Positions 1 to 64,000 of a stretch of DNA of 64,000 bases are shown here, one piece after another. The position numbers and the translations under genes were made by a program. The DNA is from Spraguea lophii (Eukaryota; Microsporidia; Spragueidae): NCBI GenBank assembly GCA_001887945.1, contig LDOQ01000342.1, positions 1 through 64,000 of the forward strand, written 5' to 3'. How positions within the stretch are numbered: the stretch's first letter is position 1; every line of letters starts with the position of its first letter. The notes under the pieces were generated by a model that worked only from the letters and a program-made list of their open reading frames with translations, did not search any database and had not been told where the DNA came from.

Positions 1-375
1 GCATTAATCTCATCTTACCTTATGCACCAGAGTGTTAGGATTTTGCGTCTGGTGCGCGTCGCCGCCCCCACTTCCAGCTCTTAAGGAATTCCCAGCCTCT
101 TTCGTTGCATAGTATTGGCCGAGTCACAAATCAATACAGGGATTGCAACTACATCAGCTGAACACTACTTTAATCTAGTAGCGGGGCCGTCATACAAGGC
201 ACAGCTATGCTGCGCTATCGAAACCTCACCCACTCAACAACCTTTTTCTTCTCTTCTGCGTTTATTATTATTATTTATTTTTTTTTTGTTTTGAAAATTT
301 TTTCTGGATGAGGGATTCGAACCCGCCAGGCTTGGGGTTTGGTTATCACCCCACGACCACTGGGCCAGGCGGGAC
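1..375 (-). mobile_element. tRNA-headed SINE, near full length, cut by window edge
   Basis: This is a minus-strand copy of the short interspersed element seen complete at 53686-54175. On the minus strand it begins at about 375 with GTCCCGCC, followed by an A-box (TGGCCCAGTGG) and a B-box (GGTTCGAATCC), the two halves of an internal RNA polymerase III promoter of tRNA type. The 3' end lies beyond position 1. It is almost identical to the 53686 copy by eye and far more GC-rich than its surroundings. It sits directly against, and interrupts, a decayed transposase at 376-795, so it inserted into that older element. The long antisense open frame through the body is not a gene. Confidence 0.85.
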
Positions 376-795
376 TAATAACTTGTCTTCTATGATCATC
401 TGAGAGAGCCAGAAGATCTCTTTTTTCAACCTTTTTCTAGTTATACCACTAGCCTTAACAATTCTATGTATAGTAGACTGTGATACATATCCCACCCTTG
501 CTATATATTCTTCACGGGCACCAATTTGGGTCAAAGAATTATTCTCAGCAAAGATATCTCGGATAACAGCAATCTCGGCCTCTTTATTTTTCGATTTTCT
601 GCCTTTTTTGTTACTATAATCCTCAAACGTTGCAGAGGAATTTTCGTCAAAAAGTCTCAACAGTTTATAAACAAAGTTCTGACCGAGATTAGTTATCTTC
701 ATAAGTGACGCGGGTGTTTCGTTTGTCATTAGACGTTTTATTAGCTCAAAAAGGTCTTCTGTTACAATAGTATATGCTTTCCTTTGTACAACCAT
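376..795 (-). pseudogene. Tc1/IS630-like transposase, N-terminal fragment broken by SINE
   Basis: A minus-strand frame starts at ATG 793-795 and encodes the helix-turn-helix DNA-binding half of a Tc1/mariner/IS630-type transposase: a first helical domain, a basic NKKGRKSKNKE linker, and a second domain ending in SQSTIHRIVKASGITRKRLKK. Near 425 the frame shifts; another frame continues in a way that matches the decayed relative at 12425-12870. At 375 the SINE cuts the sequence, so the catalytic half would lie outside the window. No DDE residue is present. The leftward open frame past 375 is translated SINE. It is a dead element, related to but distinct from the copy at 7221-8481. Confidence 0.7.
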
Positions 796-2477
796 TAGGT
801 GAAAATATAGTATTGAAAATAAAGGTACGTTAAAGTTTTTTAAACGGTGTATATAAAAGAAAATTCTAAATGTTCGTAAGTTATTAAAATAAATACATTT
901 TATTTTAAAAAAAAATTTTTCTTTTTTTTTTCTGGATTCTCTTTTTTTTTGAATTACCCTGTATGAATAAAATTTCAGAAATAAATTACGAAGTTTCCGA
1001 AAACCCAAATTAAAACAATAATCAAAGGGACAAACTTGAATAAAACAATATCTAAGAAATTAAAAGTATATTTTGATAAACGTTCTTAGCCTCCCTCAAA
1101 ATGAATTGGTGATAGGTATCACATAATTTAAATAAATGAATCTTATGCTGCTAAAAAGAAATAGGTAAGGTGTGCAAATAATATAGAGGTTATGGGGTCA
1201 ACATTGAAAGAATTTGCTTTTCAAAGATATAGATCATCAAAATATATGCCAAGATAATATATACGAAACTAAAAGAATAATTTTATAAATTAGTTATTTT
1301 AATTGTTTTAATCCAATTCATTAAAATTTATTTGATTTTTTATTTATTTCCCGCAAAGAAAAGCAATTATCTATTTTCAAAAACGCACCATTTATTTTTC
1401 ATAATCCGTTCCATTATAAGTTTTGAGTGGTTAATTAAAACCATTAACACACCCTTTTAGAATCTAGTATATAATATTATATTAATGTATGTATTCTGTG
1501 AGACATTTATCACTTTTTAAAATGAAATTCAATGTATTATTATTAATACATAAAATCTAAAATCATAATTGTAAAAAATTCGATAACTTTATTAAACACA
1601 ATCTTGATTAGTAATAGCTTTTAGATAATTGCTTATCGTGCATAAAAGATAACTATGTAAATCGTTAACTGTTATGTGATTTACCAGAAGACACCATACT
1701 TTGACAATTGATTTAATCTTTGAAAACAAAATTCAATTTGGAGTTGTCAAATTATACGATGAGAAAAAGATATCAACTTCTCCTTTATAAAGTAATAACG
1801 TCCCATAATGATGAATCTTAATATTATTGAAACAAAACATTTATTCAATGAAATTATTTCGAACTTTTTTCCTATTTTTCTTAAAAATGCGTATCTACCA
1901 CAGACCCCAGAACCAACTTATAATACAGTATTTTACCGTTGAAATTGCACACGTGAAGGATATCTGTTTTCCCGAGCTTATACCAAACAGTTTCTTATAG
2001 GGAAATTGGAGCCACCTTTAGCGATAAAAATAAATTATATATTTTTTGTGTTTTAACGCATTGAAAAAATAACATTATGAATGAAATGATTGTTGCAACG
2101 AGAGCCCGATTATTTAAGAAACGCAACAATGCTTTATATTTGCTAATTAATTGTTGGTCATAGATTATTGAAAACTAAAATTTGACGTTCAAATGCAATA
2201 AGCTTATGATTTTGATAACCAAAAATTGTTTAGATGGATATGTTATAAAGACAAATGCAGAGATAAATTATTTCCAATCAAAAAAAGTTCGTTATTTGAA
2301 AAAACTAAAATATAGTTTACAATAATAACAAAAACAATATACGAAATTTGTACTTTTTCATCATATAAGAATATAATAAACGAATATAATATTGATTATT
2401 CACCAATTAAAATAGTTATTAAAATTTTTATCGATGTTTTTGATAGTAGATACAATTAGAAAATTGGAAGTGATATA
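796..2477. other. Gene-free AT-rich stretch
   Basis: No supportable gene. The part up to about 1010 is the 5' flank of the transposase fragment and has a recognisable counterpart at 12840-12900, so it is probably element sequence. From there to the SINE at 2478 I see only short frames and homopolymer-rich DNA. Confidence 0.5.
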
Positions 2478-2636
2478 TTTTTTTTACTAATAAAACTTTT
2501 ATTTATCAAAGTTCCCTGGCCGGTTGCGGCCTACCATGGTCTGTGCCCTTCGGTTCCTCGAGCGAATTTAAGCTTGTACTAACTGGTTTCGCACAGATAT
2601 GCATTAATCTCATTTTACCTTATGCTCCAGAGTGTT
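2478..2636 (-). mobile_element. 5'-truncated SINE with 8-bp target duplication
   Basis: This is a minus-strand copy of the 3' part of the SINE family. Its 3' tail (T-run in plus sense, 2478-2486) abuts GTGATATA at 2470-2477, and the truncated 5' side abuts the same GTGATATA at 2637-2644. A truncated 5' end, an A-rich tail and a short flanking direct repeat are the signature of target-primed reverse transcription by a LINE-type machinery. Confidence 0.8.
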
Positions 2637-2644
2637 GTGATATA

Positions 2645-3429
2645 ATTTAGATAAAAATAACTGAATCATAGATTTTAGAAAGGAAATATAATAGAGATAG
2701 GTTATAAAAATCGATACTTATAGGTAATAAATATAAAGGAAAGATCAAGTATCATTTTCGAGATTAGGCGAATAAGGAGTTCAACAGAGTTTAATAAAAT
2801 TATAGAAAAACATATAAGCGATGGTAGTATAATAGTGACAAACAGTTGGCGAGGGTATAATAATACCAATAAAAATAAATACGAACACACAAAGGACCGA
2901 ATCGATATAGTCATGATTTAAAAGCCTAAAGAAACAATATTTAAAACAATAAAGATCATAACATATATATTAAAAGATAAAACAATAAAATTTTTAACAT
3001 ATTTCTGTATTTTTTTCTGATTTATCTTATTTTTTCACATGCCTTAAAACCCCAAAATACCTACTTTTTCTATTGTTGTTTTCAATGCTTAAATATTGAT
3101 ATGTATATTCAACTTTTTTATGCCTTATTTGTTTTAGAATTAAACATCGAGATTTGTATAATTTAATTTTTTTCTAATGGGTCAAAAACCTAAAGTTCGT
3201 TTTCGCATAAAAATTATATTGGTTTCCATAAAACGTATATAAAAGAGATAAAAAAGTAAAAAATTACGAAATTATTTTTAATAAATCCAATAAGTAGAAA
3301 ATGTGTATTTTTATCATACAAACAAAAATATTCTTTAATATAATTTTTAGGATTTTTATGTCCTATCGGTTCTTCTTGATTTTAAAAAAACTTTTAAATG
3401 TTTCCTTTTGTTTTAGATATTGTATGTCT
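2645..3429. other. Gene-free AT-rich stretch
   Basis: I see no coding region or known repeat here; the open frames are short and compositionally biased. Confidence 0.4.
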
Positions 3430-4325
3430 ATATCTGAATTATTTGGGCTGACAAAATTTCTTGAATGATTTATTCGATGATGAACATAATCCATTTCAGA
3501 AACATTATTATATCCTCATCAACAAGCAGAAATCATAATTGTATCTTTTTTTAATATTTCTAAAAATATTTTTTTTAATTTAAAAGCGTTCCTTTTATTT
3601 GATATTTCAAGAAAACATCCCTTTGCTTCCTTACATATTCCATTAATATGTTATTATTGTTTTTTATTATCTACTCTTATTATATTTTTTGGTAAAGTGT
3701 ATTCCATCTATTTTTACAATTAATGACTTACCACTTATTCGTCTTGTGGTCTAGTTTTAATTTTTTGAATATCATAAACAGCCATAGAAATAATAACAAG
3801 GGGCTGAATATCATAAAATATTGACTCTTTTCTAATTGAAAAAGTTGCTTTAGTACATTTTGTATTAATATATTTCCTTACGCCATCACCTGAAAGTATC
3901 ATCGTAAATTTTTTTATATTCCGAACAATTTGTATATTTTTTAAAAATACATTCATTAACCAATCAGTTATAAATTTTTTACCATTTCTCATAACCGAGG
4001 ATAAATTAAATTTATTGTTTACTATAAAATCCGGTATGTACACTTCTTTTATATAGTTTTTTTTGAAAACCAATATAATTTCCCCGTTTTCTTGTCGTTT
4101 TGTTGACAATAGAATGTTCTCATTTCGGGTCGTTTTTTGTCTTATTTCTGTAGATGTTATGCTTATATGTAGTTCAATTATATTTTCAATTGTTTTTGAT
4201 AACTCTATCAATTTAGTATCTACCTTTCCTCTCAACTTTTTCTTTTCGATTGAATTTTTCATTTTCAAATCTTTAGATGATACTTTAGCATTTTTCATAA
4301 GGAATTTTAAAATATCTGAAGACAT
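3430..4325 (-). pseudogene. Merlin (IS1595/ISXO2-like) transposase, decayed
   Basis: The minus strand carries an open stretch (3735-4325, 196 aa) whose end reads as the zinc-ribbon part of a Merlin transposase (KCTKATFSIRKESIFYD, compare SIRxGSFF in the family). Past the stop, in broken frames, come the catalytic parts: VKIDGIHFTKKYNKSR near 3700 (first Asp) and INHSRNFVSPNN near 3470 (the family's VNHSxxFVxP signature). Several stops and frameshifts separate the pieces. The first 100 residues of the open part are not recognisable to me and could be host or element sequence. Confidence 0.65.
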
Positions 4326-5889
4326 AAATTAATCTCACCAAATCAATAAATATCAACTTTAAAAACATCTCTTTCATCTTATTCGAAATATCCACATTCT
4401 TATTGTTATTCAATGTAGTATTTAAATGAAGAATTATCTGCTATATTCCTAAAGTTAAATCTGAATATATAAAAATTTAAACATAAATTAAAAAAATATT
4501 ATAAAAAAATTTTTTTCTTTTTATAATAAAGCATTTTTTATTAGGAAAAATTAAACGAAAAAGAGATAAAAATTTTCTTTAAAACTGTATTAATTTTTTG
4601 GCAAGACGATAAAACGTTCACTGAAACTCTATTACCAATCAAAGAAATATTTAAATAAAACGTTCAGCCAGCATTTCAGAATATACATTACGTTCGATTA
4701 AAATTAATGTGTGTAATACAAGTACAATATCTTTATTTTTTTCCAATCGAACGCCATTTTTATGTTTCCAATTTTAATTGCGTTTTTACTCATAAAACAT
4801 TTCTCTTGAGTTTATCTGTATTAGATATCTTTTGTATTACAAAGACATTAAAGTATTATTTGTGCTTATATTCTTTTACTGAAGTTAAACATATTAATTC
4901 CAAACATTTTTTCCGTGGTTAATTTTTATTATTTTGTTAGAAGCGGTATTTATACTTATATTCAATATATTAATAAAATTTTCTATTTGTTATTTTTTCT
5001 TATAAATTACAAGAAGAATGCAATATTTTATTTATCGCTTCAGTTATTTCATTTGAAGTGGGTGTATACGTTGGGATAGTTAAGTAATTAGCATTTTTAC
5101 GTTTTACTAATTCGAGGAGCATTCTGGAACATGTTGTTTTCCATCATCTGTTACAAGTTCTTGGGATATTTACAATCGTTATTATAGTGATTATGACAAT
5201 TATATGGTTACCAAAAAAATGCAATATAAATTTTATCTAGTATTACGTTTTTCGAAACATATATTTAAAAGTGCAGTATTGCTTGATAATAGAAAACACC
5301 TTTGCTCGTTTATTTTTTTAATAATTTATGGCCAAAATAAAAATTTTTAGAAAATCGCGTAAATTAAAATTTCTCACATAAGGCATTTATGTTTTATGAA
5401 ATGATTGTTATGAACAACATATTAGCGAAATAACTATTGGTAGAATTTAACACTGATAAAATTAGACTTTGCGTATAAAATTATTAAAAGAGAAACAAAT
5501 GTTTTTGAAGCTACAACCATAAGATACGCAACGAAAATATAGAAAATAAAAGTATAGCAAAGAAACTTGGAAATAATACGAAGAAAATGTTAAGTGAATA
5601 GATGTCTTTAGAGAATTAGTCAAAAATAATATATGAAAAGCATAACATAGGAAATCGAAAACAATTTTTAAATTAAAATAAAAAAAATCGTTGACGTCTA
5701 CTAGAATCCCTTTTTCTATCCTCACAACATAAAGAAACAGATTTGATGTTGCAAAAAGCAGTATTATTAAGGAGATGACTTTTGTGGCTATGGAATTTTC
5801 ACCAACGAAATATCATTCTGCCTCTGCAAAGATGTAAATCGATCACAAATTCAGCAGGATACCAAAGATTGTAAACGAATAAATCAAAC
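4326..5889. other. Gene-free stretch, possible Merlin scrap
   Basis: I find no supportable gene. Around 5040-5200 on the minus strand a broken frame (VTDDG, then THF/TPTSNEITEA-like text) could be the end of another Merlin transposase, but it is too weak to call. Frames such as 5462-5725 have low-complexity composition and no start signal. Confidence 0.3.
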
Positions 5890-6240
5890 AAAAAAGTTTG
5901 AGTTTTAAAATAATAATTTGGGGTGATTCTCGTATAAAGATGTAGGGAATATATATTTTTCAGAAAAACCATAGGGTATGCATTTTATATCAACATACTA
6001 TCTAATAATCTCCGAGTAAGCGCTGATAAGTTAGGATTTAAAGGTTTTAAAATGCAGTAAGATAATCATTCCAAACATGAAAGTAAATAGCACTCAGTTA
6101 TTTCCAAGGAAAAACACAAATGATATTGAATAACCGTCTTGATTACCTGATCTAAATCAAATACAAAACGCATGTTTGGATTGATTAAATAAAACCCGGA
6201 ATAAATATTTTGAAAATATAGTCTTTCTAATTACTTTCGT
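5890..6240 (+). pseudogene. Tc1/mariner transposase catalytic-domain relic
   Basis: Plus-strand text in shifting frames follows the catalytic core of Tc1-type transposases in order: WG-FSYKDVGNIYFSEKP near 5930, QxDNHSKHESK near 6060 (family QQDNxPxHTSK, second Asp) and LPDLNQIQNACLD near 6150 (family SPDLNPIENLW, third acidic region). Stops and shifts interrupt it. It is a different lineage from the 7221 element, whose corresponding motifs are LDNARIHH and PPYSPFLNIIE. Confidence 0.6.
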
Positions 6241-7220
6241 GAAGGATATTTGGAACAATGCATTTATACATATGAAAAATCGGATTTATCTATGAATAAT
6301 AGAATATTACAAATAATACAATTAAAGAGTGAACATATTAGTTATTAATTATTCGACTTTATTTTTTATCTATTATTTGTTATAAAATGTTTCTAGATAT
6401 CTTATAAAAAATTCCAGGGAAATTCAATAAATAGACCAATTATAAAAAAGGATTTGTTAATTATATATAAATAAAAAATTTTCTAAACAATGATTAAATA
6501 TTATTTCGTTTATTTCGATTTTTATCCGCATTGTATTTCTTTTGTAATAATTTTATTAAGAATATAAAATTTATTATATCATAAATAAAACTAATAAATG
6601 ATATTATATGAAAGATCCCACATTCTCTTCGAAAGAATAATAAATCCATCTAAATTAATTAAACGAATTGAAAATATCTGAACACATTATATCGGATGTT
6701 GAACTTTCGTCTGTAGGCAAAAAGCATTTTAAAAATTTGCTTATAAAATAAAACTAAATATTATCAAATTATATATTGGTTTATGAATATTTTTTAATCG
6801 TGCTACAATAATACTCCTTTGAAAATCAAAACCTTTTCACATCCAATAAAAACAGCGAATAACAACAACTCTTATAACCAAATGTTAGTTTTAAAAAATT
6901 ATTTTAATACAAAAAATAAAAAAAATAAAAAAATACGAAGGAATAGGATCTAAATATTTATGATAATATTATTTATAATAAAATGGGTTTTTAAAATGTC
7001 AAAAATAGCATACAAAGATGTAATATACATCAATGTCTAGGATAAAAGATTAATAGCAAATTTCATATATTGTTATATAACATTGAGCGCAAATAAGAAT
7101 AATAATATTTTTTAATTCAATTAAGAAAAAGATTTAAAATATTAATGATGGCGATTAAATATTATTATTCTCAGAAAAATATCGATAAATACAATTGAAA
7201 GGAATACATACCTTGTTTTA
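6241..7220. other. Gene-free AT-rich stretch
   Basis: Nothing recognisable between the mariner relic and the Tc1 element. Confidence 0.4.
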
Positions 7221-7247
7221 TAGGGTTTTTCAATCAAATTCGTACGG
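7221..7247 (+). repeat. Left terminal inverted repeat of Tc1 element
   Basis: It begins TAGGGTTTTTCAATCAAATT and matches the reverse complement of 8455-8481 at 25 of 27 positions. Confidence 0.9.
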
Positions 7248-7290
7248 GGTCAAAATAATTAAAAATATTTTAAAAAGAATGGAACTTTTT

Positions 7291-7330
7291 TCAATCAATT
7301 TCGTACGGGTTTTCAATCAAATTCGTACGA
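7291..7330 (+). repeat. Two internal subterminal copies of the 18-bp end motif
   Basis: Copies at 7291-7308 and 7313-7330 lie between the left end and the transposase start. Their spacing and identity with the terminal unit suggest extra transposase binding sites, as in Tc1-like elements with repeated sites inside the ends. Confidence 0.8.
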
Positions 7331-7406
7331 CCCTAATGAATGAAAAAAAATATAAAAAAATTGAAGTTGAAGTAAGAGAATAAATCCTTTTTTACATAAT
7401 AAAGGT

Positions 7407-8348
7407 ATGTCTTACAATAAAATAGGCGTGCAACTGGGATTTGCTAAATCTACTGTCCAGTCTATTATTCAAAAGTTTAATAATAAAGGCGTTTTATCGG
7501 TCGAAGGGAGAGACGGGGACAAAAGGTCTAAACTTGGTGATGTCGAAATGTCATTTATATCTGACCTTGTTGATGACAACCCAATAACCACCCTTAAAAA
7601 AATAACTGAAAAGGTGAATGAAAGGTTTTTAATATCAGTTTCAACGTCGACGATCTTCAGGAACTTAAAAAATTTACATTTCTCGTTAAAATCGTTGACC
7701 ATTGTTCCAGTGAATCGAAACACTGAGGCAACAATTGAAAAACGTAGAGAATACGAAGAGAAGTTCACACGCCTATCGTATGAAAATTCATCTGAATCAT
7801 TCATATTTATAGACGAGGTAGGATTTTCTCTTGCAACTCGAGTTAAACGTGGCAGAGCAATCATTGGCCAATCTGCATATGTAGAAGTTGGAGGTGTAAG
7901 ATCAAAAAGTTACAGTTTTATAGCGGCTGTAAATAAGAATACTGTAATACACTATAAAAATAATATTAATAGTGTAAATGGTATTGATTTCAAAGATTTT
8001 TTAAAAGATTTACATAGTATTATTGCCGATAAAGGGATTAATAACCCAATATATGTTCTTGATAATGCCAGAATACATCATTATAGCGGTGTTGTCGATT
8101 TAATCTCGGAACTTAATCTTTCGATTTTATATCTTCCACCATATTCTCCGTTTTTAAACATAATAGAGAATTGCTTTAGCAAATGCAAAAACATTATTGG
8201 AAGAATGGTGATAAACACACGAGAGGAACTGTTTAGTCATATTGATGAGAGTTTTAATTGTATAACACCTGATGATCTAGCGGGATTTTTTAGGAAAATG
8301 TTGAGATATTTGCCAAGGTGTAGGAATAATGAAATTATACTTGAATAA
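7407..8348 (+). CDS. Tc1/mariner-type DDE transposase
   Basis: A 313-residue cut-and-paste transposase. The N-terminus is a helix-turn-helix (YNKIGVQLGFAKSTVQSII) followed by a second HTH region. The catalytic triad is visible as FIDEVGF (first Asp), VLDNARIHH (second Asp) and PPYSPFLNIIE (Glu). Exactly 34 residues lie between the last two acids, the DD34E spacing of Tc1-like enzymes. The true N-terminus is probably upstream: ATG 7336, preceded by CCC, opens a 15-residue frame (ending VEVRE, stop 7381-7383) that fits the family's start, and the main frame is open back to 7371 with RINPFLHNKGMSY before Met 7407. One small indel near 7376-7380 therefore splits the first helix. Either the copy is freshly inactivated or it starts at Met 7407 without its first helix. 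Confidence 0.85.
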   Translation: MSYNKIGVQLGFAKSTVQSIIQKFNNKGVLSVEGRDGDKRSKLGDVEMSFISDLVDDNPITTLKKITEKVNERFLISVSTSTIFRNLKNLHFSLKSLTIVPVNRNTEATIEKRREYEEKFTRLSYENSSESFIFIDEVGFSLATRVKRGRAIIGQSAYVEVGGVRSKSYSFIAAVNKNTVIHYKNNINSVNGIDFKDFLKDLHSIIADKGINNPIYVLDNARIHHYSGVVDLISELNLSILYLPPYSPFLNIIENCFSKCKNIIGRMVINTREELFSHIDESFNCITPDDLAGFFRKMLRYLPRCRNNEIILE

Positions 8349-8454
8349 ATTATTTATTTTATTAAAGTGTTTTTTTACATATATATTATCTTATAAACTA
8401 CATTTCTTTTAATATAATTTACAATTTTTAAACCGTACGAATTTGATTGAGAAA

Positions 8455-8481
8455 CCGTACGAATTTGATCGAAAACCCCTA
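8455..8481 (-). repeat. Right terminal inverted repeat of Tc1 element
   Basis: Reverse complement begins TAGGGGTTTTCGATCAAATT. The 18-bp core unit recurs just inside at 8433-8450. Confidence 0.9.
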
Positions 8482-11400
8482 TATTTACATATATTGTCCA
8501 TCAAATAAATAAAATACGAAATGAAACAATAAGACGTAAAACCCCAAATCTCTTTTTAATATATCATATATTTTGAAAAACGATGAGAATAAAAACCAAT
8601 CTTTAAGATATAATGACCGGTTAACAGATGACAAGTATTATTTTTCGAATTTAAAAAAATCATAAAACATGACATGTTAAGTTATAAATGATACAATCAA
8701 AATATATCACCTTATTATTATCAAATATCGTCTATTCATAATTATATATTGGGAAAGGCGTTCCATTTATTTATATAATTCTAAAAAAATAAGAATAAAA
8801 AATATAATAAAAGAGGTTTTACGAGGTATTATGAATTGATAAGCTTAAAACATAAAAATAATGGCATAGCTTTGAGAACTGTGGTATATTATTTTATACC
8901 CAAAGCTCTCCCAACTTTAGAGCTCTGATGGATATCGTTTTCGTTTTATTCGATTTGTGGGGAAAACAAGTTTAAATAGGCCGAAAACCATTTATTTCAA
9001 CATTAAAATTTTTCAAAAAATAATAAAAAATATTTAAACCAATATAATAATATATAAGAAACAATTGCCTCCTTTGAATATTTCGAAACTCAATATTTCG
9101 AAAAATATATTGATACACATTATTTTCATCCGATTTTTAACAACAATTTTTAGAATACATATCCGAGAACGAAAAATGTGCTAAAAATTATAAATAATAC
9201 AGAGGTTTGGCATAAAATTATAATAGAAAGCAATCAGTAAATTACCTAACCATTACCTTATTTATAGCCAAATTATTAGAGAGGAAATAAATTGGATACA
9301 CACTAAAACAAAATTTTAATGAAAAAGTAAAGTTTACGTTTGACGATTTTAAGGGAAGAAAAAAGTAGACATATTATTTAAAAATTATGAAAATTTGAAA
9401 AATCAATATTTTTTAAATGTAATGTTAACCACTCATTCTAGATTTTTTTTTGATAATAATTGTTGCGTGAAGTTGCATTTTTAAACAAAAAGTTGTAAAC
9501 TTTTCAAAATAATTTATTAGAAAACAATTCATCAAAAACATATTGAGTTAAAAAACTGTTTAATATGTATATTAAGGTGGAGGGCAAAAGAGAAGATTTT
9601 TGATATTTACAAAAATTATAATTTTTTATTATCTGTCTTATACATACAAAAATAATTTAATAAAAGTTATATTTAAATCATAAAAGTTTTTTTAAAAAAT
9701 ATATAAAGGTAACAGGTGTGTATGGATGCCATTAAAAAATATTTAAGAGAAGTTCTTATGAAAGAACTAAACATTATAAACTTGAATGGATTTAAAAAAT
9801 TAATTAAAAATATCCATTTAATTTACAAGTTTCTGATAGAAAATATTTTTTTGCTAACAATTATAAAATGTTATAAATGTAAGAAAAATATAAAAACGCA
9901 TTCGGCGAGTCATATTAAGTTTGTTATGGAGACTTGTTATAAAAGAAGCAATTTGGTACGAAAAAACTTTTCCTTGTAATAATGTTTTCCATTTGTTAGA
10001 TGAAATAATAACATTTTCATATCATTTTTCAAAAAAATACCAAAATTTCACATATAACACATAAAGAAAATTCGGATCTTGTACATTTGCGCCCCCGGAA
10101 AAAGGGTTAGGTAAATTTTTACTAATAAAATTTAATTATCATTATTTTCATATCTAAATATTCCGAATAATTTATCAATATCCTTCCTCGTAATATTATT
10201 TTTAAACATCTATTTTTTAATATATATTTCTATTACCTCTTTTTACAGTTCCATTTTATTTTTAATCCTTTCTTTTATTTATTTCAATACGATTTTATAG
10301 ATCATGTATTGACACCTGTTTTTGAATAAACATAATTTCTTTTATGGTTAATAATTTCGTGTGGTATACATATCTTTTCTTGTATAATTTTATTTTTTTA
10401 ACATTAAACATATTTTGCCACGGAAATTCAATCTATATTTGGATTTAAAAGTTCTTTATTCCTTAAAAACCGAATTTGTGAATTCACATAATCATTGAGA
10501 ATAGGTAGAAATATATCATAAAAAAATTTCGTGTAGAAGGAGTTTAAGAAAATTTAGAAGTATAATTTGTGACATTTTCAATAAATAAAGAAAAAAATAA
10601 TAAGCAATCTCAAAAAAACAATTAAATTGATGAGGTTTGATTTTTAAAAGAAAATAGCATAAATGCCGAAAAATCAAAAATTACGGTATGTTGGCAGATA
10701 TCGTAGAAAAATAAAAGAATTATTTTACGTATATATTAAGATATGTATCACTGATAAATTAATAAAAATAAATAATAAACATAAAGAGTAAAACAACTAC
10801 TATAACTTATATGTGTAAAGGATATAATTGCATAGAAAATACAATTATAAACATTTAAAAAATTGATCGTAATAAAAATTTTGTTAATCCCAATAATAAA
10901 GAGATATATACTAAAAACATTGAAAATATATGGCGATATTTAAAATTAGATTCTAAAAATAAAAGAAATAGTAAATATAAAATAGAAAAAAATTTATCAA
11001 AAAATATATGTATCTTCAAAATAAAAAAGACCCATCCCGTATTATTGAGTTTTTTAAACATAATTAATTTAAAGCATATTTTAATAATTCACTCCATTAA
11101 ATCCATTTTAATAATAGCTATATGTGTACTTATCATCCATATAAATTATCATGGTTTTTATTTTAAAAAATTTTTCAATAAAAGGTAATATTTTTTCTCT
11201 TATGATATTGATTAATTTTTGTATTCTTTTATAATAAATTATGACCAACAAAGATTTTTTTATATATGGATAATGTGGTAATTGTTTTTAATATAACAGT
11301 ATGGGCTACGAAAAGTACATATGGACCATATGTTAAAAAGGGGTTAAAAAAACGAATAACACAGTTTATCTTATAATGAAGAAACTATATTATACATGGT

Positions 11401-12340
11401 AGGTACTTATAAAATGTTACAAACTCTCGATAAAGCCCTATGTATTGATTGTTTTTACGTATATTTATATATCTATCTTATTCATTTTATTCGCATATGT
11501 TGATAAAAAAAATATTTTACTCTTAATTTATTATGAGTCATTAAGTATAATAAGTAGTCAATAATATTGCAATTATAAATATATTTTTAAAGTCATTAGT
11601 ATGCTTTATATTATTGATGATGTTGATACTGCCAGTTTTCCCTGATATATATGAATATTTCTACATTTTAATATATATTATGTTTTCAAATATACGTAAT
11701 AAAGTTAAGATGAGTAATTTGTTTTAGCGATGTCAACTACATCATCGTGAATAAAACAAATACATTGAAATTTTTATAAGGGTTCCCGTTTATTTCTAAA
11801 TAATTTCCTGATCATTTTAATATAGGATAATCCAAAAAATCGTATTTTATATAGGTAATATATTAGCAAAAACGTCGCTTATTTTCATCTCTGTTTTAAT
11901 ATAAAATCTTCTAAAAAACGAGGTTATTGTTATTAAAGATATTTATCATCCATGAAACATTTTGTCGCTTAAAACATCTCTTCTATTTGCATTTGGTCTT
12001 TTATTTACTGCATAACTTTTGAAATAATTAAAGACGTTTTTTATAGGATTTAAACTAGATAATTAAGTAGATAAAAATAAACATCTTACGTTTTTTCATT
12101 AAATAAAATAATACTTTGTTGATTTTATGAATCTAACATCATTTAATATTGAAAACGTATTTTCATTGAATATATTTTTATAATGCGTTTTCTAAATACT
12201 TTAAAACGCAACACATTATATATTCTATCAAAAAACTTATGATGCACTATACTAACTAACAAAAAAACCACGCAGATCGAAATGTTTTGACCTTACTAAA
12301 TACAACATAGGTAACGGCGGTATAATTATTGGATTATGCC
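8482..12340. other. Long gene-free stretch
   Basis: No host gene can be supported over nearly 4 kb. The only frame of note is 9716-9979 on the plus strand (87 aa): it holds KCYKCKKN and ends NLVRKNFSL, a layout reminiscent of the zinc-ribbon start of Merlin transposases, but too diverged to call firmly. The rest is homopolymer-rich AT DNA without known repeats. Confidence 0.35.
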
Positions 12341-12424
12341 CATATTTTTTTACGTGGGGATTGAACCTTTATTCGTTTAACAACAAGATTTTTTATCTTT
12401 CATTTTCCAAAATGGAAAGTGATG

Positions 12425-12870
12425 GCAATAAAAGGTCTTTTATGATAATCTGAACGGATTGTGGAAAATCTTTTTTTAATGATGCCACTAATAACGACTT
12501 TGTATATAATAGATTTGGATACGTAGGTGGTTATTGCATATATCAATCCCATGGCTGATTCGGGTTAACAAGTTATTGCCAGAAAATATAGGCAGATGAT
12601 CAACCACGCATTTTTATTCTTTGGTTCCTATTTTTTTTGGAATTATAATCCTCGAGAATTGTAGAAGGGTTCTTATCGATAATCATAAAAAATTTATAAG
12701 TATCATTAGACCGAAAATAATTATCCTCATAATAGATACAATGATCCTAATCATCCTTATTTAAATTCCTATTAAAAGCGATTTTATGTTATAATAATAT
12801 ACGTCCTTTTCTATAACTATTAGGATTGAAATATAATATTTAAAATAAAAAGACATTTTAAAGTTTTTTA
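12425..12870 (-). pseudogene. Tc1/IS630-like transposase relic, sister of 376-795 copy
   Basis: Nucleotide similarity to 376-860 is visible along the whole stretch: the TATGATAATCTGA segment matches TATGATCATCTGA, GTATATAATAGATTTGGATACGT matches the segment at 470-490, and TAATCCTCGAGAATTGTAGAAGG matches that at 618-640. Similarity continues into the 5' flank (AAAGTTTTTTAA at 860-870 of the window end and at 834-845). No open frame remains. This is an old copy of the same element family as the fragment at the window start. Confidence 0.6.
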
Positions 12871-13619
12871 ACTCTTTATAATAAATTGTTTAAAGTGAAC
12901 ATAATTTATTACATGGGTTTTCAAAAATATATGGAAAATTTTCTGCAATAAAATAAATAATATTTAATAGTTATATTTAAAAAAACGAATAAAATCATGT
13001 TAAAAGTTTTAATGGATATTCTATTATAGATATTATTGTTGACTTTTCCTATATATTTTTATAAACGTTTTTAAAAAATCATTTGTGTTGGGATTAAACT
13101 TTCGCTAATAATCTAATATATCCTTTCTGAATGGGATTGTTTACGGTCTTTTGTCTCTTACCCACCATATTATATTTTAATCTACAAAACGTTGTTGATT
13201 TGATTTAATTCAAGAGAGTATGATGGTAAGAATAAAAATCCGATGTTTTTTTCTATAAAACGTCTTTTATGTTACTGGATGAATGGACTCGAACATTATC
13301 TATTATTCACACAGAATCTCTTACAAAAACATTATCTTATAAACTTCTTATAATAATGTCACACATCTGTGTTAGATGTTCTTTCAGTAATCTTATTTTT
13401 AACAATATTAAAAAGGAATATAACACATATGAATATATTGTGTCCTCTTGCAGATGTATTACATGAAAAAATATCAGTATTACAGAATTATATCTATATG
13501 TATTATTTATGTGAAAATTGAATTTACTTTCATTAAGATATAACAATTTTTTATATCCCCAGAACAGAACAATATATAATTATAAATGGGCGGTATCTTC
13601 TAAAAAAACTACTAGGATT

Positions 13620-13790
13620 TTTTAGGGAATGGGTCATTGTTAAACCACTCGATCGTATTCGATTGGGGATAATGGACAATGAAACGGGTACAAAACGCAA
13701 AACATATGACATTCTATACAGTTCGCTAGTGTATTATCCGAGGCAAAAATCACCGATCAATGTTTCATTTCCATCGTATTTTTATTCTTC
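13620..13790 (-). pseudogene. Ty3/gypsy integrase scrap
   Basis: A minus-strand frame reads FIVHYPQSNTIEWFNNDPFP, matching the YHPQSNGxVERFN signature at the end of the retroviral-type integrase core. The flanking frame is broken. It is a second, smaller gypsy trace separate from 17250-19620. The assignment rests on this one motif. Confidence 0.45.
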
Positions 13791-14799
13791 AAATAATCAG
13801 AGTGGGAGGGTTTATACCTGTTTCTGATTATTTAAATAGTCCTGAAATTACTTTTTATCTAATTTGATCAATGTAATCAAGTTTTTAAGTATTTCGCACT
13901 TAGCTTATTAATTTAGTTGTATAAGTTTTCAATTAATAAAACTTTTTTTTAATATTTAACCATGTAGATTAGATAATTTTAACATATAAAATATATAAAA
14001 ATGGAAATTTTCTTTATATTTATTGAAAACCTCTGTAAAAAGAAGGTAACAACAGATGAGTAGAAATTAATAGTCATATCAAGGTTTAAGTATAATGTAA
14101 ATAAATTAAAAAAATTCGGGTTAATAATATATAGATAGATACAATAAAAATATTTCTTCAAGTTACCAAAATAAGAATATTGATTTTTACAGAACGACGT
14201 AAAAAAATATTTAAAAAGGATCCAAATATTATAACAGATTGCTGGGAAGGCTATATAAACCTTGATATCCGAAATATAAAGTACTTTAAAATTAAACATT
14301 CAAATAATTTCATTTCACCACAAAATAACATTATTCATACACAATAATATAAATTGGGTAAATATACGTTAAAAAATATTTAAATTTTAAAAAAAGTCAT
14401 AATAAATAATAAATCGATTTTTTTTATAAAATATACTATTAAATCATCTGATTAACTTCACAAATAATAAGCAATTCCTTTTAAATATTGTTTTTTTACT
14501 CAAATAAAATAAACTTATGTTCAAATATTATATTATATAAGGAAAATATATTGAGTTTTTAAAAATCAAATTCGTATATCAGGATGGAAAAGGAATAAAA
14601 AAATATTTTTCAATCAAATCTCTATCCTTATAAACGAACCTAAATAACCGAGATAAGTGACGCAAAAAGATTAAAATTATATTTCTGCATAATAATGGTG
14701 TTTCTTATTAAAAGTTTGTATAAGAATTTAATCTTGGCAACCTGTTATTCAATTTATAATAAAAAATGTTATTAATACAATGATATAAATTAAAGAAAA
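13791..14799. other. Gene-free stretch
   Basis: Nothing supportable. The 106-codon minus frame at 13979-14299 is composed of Phe, Ile, Tyr and Lys with no recognisable motif or start signal, so I do not call it. Confidence 0.35.
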
Positions 14800-15600
14800 A
14801 AGGAAGGGAACAAATGATATATTTTAAGTCAAATTTAGAAAGTTATATTGTTGAAATTGTGGATACAAATTTCATGTTAACATCGGATAATATAAAAGAA
14901 AAAAATAATATGAGATTTAATATGGTATATTTATATCAATTATTTTTAACAATTTAAAGAAATTCTGTGGTTCATTTAAAAGAATAACTACAATTATGAT
15001 TAGTCGCGACATTAACTCAACATTAAAAAATGGTATGTGTACCGAGAAATTTTTATTGTATTATCATATGAAAAATTTAATATATAATTTTATTTTTATT
15101 AACGAGTAAAATTATTGTCGACAAACGTTAAGGGAGACCAAACTTGACGAATCAATCTGCATATATATAAATCAAATGTTTAATCGCGAAAAATTATACC
15201 TGTCTAATTACCGTAATAAAAATGAAGTAATTTACGCTAAAAATAATATAAATGGTATAAACTTTAAGGTTGTTTTCAAAAATTAAACAAAACGGCATTA
15301 AATAAAGGAATAATAAATTATATTTATATTTTAGATAACACGAGAATTTGCCGTTTTATTGGTGTAAAATAATACGTTGAATTAATGAACTTAAATATTT
15401 TGTATCGCTGCCATACCCATCATTCCTAAATATCATCGAAATTGTTTTAGTAAATACAAACTACACATTAAAATATATGCGATCTATCAGATGAACTTCT
15501 TGATACCATTAATAAAAGTTTTAAATGCATTACATTCTCGGTTTTGATGGTTATTACAGAAAATTGCTGAGATTATCTTTATGTAAAAACCAACAAATAA
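14800..15600 (+). pseudogene. Decayed relative of the 7221 Tc1 transposase
   Basis: This region aligns collinearly with 7500-8300 of the nearly intact element. Recognisable pieces are GRPNLTNQSAY near 15140 (GRAIIGQSAY in the good copy), VIYAKNNINGINFK near 15220 (VIHYKNNINSVNGIDFK), IYILDNTRI near 15330 (second Asp motif, IYVLDNARI) and LNILYR then NIIE-like text near 15390-15440. Spacing between landmarks is conserved to within about 20 bp, but stops and frameshifts are many and no terminal CGTACG repeats survive. Confidence 0.75.
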
Positions 15601-15919
15601 TCAACGGATAGATTATTTTGACTTTTTTATTATCGTTTATTAATATTTATTTAAAATGATGGTTTTTCGACTAAAATATTTTCGCACATTTATTACTATA
15701 TTTGACTTTTTTAAGAATAGATTATTTTGAAAATTAAAAAATTGTTAAATCTTAAGATAAGTAACAATATAAAATTTCATAATGTAAACAAAGGATTTTT
15801 TATTTAGAGGTACCATAAGTCTTGAGTTTGCAATCCAATTTACAACAAAATATGTAATTATTTATAATAATATGATTTGTGAATTACGCAATGAATATAT
15901 GTTTTTGATTAAAATAAGG

Positions 15920-16530
15920 AAATGCATAAATGGGTATACGTGGAAATGTGTTATATCTTGTAAAATATCCAATGCTTAAGAAGAAATTCGGTTTTCTATA
16001 ATAATAAATTAGATAATACTAAAGTTCTTAGAATTTGTTATAAGATAGTAAACAAAATTAAACGGTGCAATATCGTTTTCCATCATAATTTATCAAAAAT
16101 TAATAATGGAACGGATTAAAAATCTTAAATTAATCGGTTTAAATGATACGTCTAGAAACGACTTGAAAATAAAGAACTGAATAAAAAATGGAAAATTAAT
16201 AATTGTTAAAATAGACGAAAGTTTATTTCGAAAAAAAGATATGGAAGGGGATAATTTCACAACGAAATGTGATACGTGGCAGATTTTGAAAGAAATTTCA
16301 AAAAAAATATTCTACTAATTGAAGATATATCAGAAAATACAATGTATCAAATTATCTCTAGGTATATTCTTCCAAACACAATGTGTATACTAAGTAATGG
16401 AGGACATGTGAAACAACGTTTTTAGAATAAATATAATATCACGTCAGATTGTGAACCGTTCAATATCTTTGGTTGATTGTGAAAACCGTTTAATTCACAC
16501 AAACATAATCACGGGTTTCTTTTTAGACGT
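15920..16530 (+). pseudogene. Merlin transposase relic
   Basis: Plus-strand broken frames show the Merlin order: zinc-ribbon text (CINGYTWKCVISCK) at about 15930, VKIDESLFRKKD near 16205 with the first catalytic Asp and Glu intact, EDISENTMYQIISRYILPNT near 16325, SNGGHVK (family TDGxxxY region) near 16395, and NSHKHNHGFLFRRK near 16490 (family HTQxIEsxWxxxKRR). Several single-base shifts separate these. No intact frame remains. Confidence 0.7.
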
Positions 16531-16729
16531 AAAAACGTTTTTTAAAAAAATGCGATACAAATAAAAATAAGGTATATAAATATTGAACATTATCTATTTG
16601 GGTTTATAACAGTAACATTTAGAAAAAATATTATCTTCAAATCCTATTATTTATTTAAGAATTGTTACTTGTTTATAAATGCAATTGTAATGGATTAAAA
16701 CATTAATAAATCTTAATTGATCCAGATTA

Positions 16730-16815
16730 ATTATTATATATTAAATTATTTCTAAATAAAAAGGTAATCACCGAATAAAATGATATATAAAAGATCACTC
16801 AAATATAACCACGTT
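16730..16815 (+). repeat. Direct repeat, partner at 20840-20905
   Basis: The stretch around GATATATAAAAGATCACTCA and its preceding ATTAATTATTATATATTAAA context recurs in the same orientation at 20840-20905 (GATATATAAAATATCACACA). The pair brackets the gypsy relic and could be remnants of its LTRs. Alternatively they are the downstream ends of the Merlin relics at 15920 and 20090, which also share orientation. Confidence 0.5.
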
Positions 16816-17249
16816 CCTTCTTTTAAATGGAATTCTTTTTTAATATTAACATTCATTGTTGTTTCATCTTTAAAAGTTGATATTCCGGTTCCGTTATTGA
16901 AGGTTTTTTTTCTGTGAGGTTCAATAAAATTTCTTTATGCCTATTTTTATATTATTATTATTACACTCAATATTACCGTATCGTTTTTAATATCGCATTT
17001 TATTTTATTTTTATTTAATTTCATATTACTTTTTCCTGATACCAACTTTATTCGATTTAAAACTTTTCCTTGTATATTTTCTAATTTATCCTTGTTATTT
17101 AAACTTATCAGTTGGTTTTCCCGTGGTTAAATATAAATTTCGTAAAACTTATATCCAGAGTTTCGTGATACGTAACTTTAAATATTAACTATTTTGTTGA
17201 GAATTTTATTCAAATTTTTTAACTTATATATCCCTAAAATATTTTTTAA

Positions 17250-19620
17250 AATATTATGTATTCATTCGCCCACAAAGTTTTCTATTGGATTGTAGTTGCT
17301 AATATATATTATTTGAATATCCAATTTTTCAACATTTCAACGAAGATATTAGAAACAAATCGGTTTCCCTCGTTACATAACATATTGCTTGATAACAAAT
17401 ACCGACTCAACCATATGTTAATTAGTTTTTTTAAGGATTAATCTCCCATAAATCCCTTTCAAAAATTCAAATTCTCCCTATCTAGAGCACAATCTATTAT
17501 ATTCAATGCATAATATTTCTTAACACCTTAAAGATCGGCATATATAAGTTAATAATTACAACATCGAACTGTTCATCATAATATAAATTACAGTAATTTC
17601 GTCATATTTAGTCTTTTGGCTTTTATTTTTCCATTCTAAATATAACTCAATCACTCCTCATATTTCTTCATTTAATTTATTGTACAGTTTCTCATACCAG
17701 CATCTCCATAATGTTCGTGTTTTGTCTTTATAAATTCTTAATATTATTTTTATTTAATAATATGTTTCCGTCGTTTACAGCAACCCTTTCTTTATTTTTA
17801 ATCTGTATTTTGATTTATTCCATTTATTCTCAAAGATATTAGCTTTCTGTTAAAAATGATCTTTTACCTCATTTTTAAATATAATTTTGTCAGGGGTATG
17901 GTTTTTGCTGAAAATGATTAGCTGTTGTATTTTTTTCTTAAGAGGTACGGTATATAATAATGTTAATTTTTCAAACAGTAATTTTTATCAAAGTAACATT
18001 TGTTTTGATTAAAAATTATCGTTTAACCAAGTTAAATTCTTATTCTCTGTGTATAGGTTTATTTCGTATCCTACAACTATTTTTCTAAAATTACACAACA
18101 CAAATATAATAATCAACAATTTCTTCTATAATATTGTATAATTCTTTTACTGATTAATAAATTTACTTGAATGTATATCCATAATTTGCTCCCCTTATGA
18201 TAAAATAAAGCTTGTGCCTATATTTAAAGTAGCACAACGAATATTAAATAGTCTATTAAAACCAGAAAAGTAAACTCTGCTTTATATAATCTTCCTTTGT
18301 TTCTTTTAAGGACTTCTACATCTTCATTATTCTGGATAAATTTTTGTTTACCTTTGAGTTTGTCTAAATGATTTAAATTCATATTAAGATTTATTATAAT
18401 GATTTACTAGTTCAAGAACTTTAATATTTTTTGTAATTTCTTTGTATTCTTTGGGATTGATAAACTTTTAATTTTTTTTAATTCTTCCAGATTTGATTTA
18501 TACAATTATATCTAGTTATACAACCAAGATATTTTATTTCATTTTTTAAAATTTTATTTTTATTTAGATTAATATTTATGCCTTTTCATTTAATAATTTA
18601 AAAATCTCTTTTATATGATTAAAGTGTTCTTCTTTTTATTTACATGAATAAGAATATTATTTAAAAATATTTTTACGTACACTCTTCTTGTAGAATGTTA
18701 TCCATTACTCATAAACTTTTGGTGAACATCTACAAAACTAAACGATATTCTATTGAATTCAAAATGACCATATGGTATTACAAAAGTTGTATACTTTCTG
18801 TAATCTTCAATTACCCACAATTAATAATTCGCGGATTTAAATTTATTATGCTAAAGACTCGATGTTTTTGTGAATTCGTAAATTCATCTTTCAGATTAAG
18901 AAAGATTAGCTTGATCTTTTAACAATCCCATTAAATCTTCTATAACCAGTAATGAGTCTTATGTTAAGATCCTTGTGGGATTATGAAAGGGTAGTACATA
19001 TTCCGAAACGCTTTCCCATATAACTCGAATCTAACTATTGTTTTTAAATTTTCTTTTAATGTTCTGTATATACACTTCAATATAATATGTTTTCATATAC
19101 ATAATTATATTTTCTTTTAATCCAATCTTTAAATTGAAATCATTTAGTCTTCTAATTCGGGATTAATATAACATATTTATCTTTTCATCTTGTAAGTTTG
19201 GGATTTCTTCAATACAGGTGCTACAAATCTTCACTTTTCATAAACGAATTCATCTATTGTATTTATATTTTATTAGGTATCCTTTTTGTTTATCTCCTTT
19301 GTATATCGTTTCAATTATTATCCAGAATTTTCAGTGTACCTGCCTTTATATAATTCATTTCTAAGATAAAATTATTGGTTAAAATTTTATTTTTACATTT
19401 TCTGATTCTAATTTTATCATTGCCACATTCTTTATTTATATTAATACTATTAACTTCTCTGGTTCCTTTTAATTAAACATTAAATGTTGGTAATTCTATG
19501 TCATGATGCTCTATAGTTTTTCTTATACCAAACTTATTTCTACACCAATATCAAGTAAAGCCCAATAAAGAGATTTATCAAAATATATTTGAAGGAGCAT
19601 AAAAATTTTTTTATAACTTT
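17250..19620 (-). mobile_element. Ty3/gypsy LTR retrotransposon pol relic
   Basis: Reading the minus strand downwards gives gypsy pol in the correct order. Near 19560: ALLDxGxEISL, an aspartic protease active site (family DTGAxxS). Near 18990-18930: LNIRLITGYRRFNGIVKRSS (RT motif, family IRLVVDYRxLN). Near 18675: VYVKIFLNNILIH then EHFNHIKEIFKLLNEKA and NEIKYLGCIT, the core of reverse transcriptase, with the catalytic Asp pair changed to Asn-Asn. Near 18430: PKNTKKLQ-like connection. Near 17440-17300: LSSNMLCNEGNRFVSNIF, the integrase core (family LSDRGTQFxSxLF). Stops and frameshifts are everywhere. Protease-RT-integrase order identifies gypsy rather than copia. The element is dead. Confidence 0.75.
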
Positions 19621-20089
19621 TTTTTTTCCATTATATGATTCCATTTTTATTCAGTTTGTTTTTATATTTATTTTCGTTCCTTTTTATATTCTGTTTATTT
19701 CAGTAACCTTGATTCCTTAAAAAAACACGGTATTCTTCTAAGACATCCGCAACTATAAACGTGCTAATGTTACTAAATGATAACTTCGCTTTAAAATGAT
19801 ATGGTAATCCACTTAAGAAATAACTATATTTTTTCCATTCGGTTATTTTTGATTTCCTATCTAATCCTAAATCTGCATTCCTACTAATATTTAAGACAAT
19901 TAGTATAATTACAAATGTTTGGGTGTCTAAAGTGTTTGAGTCTGTTTAATTAACTATTTTTTCTTGGTAAAGATCGTTTTAACTTAAAAAATATATTAAA
20001 AAGACCTTTATGGTAGAAACGTGTTATTAAGATTGTAATTTATCTAATTGACGAGAAAATCACAAAACTTTTTTTTGATTATTAGGTAG

Positions 20090-20260
20090 ATTTATGTACT
20101 TTAAAAATATTCGGAAATGTTTTAAATGTAAAAAGGCATTTAAATTAATAGTTACCGGGGATGTAGATAAATGTTTATGGAAGTGTATTGATTTAAGATG
20201 TACGAAAACTTCATTTTCGATTAGAAAAAAACCATTACTATATATAGTCTAAAAACATCT
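20090..20260 (+). pseudogene. Merlin transposase N-terminal zinc-ribbon fragment
   Basis: A plus-strand frame reads CFKCKKAF, then CLWKCIDLRCTKTSFSIRKK, a Cys4 ribbon followed by the family's SxRxxS motif. It closely parallels the end of the 3735-4325 frame. The catalytic part is not visible downstream, so it is a fragment. Confidence 0.6.
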
Positions 20261-20839
20261 TATCAGAAAATTATCAATAATTTTCTGATATTTCTCAAAA
20301 AACACAAAAAAAAATTTAGAAGAAAACGATATTTCTAATACCACTCATGTAAATGCTACGAATATATTATGGACCAAGGTGAAATGGCTATCAAAAAATA
20401 CGAAGAAAAAATTAACAGTTGAGATATATTGAAACTTACTTGACAAGAAAAAGTATAACAGGGGTATAAAACCAAAAAAACAGCGGCGTGTTAAAAGAAT
20501 ATGTAAGAGATAAAGGCGTGTTTTTAAAATATTTACTAAAAGAAATACATTAAAATCCGAAAAAAATATATTTCGCAATATAAAAAAGGAACAACCGTTA
20601 TAACATAAATCACTCCGGAGTTTTGTAGATCCATCAATTCTTATAATTTACGCACAAAATATAAAGAATAAACTGAAGCATTTGAAAGGTTTTTAAAACA
20701 AAAGGATCTAATATAAATAAAAATATAAAAGAATATTTTTATTTATATAATAAAAAAATGTTCATTTTCCACATTAATAAATTTAAGGGTCGTTTGATGG
20801 GTTTATTATCTCATAAAACAACTTTTTAGTTAATTAATT

Positions 20840-20905
20840 ATTATATTAATTTATTTGTAATTAAAAAAATCTGATCACCAAATAAATGATATATAAAATA
20901 TCACA
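20840..20905 (+). repeat. Direct repeat, partner at 16730-16815
   Basis: See 16730-16815. The spacing of about 4.1 kb would suit a small gypsy element. Confidence 0.5.
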
Positions 20906-21599
20906 CAAACGTAATAATACTCAAAATATGAATCTTAATAATTTAATGATATTATTCGAAATTATTGTTTTTTATTCTTATCGCTTTTTTTAATTTTAAA
21001 AATGCCTATTCTTTAAGAGGATCATATATTTAAATAACTTTTGATATAAAGGAAATAGTAAATGTTTTTTTAGTTATTTAAATATAAATTACCATAACTA
21101 TTTATTTTTTAGTTTCAATGACCATTTTGAACTAAATCCAATATATATTAAGAAAAGCATATCAGCGTTATTATTACACGACTTTGCATATAATTTAAGA
21201 CTAAAACTAATGATACTAGGTTTGAAAATGTAAAAATAAAATATGCCAAGGTGTCTTAACGGTCTAAATGATGTTAAGAGGCCTAAGAACTAACATAATA
21301 TATGTAAGCATAATTTCCAAGAAGAAAGTTGAATTTTTGAGCCTAAAGACATATGACAGGATAAAAAAGGCAACTAAATCGTATATAATTATTATTGATT
21401 AAACAATGAGTGTAATTTCCAATTTAACATGTCTCGATATATAGAAACAAATACAGTTTGAGGTATAATAAAGATCTGAAAAAGAATAACGTCATAATGT
21501 TGTCAGTTGGGTTGTTAGAATCTATTAAATCGGTATATGCAATGAAAAAATTACAATATGATTTAAATTAAGAAAAAGAAAATAAATTTTAATTTCTAC
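20906..21599. other. Gene-free stretch upstream of MULE relic
   Basis: No clear coding. It may contain the eroded DNA-binding part of the MULE transposase, but I cannot point to a motif. Confidence 0.3.
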
Positions 21600-21990
21600 G
21601 GCTGGTGCACATTTATTACAATCAAAACATTATATGAGTTGATTTTGTGATGTAACATTCAAATTCTCGCCAAGAATATTTCCAAATATGTATGATAATG
21701 GGATTAATCAAAAACAAATATTTTCTATTTGTATGTATAATTACAAGAAATAAGTTAAAAACAACATATATAGAAGTTTTTATTTATTATAAAATCTAAA
21801 ATTGATAATTTATTAAGGTATATAATGTTGGATTTTGAAATGGTTGCATATTTGGTAATTAAAAACGTTTTCCCTGAAATAATCCTTCGAGGATGTTTTT
21901 TTCATTTTTGACGATTAATACTTAAAAAGATCCAGTCGTATTATCTAATAACGTTTACTGTATAGACAGCAAATAAAAGGTTCGTCGCAA
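21600..21990 (+). pseudogene. Mutator-like (MULE) transposase relic
   Basis: Two signature blocks survive on the plus strand. FCDVTFKFSPRIFPNMY at about 21645 corresponds to the MULE block with the first Asp (DGTFxxxPxxFxQxY). MLDFEMVAYLVIKNVFPE with RGCFFHF at about 21825-21910 corresponds to the second block (TDFExAxxxAIxxVFPxxxxxGCxFHxxQ). Spacing is as in the family, with in-frame stops between. Confidence 0.7.
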
Positions 21991-22369
21991 ACGATAAAGA
22001 TATTTTTTGTTATATAAGGAATATTTGAAAAACGGATTTAATAGCTTATAAAAATACATAACTGATGTTACAAAAAACCCCGTGATTTAACCGGCCTATG
22101 ATGTAATTGTTAAAATATATATTATTATAATATTTATATATCTATTACAGTAAGAGGTTTACTTTTAATTTTTGATATATTTCTTACACCAAATGTCTTT
22201 TTCTTCAGGAGATGAGTTATTTAAAACAGTTGAAGGTATTTTAAACAGTTTCATGGGCAATTATTTATATAGGAAGAAGTTATATATTTTTTTTGTGATG
22301 ACCCATCGAAACTTATTATTTATAATCAAACAGAAAACATATATCCGACATATAAATGTATGAATAAAG

Positions 22370-22960
22370 AATGTTAGAAAAGAAAAACTATTTTACAAAC
22401 CAAATTTACATTTTTAAATATATCAAGTTATTATATTTCATTATATTTGATGCCGGTTATCGACAGCTAAAAATATATTTAAATATAACAGATAATATTA
22501 TATTATCTGTAAAAAATAAGTTAAGAGGAGAATGTGATCTATATAGAAGGGACTGCCTTTCGATTTTAGATGGGCAGGGTGTATTATTAATGGCGGACGG
22601 GATTATTTTCTCTCAAAAGGTGCTTATCGATTTTCGATATTACCAGATAAAATAATTGATATAGTATAGATTTAAGGTATTGTTGATTCTATATATCAGA
22701 CAGTTTTTTTATTAAAAGAATAATATGTCGAAAAATAGCCACATTGAGTAATCTCTTGAAAGATGTAATAAGAATGGAAAGTATTTCATATAATGATGGA
22801 AATCTTTCATATCCAGTAATTACTTAAATTCATATCTTGGTCATATAATTGTTGACCACGGTTATGGGATTTAAAACGATAATATTGAATACAAACACAG
22901 TTGAAAACTTCCAAGCCCATTTAACATTATATATGCGAAAAACACGGAGTGATGAAACAA
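22370..22960 (+). pseudogene. Merlin transposase relic
   Basis: The open plus-strand frame 22371-22655 contains LLMADGIIFSQKVL, corresponding to the first catalytic Asp block (VxIDExxFxKRKY). Further down, near 22850, GHIIVDHGYGI with following IEYKHS matches the YxHxxVNHSxxFV region. Several frames are needed to join them. The 63-codon frame at 22172-22363 just upstream may be its eroded start. Confidence 0.5.
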
Positions 22961-24099
22961 AACATTGACTTTCGGATTAGTGGTATACATTTAACAAAAA
23001 TTTATTATTAAATATATTATTAACAAATTTAATAAATATTTATTAAAGTATTAAAATTGATGGTTTATATTTAAATTTTGTTTTTTTATTAATTCATTAT
23101 TCATTTTTTCTCTAAAATATCCTTGGTGGTAAACCTCTTATTATAATAACCTTATATTTATAATAATGTGATTAGCGTGTTAAATATTTTTCAATAAAAT
23201 CGGTCTATTCACAATAAAATACTTAACAACCGGTTCAAACTATCGATAACTTAAAGGTTGATATCGCTGAATAACAGCTTTAGCGGTGTACACCCTGAAT
23301 TATAGAAGTCGGGTGAAAAATCAAAAACATAACATCTGTATGTATAAAACAACATAATAAATTATCTTAGGGAAGAAAATGGGGTTTCGAAACAAAACAG
23401 ATCATTCGTAAAAAATTATTAATTCACATAATGGATTTTATAATATTTATTTCCTACAAAAAATAATCGGATTTCTAAAAATAAAAGATTGGTTTTATTT
23501 AATTTTTCGATTTTAATGAAAATATTTTGGCTGAAAAAAAACTTGATTAATTTATTATTATTTTAAAAAAAAGTTGATTATATGAAGTTAATTAAAAAAA
23601 ATCTATTACATTTTAAATTAATTTTTTCATCCGAGATATGAACCTGATTGAAACCCATATAGTATATAAATCTTTCAGTGATACCTATCGTGTATATCGT
23701 CAATGCAACACTCTATATATGAAATATTACAATCTGAAATTTCTTCAAATAAGATTTTTTAAAAAAATATATCTTGTTTTTTATATACATCGAGATTTAT
23801 AACTTAATTCTTAACCACATTTTTTTCTCTTTATTGAATGTCTCGGAATATGTTTTTTCTTCATTAAAATTAAGTATATATAATTATGATTTTCTCGTTG
23901 AATATTTTGACATTTGGAGGTTTTAAACCATGTAAAAAAATAAGATAAATTAGAGAAAAGAAATATAAAAGTTTATTATTTAGCAGCTTTAAATTTGTTA
24001 ATACTCATGAAAATTAAAATTTTCTTTTCGACGAAAAAACTATTTTAATATGTTTTGCTTTGGGTTTTTCTAGTTCTAAACGTTGTTTTTGGATATTTT
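22961..24099. other. Gene-free stretch
   Basis: I see no recognisable coding or repeat structure. Confidence 0.35.
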
Positions 24100-24745
24100 T
24101 GTAAGTCATGATTGTGACGATTTAATTCTTTATATGTTAATATTGTTATTTCTTGCATTAACGAAATATTTTTTATGATTTATCATAAAATGTTCGTATT
24201 TATCTTTATTGATATTATTAACTACCCTCATTTACATGTTTTTTAATAGTTTTATTAAGTTCTGTGGAATTCTTTATTCGGTTAACCTCGAAAAATGTAT
24301 TTGAACTTTCTTTATCTATACCACTTATAAGTTATAAATTTTTTAGAACTCTACCCTATTGTATCTTCTTTTGGTAATATATGATTCATTTATTTACCAT
24401 ATCTTATTACTTCAGTTTTTTTATTGCATCGATTTATCAAAGACATTAACTAAAATTTTAACAATTGTTTTAATTGATGAATAATCAATGTTATATTCAT
24501 TTATTATATTATTATACGAAGAAAAATACAAATTTCGTATATTATTTTTATGGTTTTTGTAAGAGATGTTTTAGTTCTCTCAGCTAACGAACTTTCTCTG
24601 ATTGAAATCGATGTATGTCTGCATTTATATCCATAACATCTCTAAACATAACCATCTGGATGGTTTTTAATTATCAAAATCAGGGGTTTTTTAGACTTCG
24701 AACACCTAACTTGATTTTTTAATGTACCTATGTTTGTTAGCTAAC
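24100..24745 (-). pseudogene. Merlin transposase relic
   Basis: The minus strand shows, in family order: zinc-ribbon text DGYVxRCYGYKCRHTSISIRE near 24600, INESYITKRRYNRVEF near 24390 (the first catalytic Asp changed to Asn), GIDKESSNTFFEVNRIKN near 24310 (family GGIERxTGxxFxxxVxxR) and HFMINHKKYFVN near 24190. The frame is broken repeatedly. Confidence 0.65.
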
Positions 24746-26016
24746 TAACAAATATAAAACTATAGCATATTTACTAAGTAATTAGATTATTGTTATAACA
24801 ATCATTTGTCCATAGGTGCTGTTTTTTCACATGTCTTAAAATCAAAAAATACAAAAATTATTTAGAGAATAAACTTAAATCCAGAATTATATTCTCTATT
24901 GAATAATTGAAAGAAATATTATATTTTTCATATAATTATGTTTGTCAGTTATAAATGTTGTTTAAAAGATTACATTTTGTTTGTAGAACGAGTAAAATAA
25001 TTGCGCTTTCTCAATAACATCAAGAACATTTAGGTTAGAGAAATTATATTATTTTTCAAAAATTTAATATTGAAATATCCGAAGAAAAAATATTTTTTAT
25101 AGATTAAACAGGGTTTAATCTATCTACGAGATGTGTGTATGAGAGAGCTAAAGTGAAGAATCACAGATGATAATAGGTCTTTTTATTGAATCGAAAAATT
25201 ATAATTTGCGTTATATAACGGGTAGAACAAGCAAATGTATTATAAATTGCATAACATTACATATACTGGAATTACATTCCTAAGATATATAAGATATTTT
25301 TTTGATTTGGTTAAGTATTTTTGAGTTCTCAGATATCACTATTATCATGAATGCGCTATTTGTCACGAAAAAAAGTATAAAAATTATAATTTTTTAATGG
25401 AAGTAGTCATGATATCAAGTTTTTTACCGTATTTACTAAAATTCAATTTCATTAAAAATTTGTTTAGTAAATAAAAAAAATATCTAAGAAGAAAGGCTAG
25501 TGACATTATAAATCAATTAATTTAATATATTGAGATGGTTTAAATTTATATTAGCCGAAGATTGCAGTGATTTTTTATTGAAATCCTTAGAGGGTTAAGA
25601 AAAGTAAATAATTGAATATTATTTTTTATTCTCTTTTTTTGAGAATGAAATTGGAATGCGACTTTTGTATTTTATTATTTTGTAATGATTTGATTGTTGA
25701 ATTCAATATGCCCAAATCTAAGGGTTTATTCTAGAAATATATCCCTGGAATTAACTGTATTGAATTATAAAAAAAATGCTTATATAAAATTCCGTATTTA
25801 TTTAATATTTTGTTCGTTTATATATTTGTTTTGGTAAAGTATGCAAATAAAAACCTTACAAAGAAGAGGTTAAAAAAAACAAAAGAATAAAACAAATAAA
25901 ATAATTATTTAATACACTTTAAATCGTTTAAGAGCTCGTGAATTTTTTTTGATTATAAATAAAAATAGAGTGGATTTTGATTTATTGATTCATTTTTGTT
26001 CTGTATGGTTGTTTTT
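24746..26016. other. Gene-free stretch with a possible Merlin scrap
   Basis: Around 25155-25250 on the plus strand MIIGLFIESKNYNLRY-like text could be part of yet another Merlin copy. No other feature is visible. Confidence 0.3.
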
Positions 26017-26500
26017 TTAGATTTTTTTTAAATATCTCAACGTACTTTCAATGGTTTGAATGTGTATTTCTTTGTTTCGTGGGTGGTCAAAGTTCTCTCC
26101 ATGATTAATTGGTCCGTATATATAGCCCAGATTAGATAGTTTTGAATAAATTTTTTGGCCATCTGTTATTATTATTGTTCCTATATTAACGTTTTTTGAT
26201 GAGTTTTCAATAACTTCTGCATTTCTTTTATTTTCAACATGATAAAACATTTTTTCTGTGCTTCTAGAGATGCCACCAATAACCCGAAGTTGTTTTGGAC
26301 ATTTTATAGTATTATATTTGGTTTTTGAGACTGCAGTCTCATCAATTTTTATTATATTATCATACTCACTTATTTTAACTTTTTCTTTTTGATTACTACA
26401 GTTTTTGATTTATTTATTATAGAATTTGTTATTTTATAACTTAATTTCGTTTCTTCTATAATGCGTTTACGTGTTGATTTTTTTACATATTTCTATAATA
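26017..26500 (-). pseudogene. Merlin transposase, best preserved C-terminal half
   Basis: The minus-strand frame is open from 26409 to 26017 (131 codons). It carries the entire catalytic domain: IIKIDETAVSKTKYN (first Asp), GGISRSTEKMFYHVEN, IIITDGQKIYSKLSNLGYI (second Asp), INHGENFDHP, and IHIQTIESTLRYLKK (Glu). These match the ISXO2-like/IS1595 family block for block. The only Met-initiated part is 26017-26250. Upstream, beyond a stop at 26408-26410, another frame continues with RIIEETKLSYKITNSIINK, so a single frameshift separates N- and C-terminal halves. It is the youngest-looking Merlin copy, but inactive as it stands. Confidence 0.8.
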
Positions 26501-26559
26501 ATAGTTGAAGCATTTCGTGATAAAAATTTTAAACCCATCAAAAACCTCTTTTTTATTGG

Positions 26560-27424
26560 TATTGTCTGTCGTTTACATTTTAGAATATAACATCTCCACC
26601 TAAATAGTTATATTTTGTCACCACATTCAATTAGTATAATCTTTTTATATTAGGTCATAACCTTTTAAATAAAATTAGTCTATAGTTTTTAAATCAACAA
26701 ACAAGTTGATATGGGTTTTTAGATAATTCATATGTTTGTTGTAACATTGGGGTTGTTTCTGTATAGAGTTTTTATTTGCACTCTACCGCAATCTTCTGAA
26801 CATCAGTAAAATCTTTGTCTATCCAAATACGATTTTTCTCTAAAAAAGATAAACAAAAAAAATACAATGTAACTTTTTGGTTTTTTTATTAATTATTATC
26901 CATTCATATTTATTATAATGCTTTCTGTTAATTTTCTTTATCCGCATATCTACGTTTTTCGAATTTAATAACAAACTTCTCTCTTTTTAAATCTAGAAAT
27001 TGATTTAAAAAATTTCATCAAATTATTTTTATTTGTAAATTTTTAAAATATTCTGTTTATTAAATCTTTCGTATGACTTAAAATGAAGAATTTTAAAAAA
27101 GATGAGGAAAGTATTTTTGTCACATTTTCTATATAAAATTACATTAAAGATTTTTGATGTGCACGTCCTGGGTCTTCAAAATTTCACGTCAAAATAATAG
27201 GGAATTTTAATTTTTAAAAAAAACAAAACAATGATGTAAAAGATATACTTTATAAATACCATTATCATCAAAATTTTCTAAAAAATACTAAAACAATGAT
27301 GAATGAAACATCAGAATTAATGTGTTTAGACTTATTTTGAACTATAAAAATAAAATATATTTATGTTCATTTGGAAATTTATTAAAGAAAATAATGTTAC
27401 ATATTTTTTTCTAATTATATTTAA
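26560..27424. other. Gene-free stretch
   Basis: Between the Merlin copy and the first host gene I see nothing identifiable. Confidence 0.35.
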
Positions 27425-27427
27425 CCC
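27425..27427 (+). promoter_or_regulatory. CCC start-associated signal
   Basis: A CCC triplet eight bases before ATG 27435, in the microsporidian position, supports the following small gene. Confidence 0.55.
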
Positions 27428-27434
27428 TTAGAAT

Positions 27435-27947
27435 ATGACAAAATATATACATGAGAACAATATGCTTATTAATATACATAAAGACATTATTATTTATGAT
27501 ATAGAAGATATGGATCTTGAAAAAACATTTCTACCAGAATATGTTTACAATATAAACATCCCTGATATAAGCAAAAATAACAATACATCTGATAAAAAGG
27601 AATTAAATATATATAATACTAACAAAATAGAAATAGAATATCCATTGTTTGAAAACAGTAAATATAGAAGATATAATAAATATATATATATATTGAATCT
27701 TATCCTTACTAAATTAGAGATACGGAATAAAAACATTAAAATTATAGTTTTTTATAATAGTTGTTATAAAAATAGAATAAGCAAAGAAGAATATAAAAAG
27801 GAAAGAATGATAGAATTTAAAGATTTTATAGAAACCTTTATTTCTTTTTTAAAAAATAAAAAGTTGGTTGAGAAGGATATAAAAATTATAGCAGATAAAC
27901 GTAAAGAAATAATTGTGGATAATAAAATTATTTATACTAGTATATAA
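27435..27947 (+). CDS. Hypothetical 170-aa protein
   Basis: First credible host gene from the left. It encodes a 170-residue, Lys/Asn/Ile-rich, apparently soluble protein without signal peptide or membrane span. The ATG is preceded by CCC, as in several clear genes of the window. The N-terminal half has an acidic segment (DIEDMDLEKTFLPEYVYNI); the C-terminal half alternates hydrophobic strands and charged helices (IKIIVFYNSC, then EYKKERMIEFKDFIETF, then KDIKIIADKRKEIIVDNKII), suggesting a small alpha/beta domain. I do not recognise the family. It stands alone, flanked by AT-rich spacer and followed by a SINE. The antisense frame at 27545-27736 is a shadow. Confidence 0.6.
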   Translation: MTKYIHENNMLINIHKDIIIYDIEDMDLEKTFLPEYVYNINIPDISKNNNTSDKKELNIYNTNKIEIEYPLFENSKYRRYNKYIYILNLILTKLEIRNKNIKIIVFYNSCYKNRISKEEYKKERMIEFKDFIETFISFLKNKKLVEKDIKIIADKRKEIIVDNKIIYTSI

Positions 27948-28612
27948 AATAATAATTAAATATTTTATTGTATTTATTTTTTTATAAAAATTATAAAAAA
28001 TATTTATTTATAAGAAATCTTTAAAAAATAAAATTGAATAATAAAGAGACAGCATTTGAAGTAAAAGATAAAACGCATGAAAAGATATACTTGATGAACA
28101 AAAAAAAGAAAAAAAGATGTAGAAATAACAAGCATCACCATTCCGGAAACAAAGATAGAGAAACAAATAAAAAATGGATACACGGGTAACCTTATTTTTA
28201 TAATAAACATACTCAACGCGAATTAATTTGTTCGGAAATGTGAAACATCTCTATGGAATTTTAATGAAATATAAAATAGATTTTTTATTATTAAATTTTG
28301 GTACAGAATAGTTTTGTTTATAATTAAAATCCTTTTTTCTATAAATGGATTATGAATTAGAATAATTATTGAAATTCTTTTTTTATTTAATGACTCTGTT
28401 TATAGAATCCCAAAGGTGTATCTTTAAATTAAGTATATTTTGTTTTAAAATAAAAAACATCAAAACCATTCTAAAGAACGTTCATGAAATAATTAATCCT
28501 TAAATCTATTAATGACAATTATTAATGGATCAATAAACACCTTCACTTGACAAGAATTCAAGGGTATACACAACACAAATAAAGAAGAAGAACATATATG
28601 TAGCTTATAAAG
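27948..28612. other. Gene-free stretch
   Basis: No supportable coding. The minus frame 28004-28216 is low-complexity. Confidence 0.4.
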
Positions 28613-29100
28613 TTTTTTTATTAATGGAATTTTTATTTATCAAAATTCCCTGGCCAACTGTGGCTAACAGGTCTATGACCTTCGGTTCCTCGAGCGAATC
28701 TAGGCTTGTACTAACTGATTTCGCTACAGATATGCATTAATCTCATCTTACCTTATGTTCTAGCGTGTTAGGATTTTGCGTCTGGTGCGCGTTGCCGCCC
28801 CTACTTCCAGCTCTTAAGGAATTCCCAGCCTCTTTCGTTGTATAGTATTGGCCGAATCACAAACCGATACAGGGATTGCAATTACACCAGCTAAACATTG
28901 CTTTAATCTAATAGCGGCCCGTCATACAAGGCACAGCTATATTGCCCTATCGAACCCTGACCCACTCAACAACCTTTTTCTTCTCTTCTGTCTTTTTATT
29001 ATTATTATTTTTTGTTTTGAAAATTCTTCTGAATGAGGGATTCGAACCCGCTAGATTTGGGATTTGGTTACCACCCCACGACCACTGTGCCAGGCGGGAC
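28613..29100 (-). mobile_element. SINE, full length
   Basis: Full-length minus-strand copy: 5' end GTCCCGCCTGGC at 29100 downwards, B-box near 29040, body, and A-rich 3' end near 28613. It differs from the 53686 copy by scattered substitutions, several of them C/G to T/A, and the A-box has one change (CTGTGCC in plus sense for CTGGGCC). I see no clear target-site duplication. It is older than the copies at 1-375 and 53686-54175. Confidence 0.85.
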
Positions 29101-29734
29101 TCGATTTATTTTCATTCGTGGACGATTGTCTCATTGCATGATTTTCTGTTTAGAAAAACTATTTTAAATTATATTTTATTAAGTTGGGAGAAATATAATG
29201 GAAGAAGTCAAGGAAGGTTATTATTACTTTCTATTGGTTCTTAAACTAATTTGAATAATATATGTTTATATTGTCACAAATAAATATTGATTTCGTTGTT
29301 TTTCTCGTTGACATTTCTCTTTCATATGTAGTAAATAATCAGAAAATCTTATTATATTTATTGGATTATAAATGGAATGGAAACCTATCGTTTCATATTT
29401 GTTTACGGTTGCTATAACTGAAACTTTTATTGTTTCTATATTTCCGCAGATGATAATAACATATGTTCCAGTGAGGAATTTTACATTTTAAATCTCATTG
29501 ATATGCTGAAACCTATTTCGCCTAAAAATATGAAATGTTTTTCATCAAAAACAATCAGAGAACATTATTCTAAAATTAATGGTATTTAAATCGTTTCTTT
29601 TAATTAGTATCATAATAACTTATTTTAATGTAAAACGAAATTTGCAAATATTTTTATAGCTAATTGATAAAGATACATGTTTATAAAATCTTTCATATAC
29701 ACAATTTCTTTTAGCTTTTCAGATGTAATTTATA
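29101..29734. other. Gene-free stretch
   Basis: Near 29500-29580 a plus frame reads PISPKNMKCFSSKTIREHYS, loosely like the pre-catalytic part of hAT transposases (PSRxTL), but this is not enough to call. Confidence 0.3.
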
Positions 29735-30216
29735 GATGCATTCTTACGTGGGCGATTATTATTTCTTTCTCTTCGTTCGAAGGCATAGGTACTTTTATGT
29801 TACCATTCGTCTTTTTTTTATATCCTGCCTTAATGTAAGTCTTTAAAAAATCATTCCTTATTTAATACTCGTAATATTTGATATAGAAGGAGTTATTTCT
29901 TCTGTATTTTTCATTATTATTGTTTTTTTTGGTTTCATCGGTATTAATCTTTTTATTTTTTCTTGTATTATCTACCGTATTTATGTTTATTTTATTTGTA
30001 AAATCTTCCGTGATAATATTTTTAAATATTTTATTTTTTTCTAAAATCGAAAGAAGAATCTTATATCATTAAAAAAATCACATAATATTTTTTTTAAAAA
30101 ATATTATAATAATTAATTTTTAACAAGTATTTATAGAATAATATTTGAATATAAATGTTAACTTATAAAAATATTTTTTTGATAATAAATAAAAGAAAAA
30201 AAAATAAAAAGGCCAT

Positions 30217-31536
30217 ATGATCAGGAAAAAGAATTTATTAATTGTATTTATTATTATATCTTTACTTTTCATAATATTATTTACTAAAGAAAAACTAGAA
30301 AATAGAAAAGCATCCAAGAAAAGCAACATAGATCATTCGTTAACCAATATTTCATACAAAAAGGAACAAAATCCTATAAGCATCAATTTGAATAAATCAC
30401 AATATAAAAAATTACAATATTTAGATATTTATGATAGAGGTAAAGAAGATTGTTTTAAAGATCATTGGTCAGATAGCAATAATGGCGAATTATACAAAGA
30501 TAATCTAGAAAATGAAAAAATTGTTTCTCAACAAAATAAAATTGAACTATGTAATTTACGATTTCCTGATGATTACGAACTCGGCACGCATGCTTATTTA
30601 TACGGTAAAAACATATCACACATTAATTTGCGATTTACTATTACAATTGATAATAGTTCAGTTACACAAACCCTCAAAATATCAGATATTAATAAAAAAA
30701 TATATGAAAACCTTATAGAAAAAAATTCAAATAATATTGTTTCATTATATAATGAAATTCCTAAATGTTCATTACTACAAAATATAACAGGAGTATGTTA
30801 TATGATTTCAGCAATACAGGCTATATTTCGTTGTCAAAGTATTTTATATTTTCTTGAAAATGTATTTGACATAAACAGTATTGAACACAACCTTAAAAAT
30901 ATCTTTTCTTTAATGTGTCTTGGAAATACACATCAATATTATTTCGTACATTATTATTCGAATATTTTTTATTATACAGGATATGATTTTTGTATAAACA
31001 ATAAAGGGGGATATACTATTGAAATTCTTATAAGGATTTTTACAAATATATTTTTATCCCGTGTAGCAAAACAAATACTAGAAGAAGATTTTTATAATAG
31101 TTTCAAAAGATTTATACTTTCTATTACAGATGTGAAAGTTATAGGTAATATAAAAAAAACATTTCAGGATAATACATTCCCTTTATTCTATAAAGGCCCA
31201 TTGGATAAAAATCAAATAATACATATAGTTACATTAGAAATGAAAAAGGCAAAACATCCTGCGAATATTATTCCGATATATATTAACGATAATCCCGATA
31301 CAAATTTTTCAGAATCAGATTGGAACGATTTACAACAAGAAATAAAAACAAACAATTTAATTTATGAATTAAAATCTGTAGTTTTCCTGATCAAAAGCAA
31401 TAACTCTGGCCATGCTATAGCTTATGTAAAAGGTAAAACAGGATGGGAATTTGCAGACGACAATCATTACAGTCGTAATCACAAACCAAACTATATTAAA
31501 TATCATGTTAATTCACTTTTTTTTGAAAGAGTTTAA
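30217..31536 (+). CDS. Membrane-anchored USP-like cysteine peptidase (paralogue A)
   Basis: 439 residues. Residues 1-5 are basic, 6-22 form a hydrophobic segment (an uncleaved anchor or signal), and the rest would be lumenal or extracellular. The body matches ubiquitin-specific proteases (family C19) at its signature boxes: NITGVCYMISAIQAIFRC with Asn189 (oxyanion) five residues before Cys194, and GHAIAYVKGKTGWEFADDN with His399 and Asp415. These correspond to the USP Cys and His boxes (NxGxxCYxNS; GHYxAYV, WxxFDD). Total length and box spacing fit a minimal USP fold. The Cys box reads CYMIS where the paralogue has the canonical CYLNS. It is about 83% identical to paralogue B with no gaps. 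ATG follows AAAAAGGCCAT rather than CCC. Deubiquitinase-like activity is inferred, and a target outside the parasite cytosol is speculative. Confidence 0.75.
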   Translation: MIRKKNLLIVFIIISLLFIILFTKEKLENRKASKKSNIDHSLTNISYKKEQNPISINLNKSQYKKLQYLDIYDRGKEDCFKDHWSDSNNGELYKDNLENEKIVSQQNKIELCNLRFPDDYELGTHAYLYGKNISHINLRFTITIDNSSVTQTLKISDINKKIYENLIEKNSNNIVSLYNEIPKCSLLQNITGVCYMISAIQAIFRCQSILYFLENVFDINSIEHNLKNIFSLMCLGNTHQYYFVHYYSNIFYYTGYDFCINNKGGYTIEILIRIFTNIFLSRVAKQILEEDFYNSFKRFILSITDVKVIGNIKKTFQDNTFPLFYKGPLDKNQIIHIVTLEMKKAKHPANIIPIYINDNPDTNFSESDWNDLQQEIKTNNLIYELKSVVFLIKSNNSGHAIAYVKGKTGWEFADDNHYSRNHKPNYIKYHVNSLFFERV

Positions 31537-31696
31537 GTTAAAAAATATAGTCATAAACAATCCGAAACAACAAAAATAAATTAAAGAAGTTTAATGATAT
31601 TTAAATATTTTAATATGTGTTTATAATATAATTTCAATCATAATTACTAAAATGTTTTTATTGAATAAAGAATATTTGCTTTATTCGTAACTTCCA

Positions 31697-31840
31697 AGGT
31701 AAGATGAGGTTAATGCATATCTGTAGCAAAACCAGTTAGTACAAGCTTAAATTCGCTCGAGGAACCGAAGGTCACAGACCATGGTAGGCCGCAACCGGCC
31801 AGGAAGCTTTGATAAATAAAAGTTTCATTCGTAAAAAAAA
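31697..31840 (+). mobile_element. 5'-truncated SINE with 11-bp target duplication
   Basis: The insert begins AGGTAAGATGAGG and ends in the A-run after CATTCGT. It is flanked by CGTAACTTCCA at 31686-31696 and 31841-31851. The duplicated paralogous segment downstream of copy B (41310-41330) lacks the insert, giving an empty-site comparison. Truncation at the 5' end plus target duplication indicates reverse-transcription-based insertion. Confidence 0.9.
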
Positions 31841-31897
31841 CGTAACTTCCATGTAGGATAATCCATTATTTTATTCAATAAAAAACAGGGTTAAAGG

Positions 31898-31957
31898 GTA
31901 TCCTACGCATGCCCCTTTTGAAAGTCATTAAATTTTTTTTTACCTTAAAAATAAAAT
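31898..31957 (+). repeat. 60-bp repeat, partner at 36871-36932
   Basis: The stretch centred on CCTACGCATGCCCCTTTTGA and continuing through a T-run and TACCTTAAAAATAAAATA recurs almost unchanged at 36871-36932 in the same orientation. It starts exactly where the segmental duplication ends and lies about 100 bp outside the Merlin relic at 32070, so it may be a transposon end. Confidence 0.7.
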
Positions 31958-32069
31958 ATTAAACAATGAATAAAAGTTTAATTGGGTTATTAAAAACATT
32001 ATTTTCTTCATTTTTCATAAATATAAAAGGGTTTGAAAAGAATTGCAATTTGTTGGAGTTAAAATATTT

Positions 32070-32560
32070 TGGGGTGACAACCTTTTTTACGCCATATCAA
32101 GTACATTCGATTGGTTAGTGTGGACAATAATTTCAGAATCTTTGAAATTATTGTTGTAGCTTACACTGTAATATTTCATCTCTACATCTTTTATATTATA
32201 TTCTTTCCAACGATCTGAATATAATCAGAATTCATGCGTAACACGGTTTTTATAATAGCTGAGAATTTTTCTTATTAGATCTTAGATTAATTTAAAAATA
32301 GTAGTCTGCTGTTAATTCTTTCTACAACGCCAACTTCCCATCGACTCTATATCCTCTGTTATATATCCTCTTATCAAACTTTGACTCATATATTTCTACA
32401 ATTATATCTTTTCCTCTGTTTTTATAGATTTTTTTAAATAATAATTGTTGAATTTTCTTCTAATCTAATTATTATATTCTTCGGTGTTGATTTCAACAAG
32501 ATTGTGATATCCTTCCCATATAACTTGACGATAACAAAAAAAATTGTTTTTTTGCATTTT
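32070..32560 (-). pseudogene. Merlin transposase relic
   Basis: Minus-strand text follows the family: IVEIYESKFDKRIYNRGYRV near 32410-32345 (the first catalytic Asp changed to Tyr), LYSDRWKEYN near 32220 (second Asp region), then YYSVSYNNNFKDSEIIVHTN near 32180-32120 (family YxHxxVNHSxxFVxPxxxxHT). Frames are broken by stops. This copy lies inside the gene-bearing part, next to the peptidase gene. Confidence 0.7.
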
Positions 32561-32819
32561 TTATCTATAATATTTTTTTATTTTTTATTTTCTTAATATT
32601 ATCAGACAAAAAAAAACATTTTTGAATATTTATAAACTTGTTTAATAATGAATTGAATGTGTTTTTTTACGTCTTCTAAACTAATTTGTTTGTTCTGCAG
32701 CAAGGGTAAAAAAATTTTAATGACATTCAAAAGGAACATATGTAGGGTATTTCAACTCTAAATAAACTTATATTTTATTTTTACAATTCAAAGATTTTAT
32801 TTCTGTGTGGTTATGCTTA

Positions 32820-32915
32820 ATATAAAGTAAGATGAGATTAATACATATATGTATGACAATTAGTTGGAAATATTACATGCTTTAGCAACTGAGACCTTCC
32901 GATCATGAAATTACA
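32820..32915 (+). mobile_element. Eroded SINE 3' part
   Basis: AGTAAGATGAGATTAATACA matches the SINE segment at 54028-54048. The following GACAATTAGTTGG and GAGACCTTCCGATCATG track GAAACCAGTTAGTAC and GAACCGAAGGTCAC-type sequence loosely. It is an old copy. Confidence 0.5.
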
Positions 32916-33635
32916 ATCAGCCATAATTATTTAACTACAATTAAAATATTATCCTAAACCAATATTTTTATACTTTTTAAGACTTATTTTTGTTTCAATA
33001 TTTATAATTTACAATAAAAAAAATAATTATTTTATTATATTTATGAAACTTTTAATGTTTCTAATTAATCCAATTCTTGAACTTAAATGAGGAAAGAATA
33101 CTTTATATTCAATTAATATCTTTAAATATTTAAATGACTATTTCATTTATTGTTAATCAAATATTTATAGCTTATTATTTATATTTTCATTAATCAAACT
33201 TCAAAATACAATATTCATATTTTGTTAATATAAGGAAGATAAACATATATCTAGATGTTTGAAGTTGAAATACGATTTTATATTATAAATAAATAAAATT
33301 ACTTGTGAATATTGAACTCTTACATGAAATATTACAATTATATTGGTTAATATAATAGATATTATTTTGATTTATATATTCGATTAGTTGTTAGATCCGT
33401 TGTATTGTGGATTTTATCTTTTGTTTTCTGGTCTTTTCATTGATTAAATACATTGTTTCTATAGAATATTTCCATTCTATTTAATAGCATATCATCATGA
33501 TATTCAACCAATCACTAACATAAAATTATAAATATCTATTCCAGTTAATATGTATATACTTCAAATGTCATATACAAATTATTTTAATAAAAAGGTAAAT
33601 TATTTGATATTTAAGATGAAAACAAGAATTATATC
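32916..33635. other. Intergenic AT-rich stretch
   Basis: No gene recognised; it includes the upstream region of the next gene, without CCC signal. Confidence 0.35.
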
Positions 33636-35555
33636 ATGGAAAATTTACGTGTAAAATATTCTAACCAAAAGAATGATGATGAGGTATCAATAATAGAAAA
33701 TGAATATACTGAAAATTCTATTGTTATAGAAGATATTCCACAGGATATAGATACGAGATTAGATCGATATCATATGCCAAATACAAAGGCAGATTATTTA
33801 TTAATGATTTTTCTGGTTGTGGTTGGTATCATTATATTAATATATTTTTTAAAAACGTGGAAAAAGTTTAAAACAATGGCTAAAGAGCTAGAACAGGGTT
33901 TAAACAAAAGTTTAACATACCACGGAATTTCTATATTAACTAATAGGCATGATCTAATCAAATTACACTATTCTCTTAAAACATGTCCTTCTTATCCAAT
34001 TGTTATAACTAAAATTGAAGTTGAAGTAAAAGATAATGAAAAAATAGTTGCAAAATTACTTCTAGGTCCAATTACTTTAATCCGTGACAACGATATATAT
34101 ACACAATCAATAGAAATATTGGAAATTAATTATTCATTTGATCAATTATCAAAACTTACATCACTTATTGCTAATTTCAAATTTACCTTGGATTCACAAA
34201 CCATTTTTAAAAAAATAGAATACGAAAAGTCGGTTAAATTTAACTTAGAAAATTATTTTGAAAGCTTCCAAATAAAAGAAATAATTCCGAAGAACGATAG
34301 AATTACTATTAAATGTAAAATACCTGAAAAGATTTTTTCATCTATAGACTTAACCAGATTATATTTTATAATAAAACTTAAAGATACCGATTATAATTTC
34401 GACATCGTAGAAACTAAAATTGAAAAAGAAAATAATTTAATTTTGACGATTAAAAATGAAAATCGTGTAAAATACCACTGGATAAAAGAACCGGATCGTA
34501 AAATTATTTCTTTTGAAATAACTTTGATATACACCATTATACAGGATAACTGTCGTGAAGTAATTTCAAAATATTTATATGATCAAAAATTTCATATTAA
34601 TAAAACTAATATACTTTATAATTTGGATGAAAGGAACCTTATTACAACACCGCACACATATTTTAAAATCATACCAAGTCGTAATTATAGAGTTATGATA
34701 TGTCGTAAATTTCTACATAATACATATCCAATGAAAATTTATAAAAACGAAGATCGAGCGGATTTTGTTACTGGCGAAATAAGAGTTGATTTCTATTATT
34801 TAGAAATAAAAATGAAACATGACGATCTAATAAGAATAATTGATTATGTTATAGATAAGTTAGAACTATTGATTGAAATAGATTTTAAATATCAAGAATT
34901 TGAAATGAATCTAAAAATTTTATTCAAAAATAATAAAATTATAATAAATGATGTATCTTATGATTTTCCATATGGAAACAATAATTATATTTTAAAAAAT
35001 TATTATATGTGTGCTGAAAATTATAATTCAATTAATACCAAATTAATTTCTACAGATATATTCATATCCAAAAATCCGAAATACTATAGTTATGCTGAAA
35101 TAATCATAACTGATCTAGAAATCGTACTAAAAGATAAAGAATCGTATTGTTATTTTGATCTAAATTATTTCTCATTCAAAGTTTATCATAATGGTAGAAT
35201 GCATTTAAAAAAAATTGATATGGAAATTTTTCAGCTCTTATCGGAAAAAAATGAAAATGATATTTATGATATTTTAACTAATCCAATACAATATAATGAT
35301 AGTCATACCAAATACAGACCTGTCGATATTAAAAAGTTCTTACCGGAAATGAAGTTCGTGTTTAAAAACAGCTCAATTGAGATTATCACGGAAGAATATA
35401 GCAAAGATAAACCTCATATTGAAAATATATTTTTACCGTCAGAAGAATATACTAATAAAGAACATACGTGTAAATGGTTGGAAAAACTTAAAAATAATAC
35501 TTTGGATAATTTAACGACTGATAAAAGCAGTGAACCTTCTTTAACAGATAATTAA
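33636..35555 (+). CDS. Large membrane protein of unknown family
   Basis: 639 residues, clearly coding by length. An acidic N-terminal tail (about 50 residues) precedes one strong transmembrane segment at about 55-72 (LLMIFLVVVGIIILIYFL), then a basic stop-transfer stretch (KTWKKFK). The remaining roughly 550 residues are rich in alternating hydrophobic and charged stretches (for example KITKIEVEVKD-like, YEKSVKFNLENYF, LKILFKNNKIIINDVSYDF), suggesting repeated beta-sandwich modules, and it ends in an acidic Ser/Thr-rich tail. One span with a large soluble domain implies a single-pass surface or endomembrane protein. I recognise no family. No CCC precedes the ATG. Confidence 0.75.
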   Translation: MENLRVKYSNQKNDDEVSIIENEYTENSIVIEDIPQDIDTRLDRYHMPNTKADYLLMIFLVVVGIIILIYFLKTWKKFKTMAKELEQGLNKSLTYHGISILTNRHDLIKLHYSLKTCPSYPIVITKIEVEVKDNEKIVAKLLLGPITLIRDNDIYTQSIEILEINYSFDQLSKLTSLIANFKFTLDSQTIFKKIEYEKSVKFNLENYFESFQIKEIIPKNDRITIKCKIPEKIFSSIDLTRLYFIIKLKDTDYNFDIVETKIEKENNLILTIKNENRVKYHWIKEPDRKIISFEITLIYTIIQDNCREVISKYLYDQKFHINKTNILYNLDERNLITTPHTYFKIIPSRNYRVMICRKFLHNTYPMKIYKNEDRADFVTGEIRVDFYYLEIKMKHDDLIRIIDYVIDKLELLIEIDFKYQEFEMNLKILFKNNKIIINDVSYDFPYGNNNYILKNYYMCAENYNSINTKLISTDIFISKNPKYYSYAEIIITDLEIVLKDKESYCYFDLNYFSFKVYHNGRMHLKKIDMEIFQLLSEKNENDIYDILTNPIQYNDSHTKYRPVDIKKFLPEMKFVFKNSSIEIITEEYSKDKPHIENIFLPSEEYTNKEHTCKWLEKLKNNTLDNLTTDKSSEPSLTDN

Positions 35556-36650
35556 ATATTGTTATTTTAATGTTTCTTTACGATAAAAAATTTTTTATAA
35601 ATAAACATTGTTGTAATAAAAGTTATGTAGATTTATTAAGAAATAAACATTTAAATATAAGGCAATGTCGTTTAGAATTTATAACCAATGCGGTTTTATA
35701 TATGTTTAGTAATTAGTTTAACCATAAATATTCATTAAACATTATTTTATATTACATTCTGGATATTGTGAATTTTAAAATAGTGTACAACACACATTCT
35801 TATTTAATTTCAATAATATTCCTTAATACCGTTACATAATATTGGTTGAATTAGTAAACAATATTAAAATAATATTTATACCCGGTCATTACTGGTCTGA
35901 TAGGATAAGTATTTAACAAATAATATAATAAAAACAATATTTAAGATTTTCCATTTGTTTAAGTAATCCATGTCAACTATTTTTTTATTTCGAAAACTTT
36001 TCTATGAGAGATATTTGAATTGTCTGGTTTTGGGAGAAGCACATAATGTAATAATTGTTAGATTTGAAAAATATCTAAGTTTGACAAATTTTAATCGTTC
36101 ATCATATAAAACGAAAGATACCACCACATATTATCACATATTTCTACAATACCTCACTGTTAAATTAAAACAATATTTGATCAGCTTTGTTGGAAAAATC
36201 TTATATCAAATGGTTTATATCATAACAAAGATTAGTGGTACCTAAACGGTGAAATAAATAATGAAATGGATCATTAATAAATATACAGCCTGTTAAAATA
36301 TAAGATAAAATGAGATTAACACAAATACCATAATAAATATAAGACAAAACGATATAAGAAATTTACGTTGCTGGGATTAAAGTTATTTCCAATATATATC
36401 TTATTTAAAATTAAGAGGGACTTTCTTTTAATGGTTTCATGGTTATCTTCAATTATTAATTATCTTTTACAATTAGAAAAAATATCGAAGGTTTTATTAT
36501 TATAAAAAATTGTTTATTTAATTTATACTTAAATATTCTAAAAGAGATCAAGCGGTCCCTTATTACGAATATAAAGTTCTATGTATTAATGATATAATTT
36601 ATAATTAAATTCTTATTTGTTATTAAAAATAAAATTCAAAAGATCCATAA
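35556..36650. other. Intergenic stretch, no gene called
   Basis: The 91-codon plus frame at 35970-36245 is the longest here, but it has no motif, no start signal and unusual composition. At 36296-36330 ATAAGATAAAATGAGATTAA looks like an eroded SINE segment. Confidence 0.35.
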
Positions 36651-36654
36651 CAAA

Positions 36655-36730
36655 ATCAAATATAGCTTACCATGGTAGACTGAAGCTAAACAGAAAATTT
36701 CTATAACTAAAAGTTTCCTTTTTTAAAAAA
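36655..36730 (+). mobile_element. Eroded SINE 3' end
   Basis: The pattern TACCATGGTAGACTG, then CTAAAAGTTTCCTTTTTTAA parallels the SINE 3' end (GACCATGGTAGGCCG, then AAAAGTTTCATTCGTAAAAA) with many substitutions. Confidence 0.55.
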
Positions 36731-36870
36731 TATATTTCAGGGTATACTGCCATCTTTATAATTATTAGAATAAAGATTTTATTTAATAAAATAAATTTGG
36801 ATATATAAACTGATTTTCAAGAAAGTCAAGTTTAAACTTTTTTAGATAAATAAACTTATTTGACTAGAAT

Positions 36871-36932
36871 GTACCCTACGTATGCCCCTTTTGAAAGTCA
36901 TTAAATTTTTTTTTTACCTTAAAAATAAAATA
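36871..36932 (+). repeat. 60-bp repeat, partner at 31898-31957
   Basis: Nearly identical to 31898-31957 over CCTACGTATGCCCCTTTTGA and the following T-run; see that entry. Confidence 0.7.
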
Positions 36933-37270
36933 GAAAACATTTTGAAATCATATGTAATAAAATATATTTTTAAAAAATAATATGTGTAACTAATTAAATT
37001 ATTAAGAATTAAAGGTATTTGATATTAAGGTTTTAATCTAAGAAAATACATATACTTAACCCGTTTAAAAAGTTAATAGGTATATGTATATTTATTAAAA
37101 AATTATAAAAGAATCAATTGATTTATTATTTTATTAATTATAAATACAAAATACTTTTAAAACATTTTATAATGAATTGGAATTTTAACTTGTGATTAAA
37201 AATATCTATGAAGATTTCTAAATTAAATTTATTAATCAAAAGAAAAGTGATAAACTATCTAAACATTATT

Positions 37271-38494
37271 TCACCTGAAAAGTCTATATAAATAATGTAT
37301 AAGCTTAATCGATGTGATTAACAATTTAAATAAGAATCCTGAAAATCTATTATGACGATTTAAAAAATCATTAAAGCTTTGGTTTCTTTGCTTAAGATTT
37401 TTGTAAACCATTTCAGTTTTATCAGCAATATCTGACCAACTATATGTTTTCTTTAAAAGAGTACTATATTTACTAGAATCATAATTTTCCAATCTATCTA
37501 TTGCAGATTTAATACCAATTGATAATTCTTCTACACATGGCTCTTTGAGTATTATCATTTCATCAGGGAGAACTTCATAAACACCACCAACATCTGTAGA
37601 TACAACTAATAATCCGCATGCCGCAGCTTCTAATATTGTCATACAAAAAGCCTCTGTTAGAGAGCAATTAAGAAAAATATCTCCAGTCCATAATAATTCT
37701 GCTACTTTCTCGTGAGGTATAGATCCTAAAAGTGTTACTTTTTGTTTTAAACTATTTGCATCAATCATTTGGTCTAAAATATTTCTTTGTGGTCCATCGC
37801 CGGCAATAATAAATTTTATTCTAGAATCCATTTTACAAATTTTAGGTACAACATGTGATAATAACATTATTCCTTTTCTCACAGCTAACCTATTTATACA
37901 TATAATCCTTATTTCATTTTCATTATTTTTTTTCTTTTTCCAATAGAACATTTTTTGATCTATTCCATTGGGTATAACTGTAATTCTATCTGGTGGAATA
38001 CCCAATACTTCATGTACATTTTCCCTGGTAGTATTTGATACCCCGATACACATACCTACATGTTGTAATACAAATCCAGTTGCTTTTCCAAGAATTATTA
38101 TTTCCAATAAACCTTTTTCAAATAGTGAGTGGGATGTAATTACTGTTTTTATATTAAGTAAATGTGCATGGAAAATACTTTCAATTCCCAGAGTAGATGT
38201 TATTTGATGTGAATGGACTATATCTATTTTTTCCTCTTCCAAAACATTTGTTAATTGATTTCCATAAGCAAAGGGAGAGGGAATACTTGCGTTTGTTTGC
38301 CCTACTGTTGGAGTTCTTAAATAATATATCTTAAGTTTTCCATGATATATTATACCATTATAATTATCTCTACTATGTGTTATTCCAATAACTTTATGTC
38401 CTCTGCTAATAAGAGCATTAGATAAATATATAATATGTGTTTCTATACCACCGATATCAGGATAAAAAAAATCAGATATCATTGCAATATTCAT
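37271..38494 (-). CDS. PIGA: GPI N-acetylglucosaminyltransferase catalytic subunit (PIG-A/Spt14)
   Basis: A 407-residue GT4-family glycosyltransferase. It transfers GlcNAc from UDP-GlcNAc to phosphatidylinositol, the first step of GPI-anchor synthesis, on the cytosolic face of the ER. The N-terminus MNIAMISDFFYPDIGGIETH is diagnostic for PIG-A. Further on are HSHQ at about 94, SHSL at about 121, IPNGID at about 176, a Rossmann donor-site half with INRLAVRKG and IIAGDGP, and the E-x7-E acceptor/donor motif (SLTEAFCMTILEAAACG) where both Glu are present. A C-terminal hydrophobic stretch (FLFKLLITSIKLIHYLYRLF) fits the membrane anchor of the family. Length is slightly below yeast Spt14. Its sugar donor depends on the aminotransferase at 56521-58635. 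Confidence 0.93.
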   Translation of the reverse strand: MNIAMISDFFYPDIGGIETHIIYLSNALISRGHKVIGITHSRDNYNGIIYHGKLKIYYLRTPTVGQTNASIPSPFAYGNQLTNVLEEEKIDIVHSHQITSTLGIESIFHAHLLNIKTVITSHSLFEKGLLEIIILGKATGFVLQHVGMCIGVSNTTRENVHEVLGIPPDRITVIPNGIDQKMFYWKKKKNNENEIRIICINRLAVRKGIMLLSHVVPKICKMDSRIKFIIAGDGPQRNILDQMIDANSLKQKVTLLGSIPHEKVAELLWTGDIFLNCSLTEAFCMTILEAAACGLLVVSTDVGGVYEVLPDEMIILKEPCVEELSIGIKSAIDRLENYDSSKYSTLLKKTYSWSDIADKTEMVYKNLKQRNQSFNDFLNRHNRFSGFLFKLLITSIKLIHYLYRLFR

Positions 38495-39454
38495 ATGGTT
38501 CCCTTACGGTGGGCTAAAAATAAAAAATCTTTTCTTTTAAAATAAATATTCGGTAAGAAGTACTTTGGGGAATTTAAAAAGTTTATTATGAGGAAAATTT
38601 AGTTAAAAACATATTGTTTAAACAATTTCAGATAACTTTAATAAAGCAGAGAATGTATTTTGGGGGTTTAAAACATAAATATTTTTTAGTCTTATATATT
38701 TGTAGCCATTTTTTCATTTGTTTTTTAGAAAAGATTTTAGATATTTCGATTTATTTTCTACATTCCTGAATATGTATTTTTTAGTGAAGAAAATTTTATA
38801 AAGTTTTTACATTTTATTTTTAAATGTTTCTATTTTATATTTTCCAAGTGATTATACTTTTTTTCGTATATCTTTTTATAATTAAAACTTTGTTTTGAAT
38901 ATTTCTTTTTGGTATTTTTATAAGTTTTCATACGTTTATTGTCTTTGTACAGGCATAAAATTATTTTTTTGTTTCTCTATAAAATAGTCATTTATACATC
39001 ACAATTTTTTAATTTTTCTGTTTTATAATACTTCCTCCTTTTAGAAAAAAAAACTTTAATCTATTTTAACAGTTTTACAAATACTACAAATTACTTTTTA
39101 CATTATTTATCAATATGGTTTTATATTGTATTTCTTAATATTTTAAAACACCTTCTATCAATATTTTCTTATGTGTTATAAATGATATTTTGTTATTTTT
39201 TGAAAAACAATATAAAAAAATACCAAATTTACTAATCCAATAGGGAATACTATTTAATAATGAATCCTTTCCCATAGACGTTTTTTCTTTGAATATATTT
39301 GCTATTTGAATAAATTCAATAAGGTTTTTTAGCGAATTATTAATAACCTTTTTCATATTTTTTACGTTTATAACATTTCTTGTTTTTCGTTAGAATATTA
39401 AGCCAGTTAAGAATTCAAAAAAAATATACTATCTCATATAAGTTATTTAATACA
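38495..39454. other. Intergenic stretch upstream of PIG-A
   Basis: The region holds CCCACC near 38510 on the minus strand as possible PIG-A start signal. A 73-codon minus frame (39135-39356) is unrecognised and could be a transposon scrap; I do not call it. Confidence 0.35.
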
Positions 39455-41357
39455 ATCAAAAGTTATATTATTTCTTTCTCTTCTTTCGAAAGAATATGTA
39501 TTTTTATATTACTGCTCATCTTTTTTCGATATTATCTTCCCTTTTGTAAGTCTCTAAAAAATTATTCCATATTTAATACTAGTAGTATTTGATATAGAAA
39601 GAACTATTTTTGCCGTGTTTTTCATCATTATTGTTTTTTGGATTCCTCGGTACTAATCTTTTTATTTTTTCTTGTATTATCTATCGTATTTGTGTTTATT
39701 TGATTTGTAAATTCTTCTATGATAATATTTTTTAAATATTTTATTCTTTTCGAAAATCGAAAGAACAATCTTATATCATTAAAAAAATTGCTTGATATTT
39801 TTTTGATAATAAATAAAAGAAAAAAAAATAAAAAGGCCATATGATCAGGAAAAAGAATTTATTAATTACATTTATTATTATATCTTTACTTTTCATAATA
39901 TTATTTACTAAAGAAAAACTAGAAAATAGGAAAGCATCCAAGAAAAGCAACATAGATTATTCGTTAACCAATATTTCATACAAAAAGGAACAAAATCCTA
40001 TATGTATCAATTTGAACAACTCACAATATAAAAAATTACAATATTTAGATATTTATGATAGAGGTAAAGAAGATTGTTTTAAAGATCATTGCTCAGATAG
40101 CAATAGTGACGAATTATACGAAGATAGTTTAGAAGATGAAAAAATTGTTTCTCAACAAAATAAAATTGAATTATGTAATTTACGATTTCCTGATAACTAT
40201 AAAATCAATACGAATTCTTATTTAAAAGATAGAAATATAAACGTTGTGTCTTTACGATTTGGTATTACAGTTGATAATAGTTTAGATACTCAAACTCTCA
40301 GAAAACCAGATAAGGATGAAAAAATATATGAAAACCTTATAGAAAAAAATTCAAATGATATTGTTTCATTATACAATGAAATTCCTAAATGTTCATTACT
40401 ACAAAATATAACAGGAATATGTTATTTGAATTCTGCAATACAGGCTATATTTCGTTGTCAAAGTATTTTATATTTTCTTGAAAATGTATTTGACATAAAT
40501 AGTGTTGAACATAACCTTAAAAACATCTTTTCATTAATGTGTCTTGGAAATAAACATCAATATTATTTTGTACATTATTATTCGAATATTTTTTATTATA
40601 CAGGGTATGATTTTTGTATAAACAATAAAGGGGGATATACTATTGAAATTCTTATAAGGATTTTTACAAATATATTTTTATCCCATGTAGCAAAACAAAC
40701 ATTGGAAAAAGATTTTTATAATAGTTTCAAAAGATTTATACTTTCTATTACAGATGTGAAAGTTATAGGTTATATAAAAAAAGTATTTCAGGACAGCACA
40801 CACCCTTTATTTTATAAGGGTCCATTGAATAAAAATCAAATAATAGATATAATTACATTGGAAATGGAACAGTCAAGACATCCTGCGAATATTATTCCAA
40901 TATATATTAATGATAATCCCAACATAAATTTTTCAGAATCAGATTGGATCGATTTAAAGCAAGAAATAAGAACAAACAATTTGGTTTATGAATTAAAATC
41001 TGTAACGTTCACGTTGGAAAAAAATAACGAGGGTCATGCTATAGCTTATGTAAAGGGTAAAACAGAATGGGAATTTGCAGACGACAATGTTTACGATCCT
41101 AATCACAAATCAGACTACACTGGATATCATGTTAGTTCACTTCTTTTTGAAAGAGTTTAAGTTAAAAAATAGATTCATAAACAATCCGAAACAATAGAAA
41201 TAAATTAAAGAAGTTTAATGATATTTACATATTCTAATATGTGTTTACAATATAATTTAATCATAATTACTAAAATCGTTTTATTTAATAAAGAATATTT
41301 GCTTTATTTTTAATTTTCATGTAGGATGATCCATTATTTTATTTAATAAAAAGCAGG
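39455..41357 (+). repeat. Segmental duplication, copy B (partner 29735-31886)
   Basis: Same organisation as copy A without the SINE and without the extra 100 bp upstream. A different SINE, in the opposite orientation, starts just after the shared part ends. Confidence 0.85.
39841..41160 (+). CDS. Membrane-anchored USP-like cysteine peptidase (paralogue B)
   Basis: 439 residues with the same plan as paralogue A: basic start, hydrophobic segment 6-22, then a USP-like domain with Asn189 and Cys194 in NITGICYLNSAIQAIFRC and His399/Asp415 in GHAIAYVKGKTEWEFADDN. Its Cys box carries the canonical CYLNS, so this copy looks the more orthodox enzyme. Differences from A (about 75 of 439) are not spread evenly. 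A block at residues 119-160 differs at about half its positions, and the segment after the catalytic Asp also varies, while 161-290 is almost invariant. ATG again follows AAAAAGGCCAT. A role as a secreted or endomembrane deubiquitinase-like enzyme is inferred from anchor plus active site; the substrate is unknown. Confidence 0.78.
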   Translation: MIRKKNLLITFIIISLLFIILFTKEKLENRKASKKSNIDYSLTNISYKKEQNPICINLNNSQYKKLQYLDIYDRGKEDCFKDHCSDSNSDELYEDSLEDEKIVSQQNKIELCNLRFPDNYKINTNSYLKDRNINVVSLRFGITVDNSLDTQTLRKPDKDEKIYENLIEKNSNDIVSLYNEIPKCSLLQNITGICYLNSAIQAIFRCQSILYFLENVFDINSVEHNLKNIFSLMCLGNKHQYYFVHYYSNIFYYTGYDFCINNKGGYTIEILIRIFTNIFLSHVAKQTLEKDFYNSFKRFILSITDVKVIGYIKKVFQDSTHPLFYKGPLNKNQIIDIITLEMEQSRHPANIIPIYINDNPNINFSESDWIDLKQEIRTNNLVYELKSVTFTLEKNNEGHAIAYVKGKTEWEFADDNVYDPNHKSDYTGYHVSSLLFERV

Positions 41358-41370
41358 TTTTTTACATCAC

Positions 41371-41737
41371 TTTACTAATGAAACTTTTACTTATCAAAGT
41401 TCCACGGCTGGTTGCGGCCTATTATGGTCTGTGACCTTCGGTTCCTCGAGCGAATTTAAACTTGTACTAACTGGTTTCGCTACAAATATGCATTAATCTC
41501 ATCTTACCTTATGCTCCAGAATGTTAGGATTTTGCGTATGGTACATGTCGAATCCCCTCCTAGCTTTTAAGGAAGACCCGGCCTCTTGCGTGCATAATAT
41601 TGGCCGAGTCACAAATCAATACAGGGATTGCAATTACATCAGTTAACCACTACTTTAATCTGGTAATGGGCCTCGCGCAAGACATATCCAAAGTTACATT
41701 ATCGAATCCTCACCCACTCAATATCCTTTAATGAAAT
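41371..41737 (-). mobile_element. SINE, older copy lacking the tRNA-like head
   Basis: A minus-strand copy whose 3' end is near 41371. The body is followed to CCCACTCAAT near 41735, after which the polypyrimidine spacer and tRNA-like head are missing. It has numerous substitutions relative to the 53686 copy. It begins 14 bp after the end of duplicated segment B. Confidence 0.75.
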
Positions 41738-42342
41738 ATGTATTTCAGTTAAAAATACGTTTTTTTATTACCTTTTTAACATTTTTTTAAAAAAGTTTTT
41801 GAAATATTTATAATATGTTTAAACTAGTTTTTAAATACAAAAACACACTATTCTATATTCTTAATTTAATATAAAGTATTTTAATAAAATTTAAATAATA
41901 AACAAAAATATTTAATTTTTTAAAAAATCAGCTTTTTCTATTTTTGCATTATAGCAGTATAACCACGACACAATTTTTTCGCTGTATGCCCGTCCCTGTA
42001 AATTAGATACATAAATATAATAATACTGAATCAAATTAAGCATATACTAATAAAAAAGTAATTCAAAATTGTTATATGAATTAGAATATAATAAGATGAC
42101 ACTAAAAAATCAATTTTATTGCTAGCTATTTAACCTATTAAAATTATAAAAATATAAATTAATATGAATAAAAAGCATAACGCCCAAAAAAACAAATATT
42201 ATACAATTATATAAATATAATAACTATAATTATAATTTAAATAAAAAAATAATTCTTCATGATCGATTTAAAGGTAAAATTACATATAAAAATGTAAGAT
42301 TAAATAAATATCATCTAAAAAAATATAAACACTTAAAAATGT
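41738..42342. other. Intergenic AT-rich stretch
   Basis: Nothing recognised. It lies downstream of the convergent ends of the peptidase and ARP genes. Confidence 0.4.
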
Positions 42343-43422
42343 TTATTTAGAATAAAGAACATGTTCTAATTTTTTTCTTTTTAAGATACTAACACCGTGT
42401 TCCTCATAATCTTTGTAAGAAATAGATAAAGATTTAAAAGTCCCCAATGATCCTAATATACTGCCTCCTAAGAATGTAGAATATGTTTTTTCATCCGTAA
42501 TACGTATTTTGTTCATAAATTTATTATTCAAATCAGTGTTAAGTTTTTCTAATAATCCTTTGGCTTTATTTCCTCCACAGAGAAATACATTTCCTAGAAT
42601 TTGTAGGTTATCTTCTATTTTTGATTCATCAATGATTTCAGTTACCATTTTAATAATATTGTCATATATATCAGAATATAATTTACTAGCACTTATTTCT
42701 ATTTTATTATTTTTATATGAATAAAATGAATTGTCAAATGATAATGTAGTTTCTTTAATTTCTTTATAAAATTCATCAAGTAAAAAACCTTGTTCATTAG
42801 AATTCTTTATATTTTCAAACTGTTCTTTTGTGTAACCTCGTGGAATAATATCATTTATTATATTTTTATATTCTTGAGTAATATTATATCCTCCCATCTT
42901 ATATTCCTTGCTATTTTGAATAAGTCCTTCCACTATTGAAGTCACTTGAGTTGATCCACCTGAAAGTGATATTACTATACCTGTTGTTTTTCCTATTGAG
43001 AAAAGATCTAAGGTTGATGATTTTTGAAAAATAATAGAATTGTATTTTTTTGTTTCCATGAGTTTTTCTAATAATTTTTCTTTTGTTTTATGTGATTCAT
43101 GTGTATTCTCTGCAATTAAAAGGTTTACATTTTCATATAAAAGTTGGTTATTTTCATTTACACCGTCTTCACTATCAGTTTGTATTATTGCCTTTTCTTT
43201 ATTATTACAATTCTTTTCTTTATAAAATACATTCTCTTCTATTATATTTGTATATTCATCTAGATTCGTGATAAGTGAATGAGTAACTGGTGATATAAAA
43301 TCGTTTGTGTGTCTTCTACTGCTAGAATAAATATATGGTAATTCTGTTCCTGCATGGCCTATTTTATATGTTTCTGTTCCAATATCAATAACAAAAGTAT
43401 TTAGATTATCTGAATAAAACAT
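42343..43422 (-). CDS. Actin-related protein (Arp4-like candidate)
   Basis: 359 residues when started at ATG 43420-43422, which is directly preceded by CCC (43423-43425 in plus sense). The frame is open 32 codons further, but that extension would delay the actin start. FVIDIGTETYKIGHAG is the first phosphate-binding loop, SLSGGSTQVTSIVEG the second (here LSGG rather than DSGDG), YKMGGYNIT follows, and NVFLCGGNKAKGLLEKL is the adenosine motif. The C-terminus SISYKDYEEHGVSILKRK resembles the WISKxEYEEsG ending of Arp4. It is too diverged to be conventional actin, and the hydrolytic residues look altered. If Arp4, it would act in chromatin remodelling or histone acetylation complexes in the nucleus. 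It lies 138 bp downstream of alpha-tubulin, same strand. Confidence 0.75.
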   Translation of the reverse strand: MFYSDNLNTFVIDIGTETYKIGHAGTELPYIYSSSRRHTNDFISPVTHSLITNLDEYTNIIEENVFYKEKNCNNKEKAIIQTDSEDGVNENNQLLYENVNLLIAENTHESHKTKEKLLEKLMETKKYNSIIFQKSSTLDLFSIGKTTGIVISLSGGSTQVTSIVEGLIQNSKEYKMGGYNITQEYKNIINDIIPRGYTKEQFENIKNSNEQGFLLDEFYKEIKETTLSFDNSFYSYKNNKIEISASKLYSDIYDNIIKMVTEIIDESKIEDNLQILGNVFLCGGNKAKGLLEKLNTDLNNKFMNKIRITDEKTYSTFLGGSILGSLGTFKSLSISYKDYEEHGVSILKRKKLEHVLYSK

Positions 43423-43425
43423 GGG
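43423..43425 (-). promoter_or_regulatory. CCC start-associated signal of ARP gene
   Basis: CCC immediately before ATG on the minus strand. It decides the start in favour of 43422. Confidence 0.65.
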
Positions 43426-43560
43426 TAAAAGTATTTTTGCATAAATTGTAGTATAAAATTTATTTAATAATTTGTTTGTTAGAATACTAAATATAGAAAA
43501 TAAAGATAATTGCTGCATAAATAAAAGTATTTAAAATAAAAGATAATCACGTTTATTAAC

Positions 43561-44871
43561 TCATCCTTCCATTGCGACGTCTCTGTAATCTTGTTCTAAT
43601 GCTGCTAGATCATCTCTTGCCTCACTGAACTCTCCTTCTTCCATACCTTCACCAACATACCAATGAACAAACGCTCTTTTACTGAACATAAGATCGAATT
43701 TACGATTAAGCCTCTTCCAAGCTTCAGAAATAGCTGTTGTGTTACTAAGCATACATACAGCTCTATCAACTGGTGCCATTGCACCATCCTTAAATACATA
43801 AGGTTTACGATCGTTGATACCAATCTTAAATCCTGTTGGACACCACTCAACAAATTGATTAGCTCTTTTACTTTTGACTAAAGAGGTTGCTTGGTTAACA
43901 TCCTTAGGATTCACGTTACCTCTAAATAACAAACAACAAGCCATATATTTTCCATTTCTAGGATCGCATTTTACCATCTGATTTTTAGGATCAAAACATG
44001 CAGATGTAATTTCCTGTACACTAAGTTGTTCATGGGATGCTCTTTCTCTACTCAACATTGGTGAATAAGCAACAAGTGGGAAATGTATTCTTGGATAAGG
44101 AACTAAATTTGTTTGAAATTCAGTAAGATCAACGTTAAGAGATCCTGGAAATCTCAACGAGGCTGTTATAGAAGAAACTACTTGAGTAATACATTTGTTT
44201 AGATCGTTTGCATGTGGCATTGCAATACCTAGATTCTTACAAATGTCATAAATTGCTTCATTATCAACAAGGAATGAGCAATCAAAGTGATTCAATGTTG
44301 TATGTGTTGTAAGAATAGAGTTGTATGGCTCTACTACTGCTGTAGATATCCTTGGTGAAGGATAAATAGCAAATTCTAATTTTGATTTCTTTCCAAATTC
44401 TACTGATAATCTATCCATTAAAAGAGCTCCGAATCCTGATCCTGTACCTCCTCCAAATGAATGGAAAACTAAAAATCCTTGTAACCCACTACAATTTTCT
44501 GCGATTCTTTTAATTTGATCTGTAACTTTCTCAATTATTTCTTTACCTGCTGTATAATGACCTCTTGCATAATTATTTGCAGCATCTTCTTGTCCTGCAA
44601 TTAACTGAGATGGATGATAAAGATTTTTATACTCTGAAGTTTTTATTGAATCAATTACACCAGGTTCTAAATCAATCATCAATGCTCTAGGTACAAAGTT
44701 ACCACCAGATGTCTCTGAGAAAAAAGTACTACTATATGATTCTTTATCATTAAAATTAGGATCTGGTGTTCCATCAGGAAGTATACCATGTTCTTTACAG
44801 TATAATTCCCAACACGCATTACCTATCTGAACACCTGCTTGTCCTATGTGTAATGAAATTATTTCACGCAT
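43561..44871 (-). CDS. TUBA: Alpha-tubulin
   Basis: 436 residues. It is recognised as alpha (not beta) tubulin by [37 protein letters not shown] (nucleotide loop) and [19 protein letters not shown] with the catalytic Glu (position 254 in animals) that hydrolyses beta-tubulin's GTP. It forms the alpha/beta dimer of spindle microtubules, the only microtubules microsporidia use extensively. The protein stops at DYRDVAMEG, without the Glu-rich tail and terminal Tyr of most alpha-tubulins. The Lys40 loop is replaced by a [13 protein letters not shown] sequence. The ATG is preceded by TATACCCT. A frame-shifted shadow at 43605-43853 is not a gene. Confidence 0.97.
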
Positions 44872-44878
44872 AGGGTAT
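44872..44878 (-). promoter_or_regulatory. CCC start-associated signal of alpha-tubulin
   Basis: Minus strand reads TACCCT directly before ATG. Confidence 0.65.
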
Positions 44879-45089
44879 AAATAAAAAAATAATTTACATG
44901 AAAAAAAACAAATAAAAACAAAAAAATTTGTATATAAAAAATAACAAAAGAAATATATTAATTTAAAAATATCATATATTACCTTACCATTATTTTATAC
45001 AATATTTTCAAAAAAAATAAATATAATAAATTTACCTCCATTTTTTACCTCTCTTTTCACTATAAAAAAACAATCAAAGAATTTTATTT
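44872..45089. promoter_or_regulatory. Divergent promoter region, alpha-tubulin and 45090 gene
   Basis: 218 bp separate the two divergently oriented starts. The interval is almost pure A/T near tubulin and shows pyrimidine-rich text (CCTCCATTTTTTACCTCTC) on the right side. Confidence 0.4.
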
Positions 45090-45440
45090 ATGGCAATAAA
45101 AAAATCCACACAACACTGGACAACAGAAAGACATCTTAAAAAAACAAGATCAACAGAATTTACAATAAAAAAAGAAACATCAAGAATACCATTAAAAGAA
45201 AAACATATTAACAAATACAAAAATATTATCTCCAGTTCAGCACCACAACAAGAATACAATTTAGAATTTGAATCCAGTTCTCCAGAACCGCCTAAAGAAA
45301 AGATGGATAAGGATTTACTTATAAAAACACCACAAAAAATCTTTCATCCATTAACACCAGAATCTAAATTAGAAATAGAATGTAGTCCGCGAATTAAAAA
45401 TTATAGAAGCATAAGAAAATTAAGCTTCGCAAAAAATTAA
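45090..45440 (+). CDS. Hypothetical basic 116-aa protein
   Basis: 116 residues, Lys/Glu/Ser-rich, probably disordered. It contains several Ser/Thr-Pro sites (SSSPEPPKEK, LIKTPQKIF, HPLTPESK, CSPRIK) that would suit proline-directed kinases such as CDKs, and a basic C-terminus (NYRSIRKLSFAKN). No domain, signal or membrane span. It shares its upstream region with alpha-tubulin. I do not recognise a family. Coding status rests on length, composition and position. Confidence 0.55.
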   Translation: MAIKKSTQHWTTERHLKKTRSTEFTIKKETSRIPLKEKHINKYKNIISSSAPQQEYNLEFESSSPEPPKEKMDKDLLIKTPQKIFHPLTPESKLEIECSPRIKNYRSIRKLSFAKN

Positions 45441-45970
45441 ATGTTATTTAAAAATGTTATTTACGTATATTAATTAGATATATTATTTAAATGTATTATT
45501 TAAGTATATTATTTATATTTTATCAATATTATACAAATAATAATTATTTATTTAAATAATAAATCTATTTTCTTATAAACCTTTTATTTATATGAGGTTT
45601 ATAACATATTTCAGTCTACAATAATCTATATTATTTAATTCCTAAACGAATAAATATTATAAAAAACACATTAAAAAATACATCAACTATACTCTTCATT
45701 AAACAAATAAAATTATATAAATATCATAATTATATTATAATTGTTAAACAAATATAGCATATGATAATAATATATATAATATATATAAGAGATATAATTA
45801 TTAAACTAAAATTATAAGAAATACAATAATATTATAACAGTATGTATAACTATATTACAATCATAATATAATTATAACAGTATATATAACTATATCACAT
45901 TATAATATAACTATATCACATTATATATAATTAGATTATATCTCTTTAAAATATTTTTATTTTGTATATA
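45441..45970. other. Intergenic AT-rich stretch with short A/T microrepeats
   Basis: TATATAAC, ACATTATAATATAAC and similar units recur at 45840-45930; no gene. Confidence 0.4.
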
Positions 45971-45973
45971 CCC
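45971..45973 (+). promoter_or_regulatory. CCC start-associated signal
   Basis: ACCCT directly before ATG 45975. Confidence 0.65.
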
Positions 45974-45974
45974 T

Positions 45975-46424
45975 ATGGAAGATGAATCAATAAAAAATAT
46001 AAAGAAAATATTAGAATCCTATAATTCACCACGTAAGAAAAAGAATATTACAATTAATAAAAATAAAGAAAAAATAATATTAGAAAATAAATATAATAAT
46101 ATTTTTAATGAAGATAGTATTCTTTCTACGATAGATAAAGATATAAATGAATATAAAAATAATATTTTAAATGATAAATGTAATACAGAGAAAAAGATAC
46201 ATGGATGTTTAAATGAAATAATAGCTTTATTAGATGTAATAGAGAATAAAGAATTAAAAAATGGATATAAGAAAATTATGGATAAAATAGAATATGTAAG
46301 AGAAAAAATGGTAAAACGGATAGAAAGTGAAGAAATAGTGGCTGTGGGACATCATGGATATTGGGGTTCTTTAGCATTTGTAACAGTAATAGGAATATTG
46401 TTAGGATATTATTGGTATAAATGA
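45975..46424 (+). CDS. Tail-anchored coiled-coil protein, unknown family
   Basis: 149 residues: a charged, helix-prone N-terminal region with likely coiled coil (about 60-120), then one hydrophobic segment at about 129-146 (WGSLAFVTVIGILLGYYW) ending two residues from the C-terminus. This layout, a cytosolic helical domain and C-terminal anchor, is that of SNAREs and other tail-anchored membrane proteins. A layer residue pattern of a SNARE is not obvious, so I leave the function open. The CCC signal supports the start. Confidence 0.65.
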   Translation: MEDESIKNIKKILESYNSPRKKKNITINKNKEKIILENKYNNIFNEDSILSTIDKDINEYKNNILNDKCNTEKKIHGCLNEIIALLDVIENKELKNGYKKIMDKIEYVREKMVKRIESEEIVAVGHHGYWGSLAFVTVIGILLGYYWYK

Positions 46425-46599
46425 ATATATGATGAATTCAAAGGAAGATAAATAAAAATTAATAGTTAATGTAATTTTTATATTATTATTTATTTTATAA
46501 TACACTTTAATAGTTATGGGATAATAGCTAAATCATATATCTGATAATTTCAAATTATCCTTAGAAAAATTAACAAAACAAAAAAATAAATCTGAAAAC
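46425..46599. other. Intergenic spacer
   Basis: No feature seen. Confidence 0.4.
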
Positions 46600-46665
46600 C
46601 CAAAATGGTCATAGACCATAATAGGCCAGGAAATTTTCTATAAATAAAAGCTTTATAAAAAATAG
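46600..46665 (+). mobile_element. Eroded SINE 3' end
   Basis: GGTCATAGACCATAATAGGC, then CAGGAAATTTTCTATAAATA and AAAGCTTTATAAAAAA follow the SINE 3' end with many changes. Confidence 0.6.
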
Positions 46666-47339
46666 GTAAAATATATGTGTATTCAATAACATAAGTTAAA
46701 TACATTAGAGGATATCTAGTTATTATATTGAAATAGTGCTTAACTTATGTGGTTGTAATTTCTATAGTTGGTAATTCAGTCAAGAATATATTAAAGAAAT
46801 TATAATTATATTGAAACTGATGATTGCATAATATACAAATAAACATAAAATAAAATTAATATTTATATGTAGTTAAACTATTTAATACAAATTTCTCATT
46901 GTCTTAATAAAACAACAATCTCAAATCATTTGATTCTAATAAAATATAATTTATAAAAAATTATCTTTTTTTTTGAAAATAGTTAAATCACATGAGAAAT
47001 TCTTATCAAAAAAATTTATTCTTTTTAAAAACTACAAATTAAATAAGAAATATACAAATTAAATGAAGGTTTATATTATAATAATTAAAATTGATTGAAA
47101 TATATTATATAATTTAAATGTTCTAGAATTATATATAATTATTTCTTTATAAATCATTTTTTATAATAATTTCATATTCATTTATTATATATATTATAAT
47201 TATTTTATATTTATTATAAATCTGTCTTATATTCATTATAATCTTTATAAATTCATTAACATATCATTATAAATCATTTATATCGTTATCATTTAATTAT
47301 CATTTTTATATCATCACTTTAATATCTATTATTCCAATT
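46666..47339. other. Intergenic AT-rich stretch
   Basis: Repetitive TATATTATAATTAT-like text; no gene. Confidence 0.4.
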
Positions 47340-47340
47340 A

Positions 47341-47344
47341 CCCC
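47341..47344 (+). promoter_or_regulatory. CCC start-associated signal of formin gene
   Basis: CCCC two bases before ATG 47347. Confidence 0.65.
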
Positions 47345-47346
47345 TT

Positions 47347-49560
47347 ATGTCTGTGGATATTACACTTCAAAGAATTGACGATGAATTAAAAATAATTATG
47401 GATGAAATTGGTATAGAAAAATCCAGACAATTGGTGTTGGTAGAAAAGCTTCCTTTAAAGAAAAAATTAAATATGATACATAGTATACTGTCTGATGAAA
47501 TGAAATTAAAGAAGGTAGGAGAATATATCAATGAGATACGTAATGGTGGGAGTAGAGTATTTATAGTTGGTATAAATTCTATTTTACCTTTTGGTGTGAA
47601 TATATTTGTAAAAGATGGTGTGCGTGTATTTGAAGAAAGAATAAAAAATGTAGAGGGTATTGAGTTGGAGGATATTTTGGAATTGGTAACTGTTGTGTTG
47701 AGTGAGACGAAAAATTATAATATTTTTTCTGATGAATTTTATAACCATTTGTTGTTTAGGAAGATAAATTTAAGTATAAATTTTTTAGAGGCTATAGAAT
47801 ATCTTAGTATGAATTTTATAGATGATTTTAGTAGGGTGTTGCTTATGGGGCATAGGAAAGTGTGTTGTTATAAAAATATAAATTTTTATAGATTGATAGA
47901 AGAGTTGGTGAAAATGAGGAGGCCGCCTACAAAATTCATAGAATATATTTTGGATTCGAAAAATAGGATTTTTAGATTTATACTTTCTTCGATGAAATTT
48001 ACATCAAAGTTTAGAAAGACTGAGTCTATACGTAGAATAGAAGTAAAATTGGTAGAAAAATTAATTAATGATAAAAATATAGATAATAAAGATAATGTGG
48101 TGCAATTGATAGAAAATAGTATTTTAAAACATTTACAAAAAGAGGAGATACAGTTTTTTTTAAATAGTTTGGAAAATTATGTTTTAAAGAATAATTTTAG
48201 TTTGGGATTGATAGAAAATCTTTCGCAAAATGTAGATATGATAAATAAAGGTGTTAAGATAAGTGATAATCAAAAAGAAAATAAAATAGAAACAAAAGCT
48301 ACGCAGCCAGTGGAAAAGGAAAAAAAGAAACCAGTGCTTTTAAAAACACTAATTAAAAAACCAATGCTTAAAAAGCCTGCTACAGTAGAACCACAGTCTG
48401 ATGTGAAAAAACTTGTATTAAACAAGCCGGTATTAAATAAACCAGGATTAAATAAGCCAGTACTAAATAAACCAGGACTTAAAAAACCTATTCTTAATAA
48501 AAAGATGCCTCCAAAGGCAGGTGGTTTAAAATTACCACCAAAAAATAAGATTAAATTAATACCGGATAAAGAATTTATAAATGTTAGATGGACTAAGATG
48601 CAAAAAAATGATTCTATTTTCAAAGATGCTAAATTTGATGAAATGGATAAAATATTTTCTTTAAAAGATTTTGAACCATTTGTGAAAGAGAAAAAAGTTG
48701 TAGCAAAAGTTGCACCACCAAAAATAGAAAATAAACCCAAAGGAATTTTTGATACAAAAAAATCCAATGCAATAGAAATAGCATTAGGAAGAATTAGAAT
48801 AGAAAATGAAAAATTATTGGAGCACATAACAAGTTTAGATGCAGAGAATTTAAATGAAAATCTAATAAAACAGATTATTTTAAATATACCTACCACCGAA
48901 GAAAAACAAAAACTAAAAACAGCATCTCTTGGAAATTTAACCAGAGGAGAAGATTTTTACAAAAGAACATTAGAAGTTGAAAACTTCATCTCCTATTTAG
49001 ATTTTATATATTTTGTAAAAAATATCTATAATTTATCTTCTATTCATAATAATTTACAAATATTCCTTGATTTCTTCACGAATGTGCGCGCATCTCAAGA
49101 ATTTCTAAAATATATCCAATATACACTCTATCTAGGAAATATTCTCAATGGAAAATCATTTCTTGGAAATGCTGAAGCATATAATCTGCTATCACTTAAC
49201 GTATTTAAAGAAGTGATTGGAAAAGATAAAAAATCTGTATTTGACATAGCAATAGAAAAAGTGAACAAGAATAAAATTATAGAAGATTTTAAAAATATCA
49301 AAGAAATAATAACAATGGATTATAGATCTATAATATCTGAATATGAAGAAATTAAAAGATTATATCTTAAAGTTAAAGATACAGGAGTAAAAAATATAGA
49401 AGATAAAATTACAGAATATAAAGAGCAGATAGAAGGATTAATACGATTGTCTAAACAAACGAATGATGAGTATCAGAAATTCGGAATCTTTTGTGGTGTG
49501 GAGGTTAATGAGAAATTGTTTGAAGAGTTTTATAAATTTATAGAATCTTTGAAATCATAA
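47347..49560 (+). CDS. Formin (actin nucleator) with FH2 domain
   Basis: 737 residues. Residues 1-250 are helical and look like a short FH3/diaphanous inhibitory region. Residues about 321-400 are a Lys/Pro-rich linker where an FH1 domain belongs; it contains repeats of LNKPV/LNKPG and only isolated prolines. Residues about 408-737 are an FH2 domain: VRWTKMQ start, IFDTKKSNAIEIALGRIR (lasso/knob conserved text), NIPTTEEKQKL, EDFYKRTLEVENFIS, and LGNILNGKSFLGNAEAYNLL (the GNxLNxGTxxGxAxGF motif). Formins nucleate and processively elongate actin filaments. The linker suggests weak or altered profilin binding. Antisense frame 48270-48896 is a shadow caused by the repeat. Confidence 0.9.
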   Translation: MSVDITLQRIDDELKIIMDEIGIEKSRQLVLVEKLPLKKKLNMIHSILSDEMKLKKVGEYINEIRNGGSRVFIVGINSILPFGVNIFVKDGVRVFEERIKNVEGIELEDILELVTVVLSETKNYNIFSDEFYNHLLFRKINLSINFLEAIEYLSMNFIDDFSRVLLMGHRKVCCYKNINFYRLIEELVKMRRPPTKFIEYILDSKNRIFRFILSSMKFTSKFRKTESIRRIEVKLVEKLINDKNIDNKDNVVQLIENSILKHLQKEEIQFFLNSLENYVLKNNFSLGLIENLSQNVDMINKGVKISDNQKENKIETKATQPVEKEKKKPVLLKTLIKKPMLKKPATVEPQSDVKKLVLNKPVLNKPGLNKPVLNKPGLKKPILNKKMPPKAGGLKLPPKNKIKLIPDKEFINVRWTKMQKNDSIFKDAKFDEMDKIFSLKDFEPFVKEKKVVAKVAPPKIENKPKGIFDTKKSNAIEIALGRIRIENEKLLEHITSLDAENLNENLIKQIILNIPTTEEKQKLKTASLGNLTRGEDFYKRTLEVENFISYLDFIYFVKNIYNLSSIHNNLQIFLDFFTNVRASQEFLKYIQYTLYLGNILNGKSFLGNAEAYNLLSLNVFKEVIGKDKKSVFDIAIEKVNKNKIIEDFKNIKEIITMDYRSIISEYEEIKRLYLKVKDTGVKNIEDKITEYKEQIEGLIRLSKQTNDEYQKFGIFCGVEVNEKLFEEFYKFIESLKS

Positions 49561-49689
49561 ATATTTTATATTTAATTATTTATTGCAATAAAATTATATT
49601 TCTATTTTATAATCAAAAATTTTTATTTTGTTTTTTATATTCATTTTTTATATAAAGTATAATGTAATGTAATATGAAGATATTAATTA
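49561..49689. other. Intergenic spacer
   Basis: No feature seen. Confidence 0.4.
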
Positions 49690-49870
49690 AAATTATTTAT
49701 TGTATTAATTGAAGGTATATAAGTGTAATAGATTGGGAGTTGGGATACCCTCTAGCCGAATTAATTAATCACTTTATATTTTAAATAAACTTACTAAAAC
49801 AACTTGTAAGATTTAGGCGTTTTTCAATAATTCTCAACCTCTTTCTTTTATGATAAAGTATATAATTGTT
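49690..49870 (-). mobile_element. Eroded SINE
   Basis: TAAGATTTAGGCGTTTTT and ATTCTCAACCTCTTTCTTTT parallel GTTAGGATTTTGCG and ATTCCCAGCCTCTTTCGTTG of the minus-orientated SINE, in the right order and spacing. Confidence 0.5.
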
Positions 49871-49946
49871 TTTTTTACAATTATTATAAAAAAACCATTA
49901 TAGAAAAATATTTCATTTATTAAAATATCATTTTTATTATTTCCTC

Positions 49947-50066
49947 TTATCTATTATTATTTTCTGTATCTATTTTATCTTGTAACAAATATACAAGTAT
50001 TAATATTCCTGAAATTATACATAAAATAAAAAATGGTATTAAATTAATTAAATGTGCTTTAAGCAT
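49947..50066 (-). CDS. Possible 39-aa single-span membrane protein
   Basis: A very short minus-strand frame from ATG 50064-50066: MLKAHLINL, then a strong hydrophobic span (IPFFILCIISGILILVYLL) and a polar tail (QDKIDTENNNR). Span length, positive start and polar end are those of tiny membrane subunits such as Ost4-like or V-ATPase/translocon accessory proteins. I cannot assign it. A 30-bp tandem duplication lies just upstream of its start. It may be a chance frame. Confidence 0.4.
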   Translation of the reverse strand: MLKAHLINLIPFFILCIISGILILVYLLQDKIDTENNNR

Positions 50067-50070
50067 GGAT

Positions 50071-50130
50071 AAAAAATATATTTTATATAAAAATTATGAT
50101 AAAAAATATATTTTATATAAAAATTATGAT
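50071..50130. repeat. Exact 30-bp tandem duplication
   Basis: The unit AAAAAATATATTTTATATAA plus ten more bases occurs twice head to tail at 50071-50100 and 50101-50130. Confidence 0.85.
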
Positions 50131-50906
50131 AAGAATAATATTTTTATATAAGAAAATTATAATTATAATTATAATAATATATAATAAAAAATATAAAAAA
50201 TACTAATCATTTCATTCGATTATGAAATGAAAAAGGATTATAGAGTAAATAAATTGATATTAATATAAGATAAAAAGAATTTCATTATAAAAATATATGA
50301 GGTTTGTAATGAGATGTTTGCCAGAACGAAGAAAATAAAAAATACATTTGTTAATAAAATATTATATAAAACACTATATTTGATTAGATATTTCAAAATG
50401 TTCACTGGTTAAGTAAATAAAGTAAAATAACTATAAAAAAGATGTTATTCTTTTTTATTTTTCAATAAACATAATCAGTAAATTTTTAAAACTTTAATCC
50501 ATATGATTTTCAAAAAAATAATAAATAGAATCTATGATTGATTAAATGATAGATTGATAATATAATTTAATAATGTTTTATACTATGATTTATTATTGAT
50601 AGAAAAATGATTAGTTGGTGTAATTATATTCTTTGTATTGACTAGTAAATAGTTATCTAATATCTTAAAATAGGTTATTATATCCTAATATCCATTGAAA
50701 AAGCTTTTAATAGATATTTTAATGAATATTAGGATATAATATAAAATAAGATTAATACATATACTGTTATATTCAGTTAATATAAATATAAATATATTAT
50801 ATGGTTTAAATACACATTATGAATAGTATGTGATAGATTCAAACCTTCAAAAATACCTTGAGTATAATTAAACCGTTATTAATGAAAAAATAAATTTTAA
50901 AATATG
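50131..50906. other. Intergenic AT-rich stretch
   Basis: At 50735-50775 ATAAAATAAGATTAATACATA may be an eroded SINE segment. No gene. Confidence 0.35.
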
Positions 50907-50912
50907 CCCATA

Positions 50913-51116
50913 ATGAGCGTTGTAGAAAAAAATACAAATGTTAATACTGATGAAGATAAAAAAGAAGAAACAATAATAGAGATGGAAGAACAGAGAGAGA
51001 AAAGACATGTTTTAGATACTGTGAAATTAAATATTATACAGTTTTTTGAAGCAATGAAACAATCATTTAAAAAATTATATGCGTATATGAGAAATATTTT
51101 TAAAAGAAAAAAATAA
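50913..51116 (+). CDS. Small charged hypothetical protein (67 aa)
   Basis: The frame opens at ATG 50904, but CCC at 50907-50909 followed by ATA-ATG points to the second Met (50913), giving 67 residues. The N-terminal half is very acidic (DEDKKEETIIEMEEQREK), the C-terminal half is amphipathic and basic (FFEAMKQSFKKLYAYMRN, then IFKRKK). There is no membrane span. It could bind membranes or nucleic acid by its basic helix. I do not recognise it. Confidence 0.5.
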   Translation: MSVVEKNTNVNTDEDKKEETIIEMEEQREKRHVLDTVKLNIIQFFEAMKQSFKKLYAYMRNIFKRKK

Positions 51117-51374
51117 ACTATAAAAATAAATTAATTATTTCTTTGAATTATAATAGAATAAACTTTAATTTATATTTTCTCTAATTTATAATAATTATTC
51201 TTTAAATTATAATAATTATTTCAATATTTCTTTTACAAAACAATCTGAAATCTTTGCATCTACCTTTATTTTATGCTGTTCTTTTTTAATAAAATTATGA
51301 TTATCGAATAATCTTTATTTTAATACATTTGTTTTGATTTCTTTATATATAGAAAAATTATTTAAAAATGTTAA
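51117..51374. other. Intergenic spacer
   Basis: No CCC signal near the next start; nothing else seen. Confidence 0.4.
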
Positions 51375-52415
51375 ATGTATATATTTATTCTTTATATCAC
51401 TATGTTATTATGTAATAGATATGTAGGTGTATTAGATGGTGGATCTACTGGCACCAGATTCTTTATTTTCGGTTTTGATAATAATGGATATATTTTAAAA
51501 TCTGTTTGGAGTGAGAGAATATTTGGTGGAATAGCTGTAATGAGTGAAAATGAAATATACAATTCTATAAAACCATTATTAAATCATGGAGAAGGATATT
51601 TGTTTTCTAATAAAATAAATCCAAGAAATGTAAAAATTGCACTAAATGCGACAGCCGGTGTGAGATTATTGAGTTATAATAATCAGAAAAAAGTTATGAG
51701 AGCTGTAAAAAATGTATTAAGAAGTAGCAATTTTCATGTGGAAGATAGAGAAACAAAAGTAATACCCGGTGGTTTGGAAGGCATATATATGTGGGAAACA
51801 TTATATATTTTAAATTTATATTATAATAATGAGAATGGTAATATTCATAAAAAAAGATTTGGTGTAATAGAAATGGGTGGTGCAAGTGCGCAGATAGCAT
51901 ATAAATTAAAACCACGTAAGAAAAATGAATTATTATTATATTCCGAATCGTTTTTAGGATTGGGTGAAGTTGAAGCTTTAAATAACCTAGAAAATCATAA
52001 AGATTTTCACAAATGTAAAAAAGATATAAAATATTGTATAAATATCATAGAAAAAATATTAATAGAAGTTGCAATACCACCAGAAGATTTAGATCAATTG
52101 GATCATATACATTTAACAGGATATTTGTATTGGAAATTAAAAAAATATTTTAAAAATAAAGATAGAATAGATACTAATTTGAGTGAAATAAAGAATAAAT
52201 TTACCAATGCATGTATATCAAATATAAATACATTGAATAGAACAACAGGTATTTACCAAGTAAAAGAAAATGAAGCATGTTATAGTTTTTTGTATATTAT
52301 AAAATTTTTAGAATATTTTAATATTCAGAATAATCAGAAACTTATCATTTTGAAAGATGTACATGGATTCCCATTAGAATGGACACTTGCAAGAGCTTTT
52401 GAATTGCTTCATTGA
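51375..52415 (+). CDS. GDA1/CD39-family nucleoside phosphatase (NTPDase/apyrase)
   Basis: 346 residues with an N-terminal hydrophobic segment (IFILYITMLLC) that should act as a signal peptide. The apyrase conserved regions appear in order: DGGSTGTR at 21-28 (ACR1), LNATAGVRLL at about 90-99 (ACR2), GLEGIYMWETL at 133-143 (ACR3, with catalytic Glu135) and IEMGGASAQIAY at 165-176 (ACR4). A C-terminal WTLARAF resembles ACR5. No C-terminal anchor, so a lumenal or secreted enzyme. Members remove terminal phosphates from NTPs/NDPs: in the Golgi they clear GDP/UDP after glycosylation, and outside cells they degrade ATP. Which applies here is not decidable. It is shorter than typical (about 450-550). 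Confidence 0.9.
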   Translation: MYIFILYITMLLCNRYVGVLDGGSTGTRFFIFGFDNNGYILKSVWSERIFGGIAVMSENEIYNSIKPLLNHGEGYLFSNKINPRNVKIALNATAGVRLLSYNNQKKVMRAVKNVLRSSNFHVEDRETKVIPGGLEGIYMWETLYILNLYYNNENGNIHKKRFGVIEMGGASAQIAYKLKPRKKNELLLYSESFLGLGEVEALNNLENHKDFHKCKKDIKYCINIIEKILIEVAIPPEDLDQLDHIHLTGYLYWKLKKYFKNKDRIDTNLSEIKNKFTNACISNINTLNRTTGIYQVKENEACYSFLYIIKFLEYFNIQNNQKLIILKDVHGFPLEWTLARAFELLH

Positions 52416-52698
52416 TAAAATACCTTTTGAGTGTTGTAATATTTTATTTGATTATTTAATTATTTAATTATACGTTTAATAAATGTTTTTTTTGATAGAA
52501 AAGAAATACCATTCAAACTAAAAAATTATTTAATATTGTTATATGATATTCTTTATTTATTTTTTATTCTAATCATATTACTGTTTGTATTATATTTTAC
52601 ATCTTTTACATCCTTTACTAGCTTTATATTTTTATATTTACACATTTCATTTTTAACATAATATTTTTATAACAATATATTTTTAATTATATTTCTAT

Positions 52699-53337
52699 CT
52701 ATATAGTAGATGTTGAACTCTGCACAATTACACTACTTAACACATATACCTGTAATACCGAAACTAATGCAAACTCTATAATCATTGTCATCAATGAGAA
52801 AATAAAAATATCTCTGGTATTAGTAAAATTATAATCCATAGTTAAACACGAAGAGATATAAAATTGTGCTATTAACGCAAGTGCGAGTATGAATATAAAT
52901 CCTACCATTTTTAATAAAATAGTAAGAAAAACACATACTGGTGCATAAGAACACGCATATAAACATACTGCCACATATGAGAGATAAGAACTATCGTTTT
53001 CTTTCTTTAAAAAAAGCCTATAGAAATATCCGCCTAAAAAAGAATATATTATAAAAATCATATAAAATACAAAAATACTAACAATAGAATTTATACCACT
53101 GAATATTCCATTTGTAAATAAAAATGGAAGAGTAAATATATATACCTGTAAAGATAAAAACAATGCAAAAAATAATACAGAATATACTTGTGGTGTAATT
53201 ACCTTCATATCCACAGGTGTTAACATTAAAGATTTTTTCCAGCATGTAAGTTCATTCATAATCTGTTTAAAACATGAAGGTGATGACGATGTAGATGCAG
53301 ATGCTCTTTCTGTAAATCTTCTACTTTCTATTACCAT
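52699..53337 (-). CDS. Multi-pass membrane protein, possibly Yip1-like
   Basis: 212 residues: a polar, Ser-rich N-terminal tail of about 40 residues with RRFTERASASTSSSPSC, then five hydrophobic spans (starting near VYSVLFFALFLSLQVYIFTL, GINSIVSIFVFYMIFIIYSF, YVAVCLYACSYAPVCVFLTI, VGFIFILALALIAQFYI and FIFSLMTMIIEFALVSVL). A cytosolic tail followed by five spans is the architecture of Yip1/Yif1-type ER-Golgi trafficking proteins, including the Tyr/Cys-rich third span. Identity is tentative. It is convergent with the nucleotidase gene. Confidence 0.65.
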   Translation of the reverse strand: MVIESRRFTERASASTSSSPSCFKQIMNELTCWKKSLMLTPVDMKVITPQVYSVLFFALFLSLQVYIFTLPFLFTNGIFSGINSIVSIFVFYMIFIIYSFLGGYFYRLFLKKENDSSYLSYVAVCLYACSYAPVCVFLTILLKMVGFIFILALALIAQFYISSCLTMDYNFTNTRDIFIFSLMTMIIEFALVSVLQVYVLSSVIVQSSTSTI

Positions 53338-53671
53338 CTGTTGTTATGATCATTTATTTTTATAAAACAAAATGTGATAAATCAAAAGATGTGTAAGATA
53401 ATATTGTTTGTGATAAACATTTTCAAATGATTTAAAATATCTTTTATTTCTTCTCTATTTACCTATCATACTTATTTCTTTAACATAAGAAAATTTATTT
53501 ACGATGTATTATTATTCTAACACGTTATTTTATATTTTACTTATTTCTTATTCATCTTATATAAATTATATGAATACATCTAATTATATCTTCTCTTAAA
53601 CTTTTAAATAGATTATTTTAAACCAATACCTTTTGTTAATGATATTTCATTGGTTAGATAATTCTTGTAAT
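53338..53671. other. Intergenic AT-rich stretch
   Basis: No feature up to the SINE target site duplication at 53672. Confidence 0.4.
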
Positions 53672-53685
53672 ACAATATCATTACA

Positions 53686-54175
53686 GTCCCGCCTGGCCCA
53701 GTGGTCGTGGGGTGGTAACCAAACCCCAAGCCTGGCGGGTTCGAATCCCTCATCCAGAAAAATTTTCAAAACAAAAAAATAATAATAATAAATGCAGAAG
53801 AGAAGAAAAAGGTTGTTGAGTGGGTGAGGTTTCGATAGCGCAGCATAGCTGTGCCTTGTATGACGGCCCCGCTACTAGATTAAAGTAGTGTTTAGCTGAT
53901 GTAGTTGCAATCCCTGTATTGATTAGTGACTCGGCCAATACTATGCAACGAAAGAGGCTGGGAATTCCTTAAGAGTTGGAAGTGGGGGCGGCGACGCGCA
54001 CCAGACGCAAAATCCTAACACTCTGGAGCATAAGGTAAGATGAGATTAATGCATATCTGTAGCGAAACCAGTTAGTACAAGTTTAATGTCGCTCGAGGAA
54101 CCGAAGGTCACAGACCATGGTAGGCCGCAACCGGCCAGGAAGCTTTGATAAATAAAAGTTTCATTCGTAAAAAAA
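53686..54175 (+). mobile_element. SINE, full-length reference copy with target-site duplication
   Basis: Best copy of the family, about 490 bp. Order: GTCCCGCC start, A-box TGGCCCAGTGG (53694-53704), B-box GGTTCGAATCC (53738-53748), an A-rich spacer with AAT repeats, a unique GC-rich body of about 350 bp, and a 3' end with A-run (54168-54176). ACAATATCATTACAGT occurs at 53672-53687 and at 54176-54191 (the last one or two bases may belong to the element). The head resembles a tRNA but its anticodon arm does not fold canonically. No protein is encoded: the antisense frame at 53750-53938 is not conserved in other copies. Internal promoter, A-tail and duplication indicate transcription by polymerase III and mobilisation by a partner reverse transcriptase not seen here. 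Confidence 0.93.
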
Positions 54176-54191
54176 ACAATATCATTACAGT

Positions 54192-54554
54192 GATAAAATA
54201 AAAATATATCTTTATAAAATATTTCTTATAATGAATAACAATCTTAGTACTATTTTTATAACAGATAATATTTCTATTACGTTTTCTACAATATATTTTA
54301 AATTTCTTTATTTTTATTTACCACAAAATGAATCGGTTGTTTTAAAACAATTAAATATTATTATTATAAAAATAAAGATAACATATTTATTTTGCTATTA
54401 GTAATAATAGAAATTATAATATTATTATTTTTTAAATTAATTACTTAAGAATCAAAGAACATATATTACAATAGATTACAATCAAATAGAAATATTTTAT
54501 AAATAAATGTTTTATAAAAAATATTAAATATAATATACAGTTAAATATTATTAT
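54192..54554. other. Intergenic AT-rich stretch
   Basis: No feature seen. Confidence 0.4.
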
Positions 54555-54677
54555 TTATTGTATTCTTTTACCTAATATATTATTTATATATTTTTTAAAT
54601 ATATTTTTATCTTCTATCTTTTCTTTATATAATTTTTCTAAATCTTTAGTATTTACTATTTCTTCGATTTCTACCAT
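54555..54677 (-). CDS. Possible 40-aa protein
   Basis: The minus frame starting at ATG 54675-54677 (MVEIEEIVNTKDLEKLYKEK, then a charged remainder ending NNILGKRIQ) has coding-like composition and a helical character. The frame is open upstream to 54776 through an Ile/Leu/Tyr-rich stretch that could be a membrane segment. Marginal; it may be spurious. Confidence 0.3.
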   Translation of the reverse strand: MVEIEEIVNTKDLEKLYKEKIEDKNIFKKYINNILGKRIQ

Positions 54678-54777
54678 GGCTAATGGTAAAAATAAAAATA
54701 AATAAAATATTTTTATATTGAGCAAACTAATTATGATATAATATAATATTATAATATAGGATGATGATATTATCATT

Positions 54778-55472
54778 ATATCTTATAATATATAATAATT
54801 AACTATGGTTTTATAAAAATATTTTAGTATCAGAAATAATTTTTAAATTATTATTGTTTGTGGTTGTTAGAAGATAGAACAGAAAAGTTATTTTTTTAAA
54901 GACATAATTTATTTATTTTATTTATTTAAATAATAAATATTTTAAAGCGAATAATTCAATATCTATTATTTATTTTATAAATATATTTTTTATTATGTGA
55001 ACGTTTATTTACCATAGTTAATAAACTTTATAGCATTTTATAAGAATATATTTGTATGGCTTGACAAATATTTATTTATTTTCTTCTGTAAATCATGTAA
55101 ACTATATGGGAATTATAATTTTAGTTTGATATATTAATCTTTTTAATAAAAGATTTATTACGATCTATAGATCAGTATTATAAGTTTATATCGTAATCAT
55201 TAAAATATATTAATTCTCATTTCAGTGTTATAGAATTATATATTTTTAATAATTTTATATACGATTAAAAATATATTTTTTTATAATTCATTATTTAACA
55301 TTCTTTTATCCTATTTTGTATTATTTATTTTCCATTAGAGAAAAGGGGAAACTTATATTCATTTATTACCAGGATATAGCAATTACTATGTTCTATAGGA
55401 ATAATAATCTATACTATTTAATATTAATGTTAATACTTCGTAAACAAAATATTAAAATATTTCTTCATTCTA
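54778..55472. other. Intergenic AT-rich stretch
   Basis: No supported gene; the plus frame 55316-55504 overlaps the next gene's start and has no motif. Confidence 0.4.
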
Positions 55473-55475
55473 CCC
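55473..55475 (+). promoter_or_regulatory. CCC start-associated signal of kinase gene
   Basis: TACCCT directly before ATG 55477. Confidence 0.65.
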
Positions 55476-55476
55476 T

Positions 55477-56412
55477 ATGTCTTCTAGCGATAGAATATCA
55501 ATGATTAAAACACAATTTGAAAATCTTATAAATATTAATCAAAATACATCCATGATAATACGTGATGGTAAATCTATTGAATTTTCTTTTAAAATAATAA
55601 AAATAATAGGTTATGGTACATTTGGTGTTGTAGCTCTTATTGAAAGTAATGGGAAATTTTATGCTTTGAAAAAAGTATTTTTAGATCCTAGATATTATAA
55701 TAGGGAGTTGGATATAAATTTAGAAGTGAAACATGGAAATATAGTTGCTTTGGAAGGATATTTTATAAATGATAAAATTGATAATGGTCATTTTTTAAAT
55801 ATGATAATGGAGTATGTGCCATATTCTATTTTTGATATAAAATATAAAAAAGATATTGTAATAGGATTTATTAAGAACGGATTAAATGTATTGGAATATT
55901 TGCATAATAAAAATATATGTCATAGGGATTTAAAGCCGTGTAATTTATTAATGGATAAAAATAAAAATTTAAAAATATGTGATTTTGGTACAGCTAAAAA
56001 AATAGATAGAAAAGGACATAATATTACATATGTATGTTCTAGATATTATAGGGCACCTGAACTTATAATGGAAAGGGTTGATTATGGTCATAAAGTAGAT
56101 ATATGGTCATTTGGATGTTCTATGGCTGAAATATATACAGAAAAGCCTATATTTGGAGGAAAGACATCTAGCCAGGTACTTATAAATATTCTATCAGTTG
56201 TAAAAGAAGATATATCTAAGATAGAAGGATTGGATAAAATATTAAGTGAAGAGGAAATAAGAAAAGTAAAAGATGTTGAAAGAAAGGGAATAAGAAATTA
56301 TTTAAAAGAGTTTAATGTAGATAGTGAATCTATGAAATATTTAGAATTGATGTTGGAATTTGATTATAAGAAAAGAAAAAGTGCGAGAGAAATACTTTTA
56401 ATGTGTAATTAA
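55477..56412 (+). CDS. GSK3/shaggy-like serine/threonine kinase
   Basis: 311 residues, essentially a bare kinase domain. Gly-loop GYGTFG 45-50, ATP-binding Lys65, helix-C Glu in YNRELDINLEVKHGNIV (about 77), catalytic HRDLKPCN (Asp151), DFG 169-171, activation loop YVCSRYYRAPEL with Tyr185 at the GSK3 regulatory tyrosine position and Arg189 of the phosphate-priming pocket, and DIWSFGCSMAEIYTEKPIFGG. This combination is diagnostic for the GSK3 group rather than CDK or MAPK. Expected cytosolic/nuclear regulator acting on pre-phosphorylated substrates. The CCC signal is in place. Confidence 0.9.
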   Translation: MSSSDRISMIKTQFENLININQNTSMIIRDGKSIEFSFKIIKIIGYGTFGVVALIESNGKFYALKKVFLDPRYYNRELDINLEVKHGNIVALEGYFINDKIDNGHFLNMIMEYVPYSIFDIKYKKDIVIGFIKNGLNVLEYLHNKNICHRDLKPCNLLMDKNKNLKICDFGTAKKIDRKGHNITYVCSRYYRAPELIMERVDYGHKVDIWSFGCSMAEIYTEKPIFGGKTSSQVLINILSVVKEDISKIEGLDKILSEEEIRKVKDVERKGIRNYLKEFNVDSESMKYLELMLEFDYKKRKSAREILLMCN

Positions 56413-56520
56413 ACAGAAATGATAGCAAATGTTATAACACAATTTTATATAAAATTTTTTAAAAAATATTTTTGTGTAAATTTACTTTTATTTTAAAAAT
56501 AAACTTTTTATTCTGACGCT

Positions 56521-58635
<2,115 letters not shown>

Positions 58636-58644
58636 TTATATTAT

Positions 58645-58647
58645 GGG
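58645..58647 (-). promoter_or_regulatory. CCC signal upstream of GFA1
   Basis: Minus strand reads TACCCATAATATAAATG, with the triplet slightly further from the ATG than in the tubulin and kinase genes. Confidence 0.5.
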
Positions 58648-59239
58648 TACACGGAAGAATATATATAGTTGTAAAATTTGTTTTAAAATTCTGATTGATC
58701 TAATTTTTGATATAAAGATCTTTAAAATCAATATAACCATCAATAGTAATCTAGAATATATAATAACAATAATACAAATAATAATAATTGGTAGCAAAAT
58801 AAAAAGAAAGGCAAAACAAAATAAAAAATGATGGATAATAAAAGTTATCATTTGTTTTAAATGTTATATTATTTTAACATAAGAATATTTATTTAAGATA
58901 TAACATTTTAAATGGTATTATTATTTATTACCTTAATTATTTTATTTATATTTTTTTTAATAGTTTATAAATAATCAGCTTTATCAGAATGGTTATATAT
59001 CTTAAACATTTTTGATAAAAAGAAATATAGTTTCATAAAATGATATATATAATAATTTATTATAATGATTTATTATGTTTATTATATTGTTATAAGTATT
59101 TCTATAATAATTTATTATAATGATTTATTATTTTTATTGTTATATTCTAAGTATTTCTATAATCATTCCTATGATCACTTTTTTCATAATATTTTTATAA
59201 TATCTCATAATTTTTTCAAAATTTCTTGTTATCTTTTAT
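58648..59239. other. Intergenic stretch with overlapping low-complexity frames
   Basis: Two overlapping opposite frames of 62-71 codons at 58636-58851 are Ile/Lys- or Leu/Ile-rich and mutually exclusive; neither is convincing. Short repeats of AATAATTTATTATAATGATT occur at 59049-59068 and 59108-59127. Confidence 0.4.
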
Positions 59240-59242
59240 CCC
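59240..59242 (+). promoter_or_regulatory. CCC start-associated signal of APN2-like gene
   Basis: CCC one base before ATG 59244. It excludes the upstream non-ATG opening at 59226. Confidence 0.65.
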
Positions 59243-59243
59243 A

Positions 59244-60278
59244 ATGAAAATAAATATTGTATCTTTTAATGTTAATGGTTTAAAATCATTTTCAAAATAT
59301 ATTTCTTTGGAATATAAAGATTTTAATACGTATCTTCTTTCTAATTGTATAGATATTTTATGTATTCAAGAGAGTAGAGGATTAGAATCTAATTTGTTGG
59401 AATTTAAGACACTTAAGGATTATATAATGTTTAATGCGTTTAATAAGAAGAAGAATGGTATGTATGGTGTTTCTACCTTTGTAAAAAAAAATTTATATTG
59501 TTCCGGGTATAAAATATATATTTCTGAAGAGTTAAAGGAATATTGTGATGAAGGAAGATTATTGATGACGGAACATGGGGATTTTAAAATATTAAATTGT
59601 TATTTTCCTTATATCGATGATGAAACGTATTATTCGGTGATGGAAAAAAGAGAAAGAGTATTAAGATTTTATAATTTGGTAGGGGAATATTTACGTAAGA
59701 ATAAAAATATTATAATATGTGGAGATTTTAATGCTATGTATTCTATGATGGATAGTTTTGTTTTTGTGAAAGAATTAAAAAGATTATGTTTTGAGAAAGA
59801 TATAGAATATAATTTTTATAATATAAAAAAAATAATGGATAATAATTTAGATGAAGAAAAGATAGAACCGGAAAAAAAATTAATATATTCTCAAATAGAA
59901 CTTCCATATCATTTTTATACCATTGAATCATTAAAAGAATATTTTTTTGAAAAAAAACAAAGAAAATGGTTATATGAACTTTTAAAAGAAGAATATATCG
60001 ATTGTTTTAGAGTTTTTAATAAAAATGAAGATGAATATACCTGTTGGAATGTATTTTTAAATTTAAGACCGTATAATTTAGGTACACGTATAGATTATAT
60101 TTTAATTTCTAAAATATTTAAAAATAATTTAATTGGATGTAAAATTTTACAGCAACAGAAAGGTAGTGATCATTGTCCAGTAGTAATAGAAATAGATATG
60201 CATATAAGTAAAAAGGAAAATAATGTTTTAAATAGAAAAAATAATATTTTATCGTTTTTTGAAATTAAAAGAAAATAA
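59244..60278 (+). CDS. AP endonuclease of ExoIII/APN2 type
   Basis: 344 residues from ATG 59244. An EEP-fold metal-dependent nuclease for base-excision repair: FNVNGLKS (Asn), CIQESRG (metal-binding Glu), CGDFNA (catalytic Asp-Asn), RIDYIL (Asp) and GSDHCPV (Ser-Asp-His catalytic end). The long insert between GDFNA and RIDYI and the overall divergence fit eukaryotic APN2 rather than bacterial ExoIII or APE1. It incises abasic sites and trims 3' blocks in nuclear DNA. The C-terminal zf-GRF and extended tail of yeast/human APN2 are absent; the protein ends with ENNVLNRKNNILSFFEIKRK, where the QxxxxxFF-like end (ILSFFEIK) resembles a PCNA-binding motif. Confidence 0.87.
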   Translation: MKINIVSFNVNGLKSFSKYISLEYKDFNTYLLSNCIDILCIQESRGLESNLLEFKTLKDYIMFNAFNKKKNGMYGVSTFVKKNLYCSGYKIYISEELKEYCDEGRLLMTEHGDFKILNCYFPYIDDETYYSVMEKRERVLRFYNLVGEYLRKNKNIIICGDFNAMYSMMDSFVFVKELKRLCFEKDIEYNFYNIKKIMDNNLDEEKIEPEKKLIYSQIELPYHFYTIESLKEYFFEKKQRKWLYELLKEEYIDCFRVFNKNEDEYTCWNVFLNLRPYNLGTRIDYILISKIFKNNLIGCKILQQQKGSDHCPVVIEIDMHISKKENNVLNRKNNILSFFEIKRK

Positions 60279-61216
60279 ATTATTATTCTTTATATTTTTT
60301 TTATAATTTTTAGGATTTTAATAAAAATAGAATACACATTATTTGTATATTATATTATTATAATATATTGAAAAGAATATAATATACTGTGATTGTTTTC
60401 TTGTTATCTATAGATAGTTTTATAGGATACTCTAATATATCTTTTCTAAAATAAAAATAAATTTACGCTCGATGTCGAAACAAACTCCTATTTCAGATAA
60501 TCGATCAGATGTAATATGTTAAAGAAATTGGAGACTAACGACTGATTATGTTTAGTTAATTAAAGAAGTTGAAATGTAATAGCGATACAACTTCTTTCTG
60601 TTATATAAATAGAGGTTTTAAATAAATTATACTTTTTAAGAAAAATATTCCTTTAGCTCTATCTTTTAATATTCGTAAGGTGTAAATTCCCAAGGATCTT
60701 CATTCAATGTTTATGTTATTTTAATTCAATAACTATAAATTTTATATTTTAACAAAGTATTCTTATATTCTAAGATTAATTTATCCGAAGTATGAATAAA
60801 ATCTTATAAATTATATTTGATTGTAACGAAATAAGAACTGTGTGAATGTTTAGATCCCATAATTAAATAATACTATCTTTTGCTTTTCATTGAAAAGGTA
60901 TAAATATATTAATTAACTTATTTTTACGATCTTTTAACCATCACTCTGTCGTTAGTAAAGATTTCAAGATAATGAAATTGTGTATTTTCCACTTTCTACC
61001 ACTCATATTAGATTACTGTTCACTAAGAAAAATTATCTAAAGCTAAATTCTGAGTATATCGTTTTAATTTTTATTAAAGTCGTATTTTCTATGATTAAAC
61101 TTTAAAGAATAGGTGTTAAGATTTTAAAAAGAAATGAATGAAAGTTTTCTTCTTATCCAGTAAAATAAAAAAAATATTACTTATTTAAACTTTAATGTTC
61201 ATTGTAAAGAATTCTT
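60279..61216. other. Intergenic stretch
   Basis: About 940 bp without recognisable gene, repeat or signal. Confidence 0.4.
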
Positions 61217-62599
61217 TTACCAACCAGGGTCTTTATAAATTTCTTTCTTCTTTTTCTTTGCATATAATAACATATTCTTGTTGCTTGTTTTACAACAAAC
61301 AGATTGATCATTTAAAATATCTTTAAAATATGGATGCGATCTTATTTTATGCGGCTCCTCTTTCATTCCACATAATCGCTTTCTCTTATCGATAGTTAAA
61401 AGTTTCGCTATTAAATCATCCAAATGTTCATCTCCTGTTTTTTTAATTGAACAATCGCCAGATTTCATAAATCCGTATAAAGAATCTCTGTCATGGAAAG
61501 GATACGGATTGGAATAAGTATGAATATAGAATAAAATCACACCAAATCCCCACCAATCTACTTCAAATCCATAAGGTCTATGACATAATACTTCTGGAGA
61601 ATTATAAAATGGTGATCCACAGAATATATTGTTTATTTTTCCTAGATGTTCTATAGCAAATCCATAATCTATAATTCTTACATTTAAACCTCGGGATATC
61701 ATTATATTTTTTGTTTTAATATCTCTGTGAATTATTTTGTTTTTATGAAGACATTCTATTCCGAGAAATATTTGTGCTGTAATATATTTAAGATGTTGTG
61801 GATCAACGCTACCGTAATTCATCTGTAAGAATTCAAGAAGTGAAACACCTTTAATATATTCCACAACAAAACATGCTGTAGTTTTTGGACAAAAGAATGT
61901 ATAACAATTCATAAGATGTTTATGTTCATCTTTTCTAAGAATACCATGTGCTCTTTTTTCGGATTTTAAAAAATATTTTGCTCTGTAAAGCAATCTTCTG
62001 TCACGTGGTATTAAAAGCTTCATTAATACTTCTTTATTTTTTTCATCATTTTTATACACTCTAAACTCTCCTGTACCACTTCCATGTAAATTTCTTGCAA
62101 AACTATAATTTTTTTTAAACATAATTTCTCTTCTCGGTTCAGATACTTTATTATATTCTCTCCATTCGCTAGAACATCCCAAATTTCTTAGATTCTCTTC
62201 CCCTTCAGATAATGTATCTTCTTCTGAATAATACACTCTTCTATCTATAGCTTTATTTCTCTCTTTTTCACTATCAGAATCTGTAAATTCTGTTGTATCT
62301 GTTAAAGATTCACTTGAATCTAAAAATACACCAGGACGTTCTGGATCTGGAATCCTTGGATATGTATAATACATTCCATAAGGATCTATTATCATTCTCT
62401 TATGAGTATGAACCTGTGGTGATTCTGCTGTAGGTTTCTTTGTTGTAGGAATAAGCATGAATTGTAAATTATTTCTATTGAATTTCTTCTGTCTTTCTAT
62501 TATTGCCAATCTAACTTTATCTTCTCTTGTAAGTTCTCCACATAAATGAAGTTGAATAAAAAAAATAGTAATAAACATAATGGACTGAAAAAACTCCAT
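61217..62599 (-). CDS. PKA-like (AGC-type) protein kinase with N-terminal signal peptide
   Basis: 460 residues. Residues 1-20 (MEFFQSIMFITIFFIQLHLC) form a classical signal peptide with a likely cleavage near Cys20-Gly21. Residues 21-165 are polar, with an acidic Ser/Thr-rich stretch (STDSDSEKERN-like) and no domain. The kinase domain follows: GSGTGEF Gly-loop (173-179), VLMK with Lys194, HRDIKTKN (Asp293), DYG instead of DFG (311-313), CGSPFYNSPEV (AGC-type activation and P+1 loop) and YGFEVDWWGFGVILF. All catalytic residues are kept, so an active enzyme is likely. The signal peptide implies action in the secretory lumen or outside the parasite. No further span would anchor it. No CCC before the ATG. 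Confidence 0.85.
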   Translation of the reverse strand: MEFFQSIMFITIFFIQLHLCGELTREDKVRLAIIERQKKFNRNNLQFMLIPTTKKPTAESPQVHTHKRMIIDPYGMYYTYPRIPDPERPGVFLDSSESLTDTTEFTDSDSEKERNKAIDRRVYYSEEDTLSEGEENLRNLGCSSEWREYNKVSEPRREIMFKKNYSFARNLHGSGTGEFRVYKNDEKNKEVLMKLLIPRDRRLLYRAKYFLKSEKRAHGILRKDEHKHLMNCYTFFCPKTTACFVVEYIKGVSLLEFLQMNYGSVDPQHLKYITAQIFLGIECLHKNKIIHRDIKTKNIMISRGLNVRIIDYGFAIEHLGKINNIFCGSPFYNSPEVLCHRPYGFEVDWWGFGVILFYIHTYSNPYPFHDRDSLYGFMKSGDCSIKKTGDEHLDDLIAKLLTIDKRKRLCGMKEEPHKIRSHPYFKDILNDQSVCCKTSNKNMLLYAKKKKKEIYKDPGW

Positions 62600-63573
62600 T
62601 TATATAAAATGTTCCTTGAATAGAAATGACAAGACATTATTTTTTTCAATAAAAATTTTTTTTCTTTTATTTATAATAATTGTTATGTAGAAAACAACTT
62701 AAAACTTTAAGAATTGTGATTTACTATATAATATTTAAAAGTAATTACTTAATTAGCTTATATATAAAAATGGCATTTTATATTTATTTGATATTTTTTT
62801 TAAAAATCAGCAATTAATTGTATTCGTTATGAATAATTATAAATATTAAATAAAAAAACGTATATTGAGAAGTCTTATTTTTGACAGAAAATTTAACTAT
62901 TTTCATATAAATTAAAGTATATTAGGTGATAATTACCCTTTTTCAAATCATATTTTAATTATCATCAAATGTTAGAGTGATTGAAGCCGTTATAAACTAA
63001 TAGGTATTATTATTAGTTTATTATTATTTGATATTATCTAAAAGATAAAGTTAGTTTTAATTTGGAATTTAGATAAAATATCTTAAATAGGTTTATCGAC
63101 CATAAATTATATTGTAAGATAAAGTTAATGTATATATGTAAAAGACCGTTAAAAAAATTTATTGTCGTAAAGTGATAATTAAATGTTAAATTTAATGAAA
63201 TTGAATTTTCAAAAAAATAATAATGAATATATGTGTATTCAGTTATTTGAATTAACTATTCTTTATATGATTGTTTTACTGTTATATCGAAGCAGTAATA
63301 TAATATTATATTTACAATCGTGAAATTGATTTGTGATTCTATTAATACTATGCCATAAAGAAAATAAAATCTCATTTTAAATAAAAAAGAACGATAATAC
63401 ATATTACACGCTGATTTATAACCACTGGAATAAAGATAAACTAAAATTAATAAATATCTACGATAAAATTAATAAGTATAAATAGATAAAAAGATTAAAG
63501 ATCTTAAACTACGATGAATCACAATTATTCAAACGATTTGAATATAATTAAAATATTATTATTAAAAAAACTT
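62600..63573. other. Intergenic stretch
   Basis: About 970 bp without gene. GTAAGATAAAGTTAATGTAT at 63115-63134 may be an eroded SINE segment. Confidence 0.4.
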
Positions 63574-64000
63574 TTATTTTATGTCATAACCAATACCAAA
63601 ACATTTTGACAATGGTTCTAATATATTTTCTTTCCATACATTTATCAAATTGATATTTTCTTCTATATTATCTTGTTCTACCTCTATGCAATCTCCTTTG
63701 AACACCATTTCTGTATTACTAAACACATTCCATTCTTTCATTTTAAAATTCAACTTTATTTTATCATCTACTGCATTATATCTTACATCCTCCATTATAA
63801 GATTTTTTGGTTTCCACATAAACATAATATGTCTTTGTGTAAAACAGTTTATGATATTTGATTTATCTGTAAATAATTTAAGTTGAATTTTTTTTTGTGT
63901 TTTATTTTTATGTGTTGTAGTTTCCACATCAATACTATCTTCCACACTTTCTGTATTTTCTATTACTTTATGAGAATATTTCTTTATTGCTTCTAATTCA
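63574..64000 (-). CDS. C-terminal part of a probable Aha1-like Hsp90 co-chaperone (partial)
   Basis: The minus frame is open to the window edge, so the N-terminus lies beyond 64000; there is no ATG within the visible part and the GTG at 63945 is internal. The visible 142 codons end in a pattern like the C-terminal AHSA1/SRPBCC domain of Aha1: KNLIMEDVRYNAVDDKIKLN, then FKMKEWNVFSNTEMVF (family IxxxWRxxxWPxGxYSxVxxxF), and NVWKENILEPLSKCFGIGY (family GWxxYYxxxIKxxFGxG). Aha1 stimulates the Hsp90 ATPase in the cytosol. The assignment is by pattern only. Confidence 0.6.
   Translation of the reverse strand, partial: ELEAIKKYSHKVIENTESVEDSIDVETTTHKNKTQKKIQLKLFTDKSNIINCFTQRHIMFMWKPKNLIMEDVRYNAVDDKIKLNFKMKEWNVFSNTEMVFKGDCIEVEQDNIEENINLINVWKENILEPLSKCFGIGYDIK

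Follow-up and report, generated by a model that had tools for sequence, protein, structure and literature searches.

The GC-rich repeat that recurs in this microsporidian DNA is a short interspersed element (SINE), and its copies indicate that the family moved recently. Very probably, it is a non-autonomous element that has been mobilised by an APE-type LINE through a 3' tail common to both, and that was still mobile in the recent past. As a family the SINE is new, but its kind is known; what surprises is its junctions with genes of RNA polymerase III (pol III), where SINEs lie directly behind tRNA and 5S genes. The window, i.e. the whole stretch of DNA that was analysed, comprises the first 64 kb of a contig of 125,834 bases in an assembly of 5.27 Mb and 73 contigs. 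A full-length copy within it has the following features:

53672–53685, plus strand: 5' target-site duplication ACAATATCATTACA, 14 bp, one G more possible
53686–54175, plus strand: full-length SINE copy of 490 bp, bounded by the 14-bp direct repeat
53694–53704, plus strand: A box TGGCCCAGTGG, consensus position 9
53738–53748, plus strand: B box GGTTCGAATCC, consensus position ~53
54100–54136, plus strand: two neighbouring hairpins (54100–54121 and 54123–54136), common to the LINE 3' UTR
54148–54168, plus strand: terminal block ATAAATAAAAGTTTCATTCGT, resembling the LINE 3' end
54169–54175, plus strand: A-tail, 3' end of the SINE
54176–54189, plus strand: 3' target-site duplication ACAATATCATTACA, 14 bp, one G more possible

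The GC content of the element is 46% compared to 24% for the window, in agreement with the GC-rich body that the original prediction had described. This body has no clear relative in Rfam; at relaxed thresholds, the region 53600–54250 gave three weak matches only, two of which were a T-loop-like stretch. The A and B boxes constitute a putative internal pol III promoter, from which the SINE is probably transcribed by this polymerase. The element had also been described as tRNA-headed; the head has the two boxes, but neither ARAGORN nor the Rfam tRNA model recognised it as a tRNA. The best alignment of the head with the tRNA genes of the genome (50 of 57 compared) was with Arg(TCG), with a score of 21 compared to at most 11 for 100 shuffles. 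TTTT, present once, is the longest T-run of the SINE consensus; a pol III transcript would therefore need to terminate at this site or in the flanks.

A profile search of the window at E ≤ 0.05 yielded nine SINE stretches, of which six are clear copies and three are eroded pieces, matching the at least six clear and several eroded copies noted beforehand. The profile hits on the clear copies span 1–372, 2482–2643, 28615–29097, 31696–31837, 41371–41729 and, for the full-length copy, 53689–54173. The stretches other than the full-length copy are:

1–375, minus strand: SINE copy with element positions 367-1, interrupted by the contig start
2479–2641, minus strand: 5'-truncated SINE copy, ~8-bp repeat by eye
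about 28613–29100, minus strand: older full-length SINE copy, 89%, no flanking repeat seen by eye
about 31696–31839, plus strand: 5'-truncated SINE copy, 97%, 11-bp repeat CGTAACTTCC by eye
about 41371–41786, minus strand: older SINE copy, 80%, no flanking repeat seen by eye
46607–46897, plus strand: eroded SINE pieces starting at 46607 and 46719, from the profile
63254–63476, plus strand: eroded SINE piece, from the profile

The repeats at 31696 and 2479 agree with the 11-bp and ~8-bp duplications that had been claimed. Other features of the window are a Tc1/mariner-like reading frame at 7407–8348, which encodes a DDE_3 transposase domain, and two paralogous frames of 439 aa with similar flanks (30217–31536 and 39841–41160), 9.6 kb apart.

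Pattern searches of the genome allowing up to three mismatches detected the head at 178 places and the 3' hairpin at 161, compared to none for the reversed controls, so the SINE is not a product of chance and the observation of a family in the window is confirmed. One hairpin pattern, used for an exact search of viral-contig and genome-contig collections, had no match there. When the whole assembly was searched with 53686–54175, as had been proposed, the best 40 of 448 candidates, the window copy included, were 97–100% identical over almost the full length. Thirty young copies differ from the consensus by 1.1% on average (range 0.4–2.5%), and two copies at different loci, L013 and L020, are identical over the 484 compared positions (tail columns excluded). 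A flanking repeat score of at least 12 was obtained for 26 of the 30 young copies, and a clear repeat is absent in four (L002, L014, L015 and L016); as a control, each young copy was scored against up to 60 mispaired flanks, which gave at most 11, except for a score of 13 at L028 that equals the true score of this locus. The target duplications vary in length (12–17 bp) and the A-tails are mostly 7–19 nt long. The near-identical copies with intact duplications, including the identical pair, point to recent movement, as the original prediction had it, and the duplications, the 5' truncation, the A-tails and the 3' sequence shared with a LINE support the identification as a SINE. At L002, a young SINE is nested in an older one.

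Fifteen old copies have diverged by 14–38%, with G>A and C>T as the dominant substitutions, which is expected in an AT-rich genome. Their best-kept stretch, consensus positions 466–480 (90%), is located inside the LINE-like terminal block and is overlapped by the block at 54148–54168 of the window copy. Among 11 older or truncated copies scored for repeats, three of which adjoin tRNA genes, ten had a score of at most 5, the 95th percentile of the controls being 5.

A LINE partner had been postulated as well, and a LINE with a matching 3' end was found, albeit only as copies that are broken in frame, truncated or cut by contig ends; no intact copy was seen among the LINE copies read in the assembly, and we infer an active one in this genome. 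A six-frame search of the genome for RVT_1 gave nine matches. The start of contig C72 carries a 458-aa frame with an endonuclease and the first part of a reverse transcriptase (RT), in a copy that the contig end interrupts and in which the beginning of the endonuclease is in another frame; the Pfam matches of this fragment, Exo_endo_phos_2 and RVT_1, both have an E value of 0.0016 and are under the curated cut-offs. Using phmmer, 49 relatives of this frame were found among candidates of about 252–801 aa, a range that leaves full-length ORF2 proteins above ~800 aa outside, with an unnamed protein (P0001, 31%) at the top, followed by the best named relatives, LINE proteins of Smittium culicis termed 'Transposon TX1'. 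The identity to the five best Smittium hits is 27–36%, and the present assembly holds only parts of the element. The start of C21 contains an apparent C-terminal part of the LINE, with zinc-knuckle motifs by eye, and the 3' UTR. The partner is probably an APE-RT-like, APE-type non-LTR LINE of the same genome, known from these fragments. At L078:492–1786, two successive zinc-knuckle stretches seem to be present by eye (zf-RVT matches with E of only 0.08 and 0.11), so the LINE C-terminal domain may be duplicated there. LINE copies L079, L078, L102, L103, L106 and L108 lie close to a contig end or directly at it (C72, C21, both ends of C63, C11 and C61), owing either to repeat collapse or to a subtelomeric position. 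The RVT_1 match on C73 was rejected as the partner because Pfam places a protease and an RNase H domain, typical of LTR elements, beside it, and the one on C44 as gypsy-like, of LTR type, by eye. Further matches are at C48:16630, C56:47827 and C5:73895, and a 1239-codon frame for an Asn-rich protein (L065, C2:66528–67271, RVT_1 E 1.9e-11) is possibly, at a guess, a telomerase reverse transcriptase.

The SINE 3' tail and the LINE 3' UTR have the two hairpins, the last ~30 nt and the A-tract in common, and an identical hairpin pair was predicted by folding of two LINE copies and of the SINE consensus. For a LINE 3' query, 51 matches were listed for the best 40 of 108 candidates, consisting of 16 LINE 3' ends or pieces, 15 of which were read (all except the one on C9), and 35 matches of two short blocks, which fall in SINEs. 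Among the matches listed, query positions 179–233 matched SINEs at 84–86% (E 1.8e-9 to 6.3e-9) and positions 339–368 at 83–84%, with E values of only 0.26–0.9. Repeats were recognised by eye at five 5'-truncated LINE copies (L109, L110, L112, L113 and L114), possibly at L111 and not clearly at L104; L109 and L110 are truncated just 5' of the hairpins. The LINE tail at L113 is, by eye, nested in an old SINE. According to the proposed mechanism, pol III would produce SINE RNA from the A and B boxes, ending in the shared tail of two hairpins, ~30 terminal nt and A-tract that is visible in the copies; the LINE RT would recognise this tail, and the copy would be inserted by target-primed reverse transcription, for which the A-tails, the 12–17-bp duplications and the 5' truncation of the SINE copies, and the like seen by eye in LINE copies, argue.

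SINEs with a tRNA head and a LINE-derived 3' end are known, e.g. UnaSINE with its partner UnaL2. The element described here resembles this pair in its pol III boxes, its body, the LINE-like 3' hairpins plus tail, and the LINE-type duplications. It differs in its microsporidian host, in a head not recognised as tRNA, in a tail where two hairpins are combined with a terminal block of ~30 nt and an A-tract, and in that the SINE lacks the ~105 nt of LINE 3' UTR between the common blocks.

Contigs often begin within the repeat: among the first 100 of the 161 places of the 3' hairpin, six contigs (C15, C25, C54, C56, C58 and C60) start at one SINE position, with the hairpin at base 65 or 66. Several others (C3, C19, C35, C36, C46 and C48) begin in reverse within a SINE head, and the contig of the window also starts inside a copy. 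The assembly seems to break at SINE copies. These contig starts would also fit a repeat that is itself an assembly artefact, a satellite or a DNA transposon derivative (MITE). We consider such an origin highly improbable, because the copies are dispersed, have differing flanks, repeats of variable length, A-tails and 5' truncation, and end like a LINE. The duplications and tails already contradict it; copies lacking duplications genome-wide, or a unit belonging to a DNA transposon or satellite, had been named as the outcomes that would speak against a SINE.

The attribution to a microsporidian host agrees with the GFAT gene of the window (56521–58635), whose four best full-length named relatives, among the best 120 of 7998 hits, are all microsporidian, namely Binucleata daphniae (70%) and Hamiltosporidium magnivora, Dictyocoela muelleri and Astathelohania contejeani (69% each). 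One higher-scoring record, scorpion-named, is 57% identical over 61% of the query, and none of the matches listed is closer than 70% except the window's own protein. The Rfam model of the microsporidian SSU had no match in the assembly (best 5 of 45 candidates scored). SINEs had been said to be rarely described in microsporidia. Among the papers listed, no description of a microsporidian SINE family was found in titles and abstract starts of the open-access literature; this point is weakened in that the accessible part of one paper has a SINE row of 0.18% in the repeat table of Nosema bombycis (PMC3614468). The accessible parts of other reports on microsporidian repeats give LINEs without the word SINE (PMC4202319), contain neither SINE nor LINE as a whole word (PMC7313128), or do not have SINE among their words (PMC12449221, PMC12558613 and PMC13174016).

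In order to describe the junctions, we refer to 57 tRNA genes (best 63 of 485 candidates scored), whose flanks were read for ~1.5 kb per side (30 genes, shorter at L041 and L042 with contig ends near), 600 nt (7) or 150 nt (20). In seven of the 57, a same-strand SINE starts 9–21 nt after the tRNA match (profile, E ≤ 0.05); no antisense SINE was found at these 3' positions and none within 25 nt upstream of any of the 57 genes. The junction profile was made from 54 SINE stretches, three of which come from the seven loci; an earlier profile made from young copies only found the SINE at all four of these loci that were in its search. Seven SINEs in the first 25 nt compare to 0.07 or 0.10 expected, depending on which of two densities is used (Poisson P ~1.5e-12 or ~1.8e-11, respectively), with the 25-nt limit set after the data were seen. 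Ten more hits are scattered over the other ~102 kb of tRNA flanks, and random anchors in the window had at most three adjacent SINEs in 20000 trials. Among nine 5S genes, for each of which 80 nt downstream were read, one (L147) is followed after 14 nt by a truncated same-strand SINE (E 4.7e-6), so that 8 of 66 pol III genes have an adjoining SINE, always on the same strand. The SINE starts at the T-run or a few nt beyond. In L140 and L147, the SINE seems to have lost its 5' part up to nearly the same point of the element (~268; by BLAST and by eye, respectively). One U6 gene was found in the genome, and the LINE pieces in the tRNA flanks are only SINE-shared blocks and two short matches.

The seven tRNA-adjacent copies differ by 9–37% from the young consensus, whereas none of the 40 best young full-length places and one of 100 exact heads listed (L037) begin in the 40 nt that follow a tRNA on the same strand. 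These copies either date from an earlier phase of the family or persist longer at such sites. All seven SINE-adjacent tRNAs have a paralogue of at least 90% identity without adjoining SINE (P 0.0025; 26 of the 57 genes belong to families of two or more members). Five are identical to the paralogue, the tRNA at L134 has two substitutions and the one at L121 has extra bases near its 5' end, differences as retrocopies might have.

One explanation, which would add to the SINE-LINE mechanism above and to which we give about an even chance, is that the RT, having copied the SINE RNA, jumped to a pre-tRNA or 5S RNA at its U-tailed 3' end. Gene, T-run, SINE and A-tail would then be inserted as a unit, the machinery would duplicate pol III genes, and a repeat is expected around gene plus SINE. 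The constant strand, the position at or just after the T-run and the paralogues fit this template jumping, although ~8 nt at L134 and a few nt at L140 separate T-run and SINE, and the bias towards multi-copy tRNAs equally fits tolerated insertion near redundant genes. At L140, the post-tail sequence TACAGAACTTCTT matches TACAAAACTTCTT, which ends 7 nt upstream of the tRNA, at 12 of 13 positions, and this anchored score was reached by none of 56 other tRNA upstream regions and by 1 of 20000 random 40-mers. A clear bracketing repeat was, however, obtained at this one of six loci only; at L134 it was weak (11 of 56 controls equally good), and none was found at L032, L045, L060 and L121 in the anchored test or, clearly, in 106 nt at the 5S locus L147. 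In an unanchored test of the seven loci, the score of L140 (10) was only equal to the highest swapped control, and that of L060 (11) exceeded the controls with a repeat that is not beside its tail. A missing repeat at the junctions says little, since a clear one is likewise absent in seven of the eight old or truncated copies that do not adjoin a tRNA gene. Chimeras of LINE-1 with non-coding RNAs are reported in the accessible part of PMC13174262, and in template jumping, too, the copy of a small RNA would become linked to an insert of LINE type; unlike there, the 5' partners here are tRNA or 5S genes, with five of seven tRNAs identical to a paralogue.

Alternatively, the LINE machinery may be tethered to pol III genes and insert just behind the terminator, which we regard as possible but less probable. 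The excess of SINEs in the first 25 nt is what such targeting would give, and a duplicated T-run would be expected; possible ones are at L045 (ATATTTTT) and L037 (CGTTTTTT). Both score 8, however, with swapped controls up to 10, and the score at L045 was equalled in 18 of 56 flanks of other tRNAs as well as in 1134 of 20000 random 30-mers. The divergence of the seven adjacent copies and the scarcity of young copies and exact heads behind tRNAs also argue against targeting, as does the repeat at L140, which encloses the tRNA as well as the SINE. A preference of the endonuclease for T-runs was rejected as the sole cause, with no T-run consensus in the 27 young target sites listed. According to the accessible parts of a 2018 review (PMC5911963), the Dictyostelium element TRE3 inserts 40–150 bp and the LTR element Skipper-2 8–23 bp downstream of tRNA genes, and downstream insertion is known only in dictyostelids. 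The present junctions are similar in that a retroelement is located downstream of tRNA genes, for TRE3 also in the same orientation, but consist of a SINE, 9–21 nt downstream and once also at 5S. By the same counts of young places and listed heads, most new insertions are not at tRNA genes, as in TRE3 they would be. We lean towards chimeras over targeted insertion, much of this lean being due to the single strong locus, L140. Our tentative proposal, to which we assign slightly less than an even chance, is that the LINE RT repeatedly switched from the SINE RNA that it was copying to pol III transcripts, and that by inserting tRNA-SINE and 5S-SINE chimeras the SINE-LINE system spreads and multiplies functional tRNA and 5S genes despite the reduction of this genome.

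Genome reduction is studied in microsporidia as models, and a recently mobile SINE persists with a LINE partner in this 5-Mb genome, with the 3' hairpins common to both as the likely recognition signal. If the junctions are targeted insertions, they would add a further lineage, besides the dictyostelids covered in the accessible parts of PMC5911963, with retroelements behind tRNA genes. If they are chimeras, new tRNA and 5S genes would arise there by retrotransposition.
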